Part shown: in pieces, positions 1 through 64,000 of the stretch | Layout: each line of letters starts with the position of its first letter | How positions within the stretch are numbered: position 1 is the stretch's first letter | DNA from: Selenomonas sp. TAMA-11512 | GTDB taxonomy: Bacteria > Bacillota > Negativicutes > Selenomonadales > Selenomonadaceae | NCBI RefSeq assembly: GCF_037076525.1 | Contig: NZ_AP029018.1 | Coordinates: forward strand, 434,001-498,000 | DNA length: 64,000 nucleotides | Direction of reading: 5' to 3' | The notes under the pieces: generated by a model | The model's database searches: none | The model's input: the letters and a program-made list of their open reading frames with translations, nothing else | Told to the model about the DNA's origin: nothing | Translations under genes and position numbers: made by a program

Positions 1-24
1 TCGGCGGCGCTGCAGGTCTCCGCA

Positions 25-53
25 TTGACCCTGTGCACTTCTTATGATAAAAT
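25..53 (+). promoter_or_regulatory. Probable sigma-A promoter of metA
   Basis: TTGACC at 25-30 and TAAAAT at 48-53 are separated by 17 bases. The pair lies 37 bases upstream of the metA start. No SAM riboswitch or T-box fits in the short leader. The first 24 bases of the window show nothing I can identify. Confidence 0.6.
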
Positions 54-89
54 ACTGCTCATATTTCAGAAAGAAAACGAGGAGACATC

Positions 90-1046
90 ATGCCGATTAA
101 ATTACCGAGCAACTTGCCGGCAGCGAAGATTTTGGAGCAGGAAAACATCTTCGTCATGGATGCGGATCGAGCCTACGCACAGGATATTCGCCCCCTGCGG
201 CTGCTCATTTTGAATCTGATGCCGAACAAATCGGTAACGGAGACACAGCTTATGCGCCTTTTGGGGAATACGCCGCTGCAGATCGAAGTGGACTTCATCT
301 ATACGGAATCCTATATCCCGTCGCACACTTCGTCCGAGTATCTTGCCGAGTTCTACGGCACCTTCGCCGAGGTGCGCCACAAAAAGTACGACGGCTTCCT
401 GATCACGGGAGCGCCTGTCGAGCAGATGGCGTTTGAAGAGGTGGCGTACTGGGACGAGGTCGCCGAGATCATGGAGTGGTCAAAGACGCATGCCTATTCG
501 TCCTTCCACATATGCTGGGGCGCGCAGGCGGGGCTCTACTATCACTACGGCATCAACAAGCGCGATACGGGCTCGAAGATCTTCGGCGTCTATCGGCACC
601 ATCTCTGCGTTGAGCACGAGAAGCTCTTCCGCGGCTTCGATGACGTCTTCTATGTGCCGCACTCCCGTCACACCGAGTTCACGAAGGAAGATGTGGAAAA
701 GGTCAAGGACCTCACGATTCTCTCCGAGGCCGAGGGCAGGGCGGGCATGTACGCGATTGCCGACCTCAAGCGCCGCCAGTTCTTCATCACGGGACATGCG
801 GAGTACGATCCGCTGTCGCTAAAGGCGGAATACGACCGCGACGTGGCTGCGGGACTTTCCATTGAGATACCGCAGAACTACTATCCGGACGACGACCCAA
901 CGAAGATGCCCGTCGTGCGCTGGCGTTCCGTCGCGAATCTTCTTTTCGCGAACTGGCTCAACTACTACGTCTATCAGGAGACGCCATACGAACTGGATTC
1001 TCTCTATAACGACCCGGATCGCTTCACGGACGGCAGCGGGATTTAG
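90..1046 (+). CDS. metA: Homoserine O-acyltransferase MetA, probably acetyl-CoA specific
   Basis: This cytoplasmic enzyme acylates the hydroxyl of L-homoserine, the first committed step of methionine synthesis. The 318-residue length is normal for MetA. The nucleophile Cys142 sits in [15 protein letters not shown], and the His236/Glu238 pair is in ITGHAEYD. Residue 111 is Glu (GAPVE); in characterised MetA proteins Glu here favours acetyl-CoA and Gly favours succinyl-CoA, so I infer an O-acetyltransferase despite the common 'succinyltransferase' label. The ATG is preceded by GAGGAG at good spacing. The gene stands alone, followed by a MITE relic. Confidence 0.95.
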
Positions 1047-1052
1047 CACACC

Positions 1053-1074
1053 GACTTCATTTATCAGCGATTCC
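1053..1074 (+). repeat. Relic of the MITE-like repeat (right end only)
   Basis: GACTTCATTTATCAGCGATTCC matches the right terminus of the full-length repeats at 5107-5269 and 37913-38064 (GACTTCATTTTATCAGTG.TTCC). Only this end survives, just after the metA stop codon. Confidence 0.6.
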
Positions 1075-1188
1075 TTAATGGATATGTAATGCACACACGG
1101 CAGGAAAATCGGGAAAGAGAAAAAACATATAAATACAGGGATAGAATCGAAAGCAAATCGGAATAAGAGCGTGAGAAAGGACAGAAAT

Positions 1189-1860
1189 ATGAAGCGATTA
1201 CTGGCGGCAGCGCTTGCCGCCGCAGCCTTTTGGAGTATGGGGACAGCAAGTGAAGCGGCGCCTGTGGTGCCCGAGCATATATTTGAGTGGGTGCAGTCCT
1301 CCGCCCGCACGGGATATTTTTTCAACCGGCAGGAGATCGCCTACGGTGTCGATGAGGAAGGCTTTGTCAACTTCGACGAGCTCATCGTTCCGACACTGGA
1401 GGTCTACGACGCCGTACAGATTCAGGACGTCGTGCAGAAGCGCCGCTGGCGCGGAGAATCCCTGCAAGGGTACAACAACCTCGTCGGCGCGGCGACGTAT
1501 CTCTCCTTTGACATGGTAAAGGGCACAGTCACGGTCCATGAGGAGGATGACCTGGATCACACATGGTCGCCGCTGACACGCACGTATCCGAAGACGGAGA
1601 TCGTCATCGCGGCGCTTCCGGAGAAGAGCTTTAACCGTCGATTCTACGAAGCCATTCTGGCCTATGAGAAGGAAAACAGAGAGTTGATTCTCTCGCATAC
1701 GACGGGCGTCGTCCGTGAAGCCGACAAGAAGAGACTCACGAAGGAGGAAGTGCCGGAGGAGAACCCGAAGGAGCGTAAGAAGAAAGAGAAGAAGGAAGTC
1801 GAGCAAAAGCCGCGGCATATCGTGAAGCTCTTAGGCTCTGCCGGAAACGAGACAAAGTGA
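1189..1860 (+). CDS. Secreted protein of unknown function with charged C-terminus
   Basis: The product has a clear Sec signal peptide: KR, then a hydrophobic LLAAALAAAAFWSMG stretch, then a likely cleavage site at SEAA/PVV. The mature part has no motif I recognise. The last 50 residues are very rich in Lys and Glu (runs such as KERKKKEKKEVEQK). I chose the ATG at 1189 because AAAGGA precedes it at normal spacing and it puts MKR at the signal-peptide start; a GTG at 1171 would add six residues. An exported, membrane- or envelope-associated role is inferred from the signal peptide only. hydE begins six bases downstream, so the two may be cotranscribed. Confidence 0.7.
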   Translation: MKRLLAAALAAAAFWSMGTASEAAPVVPEHIFEWVQSSARTGYFFNRQEIAYGVDEEGFVNFDELIVPTLEVYDAVQIQDVVQKRRWRGESLQGYNNLVGAATYLSFDMVKGTVTVHEEDDLDHTWSPLTRTYPKTEIVIAALPEKSFNRRFYEAILAYEKENRELILSHTTGVVREADKKRLTKEEVPEENPKERKKKEKKEVEQKPRHIVKLLGSAGNETK

Positions 1861-1866
1861 TGTCGC

Positions 1867-2958
1867 ATGAAAAAGCCGCAAAGCCATAGCGTCCCGCCTC
1901 GGCTTGTCACACTTGCCAGGACTGCGAAAAACACACATAGGCTATCTCGAGAGGAGCTCACCGAGCTGCTCTCTTCGCCTTGTGCGGAGGAGCTTTTGGC
2001 GGCGGCGGCGGACGACGTGCGCCATGCGTATGTCGGCGACGGCGTGCACCTTCGCGGAATCATCGAGTTCTCCAATATCTGCAGGCAGAACTGCATGTAC
2101 TGCGGCCTTCGCCGTGATAACGGAAAGATTGAGCGATACCGCCTCACGCCCGAAGAGATTCTCGATCTCGCAAAGAAGGCTGTCGGCTACGGCTACAAGA
2201 CAGTCGTCATGCAGTCGGGGGAGGACGCCTACTTTACGATGGAGAGACTCGTCCCCATCGTGCGCGCAGTCAAAGAGCTCGGGCTTGCCGTCACGCTCTC
2301 TCTCGGCGAGCGAAGCCGAGAGGAGTATCGGGCGCTCAAGGAGGCGGGCGCCGATCGCTACCTGCTGCGTCTGGAGACGACGGACAGCGAGCTCTACGAA
2401 GCCTTCGACCCGGGGATGAGCCACGAGCGCCGCAAGGCGTGTCTCCGCGACCTCAAAAGCCTCGGCTACGAGGTCGGTACGGGCACGCTCGTCGGACTTC
2501 CCGGACAGAGCGTCGAGAGTCTTGCCGAGGACATTCTCTTCTTTCAGTCCATCGACGCGGACATGATCGGGATCGGCCCCTTCATTCCGAACGGCGATAC
2601 GCCGCTTGCCGATGCCGCGGGCGGTGATTTTCATCTGACGAGACGCATGGTCTCCCTTCTCCGTCTCCTGCTGCCGGAGGCGAACATCCCGGCGACGACG
2701 GCGATGGAGACACTGGAGCGTGGTGCGCGGGAAATCATGCTCACCTCCGGCTGCAACGTCGTCATGCCGAACGTCACCGAGGGGGATGCGCGGCGTAATT
2801 ATGCTCTGTACCCCGGCAAGGTGTGCGTAGCCGACACGCCGGCGCACTGCCGGAGCTGCATGGAGGGCCGCATTGCGAGCATGGGACGATACGTCGCAAC
2901 GGATGCGGGATTCCGCCGCAGAGGAAAAGCAGAGGAAAAGCATGGAAATTTTTCATGA
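1867..2958 (+). CDS. hydE: [FeFe]-hydrogenase maturase HydE (radical SAM)
   Basis: This is a radical-SAM enzyme of the biotin-synthase-like group. HydE works with HydF and HydG to build the diiron subcluster of the [FeFe]-hydrogenase H-cluster. The CX3CX2C cluster motif is CRQNCMYC (Cys72, 76, 79), preceded by the family's IIEFSNICRQ. Downstream are VVMQSGED and LRLETTDSELY, also typical of HydE. At 363 residues it is full length, with a CRSC pair near the C-terminus. No hydF, hydG or hydrogenase gene is in the window, so its partners must lie elsewhere. A related radical-SAM maturase such as PylB is the main alternative. Confidence 0.85.
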   Translation: MKKPQSHSVPPRLVTLARTAKNTHRLSREELTELLSSPCAEELLAAAADDVRHAYVGDGVHLRGIIEFSNICRQNCMYCGLRRDNGKIERYRLTPEEILDLAKKAVGYGYKTVVMQSGEDAYFTMERLVPIVRAVKELGLAVTLSLGERSREEYRALKEAGADRYLLRLETTDSELYEAFDPGMSHERRKACLRDLKSLGYEVGTGTLVGLPGQSVESLAEDILFFQSIDADMIGIGPFIPNGDTPLADAAGGDFHLTRRMVSLLRLLLPEANIPATTAMETLERGAREIMLTSGCNVVMPNVTEGDARRNYALYPGKVCVADTPAHCRSCMEGRIASMGRYVATDAGFRRRGKAEEKHGNFS

Positions 2959-2985
2959 CACCTTCTTAAATTTGTATTATAATTA

Positions 2986-3039
2986 ACAGAGCACTGATAA
3001 AATGAAATCTGTCCGATGGGAAGTTGATCAGTGCTTCCT
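2986..3039 (+). repeat. Short internally deleted MITE copy (54 bp)
   Basis: The left end AGAGCACTGATAAA and right end TGATCAGTGCTTCCT form one near-palindromic hairpin flanked by TA at 2984-2985 and 3040-3041. The middle of the full-length element is missing. It lies between hydE and the next gene and could fold in RNA, but no T-run follows. Confidence 0.75.
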
Positions 3040-3060
3040 TAACATGTGTGAGGTGGTGCT

Positions 3061-3315
3061 GTGAATATGATCGATGTAACGAAAGCGGCAGGAGAGCTTA
3101 CGAAAGAGACGAAATACGCTGTCGCGTGGCTGGAGGCAAACGGATTTACGGGCAAGCTGATGCATGAGTACCCGAGCAAAGTAGTTTTCCTGATACAAAA
3201 GGATGGCGACTCCGTCATATTTGAGCTGCCGCAGGGGTTTGCGGTTAAGAATATGGAAGAATACATGGCGATATACGGCAGGAATTTTGCCGAGAAAAAA
3301 TTTCTGCGGAAATAG
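3061..3315 (+). CDS. Small hypothetical protein (84 aa)
   Basis: I do not recognise this protein. It starts with GTG at 3061 (an ATG at 3067 is possible), preceded by GTGAGGTGG. The sequence is soluble and mixed in character, with no signal peptide or membrane segment. It reads like a small alpha/beta domain (KVVFLIQKDGDSVIFELPQGF). MITE copies lie on both sides, a 54-bp one upstream and a 161-bp one downstream. Coding potential is supported by the ribosome binding site, GC-rich codon use and a plausible amino-acid composition. Confidence 0.6.
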   Translation: MNMIDVTKAAGELTKETKYAVAWLEANGFTGKLMHEYPSKVVFLIQKDGDSVIFELPQGFAVKNMEEYMAIYGRNFAEKKFLRK

Positions 3316-3342
3316 GCGGGCAGTTTTGTCCGTCTGTTTTTA

Positions 3343-3503
3343 TGGAAACGCTGATAAAATGAAGTCTGTCAGATTGGTGTGGATTTTTCGTTCTGTCAAG
3401 GAGGCAGCCCGGACGCAGAGTGGTGCTCTGTGGAGGAGCTGCCGACAAAGAGAGAGCGGAAAAGATACGCCAAGATGGCTGTGCTGCATTTATCAGCGCT
3501 TCC
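3343..3503 (-). repeat. MITE-like repeat, 161 bp, upstream of recA
   Basis: Terminal inverted repeats GGAAACGCTGATAAA and TTTATCAGCGCTTCC are flanked by TA at 3341-3342 and 3504-3505. The interior matches, in reverse orientation, the copies at 5107-5269 and 37913-38064 (shared blocks such as CCTCCACAGAGCACCACTCT). It has no coding capacity and ends 11 bases before the recA -35 box. Confidence 0.85.
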
Positions 3504-3514
3504 TAACTTTAAGG

Positions 3515-3543
3515 TTGCGGAAAGAATATGTGTTTTATATAAT
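3515..3543 (+). promoter_or_regulatory. Probable recA promoter
   Basis: TTGCGG at 3515-3520 and TATAAT at 3538-3543 have a 17-base spacer. I looked for a Gram-positive LexA box (CGAAC-N4-GTTCG) around it and found no good match, so SOS control is not visible here. Confidence 0.65.
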
Positions 3544-3597
3544 ATTTCCGTAGAACATTCCATACATACGATCTTGTCAGAATGAAGGGAGATTTTC

Positions 3598-4671
3598 ATG
3601 GCCACAGATACGAAGAAGGACCCGAAAAAGATGGACAAAAACGAGGCGCTTGCGACCGCCTTGAAGCAGATTGAAAAAGACTTCGGCAAGGGCTCTATCA
3701 TGCGCTTGGGTGAAGCCACGGCGAATATGAATGTCGAGACGATTTCGACAGGCATCCTGCCGCTCGACGTGGCTCTCGGTGTGGGGGGCATCCCGCGCGG
3801 CCGCATTGTCGAGGTCTACGGACCGGAATCTTCGGGTAAGACGACCGTCACGCTGCACATGGTCGCCGAGGCGCAAAAGGCGGGAGGCATAGCGGCTTTC
3901 ATCGATGCGGAGCACGCGCTCGATCCCGTGTACGCGAAGAAGCTCGGCGTCGATATCGACAATCTCCTGATCTCGCAGCCGGACACGGGGGAGCAGGCGC
4001 TCGATATCGTCGATGCCCTTGTGCGCAGCGGCGCTGTTGATATCATCGTCATTGACTCCGTCGCGGCGCTCGTGCCGAAGGCGGAAATCGACGGCGATAT
4101 GGGCGATTCTTCGGTCGGCCTCCACGCGCGTCTCATGAGCCGCGCGATGCGCAAGCTCACGGGTATCATCAGCAAGTCGAAGACCATTGCCGTCTTCATC
4201 AATCAGATTCGTGAAAAAGTTGGCGTCATGTTCGGCAGTCCGGAGACGACGACGGGCGGCCGCGCGCTGAAGTTCTATGCGTCCGTTCGTCTCGATGTCC
4301 GCAAGACGGATACGCTGAAGGCGGGGGCGGACAGCATCGGCAACCGCACGAAGATCCGCGTCGTCAAGAACAAAGTCGCGCCTCCCTTCAAGATCGCGGA
4401 GTTTGACATCATGTACGGCGAGGGCGTGTCCCGCCTGTCGAGCCTTGTCGATATGGGCGTCGGCCTCGACATCGTGGAGAAGAGCGGCGCATGGTTCTCC
4501 TATGACGGGAATCGTCTCGGACAGGGGAAGGAAAAGGCGAAGGAAGCACTCGCCGCCAACCCGGCTCTTGCCGATGAGATCGAAGCGAAGATTCGCGCCA
4601 AGCTGATGGATGATCCGACGGCGGCGGACGCAATTGCGGACAAGACAGATGCGCCGACAGAAGAAGAGTGA
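3598..4671 (+). CDS. recA: Recombinase RecA
   Basis: RecA forms ATP-dependent filaments on single-stranded DNA, catalyses strand exchange and stimulates LexA cleavage. Walker A is GPESSGKT (residues 75-82). Walker B is in [15 protein letters not shown], and the L2 region reads [21 protein letters not shown]. The 357-residue length is normal, with the usual acidic C-terminal tail (TDAPTEEE). The start is set by AAGGGAG before ATG 3598. recX overlaps its 3' end, the common recA-recX arrangement. Confidence 0.98.
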
Positions 4672-5107
4672 AAAGACGGCGCTTATGACCGCGACCGACC
4701 TCCTTGCACGCGCGGAGCAGAGCAGCGGACGCCTCAAGGACAAGCTGAGACTGCGCGGCTACGATGAGGCAGAGGCGGCGGAAGCCGTCGAGAAGCTTAC
4801 AGAGCGCGGCTACATCGATGATGCCGACGCGTGCCGAAGACAGTTTGACTTCCTCTATGAAGAGAGCCGGCAGAGCGTCCGACAGATCATGGCAAAGCTC
4901 CTGCAGCGGGGGTTTTCGCAGGAGCTCATACGATCCTGCGTGCCGGACGATATCTGCGAGCGTGAGAGGGCGGCGGCGATCCGCGCGCTGGAGCTGAAAT
5001 ACAAGCCCGACGCCGACCGGAAAAAGATGATGGAGCACCTCTACCGCAAGGGGTATGATTCGAGCGTGATTCGTAGCGCTGTGGAGGAGTTTGCCACCAT
5101 GATCTAG
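4649..5107 (+). CDS. recX: RecA regulator RecX
   Basis: RecX binds RecA filaments and modulates their activity. The repeated three-helix pattern is visible: [30 protein letters not shown], then [18 protein letters not shown], then [15 protein letters not shown] (each split by the family's Gly-Tyr/Phe turn). Two starts are possible: ATG 4649, overlapping recA by 23 bases (152 aa), or ATG 4685 (140 aa). Neither has a strong ribosome binding site, which suggests translational coupling to recA. The stop codon TAG at 5105-5107 is made from the TA target site plus the first base of the MITE inserted there. Confidence 0.9.
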
Positions 5108-5269
5108 GGAAGCACTGATAAATTCAGCCCGATCATCTTAGCACATCTTTTTTGCCCGCACTTCGGCGGCAAATCCTCCACAAAGCACCACTCTGCGTCC
5201 GGTTTGTCACCTTGTTCGGACGAAAAAATCTGTACTGATCTGACAGACTTCATTTTATCAGTGATTCCC
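5107..5269 (+). repeat. Full-length MITE-like repeat, 163 bp
   Basis: Left end GGGAAGCACTGATAAA, right end TTTATCAGTGATTCCC. TA duplications lie at 5105-5106 and 5270-5271. The interior is alignable with the copy at 37913-38064. It is non-coding. It fills most of the gap between recX and guaA; the remaining 80 bases before guaA show only a weak hairpin and no recognisable purine riboswitch. Confidence 0.9.
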
Positions 5270-5350
5270 TAGCGTTTCTTTATCGGAAACGGCGGCTACC
5301 GTACGGGCAGCCGGAAGAGATATGCGGAGAATGAAATCAGGAGAACGATT

Positions 5351-6907
<1,557 letters not shown>

Positions 6908-6928
6908 AGTAACAAAAATGTTTCTGCT

Positions 6929-6965
6929 GTAAAACCGTTGAAAATACAATATTACAACGGTTTAC
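6929..6965. repeat. Inverted repeat after guaA
   Basis: GTAAAACCGTTG and CAACGGTTTAC flank a 14-base AT-rich centre. It lies 22 bases after the guaA stop at the core/accessory border. It could be a weak terminator (no T-run) or a recombinase arm/core site. I found no second copy at the far side of the island, so an attachment-site role is only a possibility. Confidence 0.4.
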
Positions 6966-7060
6966 GGAAGCAAAAAGCTCTTTAGTGATACTGTTTTGAT
7001 ACTAAAAATGAGAAAAAGCAGGTTTAAAAGTGAGTTGTTGAATTTAGATAAATTGTTTAG

Positions 7061-7094
7061 AAAGCCTTCCATCATTTTGGTGGGAGGCTTTTGT
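7061..7094 (+). terminator. Rho-independent terminator
   Basis: AAAGCCTTCC pairs with GGGAGGCTTTT across a 12-base loop, with a T-rich tail (CTTTTG). It is the first strong terminator after guaA. Confidence 0.65.
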
Positions 7095-7137
7095 GGAAAT
7101 AGTGGTTGATAAATTTGAATTTGAAGAGGTTATAGTA

Positions 7138-7302
7138 ATGAAAATTCTTTGTATCGGAGCCCACTTTAACATATAGTAATGTAGGATATTCATTTATACC
7201 TTACCTAAATAAAAATTTTAATGCTATTAATAAAGGCTTAAATGGTGATACATTATATGGGATTTGTTTTAGTTTGAATATTTTGAAAGAGACGTCAATA
7301 TG
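7138..7302 (+). pseudogene. Possible decayed SGNH/GDSL-type hydrolase fragment
   Basis: An ATG at 7138 gives MKILCIGAH and soon meets stops. Shifted frames then read VGYSFIPYLNKNF and AINKGLNGDTLYGIC, which resemble the GDSL-family pattern (an opening 'CIGDS', then 'NxGxNGDT'). This is a weak recognition from short pieces with several frame changes. AT-rich codon use matches the following genes, not guaA. Confidence 0.25.
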
Positions 7303-7698
7303 AGACACAAAGATATAAGAAGAGAATGTGAAGAGTTATGGGCAAAAAATAAATATTTTGTACTAAGCAAATCGCATAAAGCATATTTGGAGATAAGAGA
7401 GTACTTGAAAGGAACAGAATTGGATGTTTTATGGCTAAATGAAAAAATACAGGAAACAAGAGATATGAAGGAGAGTAAAAAAGATTTTAGTAATGCCGTT
7501 CTTCACATATGGGGATATTTCAAAAAGATGCAAGTACAATTGAAAACAGGTATTATTTGATATATTAAATGGATATTGAAGTGGTAAACTAAAACTGGAC
7601 ACAGAGGGGGTAGAAAATGGACACTGTTTGCAGTATCCTGTACACAGGATGACAGGCAGCGGACAGCCTATCTCCCGATGCAGACAGGAGGTTGCCAC

Positions 7699-8067
7699 GT
7701 GAAGTACACCAAGGAGCAACGTTTGGACATAGGCCGTCGGATCTACGACGGCGAGCTCACGAGATATGAAGCAGCAGAAGAATACGGGATCAGCGAGCAG
7801 ACCGCACGGGATTACATGCGCCACTACCGGGATGCCAACCAGCTCCCGCCGAAAAGGGGGGTGCGCAGCTGCTTGGGTCTTGCCAAGACCAAATCCATAC
7901 CAGTTCCCACCGGCCTGGAAGATCTCCAGTCCATGACGAAAAAAGAACTAATCGATGCCCTCGTTATGGCAAGGATCACAGAGGCACGCTTAAAAAAAGG
8001 TTATCTGGTGGAAGGAGTTGGTGCGGAAAAGACGTTCATTCCTATCGGCAGGAAGAATACCAAGTAG
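7699..8067 (+). CDS. IS3-family transposase OrfA
   Basis: This is the DNA-binding subunit of the element. The helix-turn-helix region is visible as RYEAAEEYGISEQTARDYM. It starts at GTG 7699 behind AGGAGG. Near its 3' end the run A7G at 7992-7999 is a classic slippery site: a -1 shift there enters the orfB frame, which is open through the junction. Without the shift, OrfA ends at 8067. Confidence 0.88.
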   Translation: MKYTKEQRLDIGRRIYDGELTRYEAAEEYGISEQTARDYMRHYRDANQLPPKRGVRSCLGLAKTKSIPVPTGLEDLQSMTKKELIDALVMARITEARLKKGYLVEGVGAEKTFIPIGRKNTK

Positions 8068-8069
8068 TC

Positions 8070-8939
8070 ATGGAGCTTTCCGGACAGTTCCCCATCCGGC
8101 TGCTCTGTACAAAGACCGGAATCCCACGCAGCAGCTTCTACAACTGGAAGAAGAGCGTGGAACATCCACCCGAACAGAAGAAACGGCTTGTGCAGAGCAT
8201 CGGATTGTTTCAGGAATACCATGGGCGCTTTCCCTCCCATGGCTACCGCTGGCTGAATGCCAAAATCCGATTGGACAAAGGAATCGTATTTTCCGATCCC
8301 TATGCCCATAAATGCTGTAAGATCGCAGGGATCAAGAGCCTTTGCAAACATTACAGCTACAAGAAGGAGGGCGATCCGTCCAGAACCTATCCGAACTTGT
8401 TGCTTGCAGGAATCAACATCACCGGCCCCATGGAATGTGTGGTGAGTGATATGACCGCCTTTTATGTGGAGCGCACATACTACGAGCTCACACTATATAT
8501 GGATTTGTGGAATGACGAGCTCATTGCCCACGCGCTCTCATCCAAGCGCGGCGATCGTATGACCTACCTCGACGGCTTGCAGGACGTGCTTGCGTTCAAG
8601 AAGCAGTATCCGAATCAGAAGCTCATCCTGCACAGCGATCAAGGCTCTGTTTACGCATCCAAGAGCTACAACGAACTCCTGCCCATGTACAACATTGTCA
8701 GGTCAATGTCCAGAGCCGGCACACCGACAGACAATGCCGCGATGGAGGCGATTAATGGTTGGATCAAGGCCGAACTCTTTACAGATTTCCATATTACTTC
8801 GCCGGAGAATGTCCCCGCTCAGGTATCCGACTACATCCGCTTCTTCAACGAGGAGCGCCCTGCATATGCCCTTGGATACCTTACGCCGAAGCAGTATCGG
8901 GAGCAGTTCGCGCCAAAGCACGAAGGTGCGGCTCCTTGA
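8070..8939 (+). CDS. IS3-family transposase OrfB (DDE integrase core)
   Basis: This is the catalytic subunit of the element, with an HTH_21-like region (YHGRFPSHGYRWLNAKI) and then the rve core. The DDE residues fit VVSDMTAFY (first Asp), LHSDQGSVYAS (second Asp) and TDNAAMEAINGW (Glu). The C-terminus has FNEERPAYALGYLTPKQYREQF, the usual IS3 ending. The listed ATG lies in a frame that is open back to the A7G site in orfA, so the active protein is probably the OrfAB fusion. No internal disruption is visible. Confidence 0.92.
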   Translation: MELSGQFPIRLLCTKTGIPRSSFYNWKKSVEHPPEQKKRLVQSIGLFQEYHGRFPSHGYRWLNAKIRLDKGIVFSDPYAHKCCKIAGIKSLCKHYSYKKEGDPSRTYPNLLLAGINITGPMECVVSDMTAFYVERTYYELTLYMDLWNDELIAHALSSKRGDRMTYLDGLQDVLAFKKQYPNQKLILHSDQGSVYASKSYNELLPMYNIVRSMSRAGTPTDNAAMEAINGWIKAELFTDFHITSPENVPAQVSDYIRFFNEERPAYALGYLTPKQYREQFAPKHEGAAP

Positions 8940-9176
8940 TACGTGTCCTTTGAATGGAGGTCATGGATATTCTGTGTATCACATCTTCGATGAATATGTA
9001 CAGTATCTCAATTCTAATGACTAATTTTTAGGTTTTTGTGTCCAGTTTTTGTTGACTAGTGCAATATATGGAAGGGGAAAATAATCAGAAGGTTGTAATT
9101 GAATGCATTAACATTTTACTAAAGAAATACCCTAATGAATATTTAGAAAAATCAACTTTGTTAACAGGAGAACAAT

Positions 9177-9545
9177 ATGAGACTATGGCATGAAAAACTT
9201 ATCCACTTATTGCCCAAAAATCAGCTTCTTGGACAACATAGGGAATGTTGTGCTCTGAGGGGCAATGGATGGAAAAAGAAACATAAAACTGTGGACTATG
9301 TGTTTACATATTCACCGTATCATCTTTTTATTTACCATGTATTGGTTATGGAGGAGATGGAAAAAAGAGGATATAATGTTTCTGCGGAATGGAAAGATAA
9401 AAATTATAGAGGAAGGACAGCAGAAAAGTACGATAATCTTAAAGAGGAAATTATAGGCAGTCCAATTTACAAAGAGCATAATATTGAATATTTGGCTGAT
9501 TGTATAGAAAATTTAAGAAATAAAGGTATACATTTAAAAGTATAG
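9177..9545 (+). CDS. TIGR02328-type protein, related to pyrimidine-dimer glycosylases
   Basis: The N-terminus MRLWHEKLIHLLPKNQLLG and HRECCALRGNGWKKKH are characteristic of TIGR02328 proteins, which belong near the Pyr_excise (T4 endonuclease V-like) superfamily. A DNA-repair or nucleic-acid glycosylase role would follow, but no function is established for this group and I treat it as inference. At 122 residues it is near the usual length. The ATG overlaps the end of the DUF1722 pseudogene. Codon use is AT-rich, suggesting transfer. Confidence 0.65.
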   Translation: MRLWHEKLIHLLPKNQLLGQHRECCALRGNGWKKKHKTVDYVFTYSPYHLFIYHVLVMEEMEKRGYNVSAEWKDKNYRGRTAEKYDNLKEEIIGSPIYKEHNIEYLADCIENLRNKGIHLKV

Positions 9546-9595
9546 AAGTTGTGGAGGAGTAAATTGATATAAAAATAAAAGAAGTTGAAGATAAA

Positions 9596-9970
9596 GTGGA
9601 AAAGGAAGCTGTATCAAGAGAAATATTATATGACCTTTCAGAATGGTTTGGAATACAGGAAAGCGTGGAAGAGTATATTCGTGATTCACAGGAAAAGCCT
9701 TTTCTTGATTGTTATATGAATGATGAGTCGGTTGGTTTTGTTGTATTAAATGCAACCAGCAAGGATTGTGCAGATATTTTTGTAATTGGCATAAAAAAGA
9801 AATTCCATCAAATGGGTATTGGATCAGTACTTAACGAAGCTTACGAAACTATGGCAAGGAAGCTGGGTTACGCATATTCACAGGTAAAAACGATACAGAT
9901 GAGGCACTACGAAGAATATGATATTGCCAATAATTTTTATATAGCTATGGGATATAAAGAATTGGAATGA
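9596..9970 (+). CDS. GNAT-family N-acetyltransferase, probably 3'-truncated
   Basis: Acetyl-CoA-dependent acetyltransferase fold: beta strands DCYMNDESVGFVVL, motif A as IGIKKKFHQMGIGSVL (Q/RxxGxG/A), then a C-terminal NNFYIAMGYKELE. In relatives the chain usually continues 15-20 residues after 'GYKELE', while here a stop follows and the downstream DNA is unrelated, so the end is probably lost. GTG 9596 is the first conventional start, but the frame is open back to ATT at 9563, directly after a strong GGAGGAG at 9553-9559, so translation may begin there with a rare start. Substrate unknown. Confidence 0.65.
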   Translation: MEKEAVSREILYDLSEWFGIQESVEEYIRDSQEKPFLDCYMNDESVGFVVLNATSKDCADIFVIGIKKKFHQMGIGSVLNEAYETMARKLGYAYSQVKTIQMRHYEEYDIANNFYIAMGYKELE

Positions 9971-10235
9971 CAGAAGCAAAGCAGAGGGAAAAGAGCGCTC
10001 TAGCCGCCAGCAGCTCTGCAAGCGATATTTATTTGGTATAATTTTTCATTCAGAAGGATTCAATGATACAATGGACATGGCGTAAATCTCCTTGGTAGAT
10101 GGCTGATTGCATTTCTATTGTACTAAGAAATAAGGTTTTACGCCTTTTTTATTTCCCGAAATATATGCTTTTCAAGGAATTATGCGGATGAAACTTGTAA
10201 TTTGCCAGGAGGGGTTCTCAAGGTGAGTTCTAAAG

Positions 10236-10335
10236 ATTTGGTGTGAATTAAAGACGCAGGGCTTTTGCAGCAAAGTCTTTCAGACATTGGATGTAGTCAT
10301 CGACCGTCTGTGCGCAGTAATCCAAAAGATTACAT
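10236..10335 (+). pseudogene. IS630-family transposase remnant (C-terminal piece)
   Basis: Translating this stretch gives KTQGFCSKVFQTLDVVIDRL and CAVIQK, nearly identical to the C-terminal part of the IS630 transposase at 18869-19902. Both flanks are unrelated DNA. The 265 bases before it (9971-10235) hold no gene I can support. Confidence 0.75.
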
Positions 10336-10339
10336 CTTT

Positions 10340-10622
10340 TAAGCGTGGATTCCGCATTGCCAAAAGGCCGTCACAGAATCGCATCTCCAAAGAATAGAGA
10401 GGAGAGAACTGGGACAGGAAGATGGAATACGAAAAGACTTCGGTTTGTAGCAAGGTGGAGCATCCGTTTTTGATTGTGAAACGGTTGTTTCGTGCGGGCA
10501 GAACACGGTATCGCGGAATCAAGAAGAACCTACCCCGGTACTATCTGCTCTTTGCGTCAGCGAATCTCGTTATGTGTCTGAGGGCAAGAAGACAAATGGA
10601 GTTTTGTATGACGACAGGATAA
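10340..10622 (+). pseudogene. IS5-family transposase remnant (C-terminal piece)
   Basis: The reading frame shows KRGFRIAKRPSQNRISKE, an in-frame TAG near 10394, then SKVEHPFLIVKRLF, TRYRGIKKNL and YYLLFASANLVMCLRARRQ, the typical end of IS5-group transposases. The N-terminal catalytic part is missing. Downstream (10623-10934) are probable IS terminal sequence, a MITE relic, and the AT-rich leader of the SIR2 gene. Confidence 0.75.
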
Positions 10623-10762
10623 GTGCGCCCATTTTCCCGAATTTCCCAATCCGACGGGAGCTTCGGGAAGAACGGGGCGTAATTTGGTCGGTAATACACG
10701 CTCTTTTTCACTGCAATTTGTAAAATTTGCGTATGTGGATCATATCGTTTTACTTATCCCCT

Positions 10763-10778
10763 ATTTATCAGTGCTTCC
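10763..10778 (+). repeat. MITE end relic
   Basis: ATTTATCAGTGCTTCC matches the right terminus of the MITE family. No left end is visible nearby. Confidence 0.55.
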
Positions 10779-10934
10779 AAAAATATTTGAAATATTAGAA
10801 AAGGTTTAGCTTTGTGAAAGATAAAATGATAAATTCTAACTTCATGATATGAATAAGTGTAGCTAGTTGCAGAATGAATATAAGTTTTAGAGTTTGGACA
10901 GAGATATATGGATAAATTATAGGAGAATTTGATA

Positions 10935-12074
10935 ATGGAAAGCGACAAGAAGATTTCATATTTCAAAGGAAAAAATGAGTCAAAAGTAGATGTTGATTAT
11001 ATTAAAACGGAAATCGCTCAGTTTTTACAATTGGATAATTTAAATTTTTTATTGGGCGCTGGTTGTTCTAGCCACGTAGAAGATGATATAGAGCAAGGGA
11101 TACCCGGGATGACTCATTTATATAAAGGCTTTTTTGAAAAGCACAAGGGATTTCAAATTGCTGGAAACGATGCAGAACCCATTTTCGATGGGAATTTAGA
11201 GAAAATGCTTGAAACAATGGGTGCCATTTCTATTGCTGGAAGAGTAAAACAAATTGATGGTGAAATAGATGAGAAAATTTGTATAGTACAGAAATATATT
11301 AGAGATAAAATTATTGAGGGACTGCACGGCATAGAGTTATTAAACTTTTATCGTAAGTTTTACATGAAGACTGTTGCTAGGGGAAGAAAAAATCCAATAA
11401 ATATTTTTACGACTAACTATGATTTATATAATGAGCAGGCATTGGATTCTCTATCCTTTCCATATAACAATGGATTTATTGGAACTTATAAAAGAACGTT
11501 TAATCCAGCTAGCTATAAGTATGCGTATGTTGAGGATATGAATTTATCTAAGAATGTGTGGGAAAGAGTGCCTAATTTTTATAATTTATATAAGATACAT
11601 GGTTCAATTTCCTGGGTTAAAAACGATAATAAGATTAATGAAATAGATTACAAACATATAAGTGAAGATGATACGGTCATGATTTATCCCACTCCATTAA
11701 AAGACAGGACCACTTTGATGACACCATATTCAGATTTATTTAGGGCAATGGAGACAGCATTACTTAGAAAAAATAGTGTTTTGATAACGTTGGGGTATAG
11801 CTTTGCAGATGAGCATATCAATAGACTTATATTGAATTCATTAGCTATACCAACGTTTAAACTTGTTGTATTTGGAAAAAGTAAAGTGATATCAAGATTA
11901 GTTAAAATGGATGATACACGTATTATAGTCATTAGTTCAGAAGATAAAATTCATTATTTCAAAAAATTTGTAGAAGAAGCAATGCCTGATATTCAAGAAG
12001 ATATTAAAGAGCAAATAGAATTACCTGTTGTTTCGGAATTTATAAGGGCGTTTGAGGGTGAAAAGAATGAGTAG
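10935..12074 (+). CDS. SIR2-domain protein of a SIR2-HerA antiphage system
   Basis: SIR2-like proteins of this kind hydrolyse NAD+ when a phage is sensed. Visible motifs are NFLLGAGCSS (Gly-Ala-Gly at 41-43), FTTNYDLYNEQ (Asn161, Asp163), KIHGSISW (catalytic His222) and LITLGYSFADEHINR near the C-terminus, the SIR2_2 pattern. The length is 379 residues. ATG 10935 is chosen because AGGAG at 10921-10925 has the right spacing; a TTG six bases upstream is too close. The stop overlaps the start of herA by 8 bases (ATGAGTAG), implying coupled translation and a shared complex. Codon use is strongly AT-rich compared with recA or guaA. Confidence 0.88.
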   Translation: MESDKKISYFKGKNESKVDVDYIKTEIAQFLQLDNLNFLLGAGCSSHVEDDIEQGIPGMTHLYKGFFEKHKGFQIAGNDAEPIFDGNLEKMLETMGAISIAGRVKQIDGEIDEKICIVQKYIRDKIIEGLHGIELLNFYRKFYMKTVARGRKNPINIFTTNYDLYNEQALDSLSFPYNNGFIGTYKRTFNPASYKYAYVEDMNLSKNVWERVPNFYNLYKIHGSISWVKNDNKINEIDYKHISEDDTVMIYPTPLKDRTTLMTPYSDLFRAMETALLRKNSVLITLGYSFADEHINRLILNSLAIPTFKLVVFGKSKVISRLVKMDDTRIIVISSEDKIHYFKKFVEEAMPDIQEDIKEQIELPVVSEFIRAFEGEKNE

Positions 12075-13920
12075 CCGCGAAATAGGAAGAATTACTTCTG
12101 TAGGTATTAATGGAGTAATTGCTGACGTGAATTCAGATTTAGGAAACTATATAAATACTATTGACGGAATCCTATTTGTAGGTGAGGTGGGATCATATGT
12201 GTCAATATATGAAATTGGTAGAACTATTATTGCGGAGATAGTTGGAGTAGATGAGAAAACACAATCAATTAATTCAGCTGAATTGGGCAAACCAAATAGT
12301 AGAAGACAAGTATACCTTAATTTGATTGGTGAAATAGTAGATGGTAAGTTTTACTTTGGTGTATCGAAAATGCCACTAATTTTTTCAAATGTTTATATGG
12401 TTTCACAAAAAGAACTTGTTACAATGCTTGAAGTTGGAAAGGAAGAAATAAAGATTTCTAAAGATTCAGACAAGACACGATCGGTCTTGCTTACGATAGG
12501 AAAATCTGTTATTTTCCCTGATTATCAAGTAAAAATAAACATTGATAAATTTTTTGGATTTCATTTCGCTGTCTTTGGGAACACTGGAGCTGGAAAGTCA
12601 AACACAGTTGCAAGAGTTTTACAGAATATTTTCGAAAAAGAAAATTATTCAGCAAAGGGAGCAAAATTTGTAATAATTGATTCGAATGGAGAATATAACA
12701 AGGCTTTTTCAAAGCTAAACGAGGTCAACTCACAAATTAAGCACTCACTTATGAGTACTGACGAGAATAGTGAAAATAAGTTTGAAATACCTGTTTGGGC
12801 ACTATCGGCAGATGATTGGGCTACATTGTTACATGCTTCTGAGAAAACCCAGATGCCTGTATTAAAAAGAGCAATAGATATTGCACGAGTTTTTTACAAT
12901 CCTGGTATACCTAATTATGAACTAAGAAATCATATTCTAGCATCTACTTTGCTTGGGATTATTCAAAGCTCAGATTCTTCTCCATCTAAGTCGGATAAGC
13001 TTAAAGCGATAGTTACCAAATTTGGTACTAATGGTATTAATATGAATTCAATTTTGTCAAATTCAAAAACATTAAGACAATCTATGGGTATAAGCTATGG
13101 TTCTATGCCAGATGAAGAAGTAGTTATTTCATTTTTATCAGATAATTTAAAGCCAGATGAAATTGCTGAAAATATTACGCGTTCGCTGGTTCCATATAGT
13201 TTGGAAGAATTTAGTCAAGCGGTTGAGTTTGCAACATTATATGAGGGGAGCATTAGCTCACAGAGGATACAAGAATATACTGCTACTCTAATGACTCGAT
13301 TACAGAGTCTTCAAGAAGGAATTCAGGGACGTATTTTCTCAAAGACAGAGTATAGGACTGTAGATGATTATATAGATATGTTGCTGGGAGAAAATCAAAT
13401 TGTAGATCTGGATATTAGTTCACTAGACGATGCATCAGCAGAGGTTGTAACTAAAGTTTTAGCTAAACTTTTATTAGATTATTTAAAAAGAAGTGAATTA
13501 AAAGCAGAAACACCGATTAATTTTATAATTGAAGAAGCACATAGATTCATCAAGAATGAAACAAATTATGGAGCCCTTGGATATAATATTTTTGAAAGAA
13601 TTGCTAAAGAAGGTCGCAAGTTTGGAATGCTTTTGGGGATTTCCTCGCAGAGACCAAGCGAATTATCAAAAACAGTAGTATCACAGTGTAGCAATTTCAT
13701 TGTACATCGCGTGCAAAATCCAGATGATTTACAATACATATCCAAAATGGTGCCATACATAAATCGGAATATGATAGAAAGACTTACTTATCTTCAAACT
13801 GGAAATGCGCTGGTTTTTGGTAGTGCGATTAATTTACCGACACTAACTAAATTTGCTCAAGCAAATCCGACAACGGATAGCGATAATGCAAGAATATCAG
13901 AAAAATGGTATATTGAGTAA
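12067..13920 (+). CDS. herA: HerA-type DNA-translocase ATPase of the SIR2-HerA system
   Basis: This is a hexameric FtsK/HerA-superfamily ATPase. It has an N-terminal HAS-barrel-like part (IGRITSVGINGVIADVNSDL), Walker A GNTGAGKSNT (171-180), Walker B with catalytic Glu in INFIIEEAHRF (484-494), and a sensor-type SSQRP (526-530) followed by a likely arginine finger region. At 617 residues it is full length. ATG 12067 follows GAGGGTG and overlaps the SIR2 gene. In characterised systems HerA assembles with SIR2 and both activities are needed for defence; a nuclease partner is not present here. Confidence 0.9.
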   Translation: MSSREIGRITSVGINGVIADVNSDLGNYINTIDGILFVGEVGSYVSIYEIGRTIIAEIVGVDEKTQSINSAELGKPNSRRQVYLNLIGEIVDGKFYFGVSKMPLIFSNVYMVSQKELVTMLEVGKEEIKISKDSDKTRSVLLTIGKSVIFPDYQVKINIDKFFGFHFAVFGNTGAGKSNTVARVLQNIFEKENYSAKGAKFVIIDSNGEYNKAFSKLNEVNSQIKHSLMSTDENSENKFEIPVWALSADDWATLLHASEKTQMPVLKRAIDIARVFYNPGIPNYELRNHILASTLLGIIQSSDSSPSKSDKLKAIVTKFGTNGINMNSILSNSKTLRQSMGISYGSMPDEEVVISFLSDNLKPDEIAENITRSLVPYSLEEFSQAVEFATLYEGSISSQRIQEYTATLMTRLQSLQEGIQGRIFSKTEYRTVDDYIDMLLGENQIVDLDISSLDDASAEVVTKVLAKLLLDYLKRSELKAETPINFIIEEAHRFIKNETNYGALGYNIFERIAKEGRKFGMLLGISSQRPSELSKTVVSQCSNFIVHRVQNPDDLQYISKMVPYINRNMIERLTYLQTGNALVFGSAINLPTLTKFAQANPTTDSDNARISEKWYIE

Positions 13921-14059
13921 TGTTTAGGATGTGTGCCATTCAGGTGTTGGATAAATTTAAACTTTTCTGGGATAGATAGTGCTAGGCAATGCATGGATTT
14001 TGACTGAACTGATATGTATTATAACTCAAACTTCGCACATCAAAACATAAGTCAAAGCT

Positions 14060-15435
14060 TGGAAACTCAGCTCTACAGGTGAAAAAACATCCCACCTATG
14101 CACATTTTCACAGGTTTTATGACAGCAACATTGACAGTTCCGCCAGAAAGCCTTTCAGCAGCTCTTGTACCTTTCTTTCCCATTCGGAACATCCGTTCTT
14201 GAACGCGTGCGACAAACAGCGATACAAGAAGCCGCACCGCTTCGGCATAGCACGGGTCAGAAAGTTCGTCAATCGACAGATAAAATAACTCTCCTATGCT
14301 GCGCGCATCATTGGACGCTTAGTGCTCCACCACAAAAAACATGTGTCGTGTGAATACAATGGAAACATGTGCGGTCATCGCATCATATGAGAGGGAACGG
14401 CAATCCTTCTCCAAACGAAGATAACTCTTGCATACCTTGAAGAACACATCGATCTTCCAACGCTTTCCGTAGATGCGAATCACTTCCTCCTCCGTAAGGA
14501 AGATATCCGTTGTTACCAGAACGAGCCAGTCCTTGCGATTGTTACGGTTGCGGACGAAGACGAAGCGTAGAGGGATAGATTCGTCTCCCTTGCGGACGGT
14601 TGCTTCGACCGACAGCAGATATTTCGAGCGACCACGTCGTTTCTGGTACTTCTTGTAGATTTCCTTCACATCCTGCATCACACCTTCATGGAGGAGGTGC
14701 GTTTTTTCTGTTTTCTTGGCCATCGTGACGACTTCATAGCCAAGTCTGTGAATACGCAGGAGTGATACAGGAGAGCAGAACCACGTGTCGAACAAGAACT
14801 GGCGCGCAGGAATTGCCGCAGCCTTTGATTCCTCGAGAGGTTGGAGCATGACCTCGGTTGCCTTCCTTTATGCAAATTTACGTCCTTTGCCGCCGCTCGT
14901 GAGTGCATCCACCTTCTCGGAGGAGGCACACAGACGGTGCTTCCAATTCTCGGTCGACATAAGAGTAAGGCTGACGGGCAGGAGTGTGTTGCTGTCCGAA
15001 TGGCAGAGTGTGAGCATACGGAATCCGTAGGAGCATTCCTTTTTGGCATGGTCGTAAAGACGCGTCAGGAGTTCGACTCTCTTGGAGCGGGCGCGGTGAT
15101 AGATGGAGTCATCGAGAATGAGGACATTGATGCGATTTGCATTCGTCAAAGGAGCGATAGTGGATTGGATGATAGTTGCTGCCAGCAGCGTGATGAACCT
15201 GGGCCAATGGATATGGCAGGAGTTCATGAAGCGGTAGAAGATATCCTTGGCAAAGGGGACAGCATTCAGTTGGATGTGGATCTGCATGAAGAATGAGTGC
15301 TGGGTAAAGACAGTGTAGAGAATGCGATGAGGAAGATGCTTAGGACAGGGAAGCCACGAAGTTTGTAGGCGTTTGCAGAGTGCAGAATACGACTGACGTG
15401 ATAACGCCTGAGGAAATCTTGTATTTTCTCAGAAA
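14060..15435 (-). pseudogene. Decayed IS4-like transposase
   Basis: Read on the minus strand, pieces in different frames line up as one transposase: SEKIQDFLRRYHVSRILHSA and LRGFPVLSIFLIAFS (near 15330-15435), LILDDSIYHRARSK with the first catalytic Asp (near 15100), FLFDTWFCSP and TAHVSIVFTRHMFFVVEH (14319-14800), then, after an in-frame TAA, SIGELFYLSIDEL. At least three frame changes or stops are present, so it is dead. The 139 bases between herA and this remnant contain nothing recognised. I could not define its terminal repeats. Confidence 0.75.
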
Positions 15436-15478
15436 GCAGATTTTCAGAACGGTTGGTTTGTGTTATATTGTTTATGGC

Positions 15479-15718
15479 ATGAGCCCTCCATTGGATGTTT
15501 TTGGTTGCTACTTTAAATTATACCAAATGGATGTCGCTCATGTTGTTTTCTTTGCCATAAAGACAGATGTTTCAGGGAGGCAGCAGATTATTTATCTGCG
15601 AAGTTTGAGTGAATTAAGAGAACTGGCAGATAAACAAGATATCAAGTTTGAAGATATGGCAATCACAATGGCAGCATATATACTTGGATTTGGCAGTTAT
15701 ACCGGTTTTTTAAAATAG
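15479..15718 (+). CDS. Small unknown protein or gene fragment beside the CD-NTase
   Basis: I do not recognise this 79-residue reading frame (YFKLYQMDVAHVVFFAIKTD, LRELADKQDIKFEDMAI). The frame is open upstream to 15380, but that part overlaps the IS4 remnant, so the original 5' end was probably cut off. No ribosome binding site precedes ATG 15479. It ends 16 bases before the CD-NTase start and so may once have belonged to the same operon. Confidence 0.4.
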   Translation: MSPPLDVFGCYFKLYQMDVAHVVFFAIKTDVSGRQQIIYLRSLSELRELADKQDIKFEDMAITMAAYILGFGSYTGFLK

Positions 15719-15734
15719 TTACGGAGGCTTTGAA

Positions 15735-18193
15735 TTGAAATTTACAGAAAAACAAATAAACAGGATGGCATCTCCTATTAGTCAGTCAGAAGATGAAAAG
15801 TGTAGAAATGCAATTCGCATGGTGCGAGATGCAATGAAAAAACTTAATTATACAGACGATGGAAAAGAAATTCGTTTTTATATGGAGGACACTTATTCAT
15901 ATGCTCTTGATTTACGGCAACAGCATACAAGCAAGAAAATAGCGTTGCTTGTTCAAGGCTCATATGCCAATAGGACAAATATTCCAACAGAAAGTGATGT
16001 TGATGTAGCGGTGATTTTGGAATCAACATTTATACCTAAGTATAGAAACGGAGTTACTGGTAGCGATTATGGTTTTAGTGATGGCACATTTTCTGTTTAT
16101 GAATTAAAGGATGAGGTTCAAGATGCATTGAATCGGCACTTTAAAGGTCAAGGGGTTGAAAGACATGATAAATGTATAAAAGTTATCGGAAATACATATC
16201 GAGTAGATGCAGATGTTGTGCCCGCATATAGGTATAGAGATTATTCTGATGATTATAGATATGATGCTAGTAATTATATTGGTGGTATTGAAATTAGACC
16301 AGATAGCGGAGGGAAAATAATTAATTATCCAGAACAACATATCCGTTTGGGTATAGATATGAACAAGGCGACAAAATATAATTTCAAAAAATGTGTTCGT
16401 ATAATTAAGAGCATGAGGGAAAGAATGGAAGAAAATGGATACGAAGTTAATTCAAAGATATCATCTTTTGGATTAGAGTCATTGCTTTGGAATGTGAATG
16501 TGTCTGCTTATACCAAATATTCAATGTTAAGATATACATTTGATGAAACTATTTCTTTTCTTAAGAATGACTTCGCTAATTTTGGGACCTACACAGAGAT
16601 AAATGGCATTAAGAGTCTTTTCCCTGATTTGGTAATACAAAATACTTTGCACTAGTCAACAAAAACTGGACACAAAAACCTAAAAATTAGTCATTAGAAT
16701 TGAGATACTGTACATATTCATCGAAGATGTGATACACAGAATATCCATGACCTCCATTCAAAGGACACGTATCAAGGAGCCGCACCTTCGTGCTTTGGCG
16801 CGAACTGCTCCCGATACTGCTTCGGCGTAAGGTATCCAAGGGCATATGCAGGGCGCTCCTCGTTGAAGAAGCGGATGTAGTCGGATCTGTCTTCCGGGGC
16901 TAATACTCCGGCGAAGTAATATGGAAATCTGTAAAGAGTTCGGCCTTCAATCCAACCATTAATCGCCTCCATCGCGGCATTGTCTGTCGGTGTGCCGGCT
17001 CTGGACATTGACCTGACAATGTTGTACATGGGCAGGAGTTCGTTGTAGCTCTTGGATGCGTAAACAGAGCCTTGATGGCTGTCCAGTAAGCTCTGATTCG
17101 GATACTGCTTCTTGAAGCGCAAGCACGTCCTGCAAGCCGTCGAGGTAGGTCATACGATCGCCGCGCTTGGATGACGTCGTGGGCAATGACTACGTCATTC
17201 CACAAATCCATATATAGTGTGAGCTGGTCCGTATGTGCGCTCCACATCAAAAGGCGGTCATATGGCTTCGCCACACATTCCGTGGGCGGCGATGTTGATT
17301 CCTGCAAGCAACAAGTTCGGATAGGTTATGGACGGATCGCCCTCCTTCTTGTGACTGTAATGTTTGCAAAGGCTCTTTAATGCCTGCAATCTACAGCATT
17401 TATATGGGCATAGGGATTCAAAGTACGATTCCTTTGTCCAATCGGATTTTGGCATTCAGCCAGCGGTAGCCATGGGAGGGAAAGCGCCCATGGTATTCCT
17501 GAAACAATCCGATGCTCTGCACAAGCCGTTTCTTCTGTTCGGGTGGATGTTCCACGCTCTTCTTCCAGTTGTAGAAGCTGCTGCGTGGATTCCGGTCTTT
17601 GTACAGAGCAGCCGGATGGGGAACTGTCCGGAAAGCTCCATGACTACTTGGTATTCTTCCTGCCGATAGGAATGAACTCTTTTCCGCACCAACTCCTTCC
17701 CCCACCAGATAACCTTTTTAAGCGTGCCTCTGTGATCCTTGCCATAACGAGGGCATCGATAGTTCTTTTTTCATAATGGACTGGAGATCTTCCAGGCCGG
17801 TGGGAACTGGTATGGATTTGGTCTTGGCAAGACCCAAGCAGCTGCGCACCCCCCTTTTCGGCGGGAGCTGGTTGGTATCCCGGTAGTGGCGCATGTAATC
17901 CCGTGCGGTCTGCTCGCTGATCCCGTATTCTTCTGCTGCTTCATATCTCGTGAGCTCGCCGTCGTAGATCCGACGGCCTATGTCCAAACGTTGCTCCTTG
18001 GTGTACTTCACGTGGCAACCTCCTGTCTGCATCGGGAGATAGGCTGTCCGCTGCCTGTCATCCTGTGTACAGGATACTGCAAACAGTGTCCATTTTCTAC
18101 CCCCTCTGTGTCCAGTTTTAGTTTACCACTTCAACTTATCAGAATTTTGTCAATGATTTGTGTGATTTTTATGAATATGACATTAAGGGGTAA
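15735..18193 (+). pseudogene. CBASS CD-NTase (cyclic-oligonucleotide synthase) split by IS3
   Basis: CD-NTases make a cyclic nucleotide signal on infection. The active-site loop is QGSYANRTNIPTESDVDVAV (Gly75-Ser76, Asp88 and Asp90), with a third acid in YRVDADVVPA (near 158-160). The start is TTG 15735 behind ACGGAGG. The 5' part runs 304 codons; the IS at 16648-18133 then adds Leu-His-stop. Removing the IS and one ACTT duplication restores the frame exactly: ...VIQNT-YQNFVNDLCDFYEYDIKG-stop, giving 322 residues and a typical CD-NTase C-terminus. The present product lacks the last 18 residues; whether it keeps activity is unknown. Confidence 0.88.
16648..18133 (-). mobile_element. IS3-family element, decayed inverted copy (1486 bp)
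   Basis: This is the same element as 7577-9063 in the opposite orientation, with both ends conserved and a 4-bp ACTT duplication at 16644-16647 and 18134-18137. Its orfA and orfB are broken by many small indels (for example around 17090-17110, 17180-17250, 17300 and 17680-17770), so it cannot encode transposase. It lies inside the CD-NTase gene. With the first copy it brackets 9.1-16.6 kb as an inverted pair. Confidence 0.92.
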
Positions 18194-18199
18194 TAACAA

Positions 18200-18754
18200 T
18201 TGGATAGTAAAATAACAAAATTATTGTCAAAAAGTTTGTGGATTGCATTGGCTTTATTTGCGATTCGTTATTTAATATGGAATTTTAATTCTTTATACGA
18301 CTTCATTGGAGCTGCGGGAGAGGTTATTTCTATTACAATAATCATTATGAGTTTATATAGTGGTTTTTTGTGGAGATATAATCCTTTTGAAAAAACACCT
18401 AAATTGATGGGTTTATATGAGGGGATTATAGAATATAATTATAATGGAGCTGTTGCAAAAAAAGATACATTTGTAAGAATAAGACAGACACTGCTTTCTA
18501 TTAAGATACAGATTACAACAAATGAAATAACAAGTAATACCATTGTTGCTAATCTTGTAGAAGAAAATGAGGAATATGTTTTATATTACACATACATAAC
18601 AAATCCCAAAAGTAAATATAGTAAAGGAAATCCAATACAGCATGGTACATGTAGGCTTATTTTAAGTGCCAAAGACTATTTGTCAGGTAAGTATTGGACT
18701 TCTCGACAGACAATAGGAGATATTGAATTGAAGAGAATAGATGATAGTAAATAG
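18200..18754 (+). CDS. cap15: CBASS effector Cap15 (two TM helices plus beta-barrel)
   Basis: Cap15 is a membrane effector: the cyclic nucleotide made by its CD-NTase binds the C-terminal beta-barrel and triggers inner-membrane disruption. Two N-terminal hydrophobic helices (about 11-29 and 33-57) are followed by a strand-rich domain (68-184) with LMGLYEGIIEYNYNG, IRQTLLSIKIQI, YYTYITNPKSKY and IQHGTCRL, ending GDIELKRI, which fits the Cap15 family. The start is TTG 18200; its SD-like AAGGGG lies inside the last codons of the CD-NTase, so the two genes formed a coupled two-gene operon. The gene itself looks intact but is now separated from its promoter by an IS. Confidence 0.82.
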   Translation: MDSKITKLLSKSLWIALALFAIRYLIWNFNSLYDFIGAAGEVISITIIIMSLYSGFLWRYNPFEKTPKLMGLYEGIIEYNYNGAVAKKDTFVRIRQTLLSIKIQITTNEITSNTIVANLVEENEEYVLYYTYITNPKSKYSKGNPIQHGTCRLILSAKDYLSGKYWTSRQTIGDIELKRIDDSK

Positions 18755-18858
18755 TGTAAGTAAGGTGTTATTTAGTATCACCATTGATACGCTTTGATAC
18801 AAAAGACTATAAAAGAATAGAAAATAGGCATAAAACAGCCAAAAAATAGAAACTAATA

Positions 18859-19983
18859 CTAATCTCAATTAAAAAATATTACATATCCATTCTCTAGATG
18901 TAATACTCCATACGGTATTTCTGGTAAGCTTTTGGATTGTTGCGCATAGACGGTCGATGACTGCATCCAGTGTCTGAAAGACTTCGTTGCAAAAGCCCTG
19001 CGTCCTTAATTCACGCCAAATCTGCTCGATTGGATTCATTTCCGGCGTGTATGGGGGAATATAAGTAATTGTCACATTGCTTGGTATTTGCAGTGCGTTC
19101 GATTTATGCCACGCCGCTCCATCACAAACAAGTACAAGGAGATCGTCTTTATATTCCTCAGAAAGTTCTTTTAAGAAAACATTCATGCACTCTGTATTGC
19201 AGTATGGCATGACAAGAAAGAAGTGTTCTCCTGTCAACGGTTCTACCGCACCATAAGCGTAGCGGTATTCCCGTATATGATGACATGGTACTTGCGGACG
19301 AATCCCTTTAGCACACCAGCAATGTTTCGGTTTGTTGATGCGTCCAAAGCCGGCTTCGTCTTGAAACAGGAGGCGGATCCTTTTTCTTGGATATTGTATA
19401 CAAAGCCCGTCTACGACTCCCTTAATTTTTTTGAGGCCTCGATCGCCTCTTCGTTTGCTTTTTTCGGGTGCTTGGAGCGCGGCATTATCTTACGCCAGCC
19501 ATGTCTTTTGAGCAACATATAGATATAGCCGCGTCCCGTATCTCTGCCCAGCTTTTCGTCAAAGATTGCCTTAATGTCTTTTACAACAACCACTTGACCT
19601 GCTTCTGCCTTCTTACGAAAACGCTCCAATATTTCCAGTTCTTCGGCTTCCGTCATGTTGCGATTGTTTCCCTTGTATTTATTCTCGAGAAAGGAGGCAA
19701 GGCCGTTTTTCTTGTATTCGCTCACCAGTTGGCTGATTCTCACTCTGCCAAGGCCAAGCCTATTTGCTGCTTCTATGTTACTCAAGCCTTCATAGCGAAG
19801 TATGAGTGCTCTTAATTTCCGTGATGTTTTCTTATCCTGTGTTGCCTTCTCCGCCGCTACGATCTTTTCATATTCTTCCGGTTCTATGGTGAATTTGCGC
19901 ATATGAGTTCTCCTATTCATTTTGATTACGCTTTTAGCATTATACCACAATAGAACAGACGAATCAATTTAGCTTGAGATTAG
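18859..19983 (-). mobile_element. IS630-family element
   Basis: Terminal repeats CTAATCTCAA (18859-18868) and TTGAGATTAG (19974-19983) are flanked by TA, the IS630 target: TA lies at 18857-18858 on the left. On the right the TA is now split by an ISLre2 insertion (T at 19984, and T-A again at 21561-21562). It holds one transposase gene with a likely frameshift site. A second, fragmentary copy is at 10236-10335. Confidence 0.88.
18869..19902 (-). CDS. IS630-family transposase, two frames joined by a -1 frameshift
   Basis: The 5' frame (19902 down to 19411, ATG in MRKFTIEPEEY) has the helix-turn-helix part: LSNIEAANRLGLGRVRISQL and the winged segment ending EASKK. At A7 (19425-19431 on the + strand) a -1 shift leads to the second frame, which carries the DDE core: LLFQDEAGFGR, VLVCDGAAWHKS and PPYTPEMNPIEQIW. 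Both halves are otherwise clean, so this may be programmed frameshifting, which occurs in this family, rather than decay. Confidence 0.82.
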
Positions 19984-19984
19984 T

Positions 19985-21552
19985 GTAAGTGTAAAATAGT
20001 TCTCGGAGGGGGTTGCAAAAAGAGAAAGAGACCAGTACCCTAAAGTGTATGCTAACGAGGCGAATACACAAGAAGGAAGGTCTCTTATGGAAACTATTGT
20101 AACAGAAATCCTGGAAATAATAAAGGGTACAAAAGACAATATCTCACAAGAAGAACAACTGCGCAGTTACTTTGAAACCCTGATATGCCGTGCAGTTAGT
20201 GAGGCATTCGAACGAATTGACAAAGAACTGGCAAAGCGATACGCAGCCAAAGGCTGGCACGTGGAACGGCTTGATGCACGGTGCGTGCAAGCAAGCTACG
20301 GAACGATTCAAATCCGTCGCAGGCGCATGAAAAAAGAAGGAGAAGCCAGTATATACCCCTTGGACAAAGAAGTGGGTATTCGCCCTTACCGGAGATACAC
20401 CGCCTATTTGGAATACGTTATTGCCTGTATTGCAGCCAAGAGCGTCTACCGTGATACAGCCGCTGTCGTCAACCTGCTGAGTCCCGTCACGATAAGCCAC
20501 CAACAAGTTGCACATGTCGTGAGACGAGTAGGAGAAACCTATGGTGCTTGGGAGAAATTGCAGGAAAGCACCGATCCCATGGAAGAGACAGAACTGCGCC
20601 GGCCGGAAGTTCTCTACATCGAAGGGGATGGACTCATGCTGCACGGGCAGAATAAGAAACAGCTCGAGCTCCATCGATTCCAAATCGCCGAAGGCGTACA
20701 AGAAAACGGCAACCGTCGTACCCTTATTGGCACCCACTATGTAGCGAATCTCGATCACGAGAAAGCCAAAGAGAGTCTGCTGCACTATCTGGGGAGCCAC
20801 TATGATCTAACCCATACCCTGGTTCTGAGCAACAGTGATGGAGGTGCCGGTTACACCTGCGGCGTCTTTGAAGAAATCCTTGGAAGCGTCGGCCAGCATG
20901 AGCACTTTCTGGATTGGTACCACGTACAAAGGAAATGCAGAGAACGCCTTTTATGGGCAAATTCGACCCTATACAAGAAACTATACAAAGCGCTGTATAC
21001 CCATGAACGCGAGGAAATGGGCCTAGTATTGGATACCGTGGAATCTATGTCCCAAGATGAGCGACAAACGGAACAAGTGGAGCTTCTTCGAAAGTACATA
21101 GAAAGAAACTGGATATACCTTGCCGGCTTGGAAGAACGAGGGATCGGGGAATACAGGAAGCTTTTGGGGACGTGTGAAAGCAACCATAGGCTCTACAGCT
21201 ACCGGATGAAGAAGCAAGGCAGACGATGGAGTCGAGCCGGTGGCGAAGCGATGGTAAAGATCATCACGGGATTGAAGAATGGTGATCTGCGAGAGGCCAT
21301 GGCGGCGAAGGCGGAGTGGTTCAATGCGAAGGCAGGAAGAGACTTCCGCGGAGCCGTGCGAGAGGCATTGAAAAGAAGCAAGAGGACGACGTATGACGGG
21401 GTCCGACACGGGAGGATTACAGTAAGTGCGCCGATGAGCAGTGGGATTGGACATTTGTCCAAATGCTTTGCTTAGAGGCAAAAAAAGACTATGCCACGAA
21501 GGCAGACACATCAAGGGGGAAAACTCACCACCGAGAAAATCTTGACACATAC
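19985..21552 (+). mobile_element. ISLre2-family element, copy 1 (1568 bp)
   Basis: The ends GTAAGTGTAAAATAGTTCTC and (inverted) GTATGTGTCAAGATTTTCTC are related terminal repeats. The 9-bp duplication GAGATTAGT lies at 19976-19984 and 21553-21561. The insertion is in the outer end of an IS630 terminal repeat. An equally long copy is at 57769-59336. Confidence 0.95.
20087..21475 (+). CDS. ISLre2-family (UPF0236) transposase
   Basis: This 462-residue transposase of the UPF0236/ISLre2 type has VLYIEGDGLMLHGQNKK (probable first catalytic Asp) and LVLSNSDGGAGYTCGVFEEI and HEHFLDWYHVQRKC (second region). The C-terminal end reads RHGRITVSAPMSSGIGHLSK. Start ATG 20087 follows AAGGAAGG; an upstream ATG at 20045 in the same frame lacks a good ribosome binding site. 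It is uninterrupted and almost identical to the copy on the minus strand at 57846-59234, pointing to recent transposition. Confidence 0.92.
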   Translation: METIVTEILEIIKGTKDNISQEEQLRSYFETLICRAVSEAFERIDKELAKRYAAKGWHVERLDARCVQASYGTIQIRRRRMKKEGEASIYPLDKEVGIRPYRRYTAYLEYVIACIAAKSVYRDTAAVVNLLSPVTISHQQVAHVVRRVGETYGAWEKLQESTDPMEETELRRPEVLYIEGDGLMLHGQNKKQLELHRFQIAEGVQENGNRRTLIGTHYVANLDHEKAKESLLHYLGSHYDLTHTLVLSNSDGGAGYTCGVFEEILGSVGQHEHFLDWYHVQRKCRERLLWANSTLYKKLYKALYTHEREEMGLVLDTVESMSQDERQTEQVELLRKYIERNWIYLAGLEERGIGEYRKLLGTCESNHRLYSYRMKKQGRRWSRAGGEAMVKIITGLKNGDLREAMAAKAEWFNAKAGRDFRGAVREALKRSKRTTYDGVRHGRITVSAPMSSGIGHLSKCFA

Positions 21553-21562
21553 GAGATTAGTA

Positions 21563-21660
21563 TCGAACAAAGACCATCGCTACATGTGCTGTAAGGCCGT
21601 TATACGACAGACGGTGATATTCTTTGCACAGGGGCAGGTTTTTTGCAAGTCTTGAAAAAC
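21563..21660 (-). pseudogene. IS4-like transposase C-terminal remnant
   Basis: On the minus strand this reads LPLCKEYHRLSYNGLTAHVA and MVFVRY, the counterpart of SYDAMTAHVSIVFTRH in the IS4 remnant at 14060-15435. Only this tail remains. The rest of 21660-21964 shows a degraded frame on the minus strand and no gene I can support. Confidence 0.6.
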
Positions 21661-21964
21661 ACCTCTGGTCGCTGGACAGCACTATTTTCGTCGGGCGCTG
21701 TATAATTCTACGACGATCTTTGGTGAAAGGAGACGGTTTTATACGCTCCCATTGTACGCTATGGAGTACAGTTTTGATTAGAGGGTTGGAAACCGCTGGG
21801 AGATTGTTGTATAGATACAATTGACAAGTAACAACAATGACGTTACAATTGATTCAGAATAGAGGTGGTTAGTATGAAAATATCAGGATTTGGGTAGTCT
21901 CAAAAAGAGCGACTTTAATAAGCCTATTTGTGCCGCCTGCGACAGCGGCGGAATGGAGTTTTTT

Positions 21965-22225
21965 ATGGAAAAATCCTCAACTCTCAACTTAAGAATTAAC
22001 CCGATATTAAAACAAAATGCAGAAGATGTCCTCAGTAAACTTGGTGTTCCGATGTCAACGGCTGTTGATATGTTCTTAAATCAGGTAGTGCTTGTGAGAG
22101 GACTCCCTTTTTCCGTTACACTGCCTAACGCCCCTAAGAGCATTGATACAACCGGAATGACGGATACACAGATCCATGCCAAGATTCAGCGTGGCTATGA
22201 TGACTACAAAGCGGGTAAGGTGTAG
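21965..22225 (+). CDS. RelB/DinJ-family antitoxin
   Basis: A ribbon-helix-helix antitoxin of 86 residues: STLNLRINPILKQNAEDVL, LGVPMSTAVDMFLNQVV and RGLPFSVTLPN are the RelB/DinJ signature, and the C-terminus (QIHAKIQRGYDDYKAGKV) is the usual toxin-binding tail. Start ATG 21965 follows GGAG at 21953-21956. Its toxin gene downstream is a broken fragment, so this antitoxin is orphaned. It may still repress its own promoter or act on other RelE/YafQ toxins. Confidence 0.82.
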   Translation: MEKSSTLNLRINPILKQNAEDVLSKLGVPMSTAVDMFLNQVVLVRGLPFSVTLPNAPKSIDTTGMTDTQIHAKIQRGYDDYKAGKV

Positions 22226-22272
22226 AATGCTGCTGATGCTTTTTCTTAGCTTCAGGAGAGTCACAGGTAATT

Positions 22273-22403
22273 ATGGAAATTCACAGAATGGTGATAGATA
22301 ACTTTCTGTCTGCTATGTTATTGATCCGGGCATTGTAACCGTGACAGATGTTTTGTATGGCGCATCTGATATTCACAGCAGACTGCAGAAACGATATATG
22401 TAA
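22273..22403 (+). pseudogene. RelE/ParE-type toxin remnant (C-terminal half)
   Basis: The frame from 22273 reads MEIHRMVIDNFLS; after a one-base deletion it continues in another frame as CYVIDPGIVTVTDVLYGASD and IHSRLQKRYM-stop. These are the last strands and C-terminus of RelE/ParE toxins. The N-terminal half is missing between the antitoxin and this piece. It cannot encode an active toxin. Confidence 0.65.
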
Positions 22404-22533
22404 GAGCGGAGACCAAAATAGCAGGCGAAATCCCTGCAATTCCACGAGCAGAGCACGGAGAGACAGAAAGAGTTGCATTTTCGTGATATACTATTGATTA
22501 ACAGGAAAATACTGACCTTGGAGGCAGAGAATA

Positions 22534-22989
22534 ATGGGATTTTTGGATAGGCTGTTTAAGAAAAAGAATACCGCTGAACAAGCAGAGTCGCTGCAGGAAA
22601 AGTCAACATTGGCAAAAGATATCCCCGCTTACGCGGAGTGGGCAAAAAAGAATCTGAATACAACAGGATATAAAGTTGATTATGATTTAGCAAGCATGAA
22701 GGAAATGGAGCGATTCTTCCAGGAGCAGACAGCGGAAGGCGGCGTGCTAATTCCGGGACAATGCGGATCCATTTTGTTCGGGCTGGGATGCCTGATTGGA
22801 GAAACGGTCATAAAAGTTCGTGGAGGTCATTGGGAAACAGATGATGCAGATCCGCAGGCAGAAATAAATATTGCAGTCCGACTTCCTGATAACTCTCTCA
22901 TATGGCCTGTTCAAAAGTGTATGAAAAGATTAGAGAACGGATCGGAAGATAACATATATGATTATGTCTTTTGCCTTTGCCGAAGGTGA
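22534..22989 (+). CDS. Hypothetical protein (151 aa)
   Basis: I do not recognise a function. The product is soluble, with a basic N-terminal helix (MGFLDRLFKKKN), then AYAEWAKKNLNTTGYKVDYD, a Gly-rich segment (GSILFGLGCLIGETVIKVRG) and an aromatic C-terminus. Small proteins of this look occur among DUF-type and toxin-immunity proteins, but nothing nearby supports that. The start is supported by TTGGAGGC before ATG 22534. It is the last gene of the accessory region before the terminator at 23067. Confidence 0.6.
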   Translation: MGFLDRLFKKKNTAEQAESLQEKSTLAKDIPAYAEWAKKNLNTTGYKVDYDLASMKEMERFFQEQTAEGGVLIPGQCGSILFGLGCLIGETVIKVRGGHWETDDADPQAEINIAVRLPDNSLIWPVQKCMKRLENGSEDNIYDYVFCLCRR

Positions 22990-23066
22990 GTAAATAAAGG
23001 TCTGTAAACAGGGCTCCGAGGATTGCAGTAGGAAATCGGAGATTGATGTACAGCAAAAATTTCTAA

Positions 23067-23094
23067 AACGTCTCCCAAAAGGGAGGCGTTTTTT
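23067..23094 (+). terminator. Rho-independent terminator
   Basis: AACGTCTCCC and GGGAGGCGTT form a 10-base stem around AAAA, followed by TTTT. It separates the accessory region from the glycan gene block. Confidence 0.9.
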
Positions 23095-23105
23095 CTATCT
23101 TGTGG

Positions 23106-23111
23106 TATAAT
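23106..23111 (+). promoter_or_regulatory. Extended -10 promoter of the glycan cluster
   Basis: TGGTATAAT is an extended -10 element 38 bases before the first glycosyltransferase start. No convincing -35 box is seen, which is common for extended -10 promoters. Confidence 0.55.
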
Positions 23112-23148
23112 GTTATAATAGGCTATTATGCGCAAAGGAGGAAGTGCC

Positions 23149-23928
23149 GTGCAGGAGAGGAACCGTCTGGCCGTCATCGTATTGACGAAAAACGAAGAGG
23201 CAAATATCCGGGACTGCATCGAAAGTGTCTCCTTTGCAGATGAGGTGCTGCTTGTGGACTCGGGCAGCACGGATCGGACGATTGAAATCGCGCAATCCAT
23301 GGGAGCCAGGATCGTTTCCCGTCCGATGGGGGAGGGCGGCTTTGCGGAGAACCGCAACGCGGCGCTGCAGGAGACGGAAGCGGAGTGGGTGCTCTACCTC
23401 GATGCGGACGAGCGCATAGAAAAGACGCTGGAGCAATCGATCCTGCAGCATATTCGAAGCGTGCGGGCGGCGGGAACCATACGGCGCGAGAGTGTTGTGA
23501 TGGGGCAGCGTATGCATCACGGGGTCTATCGGCCGGATGAGGTGGCGCGTCTTTTTCCGCGGGAGGCTGTCCGCTGGGAGGGGATTGTCCACGAGATGCC
23601 GGTGACGGAGCTTCCCGTCGCGCGGCTGAAGGGCGCGGCAACGCACTACTGCCTGACAAGCTGGGCGCAGTACTTCGCGAAATTTGACCGCTACACGACG
23701 ATGATGGCGGAGAAGATGCGGGAGCGCGGAAAGCGGACGAACTATGCAGCGGCGCAGCTGCACGCGATATATGCGTGCTTTCAGATGCTCTTTCTGCGCG
23801 GCGGCATTCTCGACGGGGCGCTCGGCGTCACGCTCTGCGCGGGGCACTATCTGTATACGCTCATGAAATATGTGAAGCTCATGGAGCTTGATAAAGGGAG
23901 GCCGCTTCATGCGCATAGGGATCTTTGA
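23149..23928 (+). CDS. Family 2 glycosyltransferase, WaaE/KdtX-like (LPS core)
   Basis: A GT-A fold enzyme that would transfer a sugar (glucose in characterised WaaE relatives) from a nucleotide donor onto the LPS inner core on the cytoplasmic face. The N-terminus AVIVLTKNEEANIRDCIESV and VDSGSTDRT bind the nucleotide; the DXD motif is YLDADERI; RMHHGVYRPDEVARLF and VHEMP are typical of the WaaE group. I chose GTG 23149 because GGAGG precedes it correctly; ATG 23128 lies upstream of that site. First gene of an eleven-gene block; the next start lies inside its 3' end. Confidence 0.85.
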   Translation: MQERNRLAVIVLTKNEEANIRDCIESVSFADEVLLVDSGSTDRTIEIAQSMGARIVSRPMGEGGFAENRNAALQETEAEWVLYLDADERIEKTLEQSILQHIRSVRAAGTIRRESVVMGQRMHHGVYRPDEVARLFPREAVRWEGIVHEMPVTELPVARLKGAATHYCLTSWAQYFAKFDRYTTMMAEKMRERGKRTNYAAAQLHAIYACFQMLFLRGGILDGALGVTLCAGHYLYTLMKYVKLMELDKGRPLHAHRDL

Positions 23929-25063
23929 AAACATCATGACGCCCGGCGGGCATGAGGTCGATTTTGACCGCATCCTCGTGGAGGAGCTTCGCGGCGCGGG
24001 GCATGAGGTTTCCTTCTACGTGCCGGAGGGCTTCCGCTTCGAGCTCGATTACGGGACGCCCGTCACGTATTTGAAGGGGGCTCCCGTCATGTACGGCAAG
24101 TCGCACGGCGTACGGAAGCTCATCGCCGCCTTCACGCGGGAGGTGCGCAGGCAGGGATGGTATCGGGCTCTCTATGAGGCGGCCGCGGCGGGCGAGGTGG
24201 ACGCACTCATCGTGCCGACGTCGACGTATCGCTATCTGCGCGCGCTGAAGCACAGCGTACTGCGCAAGTCGCCCGTTCCGATCATCTTCATCCTGCACGG
24301 GATCAACCCGAAGGAAGCGCCGAAGTTCATCCGCGCGGTGGAGTCTTTGGCAGGTGATTCCAATATCCGTCCGACGGTGCTGACGTTCGGCGATACGATT
24401 TTCGGCGAGCGGCCGGAGCGCGTGCGCTGCATCTATCCGCCGACGTATACGCCCCGTGATCTCCTGGCGGAGGGGAGAACGGTCGAAGCGCGTGAGAAGT
24501 CTGTCAATGAGCCGCTTGTCATCGGCTTCTACGGACAGTATCGTCGGGAGAAGCGTCTGGAGGACTTCCTTCGCATCTACCTTGCGCGCGATTACGCGCG
24601 GCCTGTCAAACTCCTTGTGCAAGGCTCCACGATGCACGAGGAGGACGCGGCGGACTTTGAGCGCATCATTGCCAAATACAGGGATGACGCGCGTGTGGAG
24701 TTTCTGCACAAGGGACTCATCGGCAGGGCGTGGCAGGAGGCGATCCTGTCGGTCGACGCTCTGCTGATGCCGTATTCGGCACCGCGCTACCGCTATCATT
24801 GGGGCGGCATGCTCTTCACGGCCATCGGCTATCGAAAGCCTGTGATAGCAAGCGATGACATCAATCCCGAGGTTTTTGAGCGCTTTTCCATAGGCGAGAC
24901 ATTTTCGAGCGGAGACGCCGACTCGTTGGGACGGACGCTGGAGGACTTCATCAATCGATTTGATGAGCGGCAGGGCACGTATCAGCGCAATTTAGCCGAA
25001 GCGGGCGAGCTCTATGCCCCGTCGAAGTTTGCGGAGCGGCTTGTATCGATCATAGAGGAGTAG
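23909..25063 (+). CDS. GT-B glycosyltransferase (family 4-like)
   Basis: Two Rossmann-like halves are visible: an N-terminal MRIGIFENIMTPGGHEVDFD (acceptor side) and a C-terminal LVIGFYGQYRREKRLEDFL, then VKLLVQGSTMHEEDA and ALLMPYSAPRYRYHWGGMLF, equivalent to the donor-binding part. The EX7E motif is replaced by a divergent AIGYRKPVIASDDINPEVF. ATG 23909 follows GGGAGG and overlaps the previous gene by 20 bases. Donor and acceptor cannot be read from sequence. Confidence 0.75.
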   Translation: MRIGIFENIMTPGGHEVDFDRILVEELRGAGHEVSFYVPEGFRFELDYGTPVTYLKGAPVMYGKSHGVRKLIAAFTREVRRQGWYRALYEAAAAGEVDALIVPTSTYRYLRALKHSVLRKSPVPIIFILHGINPKEAPKFIRAVESLAGDSNIRPTVLTFGDTIFGERPERVRCIYPPTYTPRDLLAEGRTVEAREKSVNEPLVIGFYGQYRREKRLEDFLRIYLARDYARPVKLLVQGSTMHEEDAADFERIIAKYRDDARVEFLHKGLIGRAWQEAILSVDALLMPYSAPRYRYHWGGMLFTAIGYRKPVIASDDINPEVFERFSIGETFSSGDADSLGRTLEDFINRFDERQGTYQRNLAEAGELYAPSKFAERLVSIIEE

Positions 25064-25064
25064 T

Positions 25065-25991
25065 ATGAGGAACATCATTGCGCTTGGCAAGCGAATATAC
25101 GATATGGACAATCCGCGGGAGCAACGGCGATATGTCGTATTTGTGGCAAGGGCCATGCTGCATCGCGGCGCGTTTCGTGCGCTCTGCGCATGGTTTCAGG
25201 AAACCCCTTTGCGAAAGAAGAGCATCAAGGAGAGCCCTTTTCCCCTGGAGCAGGTAACGCGCGCTTTTTTCTACAAGGGGGCGACATTTCAGGAAAAAGC
25301 GGAGCTCGTCAAGGGACACTTTTCCTATCTGGAGGATCATGTGAAAAGCGAGTGGTTTCTGCCGCTGACAAGCGTGTATGAGGAGCCTGTCGTACTCTGG
25401 CAGGACGCGTACGGGGGAGAATCCTTCCGCGTGACGCTGCACTTCGGCACGGGGCAGCGCAAAGAGGGGCTACTTGCCATAAACATGCTCTTGGGGCAGA
25501 GGGAGATCTATCAGATGATCTTCTGGCTCGGAAGGAATTCCGCCGGAGAAGGCACGCTCACGATCGGCGCGATGCAGGGACCGAATGTGGACGAGGCGAA
25601 GGAGCTCATAAAGGCGCTTACAAAGACGTTCTTCGGCTATCGAACGAAGAACCTCATCCTCCTCCTCACACAGAGCTTTGCCCGCGCGCTCGGCGTCAAG
25701 CATATGTATGCCGTGTCGAACGACGGCTATTACGCGATGAATCACATGCGGCGAAACCGCAAGCTGCAGACGGATTTCGGCGCCTTTTGGGAGGAAGCGG
25801 GCGGCAAGCTGACAGACGACGCGCGATTCTATGAGCTGCCCCTCATCGAAGAGAGAAAATCGATCGAAGAGGTAAAGTCCCAAAAGCGCAATCTCTACCG
25901 CAAGCGATTCGCTGTACTGGATGCCGTCGAAGCGATCATGGCAGGCAGTTTGGAAAAACTTTTGAAGCAGCCGGCTTTGCATGAACGATAG
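25065..25991 (+). CDS. VirK/YbjX family protein (DUF535)
   Basis: The DUF535 pattern is recognisable: HFSYLEDHV, then VTLHFGTGQRKEGLLAINML, IYQMIFWLGRNS, LTIGAMQGPN, and the C-terminal FARALGVKHMYAVSNDGYY followed by FYELPL. Family members affect outer-membrane or LPS-related properties and virulence in Gram-negative bacteria, but no enzymatic activity is established. It starts one base after the previous stop, with GAGGAG inside that gene's end. Its place in a glycan block supports an envelope role. Confidence 0.75.
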   Translation: MRNIIALGKRIYDMDNPREQRRYVVFVARAMLHRGAFRALCAWFQETPLRKKSIKESPFPLEQVTRAFFYKGATFQEKAELVKGHFSYLEDHVKSEWFLPLTSVYEEPVVLWQDAYGGESFRVTLHFGTGQRKEGLLAINMLLGQREIYQMIFWLGRNSAGEGTLTIGAMQGPNVDEAKELIKALTKTFFGYRTKNLILLLTQSFARALGVKHMYAVSNDGYYAMNHMRRNRKLQTDFGAFWEEAGGKLTDDARFYELPLIEERKSIEEVKSQKRNLYRKRFAVLDAVEAIMAGSLEKLLKQPALHER

Positions 25992-26050
25992 CATGGCAGA
26001 AGAGGAGGCCTCTTACCCATAGGCACTTCATAAAGAAAAGGGGTTGTGAC

Positions 26051-26998
26051 ATGCACGCTCGACCGGATAAAGAGGCCGATGTAACCGTATTGTTTATCAC
26101 ATATCAGCAAGACGAAGAGGAGACGCTGATGAGTCTTCGCTCCGTCCTGCGGCAAAAGGATATCTGTGTGGAGATCGTCGTGTCGGATGACGGGTCGGAG
26201 GAAAATCACTTTGACGCGATCAAGGCGCTTTTTGAAAGATACAATTTCACACGGTATAAGATGCTCGCGCATGAGGAAAATCGCGGGATCATCAAGAACC
26301 TCATCGGGGCGCTGAAAGAGGCATCCGCAAAGTGGGTCAAGGTATTGTCTCCGGGGGACTTCTTCTATTCGGAGAAGGTGCTTTCCCGCTGGTATGTGCA
26401 TGTCCGGCGTGTAGGGTGCGATGTGTCCTTCGGTCGGCACATCATGTACAGGAAGATCGATGCGGGCTATGAAATGATCCCCTCCGTCTTCAGACATCGG
26501 AAAAATTGGGCGGAGGACGTCTTTACCTCCTATATCACCTACGATCAAAGCGTAGGCGGGTGTCTGGCATTTCATAAGAAGGACTGCTATCTGCACTACT
26601 TGGAGCTGCTCGCGGAACGAGGAGCGATCCTGTCGGAGGATGCCTCCCATATCATCATGGCGTGCGAGCGGGTCAAGATGGACTTGTACTTGGAAAATGT
26701 CATTTACTATGAGCGGTCGGGCATATCGGCGGGATTCAACTCGCGCCTGCGGGATGAGCACAGAATTGCCTTTCAGATTGCGATGGAAAGCGATAAGATA
26801 ACGGATCGAGAGAGAAGCATTCTGGAGCTGACATGGAAGCGGCGCTGGGAGGGGACGGCGTGGACGCTGTCGGACCGCCTGCGATGGTATCTCTATGTGC
26901 CGCAGTGGCCGTTCGTCAAAAAGCAGCTCTACCGGGAACATGTGGCGCTGGAGCAGCGCATGGATACGGAATACATCGAGCGTCTGAAAACGGACTAG
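26051..26998 (+). CDS. Family 2 glycosyltransferase
   Basis: The GT-A donor domain is at the N-terminus: VTVLFITYQQDEEETLMSLR, IVVSDDGSEENHFDAI, and a DXD equivalent in VLSPGDFF. The C-terminal part is helical and ends without membrane segments. An AAGGGG sequence precedes ATG 26051. The sugar is unknown. Downstream, 26999-27077 holds only a 14-codon open frame whose stop overlaps the next start; I do not count it as a gene. Confidence 0.8.
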   Translation: MHARPDKEADVTVLFITYQQDEEETLMSLRSVLRQKDICVEIVVSDDGSEENHFDAIKALFERYNFTRYKMLAHEENRGIIKNLIGALKEASAKWVKVLSPGDFFYSEKVLSRWYVHVRRVGCDVSFGRHIMYRKIDAGYEMIPSVFRHRKNWAEDVFTSYITYDQSVGGCLAFHKKDCYLHYLELLAERGAILSEDASHIIMACERVKMDLYLENVIYYERSGISAGFNSRLRDEHRIAFQIAMESDKITDRERSILELTWKRRWEGTAWTLSDRLRWYLYVPQWPFVKKQLYREHVALEQRMDTEYIERLKTD

Positions 26999-27077
26999 AA
27001 AGTCTACTGCAAAAAGCGATATACGAGGACGTGTCAATGAAAGATGACGGAGGAGATCACTTGAAGGAGCTTTTGCG

Positions 27078-28250
27078 ATGAGACTGCTTCTCTTAAACCC
27101 CACGAAGCTTGTGGGGGATTCCGGCGGCTTGGCAAAGGTGAACGCGGCATTCGCGAATGCCATGCTGGAGCGTGGGCATGAGGTGGCGACGGTGCACAGT
27201 GATGAGCGGGAGGGCGATTTCTTCTACGCCTTTGCTGACGGCGTGCGTATTTACAATCTGAATCGCCGCGCGGACGGCACGCTGCAGAAGATGCCCGCGT
27301 ACCGCAAACTGCTGCGTGAGCTCATGAGACCGTTCGGACACGCGCGCGCCATGGAGATGAATGATCGATATTACGCGGGCTGCTTCACATCGTCTCTTCG
27401 CTCCGTGATTGAGAGGGAGCGGCCGGATGTCATCGTGGCGTTTCAGCCGCTGGCGGCGATGCTCGCCATTACGGAGGTGCGGACGGATGTGCCCGTCGTC
27501 AGCATGTCGCATGGCGATCCCGCGGATTATTTCATCAACTACCCGGAGGCGGAATGGCGTGCGCTGGAGCACTGCGCGGCGGCACAGGTGCTCCTGCCGG
27601 GATTTGAGGCGGCGCTTCGGGAGAGGTTCCCGCACTTGCCCGTAACCGTCATAGGCAATGTCGTGCCGAGCTATGAGAAGCAGGCGGAACTCTTGTCCGA
27701 TAAGGCGCGGAGGAAAATCCTGTTTCTGGGTCGTCTCGTCAAAAATCACAAGCAGCCGCAGCATCTCGTCGAGGCGTTTGCCTCTCTTGCGGGCGCGTAT
27801 CCGGACTGGGATGTCGAGCTCTGGGGAGATGATGACCGCAATCACTATAGGAAGGAGCTCGAAGCGCGGATTGCGGACTGCGGTCTGCAGGAGCGGATCC
27901 GATTGAAGGGGACGACGCGGGACGTGGAGTCGGTTCTGGCGGACGGGGATGTGTTTGTGTTCCCAAGCCGGGTCGAGGGGTTCGGCCTGACGCTGGCGGA
28001 GGCGATGGCGGCGGGGCTGCCTGTCGTCTGTTATCGAAGCTGTCAGGCGTCAAGGCTCGTCGAAGACGGTGTAAGCGGTCTCTTGGCGGAGGACGGCGTG
28101 CCGTCCTTGGCGAAGTGCATGGAAGCGCTTATGCGGGACGCGGACCTGCGTGATCGCATGGGACGGGCCGCGAGGCAGGCGATGCGGAGCTACAGCGCCG
28201 ACGTCATATATGCGGAGTGGGATAAGCTGTTGGAAAAGGCTGTGAGGTAG
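27078..28250 (+). CDS. Family 4 glycosyltransferase
   Basis: GT-B enzyme. N-terminal GDSGGLAKVNAAFANAMLER is the Gly-rich acceptor loop. The C-terminal donor domain has KILFLGRLVKNHKQPQHLVE, DVFVFPSRVEGFGLTLAEAM with the conserved EX7E (Glu in VEGFGLTLAEA), and GLPVVCY. Such enzymes are usually retaining transferases using UDP- or GDP-sugars. GAAGGAGC precedes the ATG. The next gene starts four bases after its stop. Confidence 0.88.
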   Translation: MRLLLLNPTKLVGDSGGLAKVNAAFANAMLERGHEVATVHSDEREGDFFYAFADGVRIYNLNRRADGTLQKMPAYRKLLRELMRPFGHARAMEMNDRYYAGCFTSSLRSVIERERPDVIVAFQPLAAMLAITEVRTDVPVVSMSHGDPADYFINYPEAEWRALEHCAAAQVLLPGFEAALRERFPHLPVTVIGNVVPSYEKQAELLSDKARRKILFLGRLVKNHKQPQHLVEAFASLAGAYPDWDVELWGDDDRNHYRKELEARIADCGLQERIRLKGTTRDVESVLADGDVFVFPSRVEGFGLTLAEAMAAGLPVVCYRSCQASRLVEDGVSGLLAEDGVPSLAKCMEALMRDADLRDRMGRAARQAMRSYSADVIYAEWDKLLEKAVR

Positions 28251-28253
28251 CGC

Positions 28254-29276
28254 ATGGATATAAACGGGAAAAAGATCATGATAACGACGGGCGGCGGCAT
28301 AGGTGATTCCATTATGTTTACGCCGGCTCTCCGCCGCATCAAAGAGCTGTATCCGTCCGCGCATCTCACCTTTCTGACGCGCTATCCGAACCATCGTCTC
28401 CTGGAGGGGCTTCCCTATATCGATAAGCTCATTTACATTCAGCGCGGGACGGCGTTCAGCCGACTGCGGATCGTCCCGCACCTCGCGGGACAGGATGCGC
28501 TTGTCATGACGGATTGGCAGCCGCAGACGCTTCTCTTTGCAAAGCTTCTGGGCGTGCCTCTCCGAGCCGGCTATCCGCGCGACGGGCATCCCTTTTCCAA
28601 GTATCTGACAAAGCACATCAAGCCGAGTGTCTTCGCCTCGACGGATTTTGCGGCGGAGACGAACGCGAAGGTATTCTCCGATGCGCTGGACATCCGCATC
28701 GACGGCGATATGACGCGTACGGATGTCAGCGCACCGACTGCCGATGAGCTGTCGAGCGTGGAGAAAAAGCTCGAGGCGATCAGCGCGGAGGGCGAATACA
28801 TCGTCATGTGTCCCTTTACGAGCGAGCTTGCAAAGGACTTTCCGCCGGCAGAGGCCATGCGGTGCGCAGCGCTTCTCGAAGAACGATATCATGCGCCGGT
28901 CGTATGGATAGGCTCGCCGGAGCGGGCGGGAGAAATCCGGTCTCCCCATAATCTCATGGGAAAGACGACGGTGGGCGAGAGCATCGCTGTTTTGAAAAAA
29001 GCGCGGTTCTTAGTCAGCGCGGATACGGGGCCTGTGCACATCAGCGCAGCGCTCGGCACGCCGACGGTCGTTCTCTTTGGCGCGATGACGACAAGCATCT
29101 GGGCGCCGAAGCGTCATGCCCGCATTGTCGCCTGTGACGGAAATACGAGCTTCATCCGTCCGGATACGGTAGAAGAGTACGAGCGGCAGGGGCTTCTGCG
29201 CATGGCCGCCATTCGCTCCGAGCAGGTCTTGGAGGCTGTCGAGACGCTCCTGCGGGAGGAATCGCAGCGTGAATAG
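28254..29276 (+). CDS. GT9 heptosyltransferase-like protein 1
   Basis: Family 9 enzymes (WaaC/WaaF/WaaQ type) add ADP-heptose or a related sugar to the LPS core. The N-terminal TTGGGIGDSIMFTPALRRIK is the acceptor loop; the donor domain has VSADTGPVHISAALGTPTVVLFG, the GT9 signature with Asp-Thr-Gly-Pro. The 340-residue length is normal. It lacks the C-terminal Cys-rich tail found in the next GT9 genes. The stop overlaps the next GTG start by 8 bases. Confidence 0.88.
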   Translation: MDINGKKIMITTGGGIGDSIMFTPALRRIKELYPSAHLTFLTRYPNHRLLEGLPYIDKLIYIQRGTAFSRLRIVPHLAGQDALVMTDWQPQTLLFAKLLGVPLRAGYPRDGHPFSKYLTKHIKPSVFASTDFAAETNAKVFSDALDIRIDGDMTRTDVSAPTADELSSVEKKLEAISAEGEYIVMCPFTSELAKDFPPAEAMRCAALLEERYHAPVVWIGSPERAGEIRSPHNLMGKTTVGESIAVLKKARFLVSADTGPVHISAALGTPTVVLFGAMTTSIWAPKRHARIVACDGNTSFIRPDTVEEYERQGLLRMAAIRSEQVLEAVETLLREESQRE

Positions 29277-30450
29277 GTACATGGAGGCGGCGGTCGCCTA
29301 TCTCGGCTATCCCCTGATGGCGTTCCGCCGTCGGAAGCTGCATGGAGGGCGACAGCGGAATGAGTGCCCGAATATCCTGATTCTTCGCCCGGACCGCATC
29401 GGTGATTTTGTCGTGACGACGCCCTTTATCCGGGAGGTGAGGAGCAATTTCCCGGATGCACACATCACACTTGTCGTGAGCCGTGCGTGCTTCGAGCTCG
29501 CCGAGCCGTGCCCGTACGTCGACGAGGTGCTGATGTATCAAAAAGCGTACGCAAGTCATAAGTACATGTCGAATTACCGCGCGGCTTGGGCATTTGCGAG
29601 GGAACACTTTACACGAACGTATGACTATGCGTTTCTGCCGTCGTTTGCCGCGCCCGATGCCTACGGAGAGGCGTGGCTGGCCTTCTACAGCGGGGCGAAG
29701 CATCGCGTCGGCTACACGGAGAAGGTCAGCGAAAGAAAGAGCTACTGGTATATGGGCGGCATCGATCTCTACCTGAATCGCCTCGTCTATACGGATCGAG
29801 TCATGCATGAGGTGGAGAGCGCACTGCACCTGCTGGAGGCCGAGCATTTGACGGTCGGAGAGCGTCGCCTGGAGCTGTGGACGACCGAGGCGGCAAGGCG
29901 GAAGACCGCGGAGCTCTTTGAACGGCTCGGCATACATGGGGAGAAGAAACGCCTGCTGCTCAACCTGTCGACAAGCAATCGGGAAAAGGATTGGCCGACG
30001 GATCGATATGCCGCCGTTGTCGAGACTCTCCGCGAGGAATTTGACTTTGCGCTGCTGCTCATCGGCGCGGGCGCCGACGCGCGGGAGTATCGGGATCGAT
30101 TTGCAGAAATCTACACGGGTATGTACCATGATCTGACGGATCAGCTTTCCCTCGTCGAGACGGTCGCGCTCATGCACGAAAGCGATTACTATCTGGGCGG
30201 TGATACGGGACCGATGCACATGGCGGCGGAGGCGGGACTCAAAGGCGTCGTGCTCTACAAGGACGCCGCCGATATGCAGGGCATTGTTCCGTCCAAGGTG
30301 TTTTCGCCGTGGCAGAGCCCGCTGCAGGTCATGCAGCCCGAGCACAATCTCGCCGGATGTGAGAAGGGCTGTCATCGGAAGCATCACTGTATAGCCCAAA
30401 TCGATGCCGGGCAGGTCATCGCAAAGATGCGGCGCATACTCGAAGAGTGA
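29269..30450 (+). CDS. GT9 heptosyltransferase-like protein 2 with Cys-rich tail
   Basis: N-terminal ILILRPDRIGDFVVTTPFIR and donor-site YYLGGDTGPMHMAAEAGLKGVVLY mark family 9. The C-terminus carries MQPEHNLAGCEKGCHRKHHC, a short Cys/His motif that recurs in the GT9 protein at 32542-33768. It starts at GTG 29269, inside the previous gene. The 393 residues are slightly longer than usual owing to an N-terminal basic helix. Confidence 0.87.
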   Translation: MNRYMEAAVAYLGYPLMAFRRRKLHGGRQRNECPNILILRPDRIGDFVVTTPFIREVRSNFPDAHITLVVSRACFELAEPCPYVDEVLMYQKAYASHKYMSNYRAAWAFAREHFTRTYDYAFLPSFAAPDAYGEAWLAFYSGAKHRVGYTEKVSERKSYWYMGGIDLYLNRLVYTDRVMHEVESALHLLEAEHLTVGERRLELWTTEAARRKTAELFERLGIHGEKKRLLLNLSTSNREKDWPTDRYAAVVETLREEFDFALLLIGAGADAREYRDRFAEIYTGMYHDLTDQLSLVETVALMHESDYYLGGDTGPMHMAAEAGLKGVVLYKDAADMQGIVPSKVFSPWQSPLQVMQPEHNLAGCEKGCHRKHHCIAQIDAGQVIAKMRRILEE

Positions 30451-30474
30451 TTTGTTTTGGAGAGGAGACGCAGT

Positions 30475-31434
30475 ATGCCAGAGGTTTCTGTGATTATGCC
30501 GGCGTACAACGTGGAGCCTTATATCGGAGCGAGCATCGATTCGATCTTGAAACAGAAGCATGAGGACTTCGAGCTGCTTGTCGTCGATGACGGTTCAACG
30601 GACGGGACGGCACAGGCAGTCGGAGACATAGCCGCGAAGGATGCGCGCGTCAAGCTTATTCGGCAGCCCAACGGCGGCGTCAGCGCTGCCAGGAACACAG
30701 GGCTTTCGCATGCCATAGGAGCATATATCGCGTTTTTGGACGGTGATGACTTCTGGAGCGAGGAATTTCTCTCGCGCTGTGTGGAGAGGATCGAGCGTCT
30801 CGAAATGCCGGCTTTTTGTTATGCTCGAACAAAAGAGGTGTTTCTCGACGGACGCACATCCGTCCTTGGCGGGGAAGTGCCCGGGTGCGGCACGCTGAAG
30901 GATTTCTTCTACCCGAAGACCGGAGAGATACGTCTTTCCTTCCATATCAGCGGTCTCTTCATACCGAAGGATATCATAGAGCGGCATGCGATACGCTTTC
31001 CGGCCGGCATCAAGCAGGGAGAGGACACGGCATTTTTCTATCAGCTGTTGGGCGTAGCCGGGGCCGTGCCTGTCGATGAGGTGCTCACGACGTATATGCG
31101 GCGCGAGGAGAGCGCGACGACAAAGGCCTATGATCCGGCGGATTGGGCAGGCGCCGTCGAAATGTACGGACGGATTGAGGACTTTCTTCGGGAGCATGCG
31201 GCAGAGGCGGACTTTGCCGCGTACAAGACGATGCGCGGCTATCACGCATATCGGTTCATTCGGCGTACAATGAAGGCCGGCTTCCTGCGGGAAGCGGATG
31301 CGTATCGAAAGAAGTTTCATGACTACATAGCGGATTTCAGTCAGGGCCCGTATGGGAAATGGGGAGATCGGCAAAAGGCGAAGCTGCTGCTGTCGGATTC
31401 GCCGCTCGCCGTGAAGGTCGCGTCAATACTTTAG
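30475..31434 (+). CDS. Family 2 glycosyltransferase (WcaA-like)
   Basis: A classic GT-A N-terminus: VSVIMPAYNVEPYIGASIDS, LLVVDDGSTDGT, GGVSAARNTGLSHAIGAYI, and DXD in FLDGDDFW. The second part has KQGEDTAFFYQLL, typical of bacterial O-unit or capsule transferases. ATG 30475 follows GGAGAGGAG. Substrate unknown; the context suggests LPS or O-unit sugars. Confidence 0.87.
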   Translation: MPEVSVIMPAYNVEPYIGASIDSILKQKHEDFELLVVDDGSTDGTAQAVGDIAAKDARVKLIRQPNGGVSAARNTGLSHAIGAYIAFLDGDDFWSEEFLSRCVERIERLEMPAFCYARTKEVFLDGRTSVLGGEVPGCGTLKDFFYPKTGEIRLSFHISGLFIPKDIIERHAIRFPAGIKQGEDTAFFYQLLGVAGAVPVDEVLTTYMRREESATTKAYDPADWAGAVEMYGRIEDFLREHAAEADFAAYKTMRGYHAYRFIRRTMKAGFLREADAYRKKFHDYIADFSQGPYGKWGDRQKAKLLLSDSPLAVKVASIL

Positions 31435-31523
31435 CCTGCACACGAACGGTCTTGTCGCCGTCCGTCAGGGAAATAAGCAATCCGTGAGGATTCTTGCGTT
31501 TTCACAACAGAGAGGGTGGAAGC

Positions 31524-32534
31524 ATGCGAGTTCTATACATCACGACCACGCAGAACGCGAGTCTCTTTGCCATGGATAAGACATTGATGAACATGGGGCA
31601 TGAAGCGCATTTCTTTCCGATGGATTCCTTTTATGCGAACGCGAGTTACGTGGAAAAAAAGCTGCAGAAGCTCGGCTGCAAAGCGGGTCAGAAGCGCTAC
31701 TATGAGGCGCAGAAAAGGCGTCTCCTGGAGCGGGTAAAAGAGCTTCAGCCCGAAAGCGTGCTGTTTTTCAATCCGAATTACGATCATGCGGAGCTGTTTG
31801 CAGCGATCGAGCAGACGGCGAAGCTGCGCATATTTCTCATCGATCCCATAGGAGAGGATATAAGACATCTGCCGCACCTGCCGAAGCAGGGGGTGTATAC
31901 GTATGACCGAGGGGATGTCGGCCGTCTGGCGGCGTACGGGATCGAGGCGCAGTACCTGCCGATCGGCGCGACAGATGCCTATGCATACGCCACGGTTCCG
32001 AAGGACATCGACATCTCTTTTGTCGGTACGCCCTACGGCGTGCGGTGGGAATTTCTGGATCGAATCGCCGCGACGGGGGAAAGGAACGGATGGAAGCTTG
32101 CCTTTTACGGCCCTTTTTATGAGGAGCAGAATGCAATCCGGTCCTGGCTGCAGAAGCGACGGTTTGCATCAAAGCATGGCGCACTGGCAAAGGTCGCCGT
32201 GAACGGTCGGCAGTCTCCCGCGGAGGTGGCGCTTGTTTACGCGCGCTCCAAGATCTGCCTCAACATTGACGGCAATGCCAGAGCACACTTTAATCCGCGC
32301 ACATATGATATATTGGCGACGGGAAGCTTCCAGCTTATGGACAGGCATCCGGACTTCCAGGAGGATATCATCGAGGGGCGAGATTACGCCGCCTTTGATG
32401 GGGCGGAGGACTGTCTGGAAAAATGTGCCTACTATCTGTCGCATGGGGAAGAGCGCGAGCGCATCGCCGGGCAGGGACACGAGAGTGCCAAGCATATCAC
32501 GATGGAGCATACGCTCCGCGAGCTGCTGAAGTGA
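31524..32534 (+). CDS. CgeB/DUF3880-type glycosyltransferase
   Basis: Weakly conserved GT-B protein. The C-terminal half has KICLNIDGNARAHFNPRTYD and ILATGSFQLMDRHPDFQEDI, the pattern of the CgeB-like Glyco_trans_1_2 family, followed by the typical LSHGEERERIAGQGHESA tail. The N-terminal half is Rossmann-like (MRVLYITTTQNASLFAMDK). ATG 31524 has GAGGGTGG upstream. It lies between GT2 and GT9 genes and ends seven bases before the next start. Confidence 0.75.
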   Translation: MRVLYITTTQNASLFAMDKTLMNMGHEAHFFPMDSFYANASYVEKKLQKLGCKAGQKRYYEAQKRRLLERVKELQPESVLFFNPNYDHAELFAAIEQTAKLRIFLIDPIGEDIRHLPHLPKQGVYTYDRGDVGRLAAYGIEAQYLPIGATDAYAYATVPKDIDISFVGTPYGVRWEFLDRIAATGERNGWKLAFYGPFYEEQNAIRSWLQKRRFASKHGALAKVAVNGRQSPAEVALVYARSKICLNIDGNARAHFNPRTYDILATGSFQLMDRHPDFQEDIIEGRDYAAFDGAEDCLEKCAYYLSHGEERERIAGQGHESAKHITMEHTLRELLK

Positions 32535-32541
32535 GGAGGGG

Positions 32542-33768
32542 ATGGTCATCCATCGATACGCAGAAAACATCTACCTGAGAGGGATAAGGTTCTTTGACCG
32601 CGTGCGCGGGGAAGATCATTCGGATGCTCCTCGAAAGAAGGCGGTTGTATTCATCTGCCGTCAGCCCCTGGGCGATGCGGTGCTGTCAACGATTGTCCTG
32701 CGCGGCGTGCGAAAGGCGTATGAAGGGGCGCATCTTTTCGTTGTGACGAGCCGGGCGAACAGGACATTCTTCGAGGCATCTTCCTATGCGGACGAAGTCC
32801 TTGTGCTGGAGGATACCGTCCACCGCGTGAAGAAGCAGCGCCGGCTTGTAAGGGAGTTCTGCCGCGAACACTTCCGCGATTATGACGTGCAGCTGGCGAT
32901 CATTCCGAATACGGGCATGCCGAATATATTTGAAGCCTTTCTGACGCATTATTCCGGCGCGAAAAGACGTGCCGCCGCGAGCGAGGTATTTCACCCGGTG
33001 ATGCACCGCGAGTACATGGGGCAGTATGACGCCTTTTTCACGGACGTATATGAGGAGGAGCGCGTATGCCATGAAGTGGAGAGCAATCTGGCCATGCTGT
33101 CCATGCTGGGGGTGAAGGAAGATCTTGTCATAGAGGTCTTTTCCACAGCGGCGGATAAAGAACGCGCGGACGCGCTCCTTGCGCCGCATCGTGACGAGTT
33201 GGCGGGGAAGGTGAAGCTCTTCGTCAATCCGGCAACAAGTGACGTGGCGAGAGACTATCCGGTGGAGCGATATGCGGAGATTTGCAGGCGGCTGCGTGAG
33301 GAAAAGGAGATCGCCTGCATCCTCTTGGGCTATGGAGAAAAAGCCGCACGGTACAGCGGGGCCTTTTGCGCGGAGATCCCGGAGGCGATTGACCTTACGA
33401 ATAAGACGACGATCGGTGAGATGATCGAGATCATTCGTCAGACGGATTTCTATCTCGGAGGGGATACGGGCCCCTTGCACATTGCCGCTGCCCTGAAGAA
33501 GCAAGGTGTTGCCGTCTTTCGATCAAGCGACGGTATGCCGCCGCTCGCCCTTGATCATATAAAGCGGCATCCATGGGACTGCGGCATCGTGACAATGCGG
33601 CCGGAGCACGCGCTCGCGGGCTGCGAAAGCGGCTGCAGGCGAAAGGAGGCGCACTGCATCCTGCAGGTGTGCGCAGAGGATGTGTATCGGGCGCTGCATG
33701 GGCAGCTTGATGCCGATGAACGGAAGAGCGATGCGCGGAATGGAGTTCATGCGGATGTTGAATCATAA
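32542..33768 (+). CDS. GT9 heptosyltransferase-like protein 3 with Cys-rich tail
   Basis: Family 9 features: VVFICRQPLGDAVLSTIVLR at the N-terminus and FYLGGDTGPLHIAAALKKQG in the donor domain. The C-terminal MRPEHALAGCESGCRRKEAH, then C, closely parallels the tail of the gene at 29269-30450, suggesting a duplication. GAGGGG lies six bases before the ATG. The next gene starts inside its last codons. Confidence 0.87.
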   Translation: MVIHRYAENIYLRGIRFFDRVRGEDHSDAPRKKAVVFICRQPLGDAVLSTIVLRGVRKAYEGAHLFVVTSRANRTFFEASSYADEVLVLEDTVHRVKKQRRLVREFCREHFRDYDVQLAIIPNTGMPNIFEAFLTHYSGAKRRAAASEVFHPVMHREYMGQYDAFFTDVYEEERVCHEVESNLAMLSMLGVKEDLVIEVFSTAADKERADALLAPHRDELAGKVKLFVNPATSDVARDYPVERYAEICRRLREEKEIACILLGYGEKAARYSGAFCAEIPEAIDLTNKTTIGEMIEIIRQTDFYLGGDTGPLHIAAALKKQGVAVFRSSDGMPPLALDHIKRHPWDCGIVTMRPEHALAGCESGCRRKEAHCILQVCAEDVYRALHGQLDADERKSDARNGVHADVES

Positions 33769-34777
33769 GCGAATCTTTATAGAAAGCAGCCCCGGGATCG
33801 GGGATCTCATTGAGCTGACACCTGTGCTGCGCGCGATCAAGGAGAAGTATCCCGCCGCGATCCTGACGGTGTGTTCCCGCAATCCGTTCAGCCTGGAGAC
33901 GATTGATCGAATTCCATACATCGACGCTACGCATCGGATGGACGGTAGTCCCTGGGGGCGCTGGAAGTCTTTCCTCTGCTTTTTGAAGCAGGACTATGTG
34001 CTGTTCAACTCCTATCAGGGCGCGTTGGTTCGCCTCGCAAGGCTGGCAGGCGTCAGGCACCGCGCCGGAAACTGCAAGGAGAAGCACTGGAACAGCGGCA
34101 TGTTTACCGTTCCCTATCCGTATACGAATCAGGATTCCATCAATATTCATGAGACGGATTACTTCGCACAGAAATTCGGCAAGGGGCTGGGCGAGAGGAT
34201 TGAAATCAAGGATTATCAGGTCGATGTATCCGAGCCGAATGAGGCTGAGATGCAGTCGGCAAAGAGCATACTCGAGGAGGTCGGCATCGAAGATGACAAC
34301 TATGTGATTGTAAACCTCTACGCGAACACGTCCATCGACTTCTCGAATGATACGATTGAAACGATTCTGCGGTATTGGGGAAAGTCCCACAAATTAGTGC
34401 TGACAGGAAAGCGCAATGAGAAGCTGGAAGCGCTACTGCGGGAGAGACAAATCTCGCAAAACATTCATCTCGTCATGGGAAAGACATCCATTATGGAAAT
34501 GATCGCGATGGTAAAGATGTGCAAATTTGTCGTCAGCATAGATACCGGTATCATTCACATTGCCAGCGCCCTCAGAAAGAAGACGCTCGGCATCTGGACA
34601 CAGGGTGGACCTGTCGAATGGCTGCCGAAGCATCATGTCATGCCCTGCAAGCTCCCCTTGGAATGCGGCTTGCCGCACTGCAAAGATCCGCACTGTACCG
34701 ATCCGAAGTGCGCGCGGCTGCCGAAGGATTTCCTGGAGGAGCACTTCAGGAAATTTGAGACAGAATGGCTGCAATAG
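33755..34777 (+). CDS. GT9 heptosyltransferase-like protein 4
   Basis: N-terminal IFIESSPGIGDLIELTPVLR and donor-site FVVSIDTGIIHIASALRKKT place it in family 9; here Asp-Thr-Gly-Ile replaces the usual Asp-Thr-Gly-Pro. The tail is rich in Cys and His (CGLPHCKDPHCTDPKC). Start ATG 33755 (or 33749) lies in the overlap with the previous gene, after TGGAG. Sugar donor unknown. Confidence 0.83.
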   Translation: MLNHKRIFIESSPGIGDLIELTPVLRAIKEKYPAAILTVCSRNPFSLETIDRIPYIDATHRMDGSPWGRWKSFLCFLKQDYVLFNSYQGALVRLARLAGVRHRAGNCKEKHWNSGMFTVPYPYTNQDSINIHETDYFAQKFGKGLGERIEIKDYQVDVSEPNEAEMQSAKSILEEVGIEDDNYVIVNLYANTSIDFSNDTIETILRYWGKSHKLVLTGKRNEKLEALLRERQISQNIHLVMGKTSIMEMIAMVKMCKFVVSIDTGIIHIASALRKKTLGIWTQGGPVEWLPKHHVMPCKLPLECGLPHCKDPHCTDPKCARLPKDFLEEHFRKFETEWLQ

Positions 34778-34874
34778 CGAGGGGGAACGAGAGACGGGCG
34801 CGGGATGTGCCCTGCAGGCGTGATGTAAGAGGTATATTGAACACGGTAAAGGATTCATATAGGAGAGTTTTTCG

Positions 34875-36089
34875 ATGGGAAGATTGAATGCATACGAAAC
34901 ATGGATGACCATAGCGCTCGGTATAACCTGTGTCGGTTCGCTTGCTTCGACGGCGCTGTTTTCGGCGGGCTCCGCTCTGCTCTTGGCCATATTTCTCTTC
35001 CGGCTGGTGCGGGAAAGACGGCTCGGCATACCTGCGGCATCACGCGCACAGGCGTACAGGATGGCGTTGGCGAGCATCGCGTATCTGCTGCTCCTCCTCA
35101 TCCCGGAGCTTATAACGGGTACGTATGATAAGGGAGCGGCGCATCTTATCAGCGAGATCAAGATACTCCCCATTCTGCTGCTCTCTTTGATGTACATCCG
35201 AAATTTTCAGCAGGTGCGCGTCCTGCTTTTCTGCCTGACGATTGCCATGCTCTATGACCATGTGCTGAGCTACGGACAATTTTTGGGAGGCGACATGCTG
35301 CCGAAGGGGGAGCAGGACTACCGCGCCTTTTACATCAATGTCATCCTGATCGTCTTTCCGTTTACAACGATTCTGCTCAGGCATGATGCGGTGCCGATGA
35401 AGGAAAAAATGCTTTTCGGACTCATGGGGATAAGTTCGCTTGTCGTCATATTCGGCATCAGTCAGCTTCGGGCCGGCTGGGGTGCTCTGGCGTGCATGCT
35501 GTTCCTGTGGATGCTCATCGACAGGGTGTGGAGGAAGCAGATTTTTGCGGGGATGGTGGTCATCAGCCTTTGCTTCGCCGTGTACGCAAGCCTTTCACCG
35601 ACCATTTATCAGCGCATTCTGTCCGTGACGGACCCGAGCTGGACGTACAACATGAACCGTGTATACGCGCAGACGTCTACGCTGCATATCATATCGGATT
35701 ATCCGATCGTCGGCATCGGCGTCGGCAACTTCAAAGAGGTGTACAACAGCGGTTATCATAACGAGCTGGAATTCGAGCACCTGGATCAGCCGCACAATTG
35801 GATTCTGCATCTGACGGTGGAGCACGGCCTCATAGGGCTCCTCGGGCTGTGCCTCTTTTACGGATACATTCTGTACAGATGCCTGCACATGTATCGCTCG
35901 TCCGTGAAGCTCAAGCGGAGCTTTTCCATCGCGCTCATTCTCGCCATCGCCGCCAGCCTCATCATGGGGATGTTTGATGTCAACATGATGAAAAAAGTCG
36001 TCTTCCGCGTCATGTACATCATGGCGGGCATAACGCTGGCTGTCGATGTGATGGACGAGGAAGAGCTGCAGAGAGCGAGCATACGATGA
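34875..36089 (+). CDS. O-antigen ligase / Wzy-like polymerase
   Basis: A polytopic inner-membrane protein with about ten hydrophobic segments and a large periplasmic loop around residues 230-310. The loop contains the hallmark DQPHNWILHLTVEHGLIGL (His-Asn, Glu-His-Gly) of the Wzy_C/WaaL family, plus an Arg in SQLRAGWGA. Such proteins join undecaprenyl-linked glycans to lipid A-core or polymerise O-units; a ligase role fits its place at the end of the core glycosyltransferase block. AGGAGAG precedes the ATG. Confidence 0.83.
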   Translation: MGRLNAYETWMTIALGITCVGSLASTALFSAGSALLLAIFLFRLVRERRLGIPAASRAQAYRMALASIAYLLLLLIPELITGTYDKGAAHLISEIKILPILLLSLMYIRNFQQVRVLLFCLTIAMLYDHVLSYGQFLGGDMLPKGEQDYRAFYINVILIVFPFTTILLRHDAVPMKEKMLFGLMGISSLVVIFGISQLRAGWGALACMLFLWMLIDRVWRKQIFAGMVVISLCFAVYASLSPTIYQRILSVTDPSWTYNMNRVYAQTSTLHIISDYPIVGIGVGNFKEVYNSGYHNELEFEHLDQPHNWILHLTVEHGLIGLLGLCLFYGYILYRCLHMYRSSVKLKRSFSIALILAIAASLIMGMFDVNMMKKVVFRVMYIMAGITLAVDVMDEEELQRASIR

Positions 36090-36105
36090 TATATCTATAG
36101 GAACA

Positions 36106-36135
36106 TTGGCATTTTCTTTCAAAAGATGATATAGT
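36106..36135 (+). promoter_or_regulatory. Probable serA promoter
   Basis: TTGGCA at 36106-36111 and TATAGT at 36130-36135 with an 18-base spacer, 36 bases before the serA start. Confidence 0.6.
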
Positions 36136-36171
36136 GATGAGTGTTTTTGCAAAGAGAGGGAGAGTTCACGT

Positions 36172-37755
36172 ATGAAGGTACTTGTTGCGGACGGTATTGC
36201 GGATAAGGGCGTAGAGATTCTTGCCGAGGAATTCGAGGTTGTGGAAAAGCCGAAGCTCTCGCATGAGGAGCTTCTGGATATCATCGGCGACTTTGACGCG
36301 CTCCTTGTGCGCTCGGCGTCGAAGGTTTCGGCGGATGTCATCGAGAGAGCGGAAAAGCTTCAGATCATCGGCCGTGCCGGCGTCGGTGTGGATAACATCG
36401 ATGTCGCGAAAGCGACGGAAAAGGGTATTATCGTCATCAATTCGCCGGGCGGCAATACGATCGCGGCGACGGAGCATACGATGGCGATGATGCTCTCGAT
36501 GGCACGCAACATCCCTGTCGCCAACGAATCGATGCAGCGGGGCGAGTGGAACCGCAAGGCGTATGTCGGGGTCGAGCTCCGCGGCAAGACGCTCGGCGTC
36601 ATCGGCATGGGCCGCATCGGTTCGGGCGTCGCCAAGCGCGCGCTTTCCTTCGAAATGAACGTCATCGGCTATGATCCCTTTATCAATGAAGAGCGTGCTC
36701 GTCAAATGGGCATTGAGATCGGCACGCTGGATGACGTCATTGAAAAATCGGATTTCATCACAGTGCACATGCCGCTCAACAAGGAGACGAAGGGCATGCT
36801 CAACAGGTCTGCCATGGAGCGCATGAAGGACGGCGTGCGTCTCATCAACTGCGCGCGCGGCGGCATCATCGACGAGGTCGATCTCGCGGACATGGTGAAG
36901 GCCGGCAAGGTCGCGGGCGCGGCCATTGACGTATTCACGGAGGAACCGCTTGCGGCGGATCATCCGCTTATCGGTGTCCCCGGTGTCGTGCTCACGCCGC
37001 ATCTCGGAGCATCGACAGTGGAGGCGCAGATCGGCGTTTCGGTCGATGTCGCGGAGGGCGTCTGCGCAGCGCTCAAGGGCGAGCCGGTGCTGACGGCCGT
37101 CAACATGGCAAGTGTCTCGAGGCATGTCATGGAGGTCATTCGCCCGTACCTCACGCTGGCGGAGCAGCTTGGCGCGACGATTGCGTCACTTGCCGACGGG
37201 GCGGTCAAGAGCCTCGAGGTCGAATACAACGGTGAGATTAGTGAAGTCTCGACAGGCATGGTCACGACGGGCATCATCAAGGGAATGCTCAATCCCATCC
37301 TCGAGTACAATGTCAACTATGTCAATGCGCCCAGTCTCGCGCAGGATCGTCACATCAAGGTGCGAGAGGTCAAGAACGCGGAGGCAAAGGATTTCGCTAC
37401 GCTGATCACGGTCCGTGCGCGGACGGAGAGGGGCGAGCGCAAGGTTGCGGGTACGCTCTTCGGTACGGAGGGACGCATCGTCTCCATCGATGATTTCCGC
37501 ATCGACGTCGACCCGCATGACCGCATCGTCATCTGCCCGCACACGAACGTGCCTGGTATCGTCGGCAAGGTCGGCACGATGCTCGGAGCGCACAATATCA
37601 ATATCTCGAGCATGCAGCTCGCGCGCACGGAGCAGCAGGGCATCAGCCTCATGGTTCTGACGGTGGACAACGATATTTCAAGTGCTGTCCTGAAGGAAAT
37701 GACGGACATGGACGGTATCTTCGGGGCACGTCTTGTCAACTTTGACGCCGTATAG
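36172..37755 (+). CDS. serA: D-3-phosphoglycerate dehydrogenase SerA
   Basis: It oxidises 3-phosphoglycerate to 3-phosphohydroxypyruvate with NAD+, the first step of serine synthesis. The NAD-binding fold is GVIGMGRIGSGVAKRA; the active-site region has NCARGGIIDEVDLAD (Arg), then Glu in FTEEPL and His in LTPHLGASTVEAQ. An intervening (ASB) domain and a C-terminal ACT domain (HDRIVICPHTNVPGIVGKVG) make it the long 527-residue form, often serine-regulated. GGGAGAG precedes ATG 36172. Confidence 0.96.
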   Translation: MKVLVADGIADKGVEILAEEFEVVEKPKLSHEELLDIIGDFDALLVRSASKVSADVIERAEKLQIIGRAGVGVDNIDVAKATEKGIIVINSPGGNTIAATEHTMAMMLSMARNIPVANESMQRGEWNRKAYVGVELRGKTLGVIGMGRIGSGVAKRALSFEMNVIGYDPFINEERARQMGIEIGTLDDVIEKSDFITVHMPLNKETKGMLNRSAMERMKDGVRLINCARGGIIDEVDLADMVKAGKVAGAAIDVFTEEPLAADHPLIGVPGVVLTPHLGASTVEAQIGVSVDVAEGVCAALKGEPVLTAVNMASVSRHVMEVIRPYLTLAEQLGATIASLADGAVKSLEVEYNGEISEVSTGMVTTGIIKGMLNPILEYNVNYVNAPSLAQDRHIKVREVKNAEAKDFATLITVRARTERGERKVAGTLFGTEGRIVSIDDFRIDVDPHDRIVICPHTNVPGIVGKVGTMLGAHNINISSMQLARTEQQGISLMVLTVDNDISSAVLKEMTDMDGIFGARLVNFDAV

Positions 37756-37758
37756 TAT

Positions 37759-38129
37759 GTGAAGGAGAGGCTTTCTATAAAACGACTTAGCCTATGGGTT
37801 CTTGCGCCTGCGCTTATGCTCGGCGCGCCTGTCGCGCAGGCGACTGTCGTCTATCCCGATGCAAAGCCGTCGTATGCGCTCATCTATATCTACGAAGACC
37901 TAGGGAAGCACTGATAAATGCAGCACAGCCATCTTGGCGCATCTTTTCCGCTCTCTCTGCGTCGGCAAATCCTCCACAGAGCACCACTCTGCGTCCGGTT
38001 TGCCTCCTTGACAGAACGGAAAATCTACACCAATCTGACAGACTTCATTTTATCAGTGCTTCCCTAGAGGACACAGCGACCGTCACCCACATCGCCCAAC
38101 TTGACGTCGCAGAGCATTCGGGACAGTAA
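37759..38129 (+). pseudogene. Small secreted-protein gene interrupted by a MITE
   Basis: A frame from GTG 37759, four bases after serA, has a signal peptide (SIKRLSLWVLAPALMLGAPV, then AQA/TVVYPD) and runs into the MITE at 37913, giving a premature end (YEDLGKH-stop). Removing the MITE and one TA restores the frame: IYIYEDLEDTATVTHIAQLD, then VAEHSGQ-stop. The undisturbed product would be about 68 residues. The AAGGAGAGG nearby precedes an ATA codon (37777) that would be the ideal start if it were ATG. Function unknown. Confidence 0.75.
37913..38064 (+). repeat. Full-length MITE-like repeat, 152 bp, inside a gene
   Basis: The ends GGGAAGCACTGATAAA and TTTTATCAGTGCTTCCC are nearly perfect inverted repeats, flanked by TA at 37911-37912 and 38065-38066. 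The interior aligns with 5107-5269 and, reversed, 3343-3503. No open frame of its own. Confidence 0.92.
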
Positions 38130-38162
38130 GAGACAATTGAATTTAGGATAGAAAATGGAAGA

Positions 38163-38209
38163 GAGCCTATGTATGCGGGAGATTTTGCCACATACATAGG
38201 CTCGTTTTC
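38163..38209. terminator. Bidirectional terminator hairpin
   Basis: GAGCCTATGTATG and CATACATAGGCTC form a perfect 13-base stem, with TTTT after the right arm. It lies between the plus-strand remnant and the minus-strand toxin gene and could serve both. Confidence 0.75.
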
Positions 38210-38219
38210 TGATCTGTTT

Positions 38220-38489
38220 TTACTGCGTATAATGTCCGCGACATGCGATGAGAATGACGCACGTTTCTTCAACGATATACACGAGACGGTGTTCGTCATC
38301 GACGCGGCGGCTCCACAGTCCGCCGAGATTTCCCTTGAGCGGCTCCGGCTTCCCGATGCCGTCAAATGGACTACGAAGAATATCCTTAATAAGTTGGTTG
38401 ATGCGTTTGACCATCCGCCGATCGTGTTGCTGCCAGTAGAGATAATCCTCCCAAGCGTCAACATCCCATTGTATATGCGTTCTTGCCAT
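38220..38489 (-). CDS. yoeB: YoeB-family toxin (Txe/YoeB mRNA endonuclease)
   Basis: A ribosome-dependent mRNA interferase of the RelE fold. Conserved blocks are INQLIKDILRSPFDGIGKPE, PLKGNLGGLWSRRVDDEHRL and CRGHYTQ, which hold the catalytic Glu, Arg and His of YoeB. At 89 residues it is full length. Its ATG overlaps the antitoxin stop (TGATG), so translation is coupled. YoeB is classically paired with YefM, but here the upstream partner is of RelB/DinJ type. Confidence 0.92.
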   Translation of the reverse strand: MARTHIQWDVDAWEDYLYWQQHDRRMVKRINQLIKDILRSPFDGIGKPEPLKGNLGGLWSRRVDDEHRLVYIVEETCVILIACRGHYTQ

Positions 38490-38755
38490 CACGCGTCCTC
38501 GATTAAATCGTGTGAGACGGTACGCAGTGTTCCGTTGCGGTATGCTTCTAATTTGTGCTCTAAATATCGCTGATTGTTTGTATCATAAAACGGGTCGATG
38601 GAAACTTCAAATGGAATCCTGCGCTCTCTTCCGACCTTCTTAGCAAATATTGTAAATGCTGCGCTCATGGAAAGCCCTAACTCGGCACAGACTTGCTCCA
38701 TATTTTTTTTAACGTCGGAATCCAATCGGAAATTCACATTCACTGCGTGTTCCAT
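38489..38755 (-). CDS. RelB/DinJ-family antitoxin partner of YoeB
   Basis: N-terminal ribbon-helix-helix: VNVNFRLDSDVKKNMEQVCA, LGLSMSAAFTIFAKKV and RIPFEVSID are typical of RelB/DinJ. The C-terminal HKLEAYRNGTLRTVSHDLIE should wrap the toxin. It is the first gene of a two-gene operon, with GGAGGCGAT before the ATG and a promoter/operator palindrome upstream. Confidence 0.88.
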   Translation of the reverse strand: MEHAVNVNFRLDSDVKKNMEQVCAELGLSMSAAFTIFAKKVGRERRIPFEVSIDPFYDTNNQRYLEHKLEAYRNGTLRTVSHDLIEDA

Positions 38756-38772
38756 ATCATCGCCTCCTTATA

Positions 38773-38806
38773 TGCATAATTATAGCAAATATAATGAATT
38801 ATGCAA
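38773..38806 (-). promoter_or_regulatory. Promoter and palindromic operator of the yoeB antitoxin operon
   Basis: On the minus strand TTGCAT (38801-38806) and TATAAT (38779-38784) have a 16-base spacer. The promoter is framed by a 9-base inverted repeat, TGCATAATT at 38773-38781 and AATTATGCA at 38797-38805, that overlaps both boxes. This fits autorepression by the ribbon-helix-helix antitoxin (inferred). Confidence 0.7.
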
Positions 38807-38913
38807 GTGTTTATCTTTATATCTCTACTAAAACATATTTGAACAAATATTTGTTTCTTTTTATCGGATGGCGCATACGAAAATCATTTTTTACAAAAAG
38901 TCAAAAATAAATA

Positions 38914-38942
38914 TTGACTTTTTGACTAATTGGAATTATTAT
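38914..38942 (+). promoter_or_regulatory. Promoter of the hrcA-grpE-dnaK-dnaJ operon
   Basis: TTGACT at 38914-38919 and TATTAT at 38937-38942, 17-base spacer, directly before the CIRCE operator. Confidence 0.75.
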
Positions 38943-38953
38943 TAGATTGTGCC

Positions 38954-38980
38954 TTAGCACTCGAATGATAAGAGTGCTAA
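38954..38980 (+). promoter_or_regulatory. CIRCE operator (HrcA binding site)
   Basis: A perfect TTAGCACTC-N9-GAGTGCTAA at 38954-38962 and 38972-38980. HrcA binds this site and represses the heat-shock operon; repression is relieved when GroEL is titrated by unfolded protein. Confidence 0.98.
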
Positions 38981-39022
38981 ACCTCCCGAACAACAGCGGA
39001 AGCCGTTGTGTTCGGGAGGTTT
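38979..39022 (+). promoter_or_regulatory. Stable hairpin in the hrcA leader; 245-base untranslated region follows
   Basis: CCTCCCGAACAACAGCGG and CCGTTGTGTTCGGGAGG make a long, almost perfect stem with a three-base loop, starting where CIRCE ends. No T-run follows, so it is not a typical terminator. The rest of the leader to 39267 has an open frame joined to hrcA but no start signals or protein-like character; I see no known riboswitch in it. Confidence 0.55.
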
Positions 39023-39267
39023 ACAGTGAAAAGCACCCTGGCGGGTACACTGAAAGCCCTCCAATCAGTCAGCGCCTTTGGATTGACTTCTTGGGGGGGC
39101 CTAGCGCCAAGCAGCCGTTGCTTTCAGCGCGGTTTTGGATTTTCACAGTAAATCGGCAAAGAGACTGGAAATTGCAGTCAACGCTGGATGAGGGAATCGT
39201 CGGTTCGCGGCTTTTGCCGTCCGGACAGACGGTGTTTTCCGAAGACTCTGAGAGGAGGTGGGAGGCG

Positions 39268-40299
39268 TTGGAGGCATTGAACCAAAGAAAACGGCGCATC
39301 CTGCAAGCCGTCATCGATGACTACATCCTGTCGGCGGAGCCTGTCGGATCGCGAACCATCGCGAGACAACATGATCTGGGCGTGAGCTCGGCGACGATTC
39401 GCAACGAGATGGCGAATCTGGAGAACATGGGATACCTCGAGCATCTGCACACATCCTCCGGGCGCATTCCCTCGGCGAAGGGCTACCGACTGTATGTCAA
39501 CGACCTTCTGCCCAGAGAGCCGATGACGGACAAGGAAAAGGCCCTCATTGACCACTGGTATCGGGCAAGAGTCAAGAGCATGGAAGGCGTTTTTCAGGAG
39601 ACGACGAAGATCATCTCCCGCGTGACGAAGAATATGTCGCTTGTCTTAGCCCCCCAGTTCTCGCAGGCGAGGTTCAAGGAGCTGCGCTTCATGGAGCTTG
39701 ACGGCGAGCGCGTGGTGGCGATTCTGCTGACGGATACGGGCTTTGTGGAAAACCGCGTCGTGCGTATGCCGCCGGGGTCGGAGTTCAAGGACTTCACCCG
39801 CATGGCGGAGGTCATCAATCGATGTTTGGCGGGCGAGCGTCTGCAGACGATCCGGCCGAAGCTCTATCGGCGCATTCGCGACGAGATGATGGACGAATCC
39901 CTGTACAATGCGGCTATGGAGCTCATTCACAGCGCGCTGGGGGAAGAGAAAAAAGAGCGCCTTTATCTGGGCGGCACGAGACAAATGCTTGAGCAGCCCG
40001 AGTTTCAGGATGTGGAGCGCGTGCGGGGGATACTGACGATGCTCGAAGAGGAGCAGTTCGTCAAGGGGATCCTCCATACGGATGAGGGCGGTGATCTTAC
40101 TGTCACAATCGGGCAGGAAAACGAAGTCAAGGGTCTTGAGGACGTTTCCGTTATCCGCGCAACGTATCGTCTCGACGGAGAGCTTTTGGGAACGATTGCC
40201 GTCTTGGGACCGACCCGCATGGAATACGGTCGGGCGATGTCGCTCATCGAGTATCTCCACACAAGCCTGCGAGCCATCGTAGGGAGATACAGCTTGTAG
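39268..40299 (+). CDS. hrcA: Heat-inducible transcription repressor HrcA
   Basis: HrcA binds CIRCE through an N-terminal winged helix: RILQAVIDDYILSAEPVGSR, then VSSATIRNEMANLENMGYLE, and LHTSSGRIPSAKGYRLYVND. A GAF-like dimerisation region follows, ending LGPTRMEYGRAMSLIEYLHT. The start is TTG 39268, eight bases after AGGAGGT; the upstream open frame is not needed. At 343 residues it is normal. First gene of the chaperone operon and its own repressor. Confidence 0.96.
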   Translation: MEALNQRKRRILQAVIDDYILSAEPVGSRTIARQHDLGVSSATIRNEMANLENMGYLEHLHTSSGRIPSAKGYRLYVNDLLPREPMTDKEKALIDHWYRARVKSMEGVFQETTKIISRVTKNMSLVLAPQFSQARFKELRFMELDGERVVAILLTDTGFVENRVVRMPPGSEFKDFTRMAEVINRCLAGERLQTIRPKLYRRIRDEMMDESLYNAAMELIHSALGEEKKERLYLGGTRQMLEQPEFQDVERVRGILTMLEEEQFVKGILHTDEGGDLTVTIGQENEVKGLEDVSVIRATYRLDGELLGTIAVLGPTRMEYGRAMSLIEYLHTSLRAIVGRYSL

Positions 40300-40325
40300 C
40301 GAAGTATATAGAAGAGGTGAATATA

Positions 40326-40934
40326 TTGCCGGCATTTATGAAGGATGAACTCAAGAAAAAAGATGAAGAAACGCTGGAGCGTATGCAGCGTGAAATCGAT
40401 GAGGCTCGTGACACGGGTGAAATCGAGGATACGACGGCTGACGCGCCTGCAGCGGAGGAAGGCGGAGAGCAAGCCGCTTCCGCCGACGCGGAGAAGATCG
40501 CCGCTCTTGAGGCAAGCCTTAAAGAAAAGGAAGATCGTGTCCTTCGGCTGCAGGCCGACTTCGATAATTTCCGCCGCCGTACGCGGCAGGAGAAGGAAGA
40601 GCTCTCCGACCTCATCACGCAGAATATCCTTACGGGGCTGCTGCCGCTCTTGGATAATTTTGAGCGTGCTCTGGTTGCGGAAGCGACGGATGCGGAGATA
40701 CTTCGCACAGGCGTGGATATGATTTACAAGCAGCTTGTGGAGACGCTGGAGAAGGACGGTCTCGCCGTCATCCAGACGGAAGGACAGATGTTTGATCCGA
40801 ACTTCCATCAGGCGGTCATGCGCGTCGAAGATCCCGAGAAGGAGGACGGCTCCATCGAGTCCGAGCTTCAAAAGGGATACACCGTCAAGGGCAAGGTCGT
40901 AAGACCGAGCATGGTACAAGTCGTAGGAAATTAA
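40326..40934 (+). CDS. grpE: Nucleotide exchange factor GrpE
   Basis: GrpE releases ADP from DnaK. The N-terminus is acidic and disordered, then a coiled coil (EKIAALEASLKEKEDRVLRL) leads to QADFDNFRRRTRQEKEE, and the beta-domain has GQMFDPNFHQAVMRVED and a C-terminal VVRPSMVQV. Start TTG 40326 has GAAGAGGTG at proper spacing; GTG 40317 lies inside that site. Second gene of the operon, 33 bases before dnaK. Confidence 0.94.
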   Translation: MPAFMKDELKKKDEETLERMQREIDEARDTGEIEDTTADAPAAEEGGEQAASADAEKIAALEASLKEKEDRVLRLQADFDNFRRRTRQEKEELSDLITQNILTGLLPLLDNFERALVAEATDAEILRTGVDMIYKQLVETLEKDGLAVIQTEGQMFDPNFHQAVMRVEDPEKEDGSIESELQKGYTVKGKVVRPSMVQVVGN

Positions 40935-40967
40935 CATAGAAAATTAACTCATTAGGAGGAATATAAA

Positions 40968-42842
40968 ATGTCTAAGGTAATCGGTATTGATCTGGGTACA
41001 ACAAACTCGGTCGTCTCCGTCATGGAAGGCGGCGAGCCGACCGTTATCACAAATCCGGAGGGCAGCCGCATCACGCCGTCCGTCGTCGGCTTCTCGAAGA
41101 CGGGTGAGCGCCTTGTCGGTCAGCTCGCAAAGCGTCAGGCAGTCTCGAACCCGGACCGCACGATTGCGTCGATCAAGCGCCACATGGGTGAGAGCAGCTA
41201 CAAGGTTTCCATTGACGGCAAGGATTACACGCCGCCGGAGATCTCGGCGATGATTCTGCAGAAGCTCAAGTCGGATGCGGAGGCCTATCTCGGCGAGACG
41301 GTCACGCAGGCGGTTATCACCGTTCCCGCGTACTTCAATGACAGCCAGCGTCAGGCGACAAAGGACGCCGGCAAGATCGCGGGTCTCGACGTGCTGCGCA
41401 TCATCAACGAGCCGACGGCGGCAGCGCTTGCCTATGGTATGGACAAGGGCGAGGAGCACACGATTCTCGTCTATGACCTCGGCGGCGGTACGTTTGACGT
41501 CTCGATCCTCGAGCTTGGCGACGGCGTTTTCGAAGTCAAGGCGACGAACGGCGATACGCATCTCGGCGGCGACGACTTCGACCAGCGCGTCATGGACTGG
41601 ATGGTCGATGAGTTCAAGAAGCAGAACGGGATTGACCTCTCCAAGGACAAGATGAGCGCGCAGCGTCTCATCGAGGCGGCGGAGAAGGCAAAGATCGAGC
41701 TCTCCAACATGACGACGACGAGCATCAACCTCCCGTTCATCACGGCAGGCGCGGACGGCCCGCTCCATCTCGATCTCACGCTCACGCGCGCAAAGTTCGA
41801 TGAGCTCACGGCGGATCTCGTCGAGCGCACGATGGAGCCGACACGCAAGGCGATGGCGGATGCGGGCATGGAGGTTTCCGATATCGACAAGATCATCCTC
41901 GTCGGCGGATCGTCCCGTATCCCCGCGGTGCAGGAAGCCATCAAGAAGTATCTCGGCAAGGAGCCGACCCGCAACGTCAATCCGGATGAGTGCGTCTCCA
42001 TCGGCGCGGCGATCCAGGGCGGCGTCCTCGTCGGCGAGGTCAAGGATGTTCTTCTGCTTGACGTTACGCCGCTCTCGCTCGGCATCGAGACGCTCGGCGG
42101 CGTCTTCACGAAGATCATTGACCGCAACACGACGATTCCGACGTCGAAGAGTCAGGTATTCTCGACGGCGGCAGACAATCAGCCGTCCGTTGACATTCAC
42201 GTGCTGCAGGGCGAGCGCGAGATGGCATCGGGCAACAAGACGCTTGGCCGCTTTGAGCTCTCCGACATTCCGCCCGCACCGCGCGGCGTGCCGAAGATCC
42301 AGGTCACGTTCGACATTGATGCCAACGGTATTGTTCACGTTTCCGCAAAGGATCAGGGCACGGGCAAGGAGCAGAAGATCACGATTCAGTCCGACAGCGG
42401 CATGAGCAAGGAAGACATCGACCGCATGGTCAAGGAAGCCGAGGCGCACGCCGCGGAGGACAAGAAGCAGAGAGAAGCCGTCGACACGCGCAACAACGCG
42501 GATTCGCTTGTCTATCAGACAGAAAAGACGCTCAAGGATCTCGAAGGCAAGGTCGACGAGGCAAAGGCAAACGAAGTCAAGGCGGCTGTTGAGAAGCTGA
42601 AGGAAGCGCTGAAGGGCGACGATCTCGAGGCGATCAAGCAGGCATCCGAGGCGGTGCAGAAGCCCCTCTACGAGATGAGTGCGGCCGCTTATCAGGCAGC
42701 CGGCGGTCCGGAGGGCGCCGCGGGCTTTGATCCGGGTGCGGCAGGCGCAGGTGCGCAGGATGCAGGCACGCAGGGAGCAAAGCAGGATGAAGACGTCGTT
42801 GACGCGGAGTACACCGAAGTCAAGGACGAAGATAAGAAGTAA
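40968..42842 (+). CDS. dnaK: Chaperone DnaK (Hsp70)
   Basis: Hsp70 ATPase and substrate-binding chaperone. The ATPase domain shows [40 protein letters not shown] and [16 protein letters not shown]. The linker and substrate-binding domain start near [15 protein letters not shown]. The lid is helical and the C-terminus is a Gly/Ala-rich tail ending in acidic residues. At 624 residues it is full length. AGGAGG precedes ATG 40968. A long antisense reading frame opposite it is a composition artefact. Confidence 0.98.
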
Positions 42843-42954
42843 ATCCTCCGCAGTCGCATGACGGCGGCTCCTCCGAAAGGGGAGTCTTTGCAAGAGTCTC
42901 TCCCTTTTGGGGAGGAATCCCCATAGGGGGCGGAGGGGGCACGAGGTATATATT

Positions 42955-44109
42955 GTGAGTGAGAAACGCGATTACTATGAGGTGCTGGGCGTCGCCAAGG
43001 GAGCCTCGGACGACGAGATCAAAAAAGCCTTCAAAAAGATGGCGCGCAAGTACCATCCCGATCTCAACCGCGATCATCCGGAGGAAGCGGAGAAAAAATT
43101 TAAAGAGGTCAATGAAGCTTACGGCATCCTTTCCGATCCACAGAAAAAGGCCGCTTACGACCAGTACGGACACGCCGCCTTTGACGGTGCGGGAAACATG
43201 GGCGGCGGCGCCGGCGGTTTCGGCGGGTTTGACTTCGGCGGCTTTGGCGGCGGGGGAGGCGGCTTTGAGGACATCTTCGACGCCTTCTTCTCCGGCGGCA
43301 GACGAAGCCGCCGCAACGGCCCGGAGCCGGGCGACGACTTGCGCTACGACTTGGAGATCACCTTTGAAGAGGCCGCCTTCGGCAAGGCGGTCAAGCTTGA
43401 GATTCCTCGTACCGAGTCCTGCGATCAGTGCCACGGCATGGGGACGGCGGACGGCTCGAAGCCGGATACCTGCCCCGACTGCCAGGGAACAGGGCAGGTG
43501 CAGTATGCGCAGCAGACGCCGTTCGGCAGAATTGTAAACTCCCGTCCCTGCGGCAAGTGCGGCGGTACGGGACAGGTTATCAAGAATGCCTGCAAGAAGT
43601 GCAAGGGCACGGGTCAGATCAACGTCAAGCGCACGATTGAGGTCAAAATTCCTTCGGGCATCGATCAGGGACAGCGTGTCCGCGTTGCCGGCGGCGGTGC
43701 GGCGGGCAAGCGCGGAGGTCCGGCAGGTGATCTCTACGTCTACATCTTCATCAAGCCGCATAAGCTCTTCCGCCGCAGCGGCTCGGATGTTGTCTGCGAG
43801 GTGCCGATCTCCTTTGTACAGGCGACGCTGGGGGATACCATCGAGGTACCGACCATCGACGGCAAAGCGGAGTTGAAGATTCCTGCGGGACTGCAGTCGG
43901 GTACGGTGCTCCGCATGCGCGGCAAGGGCATTCCGCATTTGCGCGGCACGGGGCGAGGCGACCAGCACGTCCGCATCAAGGTATTGACACCGCAGAAACT
44001 CAATGAGAAGCAGAAGAAAGCGCTGGAAGACTTCGCCGCGGCCTGCGGAGAAAATGTCAATCCGGAGCAGAAGAGCTGGAAGGACACAGTTAAGAAGTTC
44101 TTTAAATAA
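42955..44109 (+). CDS. dnaJ: Chaperone DnaJ (Hsp40)
   Basis: DnaJ delivers substrates and stimulates the DnaK ATPase. The J domain carries His34-Pro35-Asp36 in KYHPDLN; a Gly/Phe-rich linker follows ([18 protein letters not shown]), then four zinc-binding CXXCXGXG repeats ([32 protein letters not shown]). GTG 42955 with GAGGT upstream is the likely start, giving 384 residues. The 112 bases after dnaK contain paired GGAGG/CCTCC stems that may fold in the mRNA. Confidence 0.97.
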
Positions 44110-44155
44110 AACAGGGGGCTGTCGCACATGATTTATGTGCGACAGCCCCCTGTTT
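44108..44155. terminator. Bidirectional terminator between dnaJ and cobT
   Basis: AAACAGGGGGCTGTCGCACA and its perfect complement form a 21-base stem with a six-base loop region. A-runs before and T-runs after allow use by both converging operons. Confidence 0.93.
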
Positions 44156-44188
44156 CGGCTTTTCCGGCAGAACGGCGATCGCAGCTCT

Positions 44189-46068
44189 TTATCGCACCTG
44201 CCGGCCCGCGCCGGGGCCGTCGGCTGCAACGGAGACCGACGCTTCGGCAAACGTCTTCATGTCGTTGATCGCGTGAAGGCCGGCGATGAGGACGGTAAGG
44301 CCCGTGCACGCGACGACAGAGGGAGCCGTCGCGTGCAGGAAGAGATTCGGGAACGGATAGTAGACGTGATCCGCGATGGCGGGGACGGCTCCGGTAGCCG
44401 CTGACGCAATGAGTGCGGAGAAGGGATCGTCGAGGATGAGGAGACATTTCTCCTCACTTGCTCCCTGTATGGCGCCGAGCATAGCTGCGGCAAGCGGAGC
44501 GATGGAATCGGGAAGCCGCTCCAATAAAGCAAGGGGATCTTCTATCAGCTGCGCGCTTGACGCGGGATCATGCAGATGGTCGGAGAGCCGTTTGATGTGC
44601 CGATCGCTCATGGCTTGGACAAAGCTCAGCGCCAAGATCGGTGACTTTTTCGCCAGGGCTTTGGCGCGAACGAAGCCCGCCGCATAGCTGCCGGGGATAT
44701 CGCCGCTCTCTTCGATCGTGAGGACGGAGAACTCCGCGCCCGTTTGCGAAGCGAAGACGGAGGGAAGGAGGAGACGTTCTTCCCTCGGAGGCTCTTTTCC
44801 GATGACGAGAAGAGTACGGGCCGTATCAAGCGGAGGCTGCGTTTCGCCCAGAACACCGGCGAGCTTTGCTGTAAGGGATTCCAGATAGCCGAGGCTGTAG
44901 ATCGGCTTCGCAAGGTTGTCCAGACGAAGCTGTGCGGCTTCCTGCGCCTCGCGGCTGACGGGTGCGGGGCGGCGCGTGCGCGCCTCGTGTATGGAGGGGA
45001 CATCGATCGATTCGATCGACACCGTTTCCATGAGATTCGGCGCATCGGTGAGATCGGCGTTGTAAAGGGCAATCGCATCATCCAAGAGAGCTGCCGTGAT
45101 GGAGGATCCCGTGCCTTCGCTCAGGCGCAGGGACATATCCATCAACGGCTCAAGCTGCATTTTTTTCAGGATGGCGCGGTGCGCGGGCTCGGCGGACATG
45201 TGCGAGGGAAAAAGATACCCTTGGACGGCGGGTGCTGTGGCATGGGCGATAAGCGCCGCCGCGGCGGTGTTGAATCCGTCCAGGATGATGACGGCGCCCG
45301 CTTTCGCCGCTCCCAGAATGATGCCGGCGATACAGCCGAATTCAAAGCCGCCGACCTTTGTCAGGACATCGAGTCCGTCCTCCGGGTCCGGTGCATTGAC
45401 ATCGAGGATCGTTTGGACGACCTCCACTTTATGGCGAAGGCGCTCGTCGGAGATGTTCGTGCCGCGCCCCGTTGCCTCGGTCGGTGTGAGGCGGCAAATC
45501 GCGGCGGCGATGGCGGCGGAGCTCGTCGTATTGGCAATGCCCATCTCCCCGGGGAGGAAGCAGTCATAGCCCTCGGCGACACGAGATTCGGCAAAGTGAA
45601 TGCCCGTCTCAATCGCGGCAATTGCCTGTTCGCGGGTCATGGCAGGCCCCTTGGCGATGTTTTGCGTGCCGTTTGCGATCCTGTGATGCAGGAGTCCCGC
45701 GATGTGATCTGCGGGGAGGGCGATGCCGAGATCGAGGACGTAGAGGTCGGAGGAGGCAAAGGCCGCCATGGCGTTGGCAGTCCCGCCCTTGGCGACAAGG
45801 TAATTCGACGTCATGTCGAGCGTCGTTTCCTGCGGGTACGCGCTGACGCCTTCCGCAGCGATGCCGTGGTCGGCGCAGCAGATGACGGCGCACTTCTTTG
45901 TCGCCTCCTTCGGTATTTCGCCTCGAATGGCGGAAAATTGAGCCAGGAGATCGGCGAGACGCCCCAGCTGCCGTGTTGACTTCGGCAGACGGCGCTGGAG
46001 TTCTTTGTGCATCTCTCGGTATTTGGCAATGTCCGGCGGCTCTATGGCGGCGATTGTTTCTGTAAGGT

Positions 46069-46072
<4 letters not shown>
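44189..46072 (-). CDS. cobT: CobT fused to a second CobT-like domain (627 aa)
   Basis: CobT transfers phosphoribose from nicotinate mononucleotide to 5,6-dimethylbenzimidazole in cobamide lower-ligand activation. Residues 1-350 form a complete CobT: CCADHGIAAEGVSAYPQETT, GEMGIANTTSSAAIAAA, GRGTNISDE, ILDGFNTAAAALIA, and the catalytic Glu319 in RLSEGTGSS. Residues about 375-627 are extra: they look CobT-like in overall pattern (AAMLGAIQGASEEKCLLILD, TVLIAGLHAINDMKTFAEA) but lack the GEGTG motif. Usual CobT length is about 350. The ATG overlaps the tex stop by four bases (ATGA). Confidence 0.9.
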
Positions 46073-48249
<2,177 letters not shown>

Positions 48250-48273
48250 GTGTGCACGTTCCTCCCGTTATAA

Positions 48274-48335
48274 AGGAATCACCGATGCATTCCGCCCGAG
48301 CATCCCAGCACAGACTTCATGCATCAGCTCTTCCT
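48274..48335. repeat. Diverged, internally deleted MITE copy
   Basis: AGGAATCACCGATGCATTC and GACTTCATGCATCAGCTCTT correspond to the left and right parts of the MITE at 5107-5269, with several changes and a deleted centre. It sits in the tex upstream region. Confidence 0.55.
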
Positions 48336-48433
48336 GAAATCCTTCCCAATTATAACACATTGCAAAGAGAGTGACTACAACAAGCTTCCCTAGGCAGGGA
48401 TTTAGCAATATAAATATGGAATGGAATTTTCTA

Positions 48434-48476
48434 TTGACAATTACTATTATTGTATATATACTGTAATCAATAATAG
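48434..48476 (+). promoter_or_regulatory. Promoter with Fur/PerR-like inverted repeat
   Basis: TTGACA at 48434-48439 and TATACT at 48457-48462 (17-base spacer). A perfect 9-base inverted repeat, CTATTATTG at 48444-48452 and CAATAATAG at 48468-48476, covers the spacer and -10. The AT-rich, ATTATT/AATAAT character resembles Per/Fur boxes; autoregulation by the downstream regulator is inferred. Confidence 0.65.
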
Positions 48477-48582
48477 TTTTCTAATAAATAGAATTCCACT
48501 ATCCGGATAAGACTATGCTGGTGAACGGGTGCGACATTCGTATTATGCGAGAAGGGTGCATGAAGGGAAGGAGAGTATTTGC

Positions 48583-49023
48583 ATGTTTGCAATGGAACAG
48601 GTAACGGAAATCCTGCGAGGAAAAGGCTACAAGGTGACGCCGCAGCGTCTCGCCGTCTATGAGGCGTTGGCGCGCACGAAAGCGCACCCGACGGCGGATG
48701 CGATCTACATGGATCTGCAGCCGGAGTACCCGACGATGAGCTTGGCGACCGTCTATAAGACACTGGATATCTTCAGCAAGGTCGGCCTTGTGCAGGTGCT
48801 GAATGTGGGCGAGGAGAGCTTCCGATACGATGCCAACATCGACAATCACCCGCATATCTGCTGTGTGCGCTGCAATCGCGTGGACGACGTGCATCATACG
48901 GATACGAGCGGACTTGTCGGCGAGATCGAAGGGGAGACCGGCTATAAGATAACCGGCCGGCAGATGTATTTCTATGGCGTATGCCCCTCCTGTCAAGGCG
49001 TTTCTTCGAACGTGAAAAATTAA
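48583..49023 (+). CDS. Fur-family regulator, PerR-like
   Basis: Metal-dependent repressor. The winged helix is KVTPQRLAVYEALARTKAHP and SLATVYKTLDIFSKVGLV. The metal-binding core has HPHICCVRC (His89, His91, Cys94, Cys97), and the structural zinc site is completed by CPSC (Cys134, Cys137). PerR and Fur cannot be separated firmly by eye; the H/D ligand set and lack of an extended C-terminus favour PerR. Start ATG 48583 follows AAGGAGAG; upstream in-frame codons precede that site. Confidence 0.9.
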   Translation: MFAMEQVTEILRGKGYKVTPQRLAVYEALARTKAHPTADAIYMDLQPEYPTMSLATVYKTLDIFSKVGLVQVLNVGEESFRYDANIDNHPHICCVRCNRVDDVHHTDTSGLVGEIEGETGYKITGRQMYFYGVCPSCQGVSSNVKN

Positions 49024-49032
49024 AGCAATATA

Positions 49033-49070
49033 AAAAGGCGGTTGTAAAAGACGACAACCCCTTTTTTTTT
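49033..49070 (+). terminator. Rho-independent terminator after the Fur-family gene
   Basis: AAAAGGCGGTTGT pairs with ACAACCCCTTTT, followed by a run of T. Confidence 0.85.
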
Positions 49071-49124
49071 GTGCGAGAAATGATTATAATGTATAAGGAT
49101 TGAACGAGATGAGGGGTAACAGCT

Positions 49125-49877
49125 ATGCATGTATCGGTGCTCTCCAGCGGAAGCAAGGGGAACGCGACGTATATCGAATTGGACGGCACACGCCTTTTAA
49201 TTGATGCGGGCATCAGCGCGCGTCGTATCGACATGGCGCTCAGAGAACTCGGAACGAGTGCGCAGGCGCTGGACGGCGTCCTGCTTACACATGAGCATGC
49301 GGACCACGTCAAAGGGCTTGAAATGCTCTTAAAAAAATATCGGCTGCCGCTTTTTTCGAGGCAGGGGACGCTGGCATGTCTCAAGGGTGATTTCTCTCAT
49401 GCGTGTATCCATCCCATTGAGGAATCGCTGGAGGTGGGGGGCGTGCGCATCGATTGCTTCAATATTCCCCACGATGCCGCAGATCCGGTGGGTTTCCGCC
49501 TCTCGGGAAGCGAGCGCTGCACGGTGGCGACGGATCTCGGATTTGTTACAAGCAGCGTGCAGGAGGCGATTGACGGGAGCGACGTGCTTATCTTGGAGGC
49601 AAATCACGATACGAAGCTCCTGAAGCAGGGACGTTATCCGTGGCCGCTGAAGCAGCGTGTCCTGTCGAATCGGGGGCACCTGTCGAATGACGATGCGGGA
49701 TGGGCGCTGGCAAGGCTCAGGAAAAAGCCGCGCTCGACGATCTTGGCGCACTTGTCGGAAGAGAATAATATCCCTGCTGTCGCCAGGGAATCGGTGGAGA
49801 CGATTCTGGCTCGCGCGGGCATTGAAAACATAGAGTTGACGCTTGCAAAGCAGGATGCAGTTGTGACGGTATCTTGA
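49125..49877 (+). CDS. walJ: MBL-fold hydrolase WalJ (YycJ)
   Basis: Metallo-beta-lactamase fold nuclease-type protein associated with the walRK operon and cell-wall/DNA-replication coordination. The metal ligands lie in THEHADH (55-61); further elements are ISARRIDMALRELG, FNIPHDAADPVGF and VLILEANHD. Length 250 is normal. In many Firmicutes walJ is followed by htrA and rlmH as here, though the walRK genes are not in the window. Confidence 0.92.
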   Translation: MHVSVLSSGSKGNATYIELDGTRLLIDAGISARRIDMALRELGTSAQALDGVLLTHEHADHVKGLEMLLKKYRLPLFSRQGTLACLKGDFSHACIHPIEESLEVGGVRIDCFNIPHDAADPVGFRLSGSERCTVATDLGFVTSSVQEAIDGSDVLILEANHDTKLLKQGRYPWPLKQRVLSNRGHLSNDDAGWALARLRKKPRSTILAHLSEENNIPAVARESVETILARAGIENIELTLAKQDAVVTVS

Positions 49878-49890
49878 GGAGGAGAACAGG

Positions 49891-51000
49891 ATGAAGTCGT
49901 TTAACAGACAAAAGAAAATGATATCCGGCGTGGTGGGATCGCTCTTTATCGGAGCCGTACTCATTGCGGGATGCTCAGCGAGCGGTACGCCGAGTCGGGA
50001 GTCGGTGAATCCGGATATCAAGGTTGAGCAGGCTGCAAGCCAAAAGCCGCTCTCGGATGCGCGCAATACGCCTGCCGTCCATGCGGCCCGTACGGTAGGG
50101 CCTGCAGTCGTAGGCATTTCAAATAAGGCAATCGCGCGCGACTGGTTTAATATGCCGATAGAGCGTGAAGGCGTAGGATCCGGCGTCATCTTTAAGAGCG
50201 ACGGCTATATCGTGACGAACAATCACGTCATTGAGGGAGCCAAGGAAATTACGGTCTCGCTCCCGGACGGCCGCACATTTAAAGGAGAGGTAGTCGGCGC
50301 GGATGCGCTGACGGATATCGCTGTCGTCAAGGTGAATGCAAAGGATCTGCCGACGGCTTCGTTCGGCAATTCTGACGATCTGGTGGTCGGGGAACCCGCC
50401 ATTGCGATTGGCAATCCCATGGGATTGGAATTCCAGGGGACTGTTACGTCAGGTGTCATCAGTGCCCTGAACCGCACATTGGACATCACAGAGCGCCGAC
50501 TGAAGCTCATTCAGACGGATGCCGCGATCAGCCCCGGCAATTCCGGCGGAGCGCTTGTCAACGCGGACGGCGAGGTCATCGGCATCAACAGCATCAAGAT
50601 TGCCGCTAACGGCGTAGAGGGCCTTGCTTTTGCCATCCCCATCAATACGGTGCAGCAGATCATCGAGCAGCTGCTGGAAAAGGGGTATGTTGTCCGTCCG
50701 TATCTCGGTGTCGGCGTGTTTGACAAGGAATCCGCGCTTCGTGCCGGCTATGAGCTCCACGCGGAGAAGGGCGTGTTTGTCGCGAACCTGACGCTCGGAG
50801 GACCTGCGGATAAGGCGGGGATACGCCGCGGAGATATCATTCTGAAGATTGACGGCAATGAAACGGACACCGTGGCCGATCTTCGCGCCGCTGTCGCAAA
50901 GAAAAATGTGGGTGATAAGGTCGATGTGGAAATCGAGCGCAACGGCTCCAAGGAAAAGCTTCGAGTGACACTTGAGGAGCTGCCGCAGGAGTCTCGATGA
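49891..51000 (+). CDS. htrA: HtrA/DegP-type serine protease, predicted lipoprotein
   Basis: Envelope quality-control protease. The trypsin-like triad is His112 (TNNHVIE), Asp142 (LTDIAVV) and Ser218 (SPGNSGG). One C-terminal PDZ domain (VRPYLGVGVFDKES, GPADKAGIRRGDIILKIDG). The N-terminus has a lipobox LIAGC (Cys28), so it is probably lipid-anchored rather than anchored by an uncleaved helix as in most Firmicutes HtrA. GAGGAG precedes the ATG. The stop overlaps rlmH by four bases. Confidence 0.94.
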   Translation: MKSFNRQKKMISGVVGSLFIGAVLIAGCSASGTPSRESVNPDIKVEQAASQKPLSDARNTPAVHAARTVGPAVVGISNKAIARDWFNMPIEREGVGSGVIFKSDGYIVTNNHVIEGAKEITVSLPDGRTFKGEVVGADALTDIAVVKVNAKDLPTASFGNSDDLVVGEPAIAIGNPMGLEFQGTVTSGVISALNRTLDITERRLKLIQTDAAISPGNSGGALVNADGEVIGINSIKIAANGVEGLAFAIPINTVQQIIEQLLEKGYVVRPYLGVGVFDKESALRAGYELHAEKGVFVANLTLGGPADKAGIRRGDIILKIDGNETDTVADLRAAVAKKNVGDKVDVEIERNGSKEKLRVTLEELPQESR

Positions 51001-51476
51001 AAATTACCATTGCAGCTGTGGGGAAACTTAAAGAAGCATACCTTCGTGACGGCGTAGCGGAGTTTCAAAAGCGCATTGCGCCCTTTGCGCAGCTTAATAT
51101 AATAGAGGTAAACGAGGAGAAAATCGGGGAGCATCCTTCGGAAGCGGAGCGCAGGCAGCACTTGTCCAAGGAGGGCGCGCGCCTTTTGGAGCGGCTGCCG
51201 AAGGATGCTCTGCCGATCGCTCTCGATGTGCACGGAGAGATCATTTCCTCGGAAGAGTTGTCGAGACGGATGGATGACTACGCGCTCCACGGAGAGAGCC
51301 ATATCGCATTCATCATCGGCGGTGCCTTCGGCTTAGGCGATAATGTCAGACAAAAGGCGAAGTGGCGGTGGTCATTCTCAAAGCTGACATTTACACATCA
51401 GATGGTGCGATTGCTGCTGACAGAGCAAATCTACCGCGCCTTTAAGATCAGCCGGAATGAAAAATATCATTGGTAA
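50997..51476 (+). CDS. rlmH: 23S rRNA pseudouridine-1915 N3-methyltransferase RlmH
   Basis: SPOUT-class methyltransferase acting on 23S rRNA helix 69. Visible are the N-terminal ITIAAVGKLKEAYLRDG, the AdoMet-binding knot AFIIGGAFGLGDNVRQKAKW, and the C-terminal FTHQMVRLLLTEQIYRAFKI followed by YHW. 159 residues, full length. ATGA overlap with htrA. Confidence 0.97.
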   Translation: MKITIAAVGKLKEAYLRDGVAEFQKRIAPFAQLNIIEVNEEKIGEHPSEAERRQHLSKEGARLLERLPKDALPIALDVHGEIISSEELSRRMDDYALHGESHIAFIIGGAFGLGDNVRQKAKWRWSFSKLTFTHQMVRLLLTEQIYRAFKISRNEKYHW

Positions 51477-51488
51477 GGGGAACGGGAT

Positions 51489-53507
51489 GTGAGATATCAG
51501 GAGCCACGAAAGCATAAGGTTGACCCTGAAAGAGTGAAAAATCGGCGCAGAAAGGTGCGGGACAACCTGCAGCTTCTGGTGGTTTTTATTCTGCTGGGCT
51601 TTGTTCTCACGCTCATTCGATACGGATGGATCCAGCTCGTGCAGGGCGATGAGATGGAGGCGCGTGTCCGCATGCAGGCGGAAGAGGAGTGGACGCTCCA
51701 GTCGCCGCGCGGCGCCATCTTGGATCGCAACGGGAGAGAGCTGGCTGTCAGTACGATGACGAAGTCACTCTTTGTCGATCCCAATCACGTGCGCGATGCC
51801 GAGCTGCTGGCATCAAGGCTGGCGCCGTTGATCGGCCTCACGGAGCAGGAGATCCTGGAGGATATCCGCGTGGGCGGCGGCTTTGTATGGGTCAAGCGGC
51901 GCATGGAGCCGGACGAGACCAAGGCGGTCAAGCGGATGATTGATGAAAATGAATACTGGGACTGTCTCGGTTTTCGGGATGAGGCGAAGCGCTATTATCC
52001 CAACGATATGCTGGCGGCCAATGTGCTCGGCTTCGTCGGGACGGACGATAAGGGACTCGACGGCGTTGAGCAGCAGTTTGACAGCCTCATCAAGGGCGTG
52101 GCGGAGGAAAGTGCGGTCATGACGGATGTCGGAAGCCGCCCCATTTTGGAGTCGCTCTTTCATCGGCAGAAGTATACCGGTGACGAGTGCAAGGTTGTCC
52201 GGCTTACCCTTGACAGCAACATCCAGTTCATCCTTGAGCAGGAGATGGACAAGGCGATGGCGGAGCATGCGCCACAACATGCCCTGGCGATCGTCATGAA
52301 CCCGAAGACGGGCGAGATTTTGGGGATGGGGATGCGCCCTTCGTACAATCCGAATGCGTTTGCCAAATACCCGAATCATACTTGGAAAAACATCGCTGTA
52401 TCGACCATCTATGAGCCCGGCTCCACCTTTAAGGCGGTCGTCGCTTCGGCGGCCTTGGCGGAGGGGCTTGTCACGCCGAATCAGACATACGTCGATCCCG
52501 GCTACGTCATGGTTTCCGGGAGGAAGATTCAAAACTGGAACGGAGAGAGCAACGGCACGGTCACGTTCACGGATATCGTAAAGAATTCGCTGAACACCGG
52601 CTTTGCACAGGTGGGGCTGCGCTTGGGCGCGGAGCTTTTGACAAAGTACGCGAAGCTCTTCGGGTTCGGAGAGCTTACGGGGATAGAACTTCCCGGAGAG
52701 GAGAGCGGGCTTCTCTTCAAGCCGCAGGACATGTATGATTCCGACATTGCGACGATGGCCATCGGACAGAGCATCGCCGTTACGCCGATACAGCTCATCA
52801 CGGCGATGGCGGCGATCGCCAACGACGGCGTGCTGCTGCGGCCGCACATTATCAAATCAATACAGAATGCGGACGGATCCGTCTACATGGAGTCGAGAAG
52901 AGATGAGGTGCGGCAGGCAATTGATGCCGTGACGGACAAGACGGTCATAGGGCTCCTGGAGCAGGTCGTTACAACGGGCGGCGGACAAAAAGCGCAGGTC
53001 AAGGGGTATCGGATTGCCGGCAAGACGGGTACGGCGGAGAAGATCCGGCAGGACGGCGTCGGCTATATGAACGGGCATTATATTGCCTCTTTCTGCGGAT
53101 TTGCCCCCGTCGAAGATCCGCAGGTGGTTGTTCTCGTTGTCATCGACGATCCGTCCGGACTCTTTTATGGAGGTCAGGTCGCGGCCCCGATTGCCTCGTC
53201 GATTTTCTCGCAGGTACTGCGCTACATGGAGGTCGAGCCGTCGAGTGACGCCTTTGCCGAGACGGAGCTGCAGAATGCGAAGCCTCTGCCGATACCGCCG
53301 AAGCCGAGGATGCCGACGAATGTGCCGGAAGGCAAGGTCGTCATGCCGGATCTCACCGGACTGACGATACGAGAGGCGGCGGATAAGCTGGCGGAGATTT
53401 CCATCACGCTTGAGGTGAAGGGCTCCGGCAAGGCGACGTATCAGAGCGTGCCGCCATACAGCATTGTCGATCCCGGCAGCGCCGTTGCCGTCGAATTCAC
53501 GCCGTAA
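51489..53507 (+). CDS. Class B penicillin-binding protein with PASTA domain
   Basis: Peptidoglycan transpeptidase of the FtsI/SpoVD type. One N-terminal membrane helix (LLVVFILLGFVLTLIRYGWI), a dimerisation domain with SPRGAILDRNGRELAVST, then the catalytic domain: Ser312 in STFK, SLN (367-369) and KTG (512-514). The C-terminus has one PASTA domain (VVMPDLTGLTIREAADKLAE). The start is GTG 51489 after AAGGGGAACGG. Whether it serves septation or another site cannot be decided; no mur or fts genes are adjacent. Confidence 0.92.
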   Translation: MRYQEPRKHKVDPERVKNRRRKVRDNLQLLVVFILLGFVLTLIRYGWIQLVQGDEMEARVRMQAEEEWTLQSPRGAILDRNGRELAVSTMTKSLFVDPNHVRDAELLASRLAPLIGLTEQEILEDIRVGGGFVWVKRRMEPDETKAVKRMIDENEYWDCLGFRDEAKRYYPNDMLAANVLGFVGTDDKGLDGVEQQFDSLIKGVAEESAVMTDVGSRPILESLFHRQKYTGDECKVVRLTLDSNIQFILEQEMDKAMAEHAPQHALAIVMNPKTGEILGMGMRPSYNPNAFAKYPNHTWKNIAVSTIYEPGSTFKAVVASAALAEGLVTPNQTYVDPGYVMVSGRKIQNWNGESNGTVTFTDIVKNSLNTGFAQVGLRLGAELLTKYAKLFGFGELTGIELPGEESGLLFKPQDMYDSDIATMAIGQSIAVTPIQLITAMAAIANDGVLLRPHIIKSIQNADGSVYMESRRDEVRQAIDAVTDKTVIGLLEQVVTTGGGQKAQVKGYRIAGKTGTAEKIRQDGVGYMNGHYIASFCGFAPVEDPQVVVLVVIDDPSGLFYGGQVAAPIASSIFSQVLRYMEVEPSSDAFAETELQNAKPLPIPPKPRMPTNVPEGKVVMPDLTGLTIREAADKLAEISITLEVKGSGKATYQSVPPYSIVDPGSAVAVEFTP

Positions 53508-53513
53508 AATTTT

Positions 53514-53555
53514 TGAAATTCGCCTCTTTACAAGGGGCGGATTTCTTGGTATAAT
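53514..53555 (+). promoter_or_regulatory. Terminator of the PBP gene overlapping the tRNA promoter
   Basis: AAATTCGCCTCTT and AAGGGGCGGATTT form a hairpin followed by CTT. The same bases hold TTTACA (53527-53532) and an extended TGGTATAAT with TATAAT at 53550-53555 (17-base spacer), placed to transcribe the tRNA cluster. Confidence 0.7.
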
Positions 53556-53594
53556 ATCATTCTGTCAGTTAGTGCTGTGCACGGACTGAGATAT

Positions 53595-53670
<76 letters not shown>

Positions 53671-53674
53671 AAGT

Positions 53675-53759
53675 GGGTAGGTGCCCGAGTGGTTAAAGGG
53701 AACGGACTGTAAATCCGTCGCCGTAGGCTACGATGGTTCGAATCCATCCCTGCCCACCA
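53675..53759 (+). tRNA. tRNA-Tyr (GTA)
   Basis: 85 bases with a long variable arm, acceptor GGGTAGG/CCTGCCC, anticodon GTA in CTGTAAA, encoded CCA. Confidence 0.95.
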
Positions 53760-53783
53760 TTTTTTATGAAAATCCGATATCAT

Positions 53784-53859
<76 letters not shown>

Positions 53860-53870
53860 TGATGGAAGTG

Positions 53871-53945
53871 CTGATATAGCTCAGTCGGTAGAGCGTATCC
53901 TTGGTAAGGATAAGGTCACCGGTTCAATCCCGGTTATCAGCTCCA
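53871..53945 (+). tRNA. tRNA-Thr (GGT)
   Basis: 75 bases, acceptor GCTGATA/TATCAGC, anticodon loop TTGGTAA (GGT), encoded CCA. Confidence 0.95.
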
Positions 53946-53951
53946 TATATA

Positions 53952-54028
53952 GGCGGCGTAGCTCAGCTGGCTAGAGCATTCGGTTCATACCCGGAGTGTC
54001 AGGAGTTCAAGTCTCTTCGCCGCCACCA
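53952..54028 (+). tRNA. Elongator tRNA-Met (CAT)
   Basis: 77 bases, acceptor GGCGGCG/CGCCGCC, anticodon loop TTCATAC. The anticodon stem lacks the GGG/CCC run, as expected for an elongator. Confidence 0.93.
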
Positions 54029-54041
54029 AAACAGTCGGCTC

Positions 54042-54072
54042 AACCTCCATTGCGAAGGCAATGGAGGTTTTC
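54042..54072 (+). terminator. Terminator of the tRNA cluster
   Basis: AACCTCCATTGC and GCAATGGAGGTT form a perfect 12-base stem, with TTTT at the end. Confidence 0.92.
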
Positions 54073-54105
54073 AATTGGAAGCTTTGCGGCCCCCATATAT
54101 TTTTC

Positions 54106-54134
54106 TTGACACGCATGGACTCTTATGCTAGATT
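54106..54134 (+). promoter_or_regulatory. Promoter of rpmG-secE-nusG
   Basis: TTGACA at 54106-54111 and TAGATT at 54129-54134, 17-base spacer, 35 bases before rpmG. Confidence 0.75.
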
Positions 54135-54168
54135 ATATTGGTGACATTATGGAAGGGGTGCAAAAACG

Positions 54169-54318
54169 ATGCGTAACGCTGTTACTTTGGCCTGCACGGT
54201 CTGCAAGAATCGCAACTACCAGACCAATAAGAACAAGAAGAACAATCCGGACAGGCTTGAGTTCAACAAATATTGCAAATTCTGCAAGAAGCATACGCCG
54301 CACAAGGAAACGAAATAA
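54169..54318 (+). CDS. rpmG: 50S ribosomal protein L33
   Basis: 49 residues: [19 protein letters not shown] and [16 protein letters not shown]. The two CXXC pairs mark the zinc-binding (C+) form. Start ATG 54169 after GGAAGGGGTG. Followed by secE and nusG, the standard arrangement. Confidence 0.95.
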
Positions 54319-54350
54319 GCCGAGTGGTGTAGATACGGGGTGTGTTCACT

Positions 54351-54557
54351 TTGACAGAAGAGAAGTCATCAGAGAGCTTTAATCTCTTCAAGTTTCTTGG
54401 AGACGTCAAAGCCGAGCTGAAGAAGGTGACATGGCCGACGAAAAAGGAGCTTGTCACCTATACGGGAGTCACAGGCATCGCGGTCGTCATTGTCTGCGCT
54501 CTCGTCTGGATTTGTGATACGATCTTTGCCAGATTGTTTCAGCTCATCCTGCGGTAA
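54351..54557 (+). CDS. secE: Preprotein translocase subunit SecE
   Basis: Small SecYEG subunit with one membrane helix (TGIAVVIVCALVWICDTIFA) preceded by the conserved amphipathic helix and KAELKKVTWPTKKELV. TTG 54351 lies eight bases after ACGGGGTG; GTG 54342 overlaps that site and is less likely. 68 residues. Confidence 0.92.
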   Translation: MTEEKSSESFNLFKFLGDVKAELKKVTWPTKKELVTYTGVTGIAVVIVCALVWICDTIFARLFQLILR

Positions 54558-54607
54558 TCACAAAATACTGGACTGAGGAGGTGAGGGACGCAGCCGCGTT
54601 CCTGAGG

Positions 54608-55156
54608 ATGGAAGCAGAAAAGAGATGGTATGTCATACATACCTATTCCGGCTACGAGAACAAGGTCAAGGCAAATCTCGAGTCTCGCGTGCACAGCATG
54701 GGCATGGAGGATGCGATTTTCAACATCGTCGTGCCGATGGAAGACGAAACCGAGATCAAAGACGGCAAGTCGAAGACGGTCAAGAAAAAGGTCTTCCCCG
54801 GCTATGCGCTGGTTGAGATGATTGTCAACGACCGCTCCTGGTACGTTGTTCGCAATACGCCTGGTGTTACGGGCTTTGTCGGCTCGGGCACGAAGCCCAT
54901 CCCCCTCACCGATGAAGAAGTCAAGCGCATCCTGGGGTCTCGGACGGAAGACGGCGATGCTGCCGAGCGTCCCGCCGTCGTACAGATAGATGTCGAGATT
55001 GGGCAGGCCGTACGCATCAAATCGGGCGCGTTCGAGAACTTTGAGGCGACTGTCTCGGAAACCGATCCGGAGCATGGAAAGCTCAAGGTGCTTGTGGATA
55101 TGTTTGGCAGAGAGACCTCGGTCGAGATCGACTACGGTCAAGTAGAAAAGGTATGA
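54608..55156 (+). CDS. nusG: Transcription termination/antitermination factor NusG
   Basis: NGN domain (KRWYVIHTYSGYENKVKANL, FPGYALVEMIVNDRSWYVVR) and C-terminal KOW domain (GQAVRIKSGAFENFEATVSE). It couples RNA polymerase to ribosomes or Rho. ATG 54608 begins the conserved sequence, but its SD (GAGG) is too close; a GTG at 54581 in frame, lying in GAGGAGGTGAGG, would add nine residues, so the true start is uncertain. Confidence 0.95.
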   Translation: MEAEKRWYVIHTYSGYENKVKANLESRVHSMGMEDAIFNIVVPMEDETEIKDGKSKTVKKKVFPGYALVEMIVNDRSWYVVRNTPGVTGFVGSGTKPIPLTDEEVKRILGSRTEDGDAAERPAVVQIDVEIGQAVRIKSGAFENFEATVSETDPEHGKLKVLVDMFGRETSVEIDYGQVEKV

Positions 55157-55193
55157 CTCTCATAAAATATCTCTGTAAGGAGGTGTAAGCAAG

Positions 55194-55619
55194 ATGGCAA
55201 AGAAAGTCGCTAAAATGGTCAAGCTTCAAGTTCAGGCGGGTAAGGCTACGCCGGCTCCACCGGTTGGTCCTGCACTTGGTCAGGCCGGTGTCAATATCAT
55301 GGCGTTTGTCAAGGAATTCAACGAGCGCACAGCAAAGCAGGTCGGTCTCATCATTCCGGTTGAGATTACCGTCTTTGAGGATCGTTCGTTTACCTTCATC
55401 ACGAAGACTCCTCCGGCAGCCGTTCTTCTCAAGAAGGCCGCAGGTATCGAGAAGGCTTCCGGTGAGCCGAACAAGAACAAGGTCGCTAAGGTTCCGCGCG
55501 CAAAGGCTCGCGAAATCGCAGAGTCCAAGATGGCTGACCTCAACGCTGCAGATATTGAGGCCGCTACTCGCATGATCGAGGGCACGGCTCGCAGCATGGG
55601 TATCGAGATCACCGACTGA
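55194..55619 (+). CDS. rplK: 50S ribosomal protein L11
   Basis: Part of the GTPase-associated centre. [20 protein letters not shown] and [20 protein letters not shown] are the L11 signature. 141 residues, AGGAGGTG upstream. Confidence 0.98.
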
Positions 55620-55680
55620 TCGTCGCGTGATTTTGGTGGGAGACGATTCTCGTCGCAAGTACCACGTAAAGGAGATAAAA

Positions 55681-56367
55681 ATGGCAAAACCAGGTAAGAA
55701 ATACCAGGACGCTGCAAAGCTCATCGAGGCGGATAAGCTCTACAGTGTCGACGAGGCTATGGAACTCGTCAAGAAGACCGCAACGGCAAAGTTCGATGAG
55801 ACCATCGAGCTCCACGTCCGTCTGGGTGTTGACCCGAAGTACGCTGACCAGCAGGTCAGAGGTGCGATCGTTCTGCCGCACGGCACAGGCAAGTCGGCTC
55901 GCGTGCTCGTCTTTGCCAAGGGCGAAAAGGTCAAAGAAGCGGAAGATGCCGGTGCAGATCACGTCGGCTCCGACGATATCGTGACCAAGATTCAGGGCGG
56001 CTGGTTCGACTTTGATGTCGCCGTCGCAACGCCTGACATGATGGGAACGGTCGGTCGTCTCGGTAAGGTGCTCGGTCCTCGCGGACTCATGCCGAACCCG
56101 AAGCTCGGTACCGTTACGATGGATCTCGCGAAGGCTATCAGCGAAATCAAAGCAGGTAAGGTTGAATACCGTACCGATAAGGCCGGTAATATCCATGTGC
56201 CGATCGGTAAGGCTTCCTTTGAGGCTTCCAAGCTTGCGGACAACATGAAGGCTCTCATGGATACGCTCATTCGTGTTCGTCCGGCAGCGGCAAAGGGACA
56301 GTATGTCAAGTCCATCACCGTCGTATCGACGATGGGCCCCGGCGTCCCCATTGCACCCCAGGCATAA
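55681..56367 (+). CDS. rplA: 50S ribosomal protein L1
   Basis: L1 stalk protein and, in many bacteria, translational repressor of its own operon. [16 protein letters not shown], then [20 protein letters not shown], the L1 signature. ATG 55681 has AAGGAG at the right distance. 228 residues. Confidence 0.98.
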
Positions 56368-56399
56368 CCGCAGTCAGCCAATCGGACTGCGCGCAGGTT

Positions 56400-56580
56400 T
56401 GCCTGCTTGGTGTTTTCGTAACACCGCAGGCTTAACCCGGAATTACATATAGGGCTGAAGACAGCAGGCAGATGATATCTTTAAAGCGAAAGCGCCCGCC
56501 GAGGCCGGAGTAAAGGCATTGCCTTGCGGTCTCCGGATGCGTCTTTTCGCCCGGAGACTTTCTTATTTTATTTACGCATG
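56400..56580 (+). promoter_or_regulatory. Ribosomal protein L10 leader
   Basis: The rplA-rplJ gap contains the L10(L12)4 binding-site pattern: GGGCTGAAGACAGCAGGCAG, a TTTAAA stretch, and GCCCGCCGAGG, followed by a stem that ends in CTTTCTTATTTTA. It is expected to let L10-L12 repress its own synthesis. Confidence 0.8.
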
Positions 56581-56597
56581 GAGAGGAGGTGACATGT

Positions 56598-57155
56598 ATG
56601 TCGACAAATCATGTTACTAAGATCAATCCTAAGAAGGAAGCTCTTGTCGCTGATCTCAAAGACAAGCTTACATCTGCGAAGGGTGCGGTTTTCACGAGCT
56701 ACAAGGGGCTGACCGTCGCGCAGGATACGGCGCTTCGCCGCAAGCTGCGCGAGGCGGGGGTAACGTATCATGTTGTAAAGAACACGATGACGAGGCTCGC
56801 CGCGGATCAGGCTGGTCTGGAAGGGCTTGATGAGCATCTTGAAGGGACGACGGCGCTCGCAATCTCCTTTGAAGATGTCATTGCGCCGGCCAAGGCCATC
56901 GAGGATTTCATCAAGGAGAACAAGCTCGAGGACAGCGAAGTCCTGAAGGTCAAGGCCGGTATCGTTGAGGGCAAAGTCATCAACGAGGCTGAAGTCAAGG
57001 CGCTTGCTTCCCTGCCGTCGCGCGAGGTTCTGCTTGCAAAGCTCCTCGGCTCCATGCAGGCTCCTATCTCCGGCACAGTCAATACCCTTCAGGGTATCAT
57101 TCGCAACGCTGTCTATGTATTCGAGGCAGTTCGCCAGCAGAAGGAATCCGCATAA
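56598..57155 (+). CDS. rplJ: 50S ribosomal protein L10
   Basis: Base of the L7/L12 stalk. KGAVFTSYKGLTVAQDTALR and LREAGVTYHVVKNTMTRLA are typical; the C-terminal helix (LQGIIRNAVYVFEAVRQQKE) binds L12 dimers. ATG 56598 lies seven bases after GGAGGTG. 185 residues. Confidence 0.97.
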   Translation: MSTNHVTKINPKKEALVADLKDKLTSAKGAVFTSYKGLTVAQDTALRRKLREAGVTYHVVKNTMTRLAADQAGLEGLDEHLEGTTALAISFEDVIAPAKAIEDFIKENKLEDSEVLKVKAGIVEGKVINEAEVKALASLPSREVLLAKLLGSMQAPISGTVNTLQGIIRNAVYVFEAVRQQKESA

Positions 57156-57219
57156 CGTATCCCGCCGCATAGCGGCATAAATCCGAAATCAAAATGATAA
57201 CCTAATGGAGGTACTGAAA

Positions 57220-57594
57220 ATGACTAAAGAAGAAATCATGAGTGCTATTGAGGGCATGACTGTCCTCGAACTTTCCGAGCTCGTCAAGGCTATGGAGGAG
57301 AAGTTCGGCGTCAGCGCTGCTGCGCCTGTTGCCGTTGCTGCTGCCGGTGCTGCTGCACCTGCTGCCGGTGCTGCTGCTGAGAAGGATTCCTTCGATGTTA
57401 TCCTTGCATCCGCCGGGGACAAGAAGATCAACGTCATCAAGGTTGTCCGTGAGATCACGGGTCTTGGCCTCAAGGAAGCGAAGGAGCTCGTTGACGGCGC
57501 ACCGAAGCCTGTTAAGGAAGGCGCTGCAAAGGCTGAAGCTGAGGAGATCAAGGGCAAGCTCGAGGAAGCCGGCGCAACGGTCGAACTCAAGTAA
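57220..57594 (+). CDS. rplL: 50S ribosomal protein L7/L12
   Basis: Multimeric stalk protein recruiting translation GTPases. N-terminal dimerisation helices, an Ala-rich hinge ([17 protein letters not shown]), and the C-terminal [23 protein letters not shown] 57220 follows ATGGAGG. Unusually, the next genes are not rpoB/rpoC but a terminator and mobile DNA. Confidence 0.98.
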
Positions 57595-57640
57595 TTGCAT
57601 CTCTGAAGGAAGGGGCTGTGAAATAACAGCCTCTAATACA

Positions 57641-57683
57641 AAGGCGGTCCGCAAACTCTTTTGAGTCAGCGGACCGCTTTTTG
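57641..57683 (+). terminator. Rho-independent terminator after rplL
   Basis: GCGGTCCGC and GCGGACCGC with a 16-base loop, followed by TTTTTG. A smaller hairpin (GGCTGT/ACAGCC) lies just before it at 57614-57631. Confidence 0.92.
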
Positions 57684-57768
57684 TGGTAAATTTTACTTGC
57701 AATGAAAAATTCAACCACCAACTATTCTAAATCAAAACAAGCAATTTTGCCACTGTTTATTTCAGATT

Positions 57769-59336
57769 GTATGTGTCAAGATTTTCTCGGTGGTGAGTTT
57801 TCACCCTTGATGTGTCTGCCTTCGTGGCATAGCCTTTTTTTGCCTCTAAGCAAAGCATTTGGACAAATGTCCAATCCCACTGCTCATCGGCGCACTTACT
57901 GTAATCCTCCCATGTCGGATCCCGTCATACGTCGTGCTCTTGCTTCTTTTCAATGCCTCTCGCACGGCTCCGCGGAAGTCTCTTCCTACCTTCTCATTGA
58001 ACAATTCCGCCTTTGCTGCCATGGCCTCTCGCAGATCACCATTCTTCAATCCAGTGATGATCTTTACCATCGCTTCGCCGCCGGCTCGACTCCATCGTCT
58101 GCCTTGCTTCTTCATCCGGTAGCTGTAGAGCCTATGGTTGCTTTCACACGTCCCCAAAAGCTTCCTGTATTCCCCGATCCCTCGTTCTTCCAAGCCGGCA
58201 AGGTATATCCAGTTTCTTTCTATGTACTTTCGAAGAAGCTCCACTTGTTCCGTTTGTCGCTCATCTTGGGACATAGATTCCACGGTATCCAATACTAGGC
58301 CCACTTCCTCACGCTCATGTATATACAGCGCTTTGTGTAGTTTCTTACACAGGGTCGAATTCGCCCATAAAAGGCGTTCTCTGCATTTTCTTTGTACGTG
58401 GTACCAATCCAGAAAGTGCTCATGCCGGCCGACGCTTCCAAGGATTTCTTCAAAGACGCCGCAGGTGTAACCGGCACCTCCATCACTGTTGCTCAGAACC
58501 AGGGTATGGGTTAGATCATAGTGGCTCCCCAGATAGTGCAGCAGACTCTCTTTGGCTTTCTCGTGATCGAGATTCGCTACATAGTGGGTGCCAATAAGGG
58601 TACGACGGTTGCCGTTTTCTTGCACGCCTTCGGCGATTTGGAATCGATGGAGCTCGAGCTGTTTCTTATTCTGCCCGTGCAGCATGAGTCCATCCCCTTC
58701 GATGTAGAGAACTTCCGGTCGGCGCAGTTCTGTCTCTTCCATGGGATCGGTGCTTTCCTGCAATTTCTCCCAAGCACCATAGGTTTCTCCTACTCGTCTC
58801 ACGACATGTGCAACTTGTTGGTGGCTTATCGTGACGGGACTCAGCAGGTTGACGACAGCGGCTGTATCACGGTAGACGCTCTTGGCTGCAATACAGGCAA
58901 TAACGTATTCCAAATAGGCGGTGTATCTCCGGTAAGGGCGAATACCCACTTCTTTGTCCAAGGGGTATATACCGGCTTCTCCTTCTTTTTTCATGCGCCT
59001 GCGACGGATTTGCATGGTTCCGTAGCTTGCTTGCACGCACCGTGCATCAAGCCGTTCCACGTGCCAGCCTTTGGCTGCGTATCGCTTTGCCAGTTCTTTG
59101 TCAATTCGTTCGAGTGCTTCGCTAACTGCACGGCATATCAGGATCTCAAAGTAACTGCGCAGTTGTTCTTCTTGGGAGATATTGTCTTTTGTACCCTTTA
59201 TTATTTCCAGGATTTCTGTTACAATAGTTTCCATAAGAGACCTTCCTTCTTGTGTATTCGCCTCGTTAGCATACACTTTAGGGTACTGGTCTCTTTCTCT
59301 TTTTGCAACCCCCTCCGAGAACTATTTTACACTTAC
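57769..59336 (-). mobile_element. ISLre2-family element, copy 2 (1568 bp)
   Basis: Same length and ends as the copy at 19985-21552, in the opposite orientation. The 9-bp duplication TTTCAGATT lies at 57760-57768 and 59337-59345. It is inserted in an IS1182-like remnant downstream of rplL. Confidence 0.95.
57846..59234 (-). CDS. ISLre2-family (UPF0236) transposase, copy 2
   Basis: 462 residues, differing from copy 1 at only a scatter of positions (for example LFNEKVGRD here against WFNAKAGRD, and VRKWA-type changes near HEREEVGLV). Catalytic regions VLYIEGDGLMLHG, SNSDGGAGYTCG and LDWYHVQRKC are unchanged. The start is taken as the ATG behind AAGGAAGG, as in copy 1. No disruption, so it is potentially active. 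Confidence 0.92.
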   Translation of the reverse strand: METIVTEILEIIKGTKDNISQEEQLRSYFEILICRAVSEALERIDKELAKRYAAKGWHVERLDARCVQASYGTMQIRRRRMKKEGEAGIYPLDKEVGIRPYRRYTAYLEYVIACIAAKSVYRDTAAVVNLLSPVTISHQQVAHVVRRVGETYGAWEKLQESTDPMEETELRRPEVLYIEGDGLMLHGQNKKQLELHRFQIAEGVQENGNRRTLIGTHYVANLDHEKAKESLLHYLGSHYDLTHTLVLSNSDGGAGYTCGVFEEILGSVGRHEHFLDWYHVQRKCRERLLWANSTLCKKLHKALYIHEREEVGLVLDTVESMSQDERQTEQVELLRKYIERNWIYLAGLEERGIGEYRKLLGTCESNHRLYSYRMKKQGRRWSRAGGEAMVKIITGLKNGDLREAMAAKAELFNEKVGRDFRGAVREALKRSKSTTYDGIRHGRITVSAPMSSGIGHLSKCFA

Positions 59337-59564
59337 TTTCAGATTATTTGGATATTTGCGATCCGGTGTTGGTTTTTGACAGATTCATGGAGGGAATCGA
59401 CTTGGAGAAGTACCTGAAAAGTGTTCCGGAACATATCACCGGACGCATCAGATACAACCCGACCAACATGCTGAAAGCAATCCTATTCGGATTCATATCC
59501 AACGGCTATATCTCACTGCGCGTTTTTTATATCATATTTTATCTTTTGTTCAATATATAATATA

Positions 59565-59593
59565 TTGTAAAAATCAAGAAGATGATTTATACT
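59565..59593 (+). promoter_or_regulatory. Promoter of the aldolase gene cluster
   Basis: TTGTAA at 59565-59570 and TATACT at 59588-59593, 17-base spacer, 40 bases before the aldolase start. Confidence 0.65.
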
Positions 59594-59633
59594 GGAATTA
59601 GTTAAGTTGTAGTATTTATAAGGAGGAGTCTTT

Positions 59634-60461
59634 ATGATCGTATCTGCAAAAAAGGTTCTGCAGGATGCAAAGAAGAACAGCTGCGCTGTGGTCGCTCCGG
59701 ACTTCCTTGACCTCGATTCCTGCCGCAGTTTTTGTCAGGTGGCAGACGCACTCAAGAAACCTATTTTGCTCTCCTATGCGCAAGCGCACAGTCATGTTTT
59801 GCCACTGGAAGAAGCTGCGCTCATCGGGAAGTATTTTGCAGAAAAGGCAAGTGCACCGATCATCCTTCACCTTGACCATGGCGTCGATATTGACTTCCTC
59901 TCCCGGGCCATCAAGCTCGGATTTAACTCCATCATGATCGATGCTTCCATGGAGAGTTTTGAGGAAAACATCCGCATCACCAGGGATGTTGTCGCCATGG
60001 CACATGCGCACAGCAGAGATATCTCTGTTGAAGCGGAAATCGGTCATGTCGGAGGTTCCACAGAGGGAGGTCCTGTGACAGATACGGTTTATACGACCGT
60101 CGAGGAGGCGAGGAAGTTCTATGACGCGACCGGTGTGGACAGCCTCGCCGTCTCGGTCGGCACATCCCATGGAGCATATAAGAGCGACGCTCCGCCAGTC
60201 CTTCAGTTTGAGCGCCTGGCTGAGCTCAAGACGGCGATTCCCTGCCCTCTTGTGCTGCACGGAGGCAGCGGTACGGGCGATGATAACCTCAGGAAGGCGT
60301 CCCGTGCCGGTATATCCAAGCTCAATTTGTTCACGGAAATCTTCGTTTCTGCTCACAGGGAGGCGATGAAGACTCCTACGGATGGCTATGTGGAGATGAT
60401 GGATGCGGCAAAAAAGGGGATGAAGGAAACACTCGCTCATTACATCGGGGTTGTCTCATAA
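59634..60461 (+). CDS. Class II (metal-dependent) aldolase, Fba/GatY/KbaY family
   Basis: Zinc-dependent aldolase cleaving a ketose bisphosphate or similar to dihydroxyacetone phosphate plus an aldehyde. Visible are the catalytic Asp81 and zinc ligand His82 in LHLDHG, the EAEIGHVGG block, AVSVGTSHGAYKSD (second His) and LVLHGGSGTGDD (third His). At 275 residues it is nearer the short GatY/Fba form. The substrate cannot be told from sequence; the neighbours (TIM-like enzyme, glucitol-type PTS) suggest a sugar-alcohol phosphate. AAGGAGGAG precedes ATG 59634. Confidence 0.85.
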   Translation: MIVSAKKVLQDAKKNSCAVVAPDFLDLDSCRSFCQVADALKKPILLSYAQAHSHVLPLEEAALIGKYFAEKASAPIILHLDHGVDIDFLSRAIKLGFNSIMIDASMESFEENIRITRDVVAMAHAHSRDISVEAEIGHVGGSTEGGPVTDTVYTTVEEARKFYDATGVDSLAVSVGTSHGAYKSDAPPVLQFERLAELKTAIPCPLVLHGGSGTGDDNLRKASRAGISKLNLFTEIFVSAHREAMKTPTDGYVEMMDAAKKGMKETLAHYIGVVS

Positions 60462-60474
60462 GGAGGATTTTATT

Positions 60475-61173
60475 ATGTATAAAAAAGAAGCATTTTCACC
60501 GTTCATGGCAGTCAATCCCAAGTCATACTTTTGGGGAAAGACGATATTGGAGCTTGCGCTTCAATGTGACAAAATTGCCGAGGAGACGGGTGTCACGATC
60601 TATTTCACTTGCCCCTTTACCGATATCCGAATGGTCAAGGAAGCAACCAAGATCATTCAGGTCACTGCGCAGGGCATGGAGGCGCTTCGACCCGGACGCG
60701 GCATCGGGCATATCCTACCGGAGTCTTTGAAAGAGGCGGGGGCGGACGCGGTCTTTTTAAACCACGCAGAGAATCCTATGACCATCTCAGAGCTCTATCG
60801 GACGATGAGACGTGCGAAAGAGCTGGATATCTTCACCATCGTATGTGCGGACTCTGTGGCGGAAGCGAAGGCGATCGCCATGCTGGAACCCGACATTGTT
60901 CTTGCAGAGCCTACAGATCTCATTGGTACGGGAGAAACGGCGGATGATTCCTATATCAAGGATACGGTCAGGGAGATCCGCGCCGTCGATCCCGACGTCG
61001 GTATCATGATCGCCTCGGGCATTACGACCGCGGAGGATTGCTATCGTGTCGTCGCTTTGGGCGCGGATGGGACAGGCTCGACCTCCGGCGTCGTCAAGGC
61101 AGACAATCCGGCGCAGCGTGTCCGGGAGATGTGCGAAGCAGTAAAAAAAGCGCATCAGACGAAAGAGCAGTAA
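60475..61173 (+). CDS. Triosephosphate-isomerase-like enzyme (archaeal-type)
   Basis: TIM-barrel isomerase of the shorter archaeal-like TpiA group, 232 residues. Asn14 and Lys16 (VNPKSYFWG), His in FLNHAENP and Glu in LAEPTDLIGTG match the TIM catalytic set; the phosphate loops are IASGITT and DGTGSTSGVV. Because a standard TIM should be encoded elsewhere, this copy may act on a related substrate (for example a tetrulose phosphate); that is inference from context. ATG 60475 follows AAGGAGGA; an in-frame upstream ATG at 60451 lies within the aldolase gene. Confidence 0.8.
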   Translation: MYKKEAFSPFMAVNPKSYFWGKTILELALQCDKIAEETGVTIYFTCPFTDIRMVKEATKIIQVTAQGMEALRPGRGIGHILPESLKEAGADAVFLNHAENPMTISELYRTMRRAKELDIFTIVCADSVAEAKAIAMLEPDIVLAEPTDLIGTGETADDSYIKDTVREIRAVDPDVGIMIASGITTAEDCYRVVALGADGTGSTSGVVKADNPAQRVREMCEAVKKAHQTKEQ

Positions 61174-61245
61174 AATACGGTTTTTTCGACAGCCGGACGG
61201 GAGACAGGCAGAGGTTTCCAAGAGAAGCGACAGGAGGGCATATCC

Positions 61246-61767
61246 ATGAGCGTATATAAAGAAATCATAGAGGTCCGATCCAAGGGCGCGAGTCCTACGT
61301 TTATCAACGTCACGGAAGAGGTCAGGGGAGCGATTGAAAAAAGCGGTATCAGGGATGGTATAGCGACGGTCATCAGTCCGCATACGACGTGCGGCGTATT
61401 CTTTGAAGAGTTTGTCCACGATGTGGATGCGGACGGCGTGGAGACACTTCAGCATGATCTCAACGATGTACTTAAAAAGATTATCCCGGATCAGATGGCA
61501 TTGGATGACTATCACTACCCGGCGGAGGAGCACTATAGGGCGGTGGAGCGGTGGCCGAATGCCGCTGAGTACCTGCCTGATGGGGATCGGTCTGCACTCT
61601 TCAATGGAGATGCACACCTAAAGGCGACCCTTATTGGGAGCTCGCAGACCTTTCTTGTTGATGGGGGGAAGCTGGGGGTTGGAACGACAGGATATATTTA
61701 CTTTGTCGATTTTGACCGTACCCGTGCACGCACAAGAAAGTGCCAAATTGTTGTTTTGGGTGCGTAA
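61246..61767 (+). CDS. YjbQ/UPF0047 family protein
   Basis: PF01894-type protein: ATVISPHTTCGVFFEEFVHD, DDYHYPAEEHYRAVERWPNA, HLKATLIGSSQTFLVDGGKL, and a C-terminal cytosine-rich beta-strand set ending KCQIVVLGA. Some members have weak thiamine-phosphate synthase activity, but the physiological role is open. At 173 residues it is longer than E. coli YjbQ. It ends the first transcription unit, followed by a terminator. Confidence 0.82.
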   Translation: MSVYKEIIEVRSKGASPTFINVTEEVRGAIEKSGIRDGIATVISPHTTCGVFFEEFVHDVDADGVETLQHDLNDVLKKIIPDQMALDDYHYPAEEHYRAVERWPNAAEYLPDGDRSALFNGDAHLKATLIGSSQTFLVDGGKLGVGTTGYIYFVDFDRTRARTRKCQIVVLGA

Positions 61768-61787
61768 TAGGCGAATTGAAAAATGAG

Positions 61788-61825
61788 AGGGACATGTGGC
61801 AAATTCTGCCGCATGCCCCTTTTTA
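61788..61825 (+). terminator. Rho-independent terminator after the YjbQ gene
   Basis: GGGACATGTGGCA and TGCCGCATGCCCC pair with two wobbles, followed by TTTTT. The next 200 bases (61826-62024) show no gene I can support. Confidence 0.85.
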
Positions 61826-62024
61826 GTTTGCTGAAACTAATCGCCTGGATGGCTACAAGGATTGCCATCCAAACAGTTTCCTGATAGAGACATTTGTCAT
61901 CTCACTGACAGCCTTCCGAGAATGAGGGTGGGGATTCTCTGTCAAGCATACTTACAGGAGCCCCTTCTTTATTTATGTAGAAAAGTAACAGCTTATATTT
62001 TTACATATGTTCCAATTGGAAATA

Positions 62025-62079
62025 TTGACAATGTAAAGTGCGGATGATATACTTTGGCTTGTCAAGACAAAGTGCACTT
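62025..62079 (+). promoter_or_regulatory. PTS operon promoter with palindromic operator candidates
   Basis: TTGACA at 62025-62030 and TATACT at 62048-62053, 17-base spacer. Just downstream are TTGTCAAGACAA (62059-62070), a perfect palindrome, and AGTGCACTT (62071-62079). Their position after the -10 fits a substrate-controlled repressor; which regulator is unknown. Confidence 0.65.
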
Positions 62080-62153
62080 CGTACGACGTACATCTTTTTG
62101 TGAGAGAAAGGTGAATCTGAGCTAAGATAAGAAAGCAAAGGAGGCAAAGGATC

Positions 62154-63146
62154 ATGGATTATAACTCAATCAAGGTTGTTGCCGGCAGCGGCGGCTGGGG
62201 TGGCCCCCTTGTCTTGAGACCAACAGAGGAGCGCCACAAGATTGTCTCTGTGACGGGCGGGGGAATTCACCCGTTAGCTGATAAGATTGCTGAGATGACA
62301 GGTGGAGAAGTCGTCGACGGATTTACGACAGGGGTGCCAGATGAGGAAATATTGGTAGCGATCGTGGATTGTGGGGGTACGGCAAGATGTGGCGTATATC
62401 CAAAGAAAAATGTTCTAACGATTAACCTTATGCCGGTCGGCAAAGTCGGTCCTCTTGCGAAGTTCATCGTGGAAGAATTATATGTTTCGGCGGTTACAGA
62501 AAAGGAACTCTCCTTCCTTGATCCAAGTGAGGCATCTCGGTTCGAAGAGGTGAAGAAGAGCGCTCCAAAAACAAAGGTGGAAGCAAAAGCCGAGATTGCA
62601 GAAATGCGTAATCGCAAGAAGAGCAATATGATAACGCGTCTTGGTATGGGTATTGGCGGTGTCGTTAATAAATTCTATGCGGCAGGTCGAGAAACGATCG
62701 AGATGACCATTAAGTCTATCCTTCCGTTCATGGCGTTTGTTTCGATGATTCTCGGCATCATTAGCGCATCGGGTTTGGGTAATGTAATTGCAACGACGAT
62801 CAGTCCTCTTGCATCCACATTGCCTGGGATGCTCATCATATCGCTTATATGTGCCATTCCGTTCATTTCGCCGATCCTTGGGCCGGGCGCGGTAATTGCA
62901 CAGGTTGTCGGCACACTTCTTGGTGCGCAAATAGGGTTAGGGAACATTCCGCCGCAGTATGCGTTGCCTGCACTGTTTGCAATCAATGCACAGGTTGGAG
63001 CAGATTTTGTGCCCGTTGGGTTGTCCCTTGGAGAGGCTGATCCGGACACCATTGAGCTCGGCGTGCCGGCGGTACTCTACTCTCGCGTTATTACAGGTCC
63101 CTTTGCAGTCGCAATTGCCTACGCAGCCTCTATTGGATTGTACTAG
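62154..63146 (+). CDS. srlE: PTS glucitol/sorbitol-type EIIBC component (SrlE-like)
   Basis: Membrane component of a glucitol-family phosphotransferase system. The N-terminal IIB part has SGGWGGPLVLRPTEERHKIV and the phospho-Cys region AIVDCGGTARCGVYPKKNV. The C-terminal EIIBC_GUT part has several hydrophobic helices and the conserved GAVIAQVVGTLLGAQIGLGN, then NAQVGADFVPVGLSLGEADP. 330 residues. AGGAGGC precedes the ATG. The usual partner EIIC (SrlA) is not upstream. Confidence 0.92.
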   Translation: MDYNSIKVVAGSGGWGGPLVLRPTEERHKIVSVTGGGIHPLADKIAEMTGGEVVDGFTTGVPDEEILVAIVDCGGTARCGVYPKKNVLTINLMPVGKVGPLAKFIVEELYVSAVTEKELSFLDPSEASRFEEVKKSAPKTKVEAKAEIAEMRNRKKSNMITRLGMGIGGVVNKFYAAGRETIEMTIKSILPFMAFVSMILGIISASGLGNVIATTISPLASTLPGMLIISLICAIPFISPILGPGAVIAQVVGTLLGAQIGLGNIPPQYALPALFAINAQVGADFVPVGLSLGEADPDTIELGVPAVLYSRVITGPFAVAIAYAASIGLY

Positions 63147-63217
63147 ACGCACACGCTATATAAGGTGCATGAGTAGAATATGCACATCGAATACAAAGAA
63201 TGTAAGCAGGTGATGAT

Positions 63218-63589
63218 ATGAAGTTTTCAGCTAAAATTACGGCCATAGGAGAGCTTGCGGGGTCTTTCCTAACAGAGCCGGAGATGAAATCTATCGTGCT
63301 CTTCAATGATAACGCACCGGCAGAGCTTGCCGAAATCTCGGTGCTGCACACGCGATCCGAGGTGTATTTGGCTCCGGCTGTTGGTGATCAGCTTGTCATA
63401 GGAGAAAAGGTCTTTGACATCACTGCGGTCGGCGATGAAGCTGTGAAAACCCTCAAGGAATTGGGGCATTGTACGATTGTGTTTAAAGGCGGAGACACAC
63501 CCGAGCGCCCCGGATGCATCATGGTTCAAGGCGAGGCAGCGCTGGCAGAGGCAGACCTGACGGTAGGTAATGTAATCGAAATCTATTGA
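63218..63589 (+). CDS. srlB: PTS glucitol/sorbitol-type EIIA component (SrlB-like)
   Basis: Cytosolic phosphocarrier of the glucitol PTS, 123 residues: IVLFNDNAPAELAEISVLHT carries the probable phosphorylated His, and GDQLVIGEKVFDITAVGDEA and LKELGHCTIVFKGGDTPERP are typical of GutA-type EIIA. AAGCAGGTGATGAT precedes ATG 63218. Cotranscribed with srlE. Confidence 0.92.
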   Translation: MKFSAKITAIGELAGSFLTEPEMKSIVLFNDNAPAELAEISVLHTRSEVYLAPAVGDQLVIGEKVFDITAVGDEAVKTLKELGHCTIVFKGGDTPERPGCIMVQGEAALAEADLTVGNVIEIY

Positions 63590-63652
63590 CATTCATATGT
63601 GATGCAGATGAGATCAAATATATACCGTTATAGACACAGGGAGGAATAATAC

Positions 63653-64000
63653 ATGATCAATATAGACAAAAAACTGGCAAAGCGCCAGGAAGAGGGCAAG
63701 ATTATTCGCGCGGGCATCGTTGGCGCAGGTCAGATGGGGCGCGGCATGGTTTCACAGATGGCGATGATGAAGGGGATGACGCCAGCCATTGTTGCCGATA
63801 TTAATTTGGAAAATGTCAAGAACGCATTTAAGTACGCCGGTGCAAAAGATGAGGATATCGCGGTAGCGAAGACGGTCGAGGAAGCAGATCGATTCATGCA
63901 GCAGGGGAAATTCGTCGCTACGGAAAATGCGGATCTTGTCAGTCATGCCAATCTGGTGGACTGTGCAATTGATGTTACGGGTGTCCCTGAGGTCGGCGTC
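63653..64000 (+). CDS. NAD(P)-dependent dehydrogenase, homoserine-dehydrogenase-like (partial)
   Basis: The window ends inside this gene. The 116 visible residues hold a nucleotide-binding Rossmann fold: AGIVGAGQMGRGMVSQMAMM (GXGXXG at about 24-29), ADINLENVKNAF, and LVDCAIDVTGVPEVGV, the pattern of SAF-type homoserine-dehydrogenase-like oxidoreductases often found in polyol gene clusters. GGGAGGAAT precedes the ATG. A role in oxidising the imported polyol phosphate or its product is inferred from its operon. Confidence 0.8.
   Translation, partial: MINIDKKLAKRQEEGKIIRAGIVGAGQMGRGMVSQMAMMKGMTPAIVADINLENVKNAFKYAGAKDEDIAVAKTVEEADRFMQQGKFVATENADLVSHANLVDCAIDVTGVPEVGV

Follow-up and report, generated by a model that had tools for sequence, protein, structure and literature searches.

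A probable SIR2-HerA antiphage module in foreign DNA downstream of guaA in Selenomonas sp. TAMA-11512

The SIR2 and HerA genes

We analyzed a 64,000-nt stretch of the Selenomonas sp. TAMA-11512 genome (NZ_AP029018.1, 434,001 to 498,000, forward strand; hereafter the window, in whose own numbering its coordinates are given). It contains a gene for a SIR2 protein followed by one for a HerA protein, with the 8-bp overlap that a first-pass annotation of this DNA had described (Table 1). The SIR2 frame runs uninterrupted from an ATG at 10935 to a TAG stop at 12072-12074, and the HerA frame from an ATG at 12067 to a TAA stop at 13918-13920. For SIR2, this start was preferred over a TTG at 10929 because of the position of the AGGAG, judged by eye. 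With open frames and catalytic positions retained, both genes are intact, as had been proposed.

Table 1 Features in and around the SIR2-HerA pair of the window.
Feature	Position	Strand	Remarks
guaA (GMP synthase)	5351..6907	+	housekeeping gene; upstream of the foreign stretch
IS3-family copy	7576-9064		
IS630 piece	10234-10333		inverted copy of 18924-19023
IS5 piece	10422-10622		
Likely SIR2 ribosome-binding site, AGGAG	10921..10925	+	by eye; 9 nt before ATG
SIR2 NADase subunit	10935..12074	+	379 aa; N161, Y162, D163 and H222 present
Possible HerA ribosome-binding site, GAGGGTG	12054..12060	+	by eye; inside the SIR2 3' end
Gene overlap, 8 bp, ATGAGTAG	12067..12074	+	common to SIR2 end and HerA start
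HerA hexameric ATPase subunit	12067..13920	+	617 aa; Walker A 171-178, Walker B region 487-492
IS4 piece	14319-15287		
CBASS cyclase	15735-16655		
Second IS3-family copy	16647-18134		
CBASS Cap15-type effector	18200-18754		
IS630 pieces	18869-19950		
ISLre2	19985-21552		

The GAG, TTNYD and catalytic HGS motifs attributed to SIR2 are present, as GAGCSS from residue 41, TTNYD from 159 (N161) and HGS from 222 (H222), together with GYSF from 287. In HerA, Walker A reads GNTGAGKS and the Walker B region IIEEAH, and both are intact, again as annotated. Neither the catalytic histidine nor the asparagine has been lost: N161, Y162, D163 and H222 do not vary among the 19 aligned SIR2 proteins (20 loci minus L045, whose frame is unresolved; L046 and L049 enter without their N termini owing to the chosen start). 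K177, the lysine of Walker A, is likewise invariant across the 19 aligned HerA proteins, and E490 is found in 18 of them, all but L034, which is truncated at the end of its record. In DSR2, NAD+ degradation fell when the equivalent Y, D or H was mutated, and the same residues are described as conserved in Sir2-HerA (PMC11263360; this and the other PMC papers are cited from excerpts).

Profile searches for SIR2_2 and HerA, which the first-pass annotation had proposed, matched both proteins far beyond chance. SIR2 matched Pfam SIR2_2 (PF13289) at E 8.9e-13 and the PADLOC SIR2 model PDLC04084 at E 1.6e-99, and HerA matched Pfam DUF87 at E 4e-26 and the PADLOC HerA model PDLC04102 at E 6.6e-174. 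For each protein the best PDB match was in entry 8yhx of one complex, 8yhx/8yho (SIR2 9e-41, HerA 3.4e-47); HerA aligned with it over residues 5-593, whereas SIR2 aligned well just over residues 131-348. This complex may be SaSir2-HerA from Staphylococcus aureus (Zhen et al. 2024); an activation helix has been described for the S. aureus SIR2 protein. HerA gave no separate Pfam match for a HAS barrel at E 0.001; the PADLOC HerA model and 8yho align from its residues 3 and 5, which may reflect a HAS barrel at the N terminus. Against the NCBIfam antiphage equivalogs, which are narrow models that we did not take as defining the SIR2-HerA system, both proteins scored well below the cut-offs (SIR2 119.6 versus 500 bits, HerA 204.1 versus 800 bits). 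The pair thus belongs to a diverged branch of SIR2-HerA.

The 8-bp overlap was found in 6 of 18 resolved SIR2-HerA pairs (the 20 loci minus L048, for which no HerA was given, and L045): the window, genomes G080 (locus L040) and G134 (L041), Listeria (L032), Enterococcus casseliflavus (L033) and the distant L039, with annotation in agreement for Listeria, Enterococcus and L039. Of the intact relatives that we examined, the four whose SIR2 identity is 49% or higher are all among these six. In L034 (47%), the overlap site lacks an ATG, and the overlap is 11 or 20 bp. The overlap is 4 bp in L036, L037 and L038 and, by one possible start, in L049; because the HerA start is ambiguous in several pairs, lengths other than 8 and 4 bp are approximate. 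Since it is common to the close relatives, the 8-bp overlap is an inherited trait of this branch. It had been taken to imply equal translation of the two genes, a claim that our findings do not support. The complex is listed with a HerA-Sir2 stoichiometry of 6:12 in a review table (PMC12948488), and the window HerA has its own GAGGGTG, with a GGAGG at about the same place in L041, L032 and L033. Coupling of SIR2 and HerA translation is plausible, but the inherited overlap, given a 6:12 complex, is no sign of equal translation.

Foreign DNA around the pair

Sequence composition sets the pair apart from its surroundings, with a GC content of 0.314 for SIR2 and 0.335 for HerA versus 0.519 for the window, and a GC3 of 0.268 and 0.227, respectively, versus 0.802 for guaA. 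This bears out the AT-rich codon use noted previously, and the IS remnants said to flank the pair are likewise found, with IS5 and IS630 pieces on the left and an IS4 piece on the right. The nearby CBASS, described as split, is interrupted by the second IS3-family copy, which cuts into the cyclase frame at its 3' end and parts the cyclase from an effector that aligns with its model over nearly the entire length. Acquisition of the pair as foreign DNA is well supported by composition, by IS debris and by the position of relatives at guaA (below), though these do not support the earlier suggestion that it was recent.

Other low-GC3 genes lie beside the pair, at 9177-9545, 9596-9970 and 15380-15718, and encode a TIGR02328/Pyr_excise protein, a GNAT acetyltransferase and a 112-aa ORF, the last of which matched nothing in Pfam, PADLOC or NCBIfam at E 0.001. 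The window also holds two ISLre2-family copies in opposite orientation (19985-21552 and 57769-59336), which are 97.7% identical, and ~160-bp repeats, 78-92% alike, at 3344-3503 and 5101-5272, around recA-recX-guaA, and at 37904-38063.

A stretch so filled with IS3, IS4, IS5, IS630 and ISLre2 copies or pieces, in which the adjacent CBASS cyclase is interrupted, could be decaying, with the pair as an intact-looking but silent passenger. A promoter scan found 11 promoter-like sites versus a mean of 16.9 in shuffled sequence, that is, fewer, and so supported no convincing promoter, as expected under this explanation. Nonetheless, both frames are open and the catalytic positions are all kept, which is unexpected for a long-silent gene, and SIR2 has a good ribosome-binding site as judged by eye. 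We therefore regard a silent passenger as improbable.

Position downstream of guaA

HerA proteins with at least 65% identity to that of the window were found outside the host only in G080, of the same family (87%), and G134, from a different family of the class (65%), among 200 genomes searched, the host's own included. In all three genomes the pair lies downstream of guaA and in the same orientation. In G080, homology with its genus-mates G072 and G020 is lost 7-14 bp beyond the stop codon of guaA and returns after ~8.4 kb, directly ahead of a gene that we read as arsC-like. In place of this insert, G072 and G020 have about 100 and 55 bp, respectively; its GC content is 0.354 versus 0.471 beyond it. 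In G134, GAGTGGGAATAA, the 12 bases with which guaA ends, has a single perfect copy within 15.9 kb downstream of the gene, 153 bp after the HerA stop. The number expected by chance is 0.0017 for one word on one strand under a first-order model, to be read with several words, loci and mismatch levels having been tried. The last 12 bases were tried after we had met GAGTGGGA as the GIsul2 site, and longer words gave nothing. No repeat of the guaA 3' end was found in the window or G080 using the last 12 or 18 bases with at most one mismatch. At two mismatches, the 12-base word had seven other matches in the window, one of them 33 bp before SIR2, a number that looks like chance, and we rejected this candidate. 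The diverged branch is thus found 3' of guaA in three genomes from two families, with one empty-site comparison and one direct repeat of the guaA end. The L041 segment bounded by the 12-bp repeat encodes a DNA methylase, an unknown protein, SIR2 and HerA, with no integrase among its larger ORFs.

Integration at this gene has precedents. The integration site of GIsul2 is GAGTGGGA, within the 3' end of guaA (PMC9376610), and streptococcal ICEs, for which guaA is also a target, have direct repeats that match the 3' end of this gene exactly (PMC4701971). A defence island beside guaA is as such already known, a guaA-flanked island being the most diverse described in Stenotrophomonas maltophilia (PMC11680222); the excerpt of that paper makes no mention of SIR2-HerA at guaA.

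We also considered whether the DNA downstream of guaA is a defence hotspot in the family of the host, scanning 40 downstream regions from 121 genomes, hand-chosen for good assemblies (the region of L097 spanning just 3.2 kb). The scan covered 230 proteins, from ORFs of at least 170 aa starting in the first 7.6 kb, with cut-offs of E 1e-15 for PADLOC and E 1e-5 for Pfam. Among the families listed there were scattered restriction, AbiE, Thoeris, Juk and other matches; because the counts are not per genome and have no control region, we claim no enrichment. By similarity clustering, no gene downstream of guaA recurred in over 5 of 43 regions. In 4 of 40 host-family genomes (L089, L105, L114 and L118), an integrase from a single similarity cluster lies within ~1.3 kb of guaA, and Pfam found three tyrosine integrases, among the families listed, in a second set of guaA-downstream proteins.

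The relatives in DNA inserted behind guaA, together with matches of SIR2 to 523 plasmid records and, weakly, to 3 phage records, could mean that the pair acts mainly on other mobile DNA, such as plasmids or competing integrative elements, or stabilises its carrier element, rather than acting on lytic phages. However, defence genes generally ride on mobile DNA, so that location does not part the two readings, and the SIR2-HerA systems that have been studied act on phages (PMC11559045, PMC12322248). We give a role of this kind little credence beside one in antiphage defence.

HerA phylogeny

In a tree of 36 HerA proteins, that of the window falls in a clade of five SIR2-linked HerAs (support 100/99), together with G080, G134, Listeria and Enterococcus casseliflavus. 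Grouping with a non-defence HerA clade, the outcome that the first-pass annotation had said would count against a defence pair, is therefore not what we found. The tree excludes the truncated HerA of L034 and nine distant or long-branch rows (L017, L018, L021, L023, L025, L027, L029, L030 and L052). In L047 and L048, a 332-aa SIR2-like protein, labeled by eye from its N terminus, lies upstream of HerA.

The nearest neighbour group of the window clade, joined to it at 97/95, consists of HerA proteins without SIR2; the tree was midpoint-rooted for drawing, and whether the two are sisters depends on the root. One such HerA, in L031 (Bacilli bacterium isolate RUI363), lies at 7851-9605 between recA-RNase Y and RNase J as read by eye. 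The small-genome Bacilli to which it belongs are perhaps RF39. A literature search on RF39 and HerA returned nothing related by title. Among 117 genomes of L031 relatives, HerA was found in 69, comprising 68 of the 70 genomes G200-G269 (all but G231 and G242) and 1 of the 47 others; that these first 70 form the nearer group is judged from the order of their handles. Two HerA matches were found in 51 of the 68 genomes, one of the two being partial in G220 and G237. SIR2_2 was found in none of the 49 genomes sampled from G200-G269 and in 3 of 31 others (control, 2 of 14 genomes), and NurA exceeded its cut-off in none of 80 genomes (control, 7 of 14), two weak matches scoring below. In the tree, 16 of these HerAs make up a single clade (100/99) with two subclades (81/83 and 100/98), a pattern suggestive of an early duplication. 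Among 30 such genes, RNase Y was found within 1.5 kb in 4 cases and RNase J in 5, low counts indicating that the neighbours are mostly not conserved.

Its proximity to a group that lacks SIR2 and is near-universal in this set of small-genome Bacilli raises the question of whether the window HerA is a housekeeping DNA translocase with a SIR2 partner rather than a defence protein. The SIR2-linked clade (100/99), the foreign composition of the pair and the restriction of close HerA homologs, among the 200 genomes searched, to G080 and G134 besides the host, which is not that of a core gene, all argue against this, and we consider it highly improbable. Possible, if rather doubtful, is a broader scenario in which the window HerA lineage is the direct sister of a near-universal, anciently duplicated HerA of small-genome Bacilli without SIR2 or NurA, immune ATPase and housekeeping translocase having interconverted, and in which guaA-targeting elements are a standing carrier of this SIR2-HerA branch. 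The SIR2-less neighbour group would allow one to ask in which direction immune and housekeeping HerA evolved.

Proposed function

Our combined findings suggest that this locus is very probably an intact two-gene antiphage module of the SIR2-HerA type (Nezha, Gao19) in foreign DNA downstream of guaA, whose complex would deplete NAD+ and halt the infected cell. The PADLOC, Pfam and PDB matches, the catalytic residues, the two-gene order shared with plasmid-borne pairs and the HerA clade all uphold the initial identification of a SIR2-HerA antiphage pair, and we count the nearby CBASS genes as further support for defence. Judged by its sequence, the pair is an ordinary, well preserved further member of an already known system.

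Published relatives indicate how such a module may work. Sir2 NADase function and a 6:12 complex have been described (PMC11263360, PMC12198126, PMC12948488), the latter as a two-layer Sir2 dodecamer on a HerA hexamer (review, PMC12198126), and in S. aureus the binding of HerA opens the NAD+ pocket of SIR2, as reported secondhand in the same review. Most likely, therefore, a SIR2 dodecamer in two layers would dock on a HerA hexamer, assembly together with a phage cue would open the SIR2 pocket, and NAD+ would be hydrolysed, the complex possibly also acting as a nuclease with ATP-driven handling of DNA. The infected cell would then stop growing before phage release. Accounts of the known systems differ, with degradation of phage genes by the complex in one review table (PMC12198126) versus NAD depletion in the title of the Vibrio cholerae paper (PMC11559045), and the activation mechanism is called unclear in the review table (PMC12198126). 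We infer that the window copy is expressed and protects its host.

Among the closest systems with the same gene order are the plasmid pairs of Listeria (L032) and Enterococcus casseliflavus (L033), which share 49-50% SIR2 and 52-53% HerA identity and the 8-bp overlap with the window pair but are plasmid-borne rather than at guaA. We know of no function assigned to them. The two-gene order is also kept on Lactiplantibacillus and enterobacterial plasmids. Nezha (SIR2-herA) of Vibrio cholerae, where SIR2-HerA restricts phage ICP1 (PMC11559045), and Gao19 homologs of Streptococcus thermophilus consist of the same kinds of genes and have reported antiphage activity (PMC11559045, PMC12322248); we liken them to the window pair by gene kinds, not by sequence. 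Two Gao19 homologs themselves share just 17.9% (SIR2) and 22% (HerA) identity (PMC12322248). HerA-DUF4297 also combines a HerA hexamer with a 12-subunit effector (PMC12198126), but that effector is a nuclease instead of SIR2. One HerA in our tree, that of L044, has a partner that is DUF4297-like by eye from its N terminus; it was included in no group count and was placed among SIR2-linked rows, far from the window HerA.
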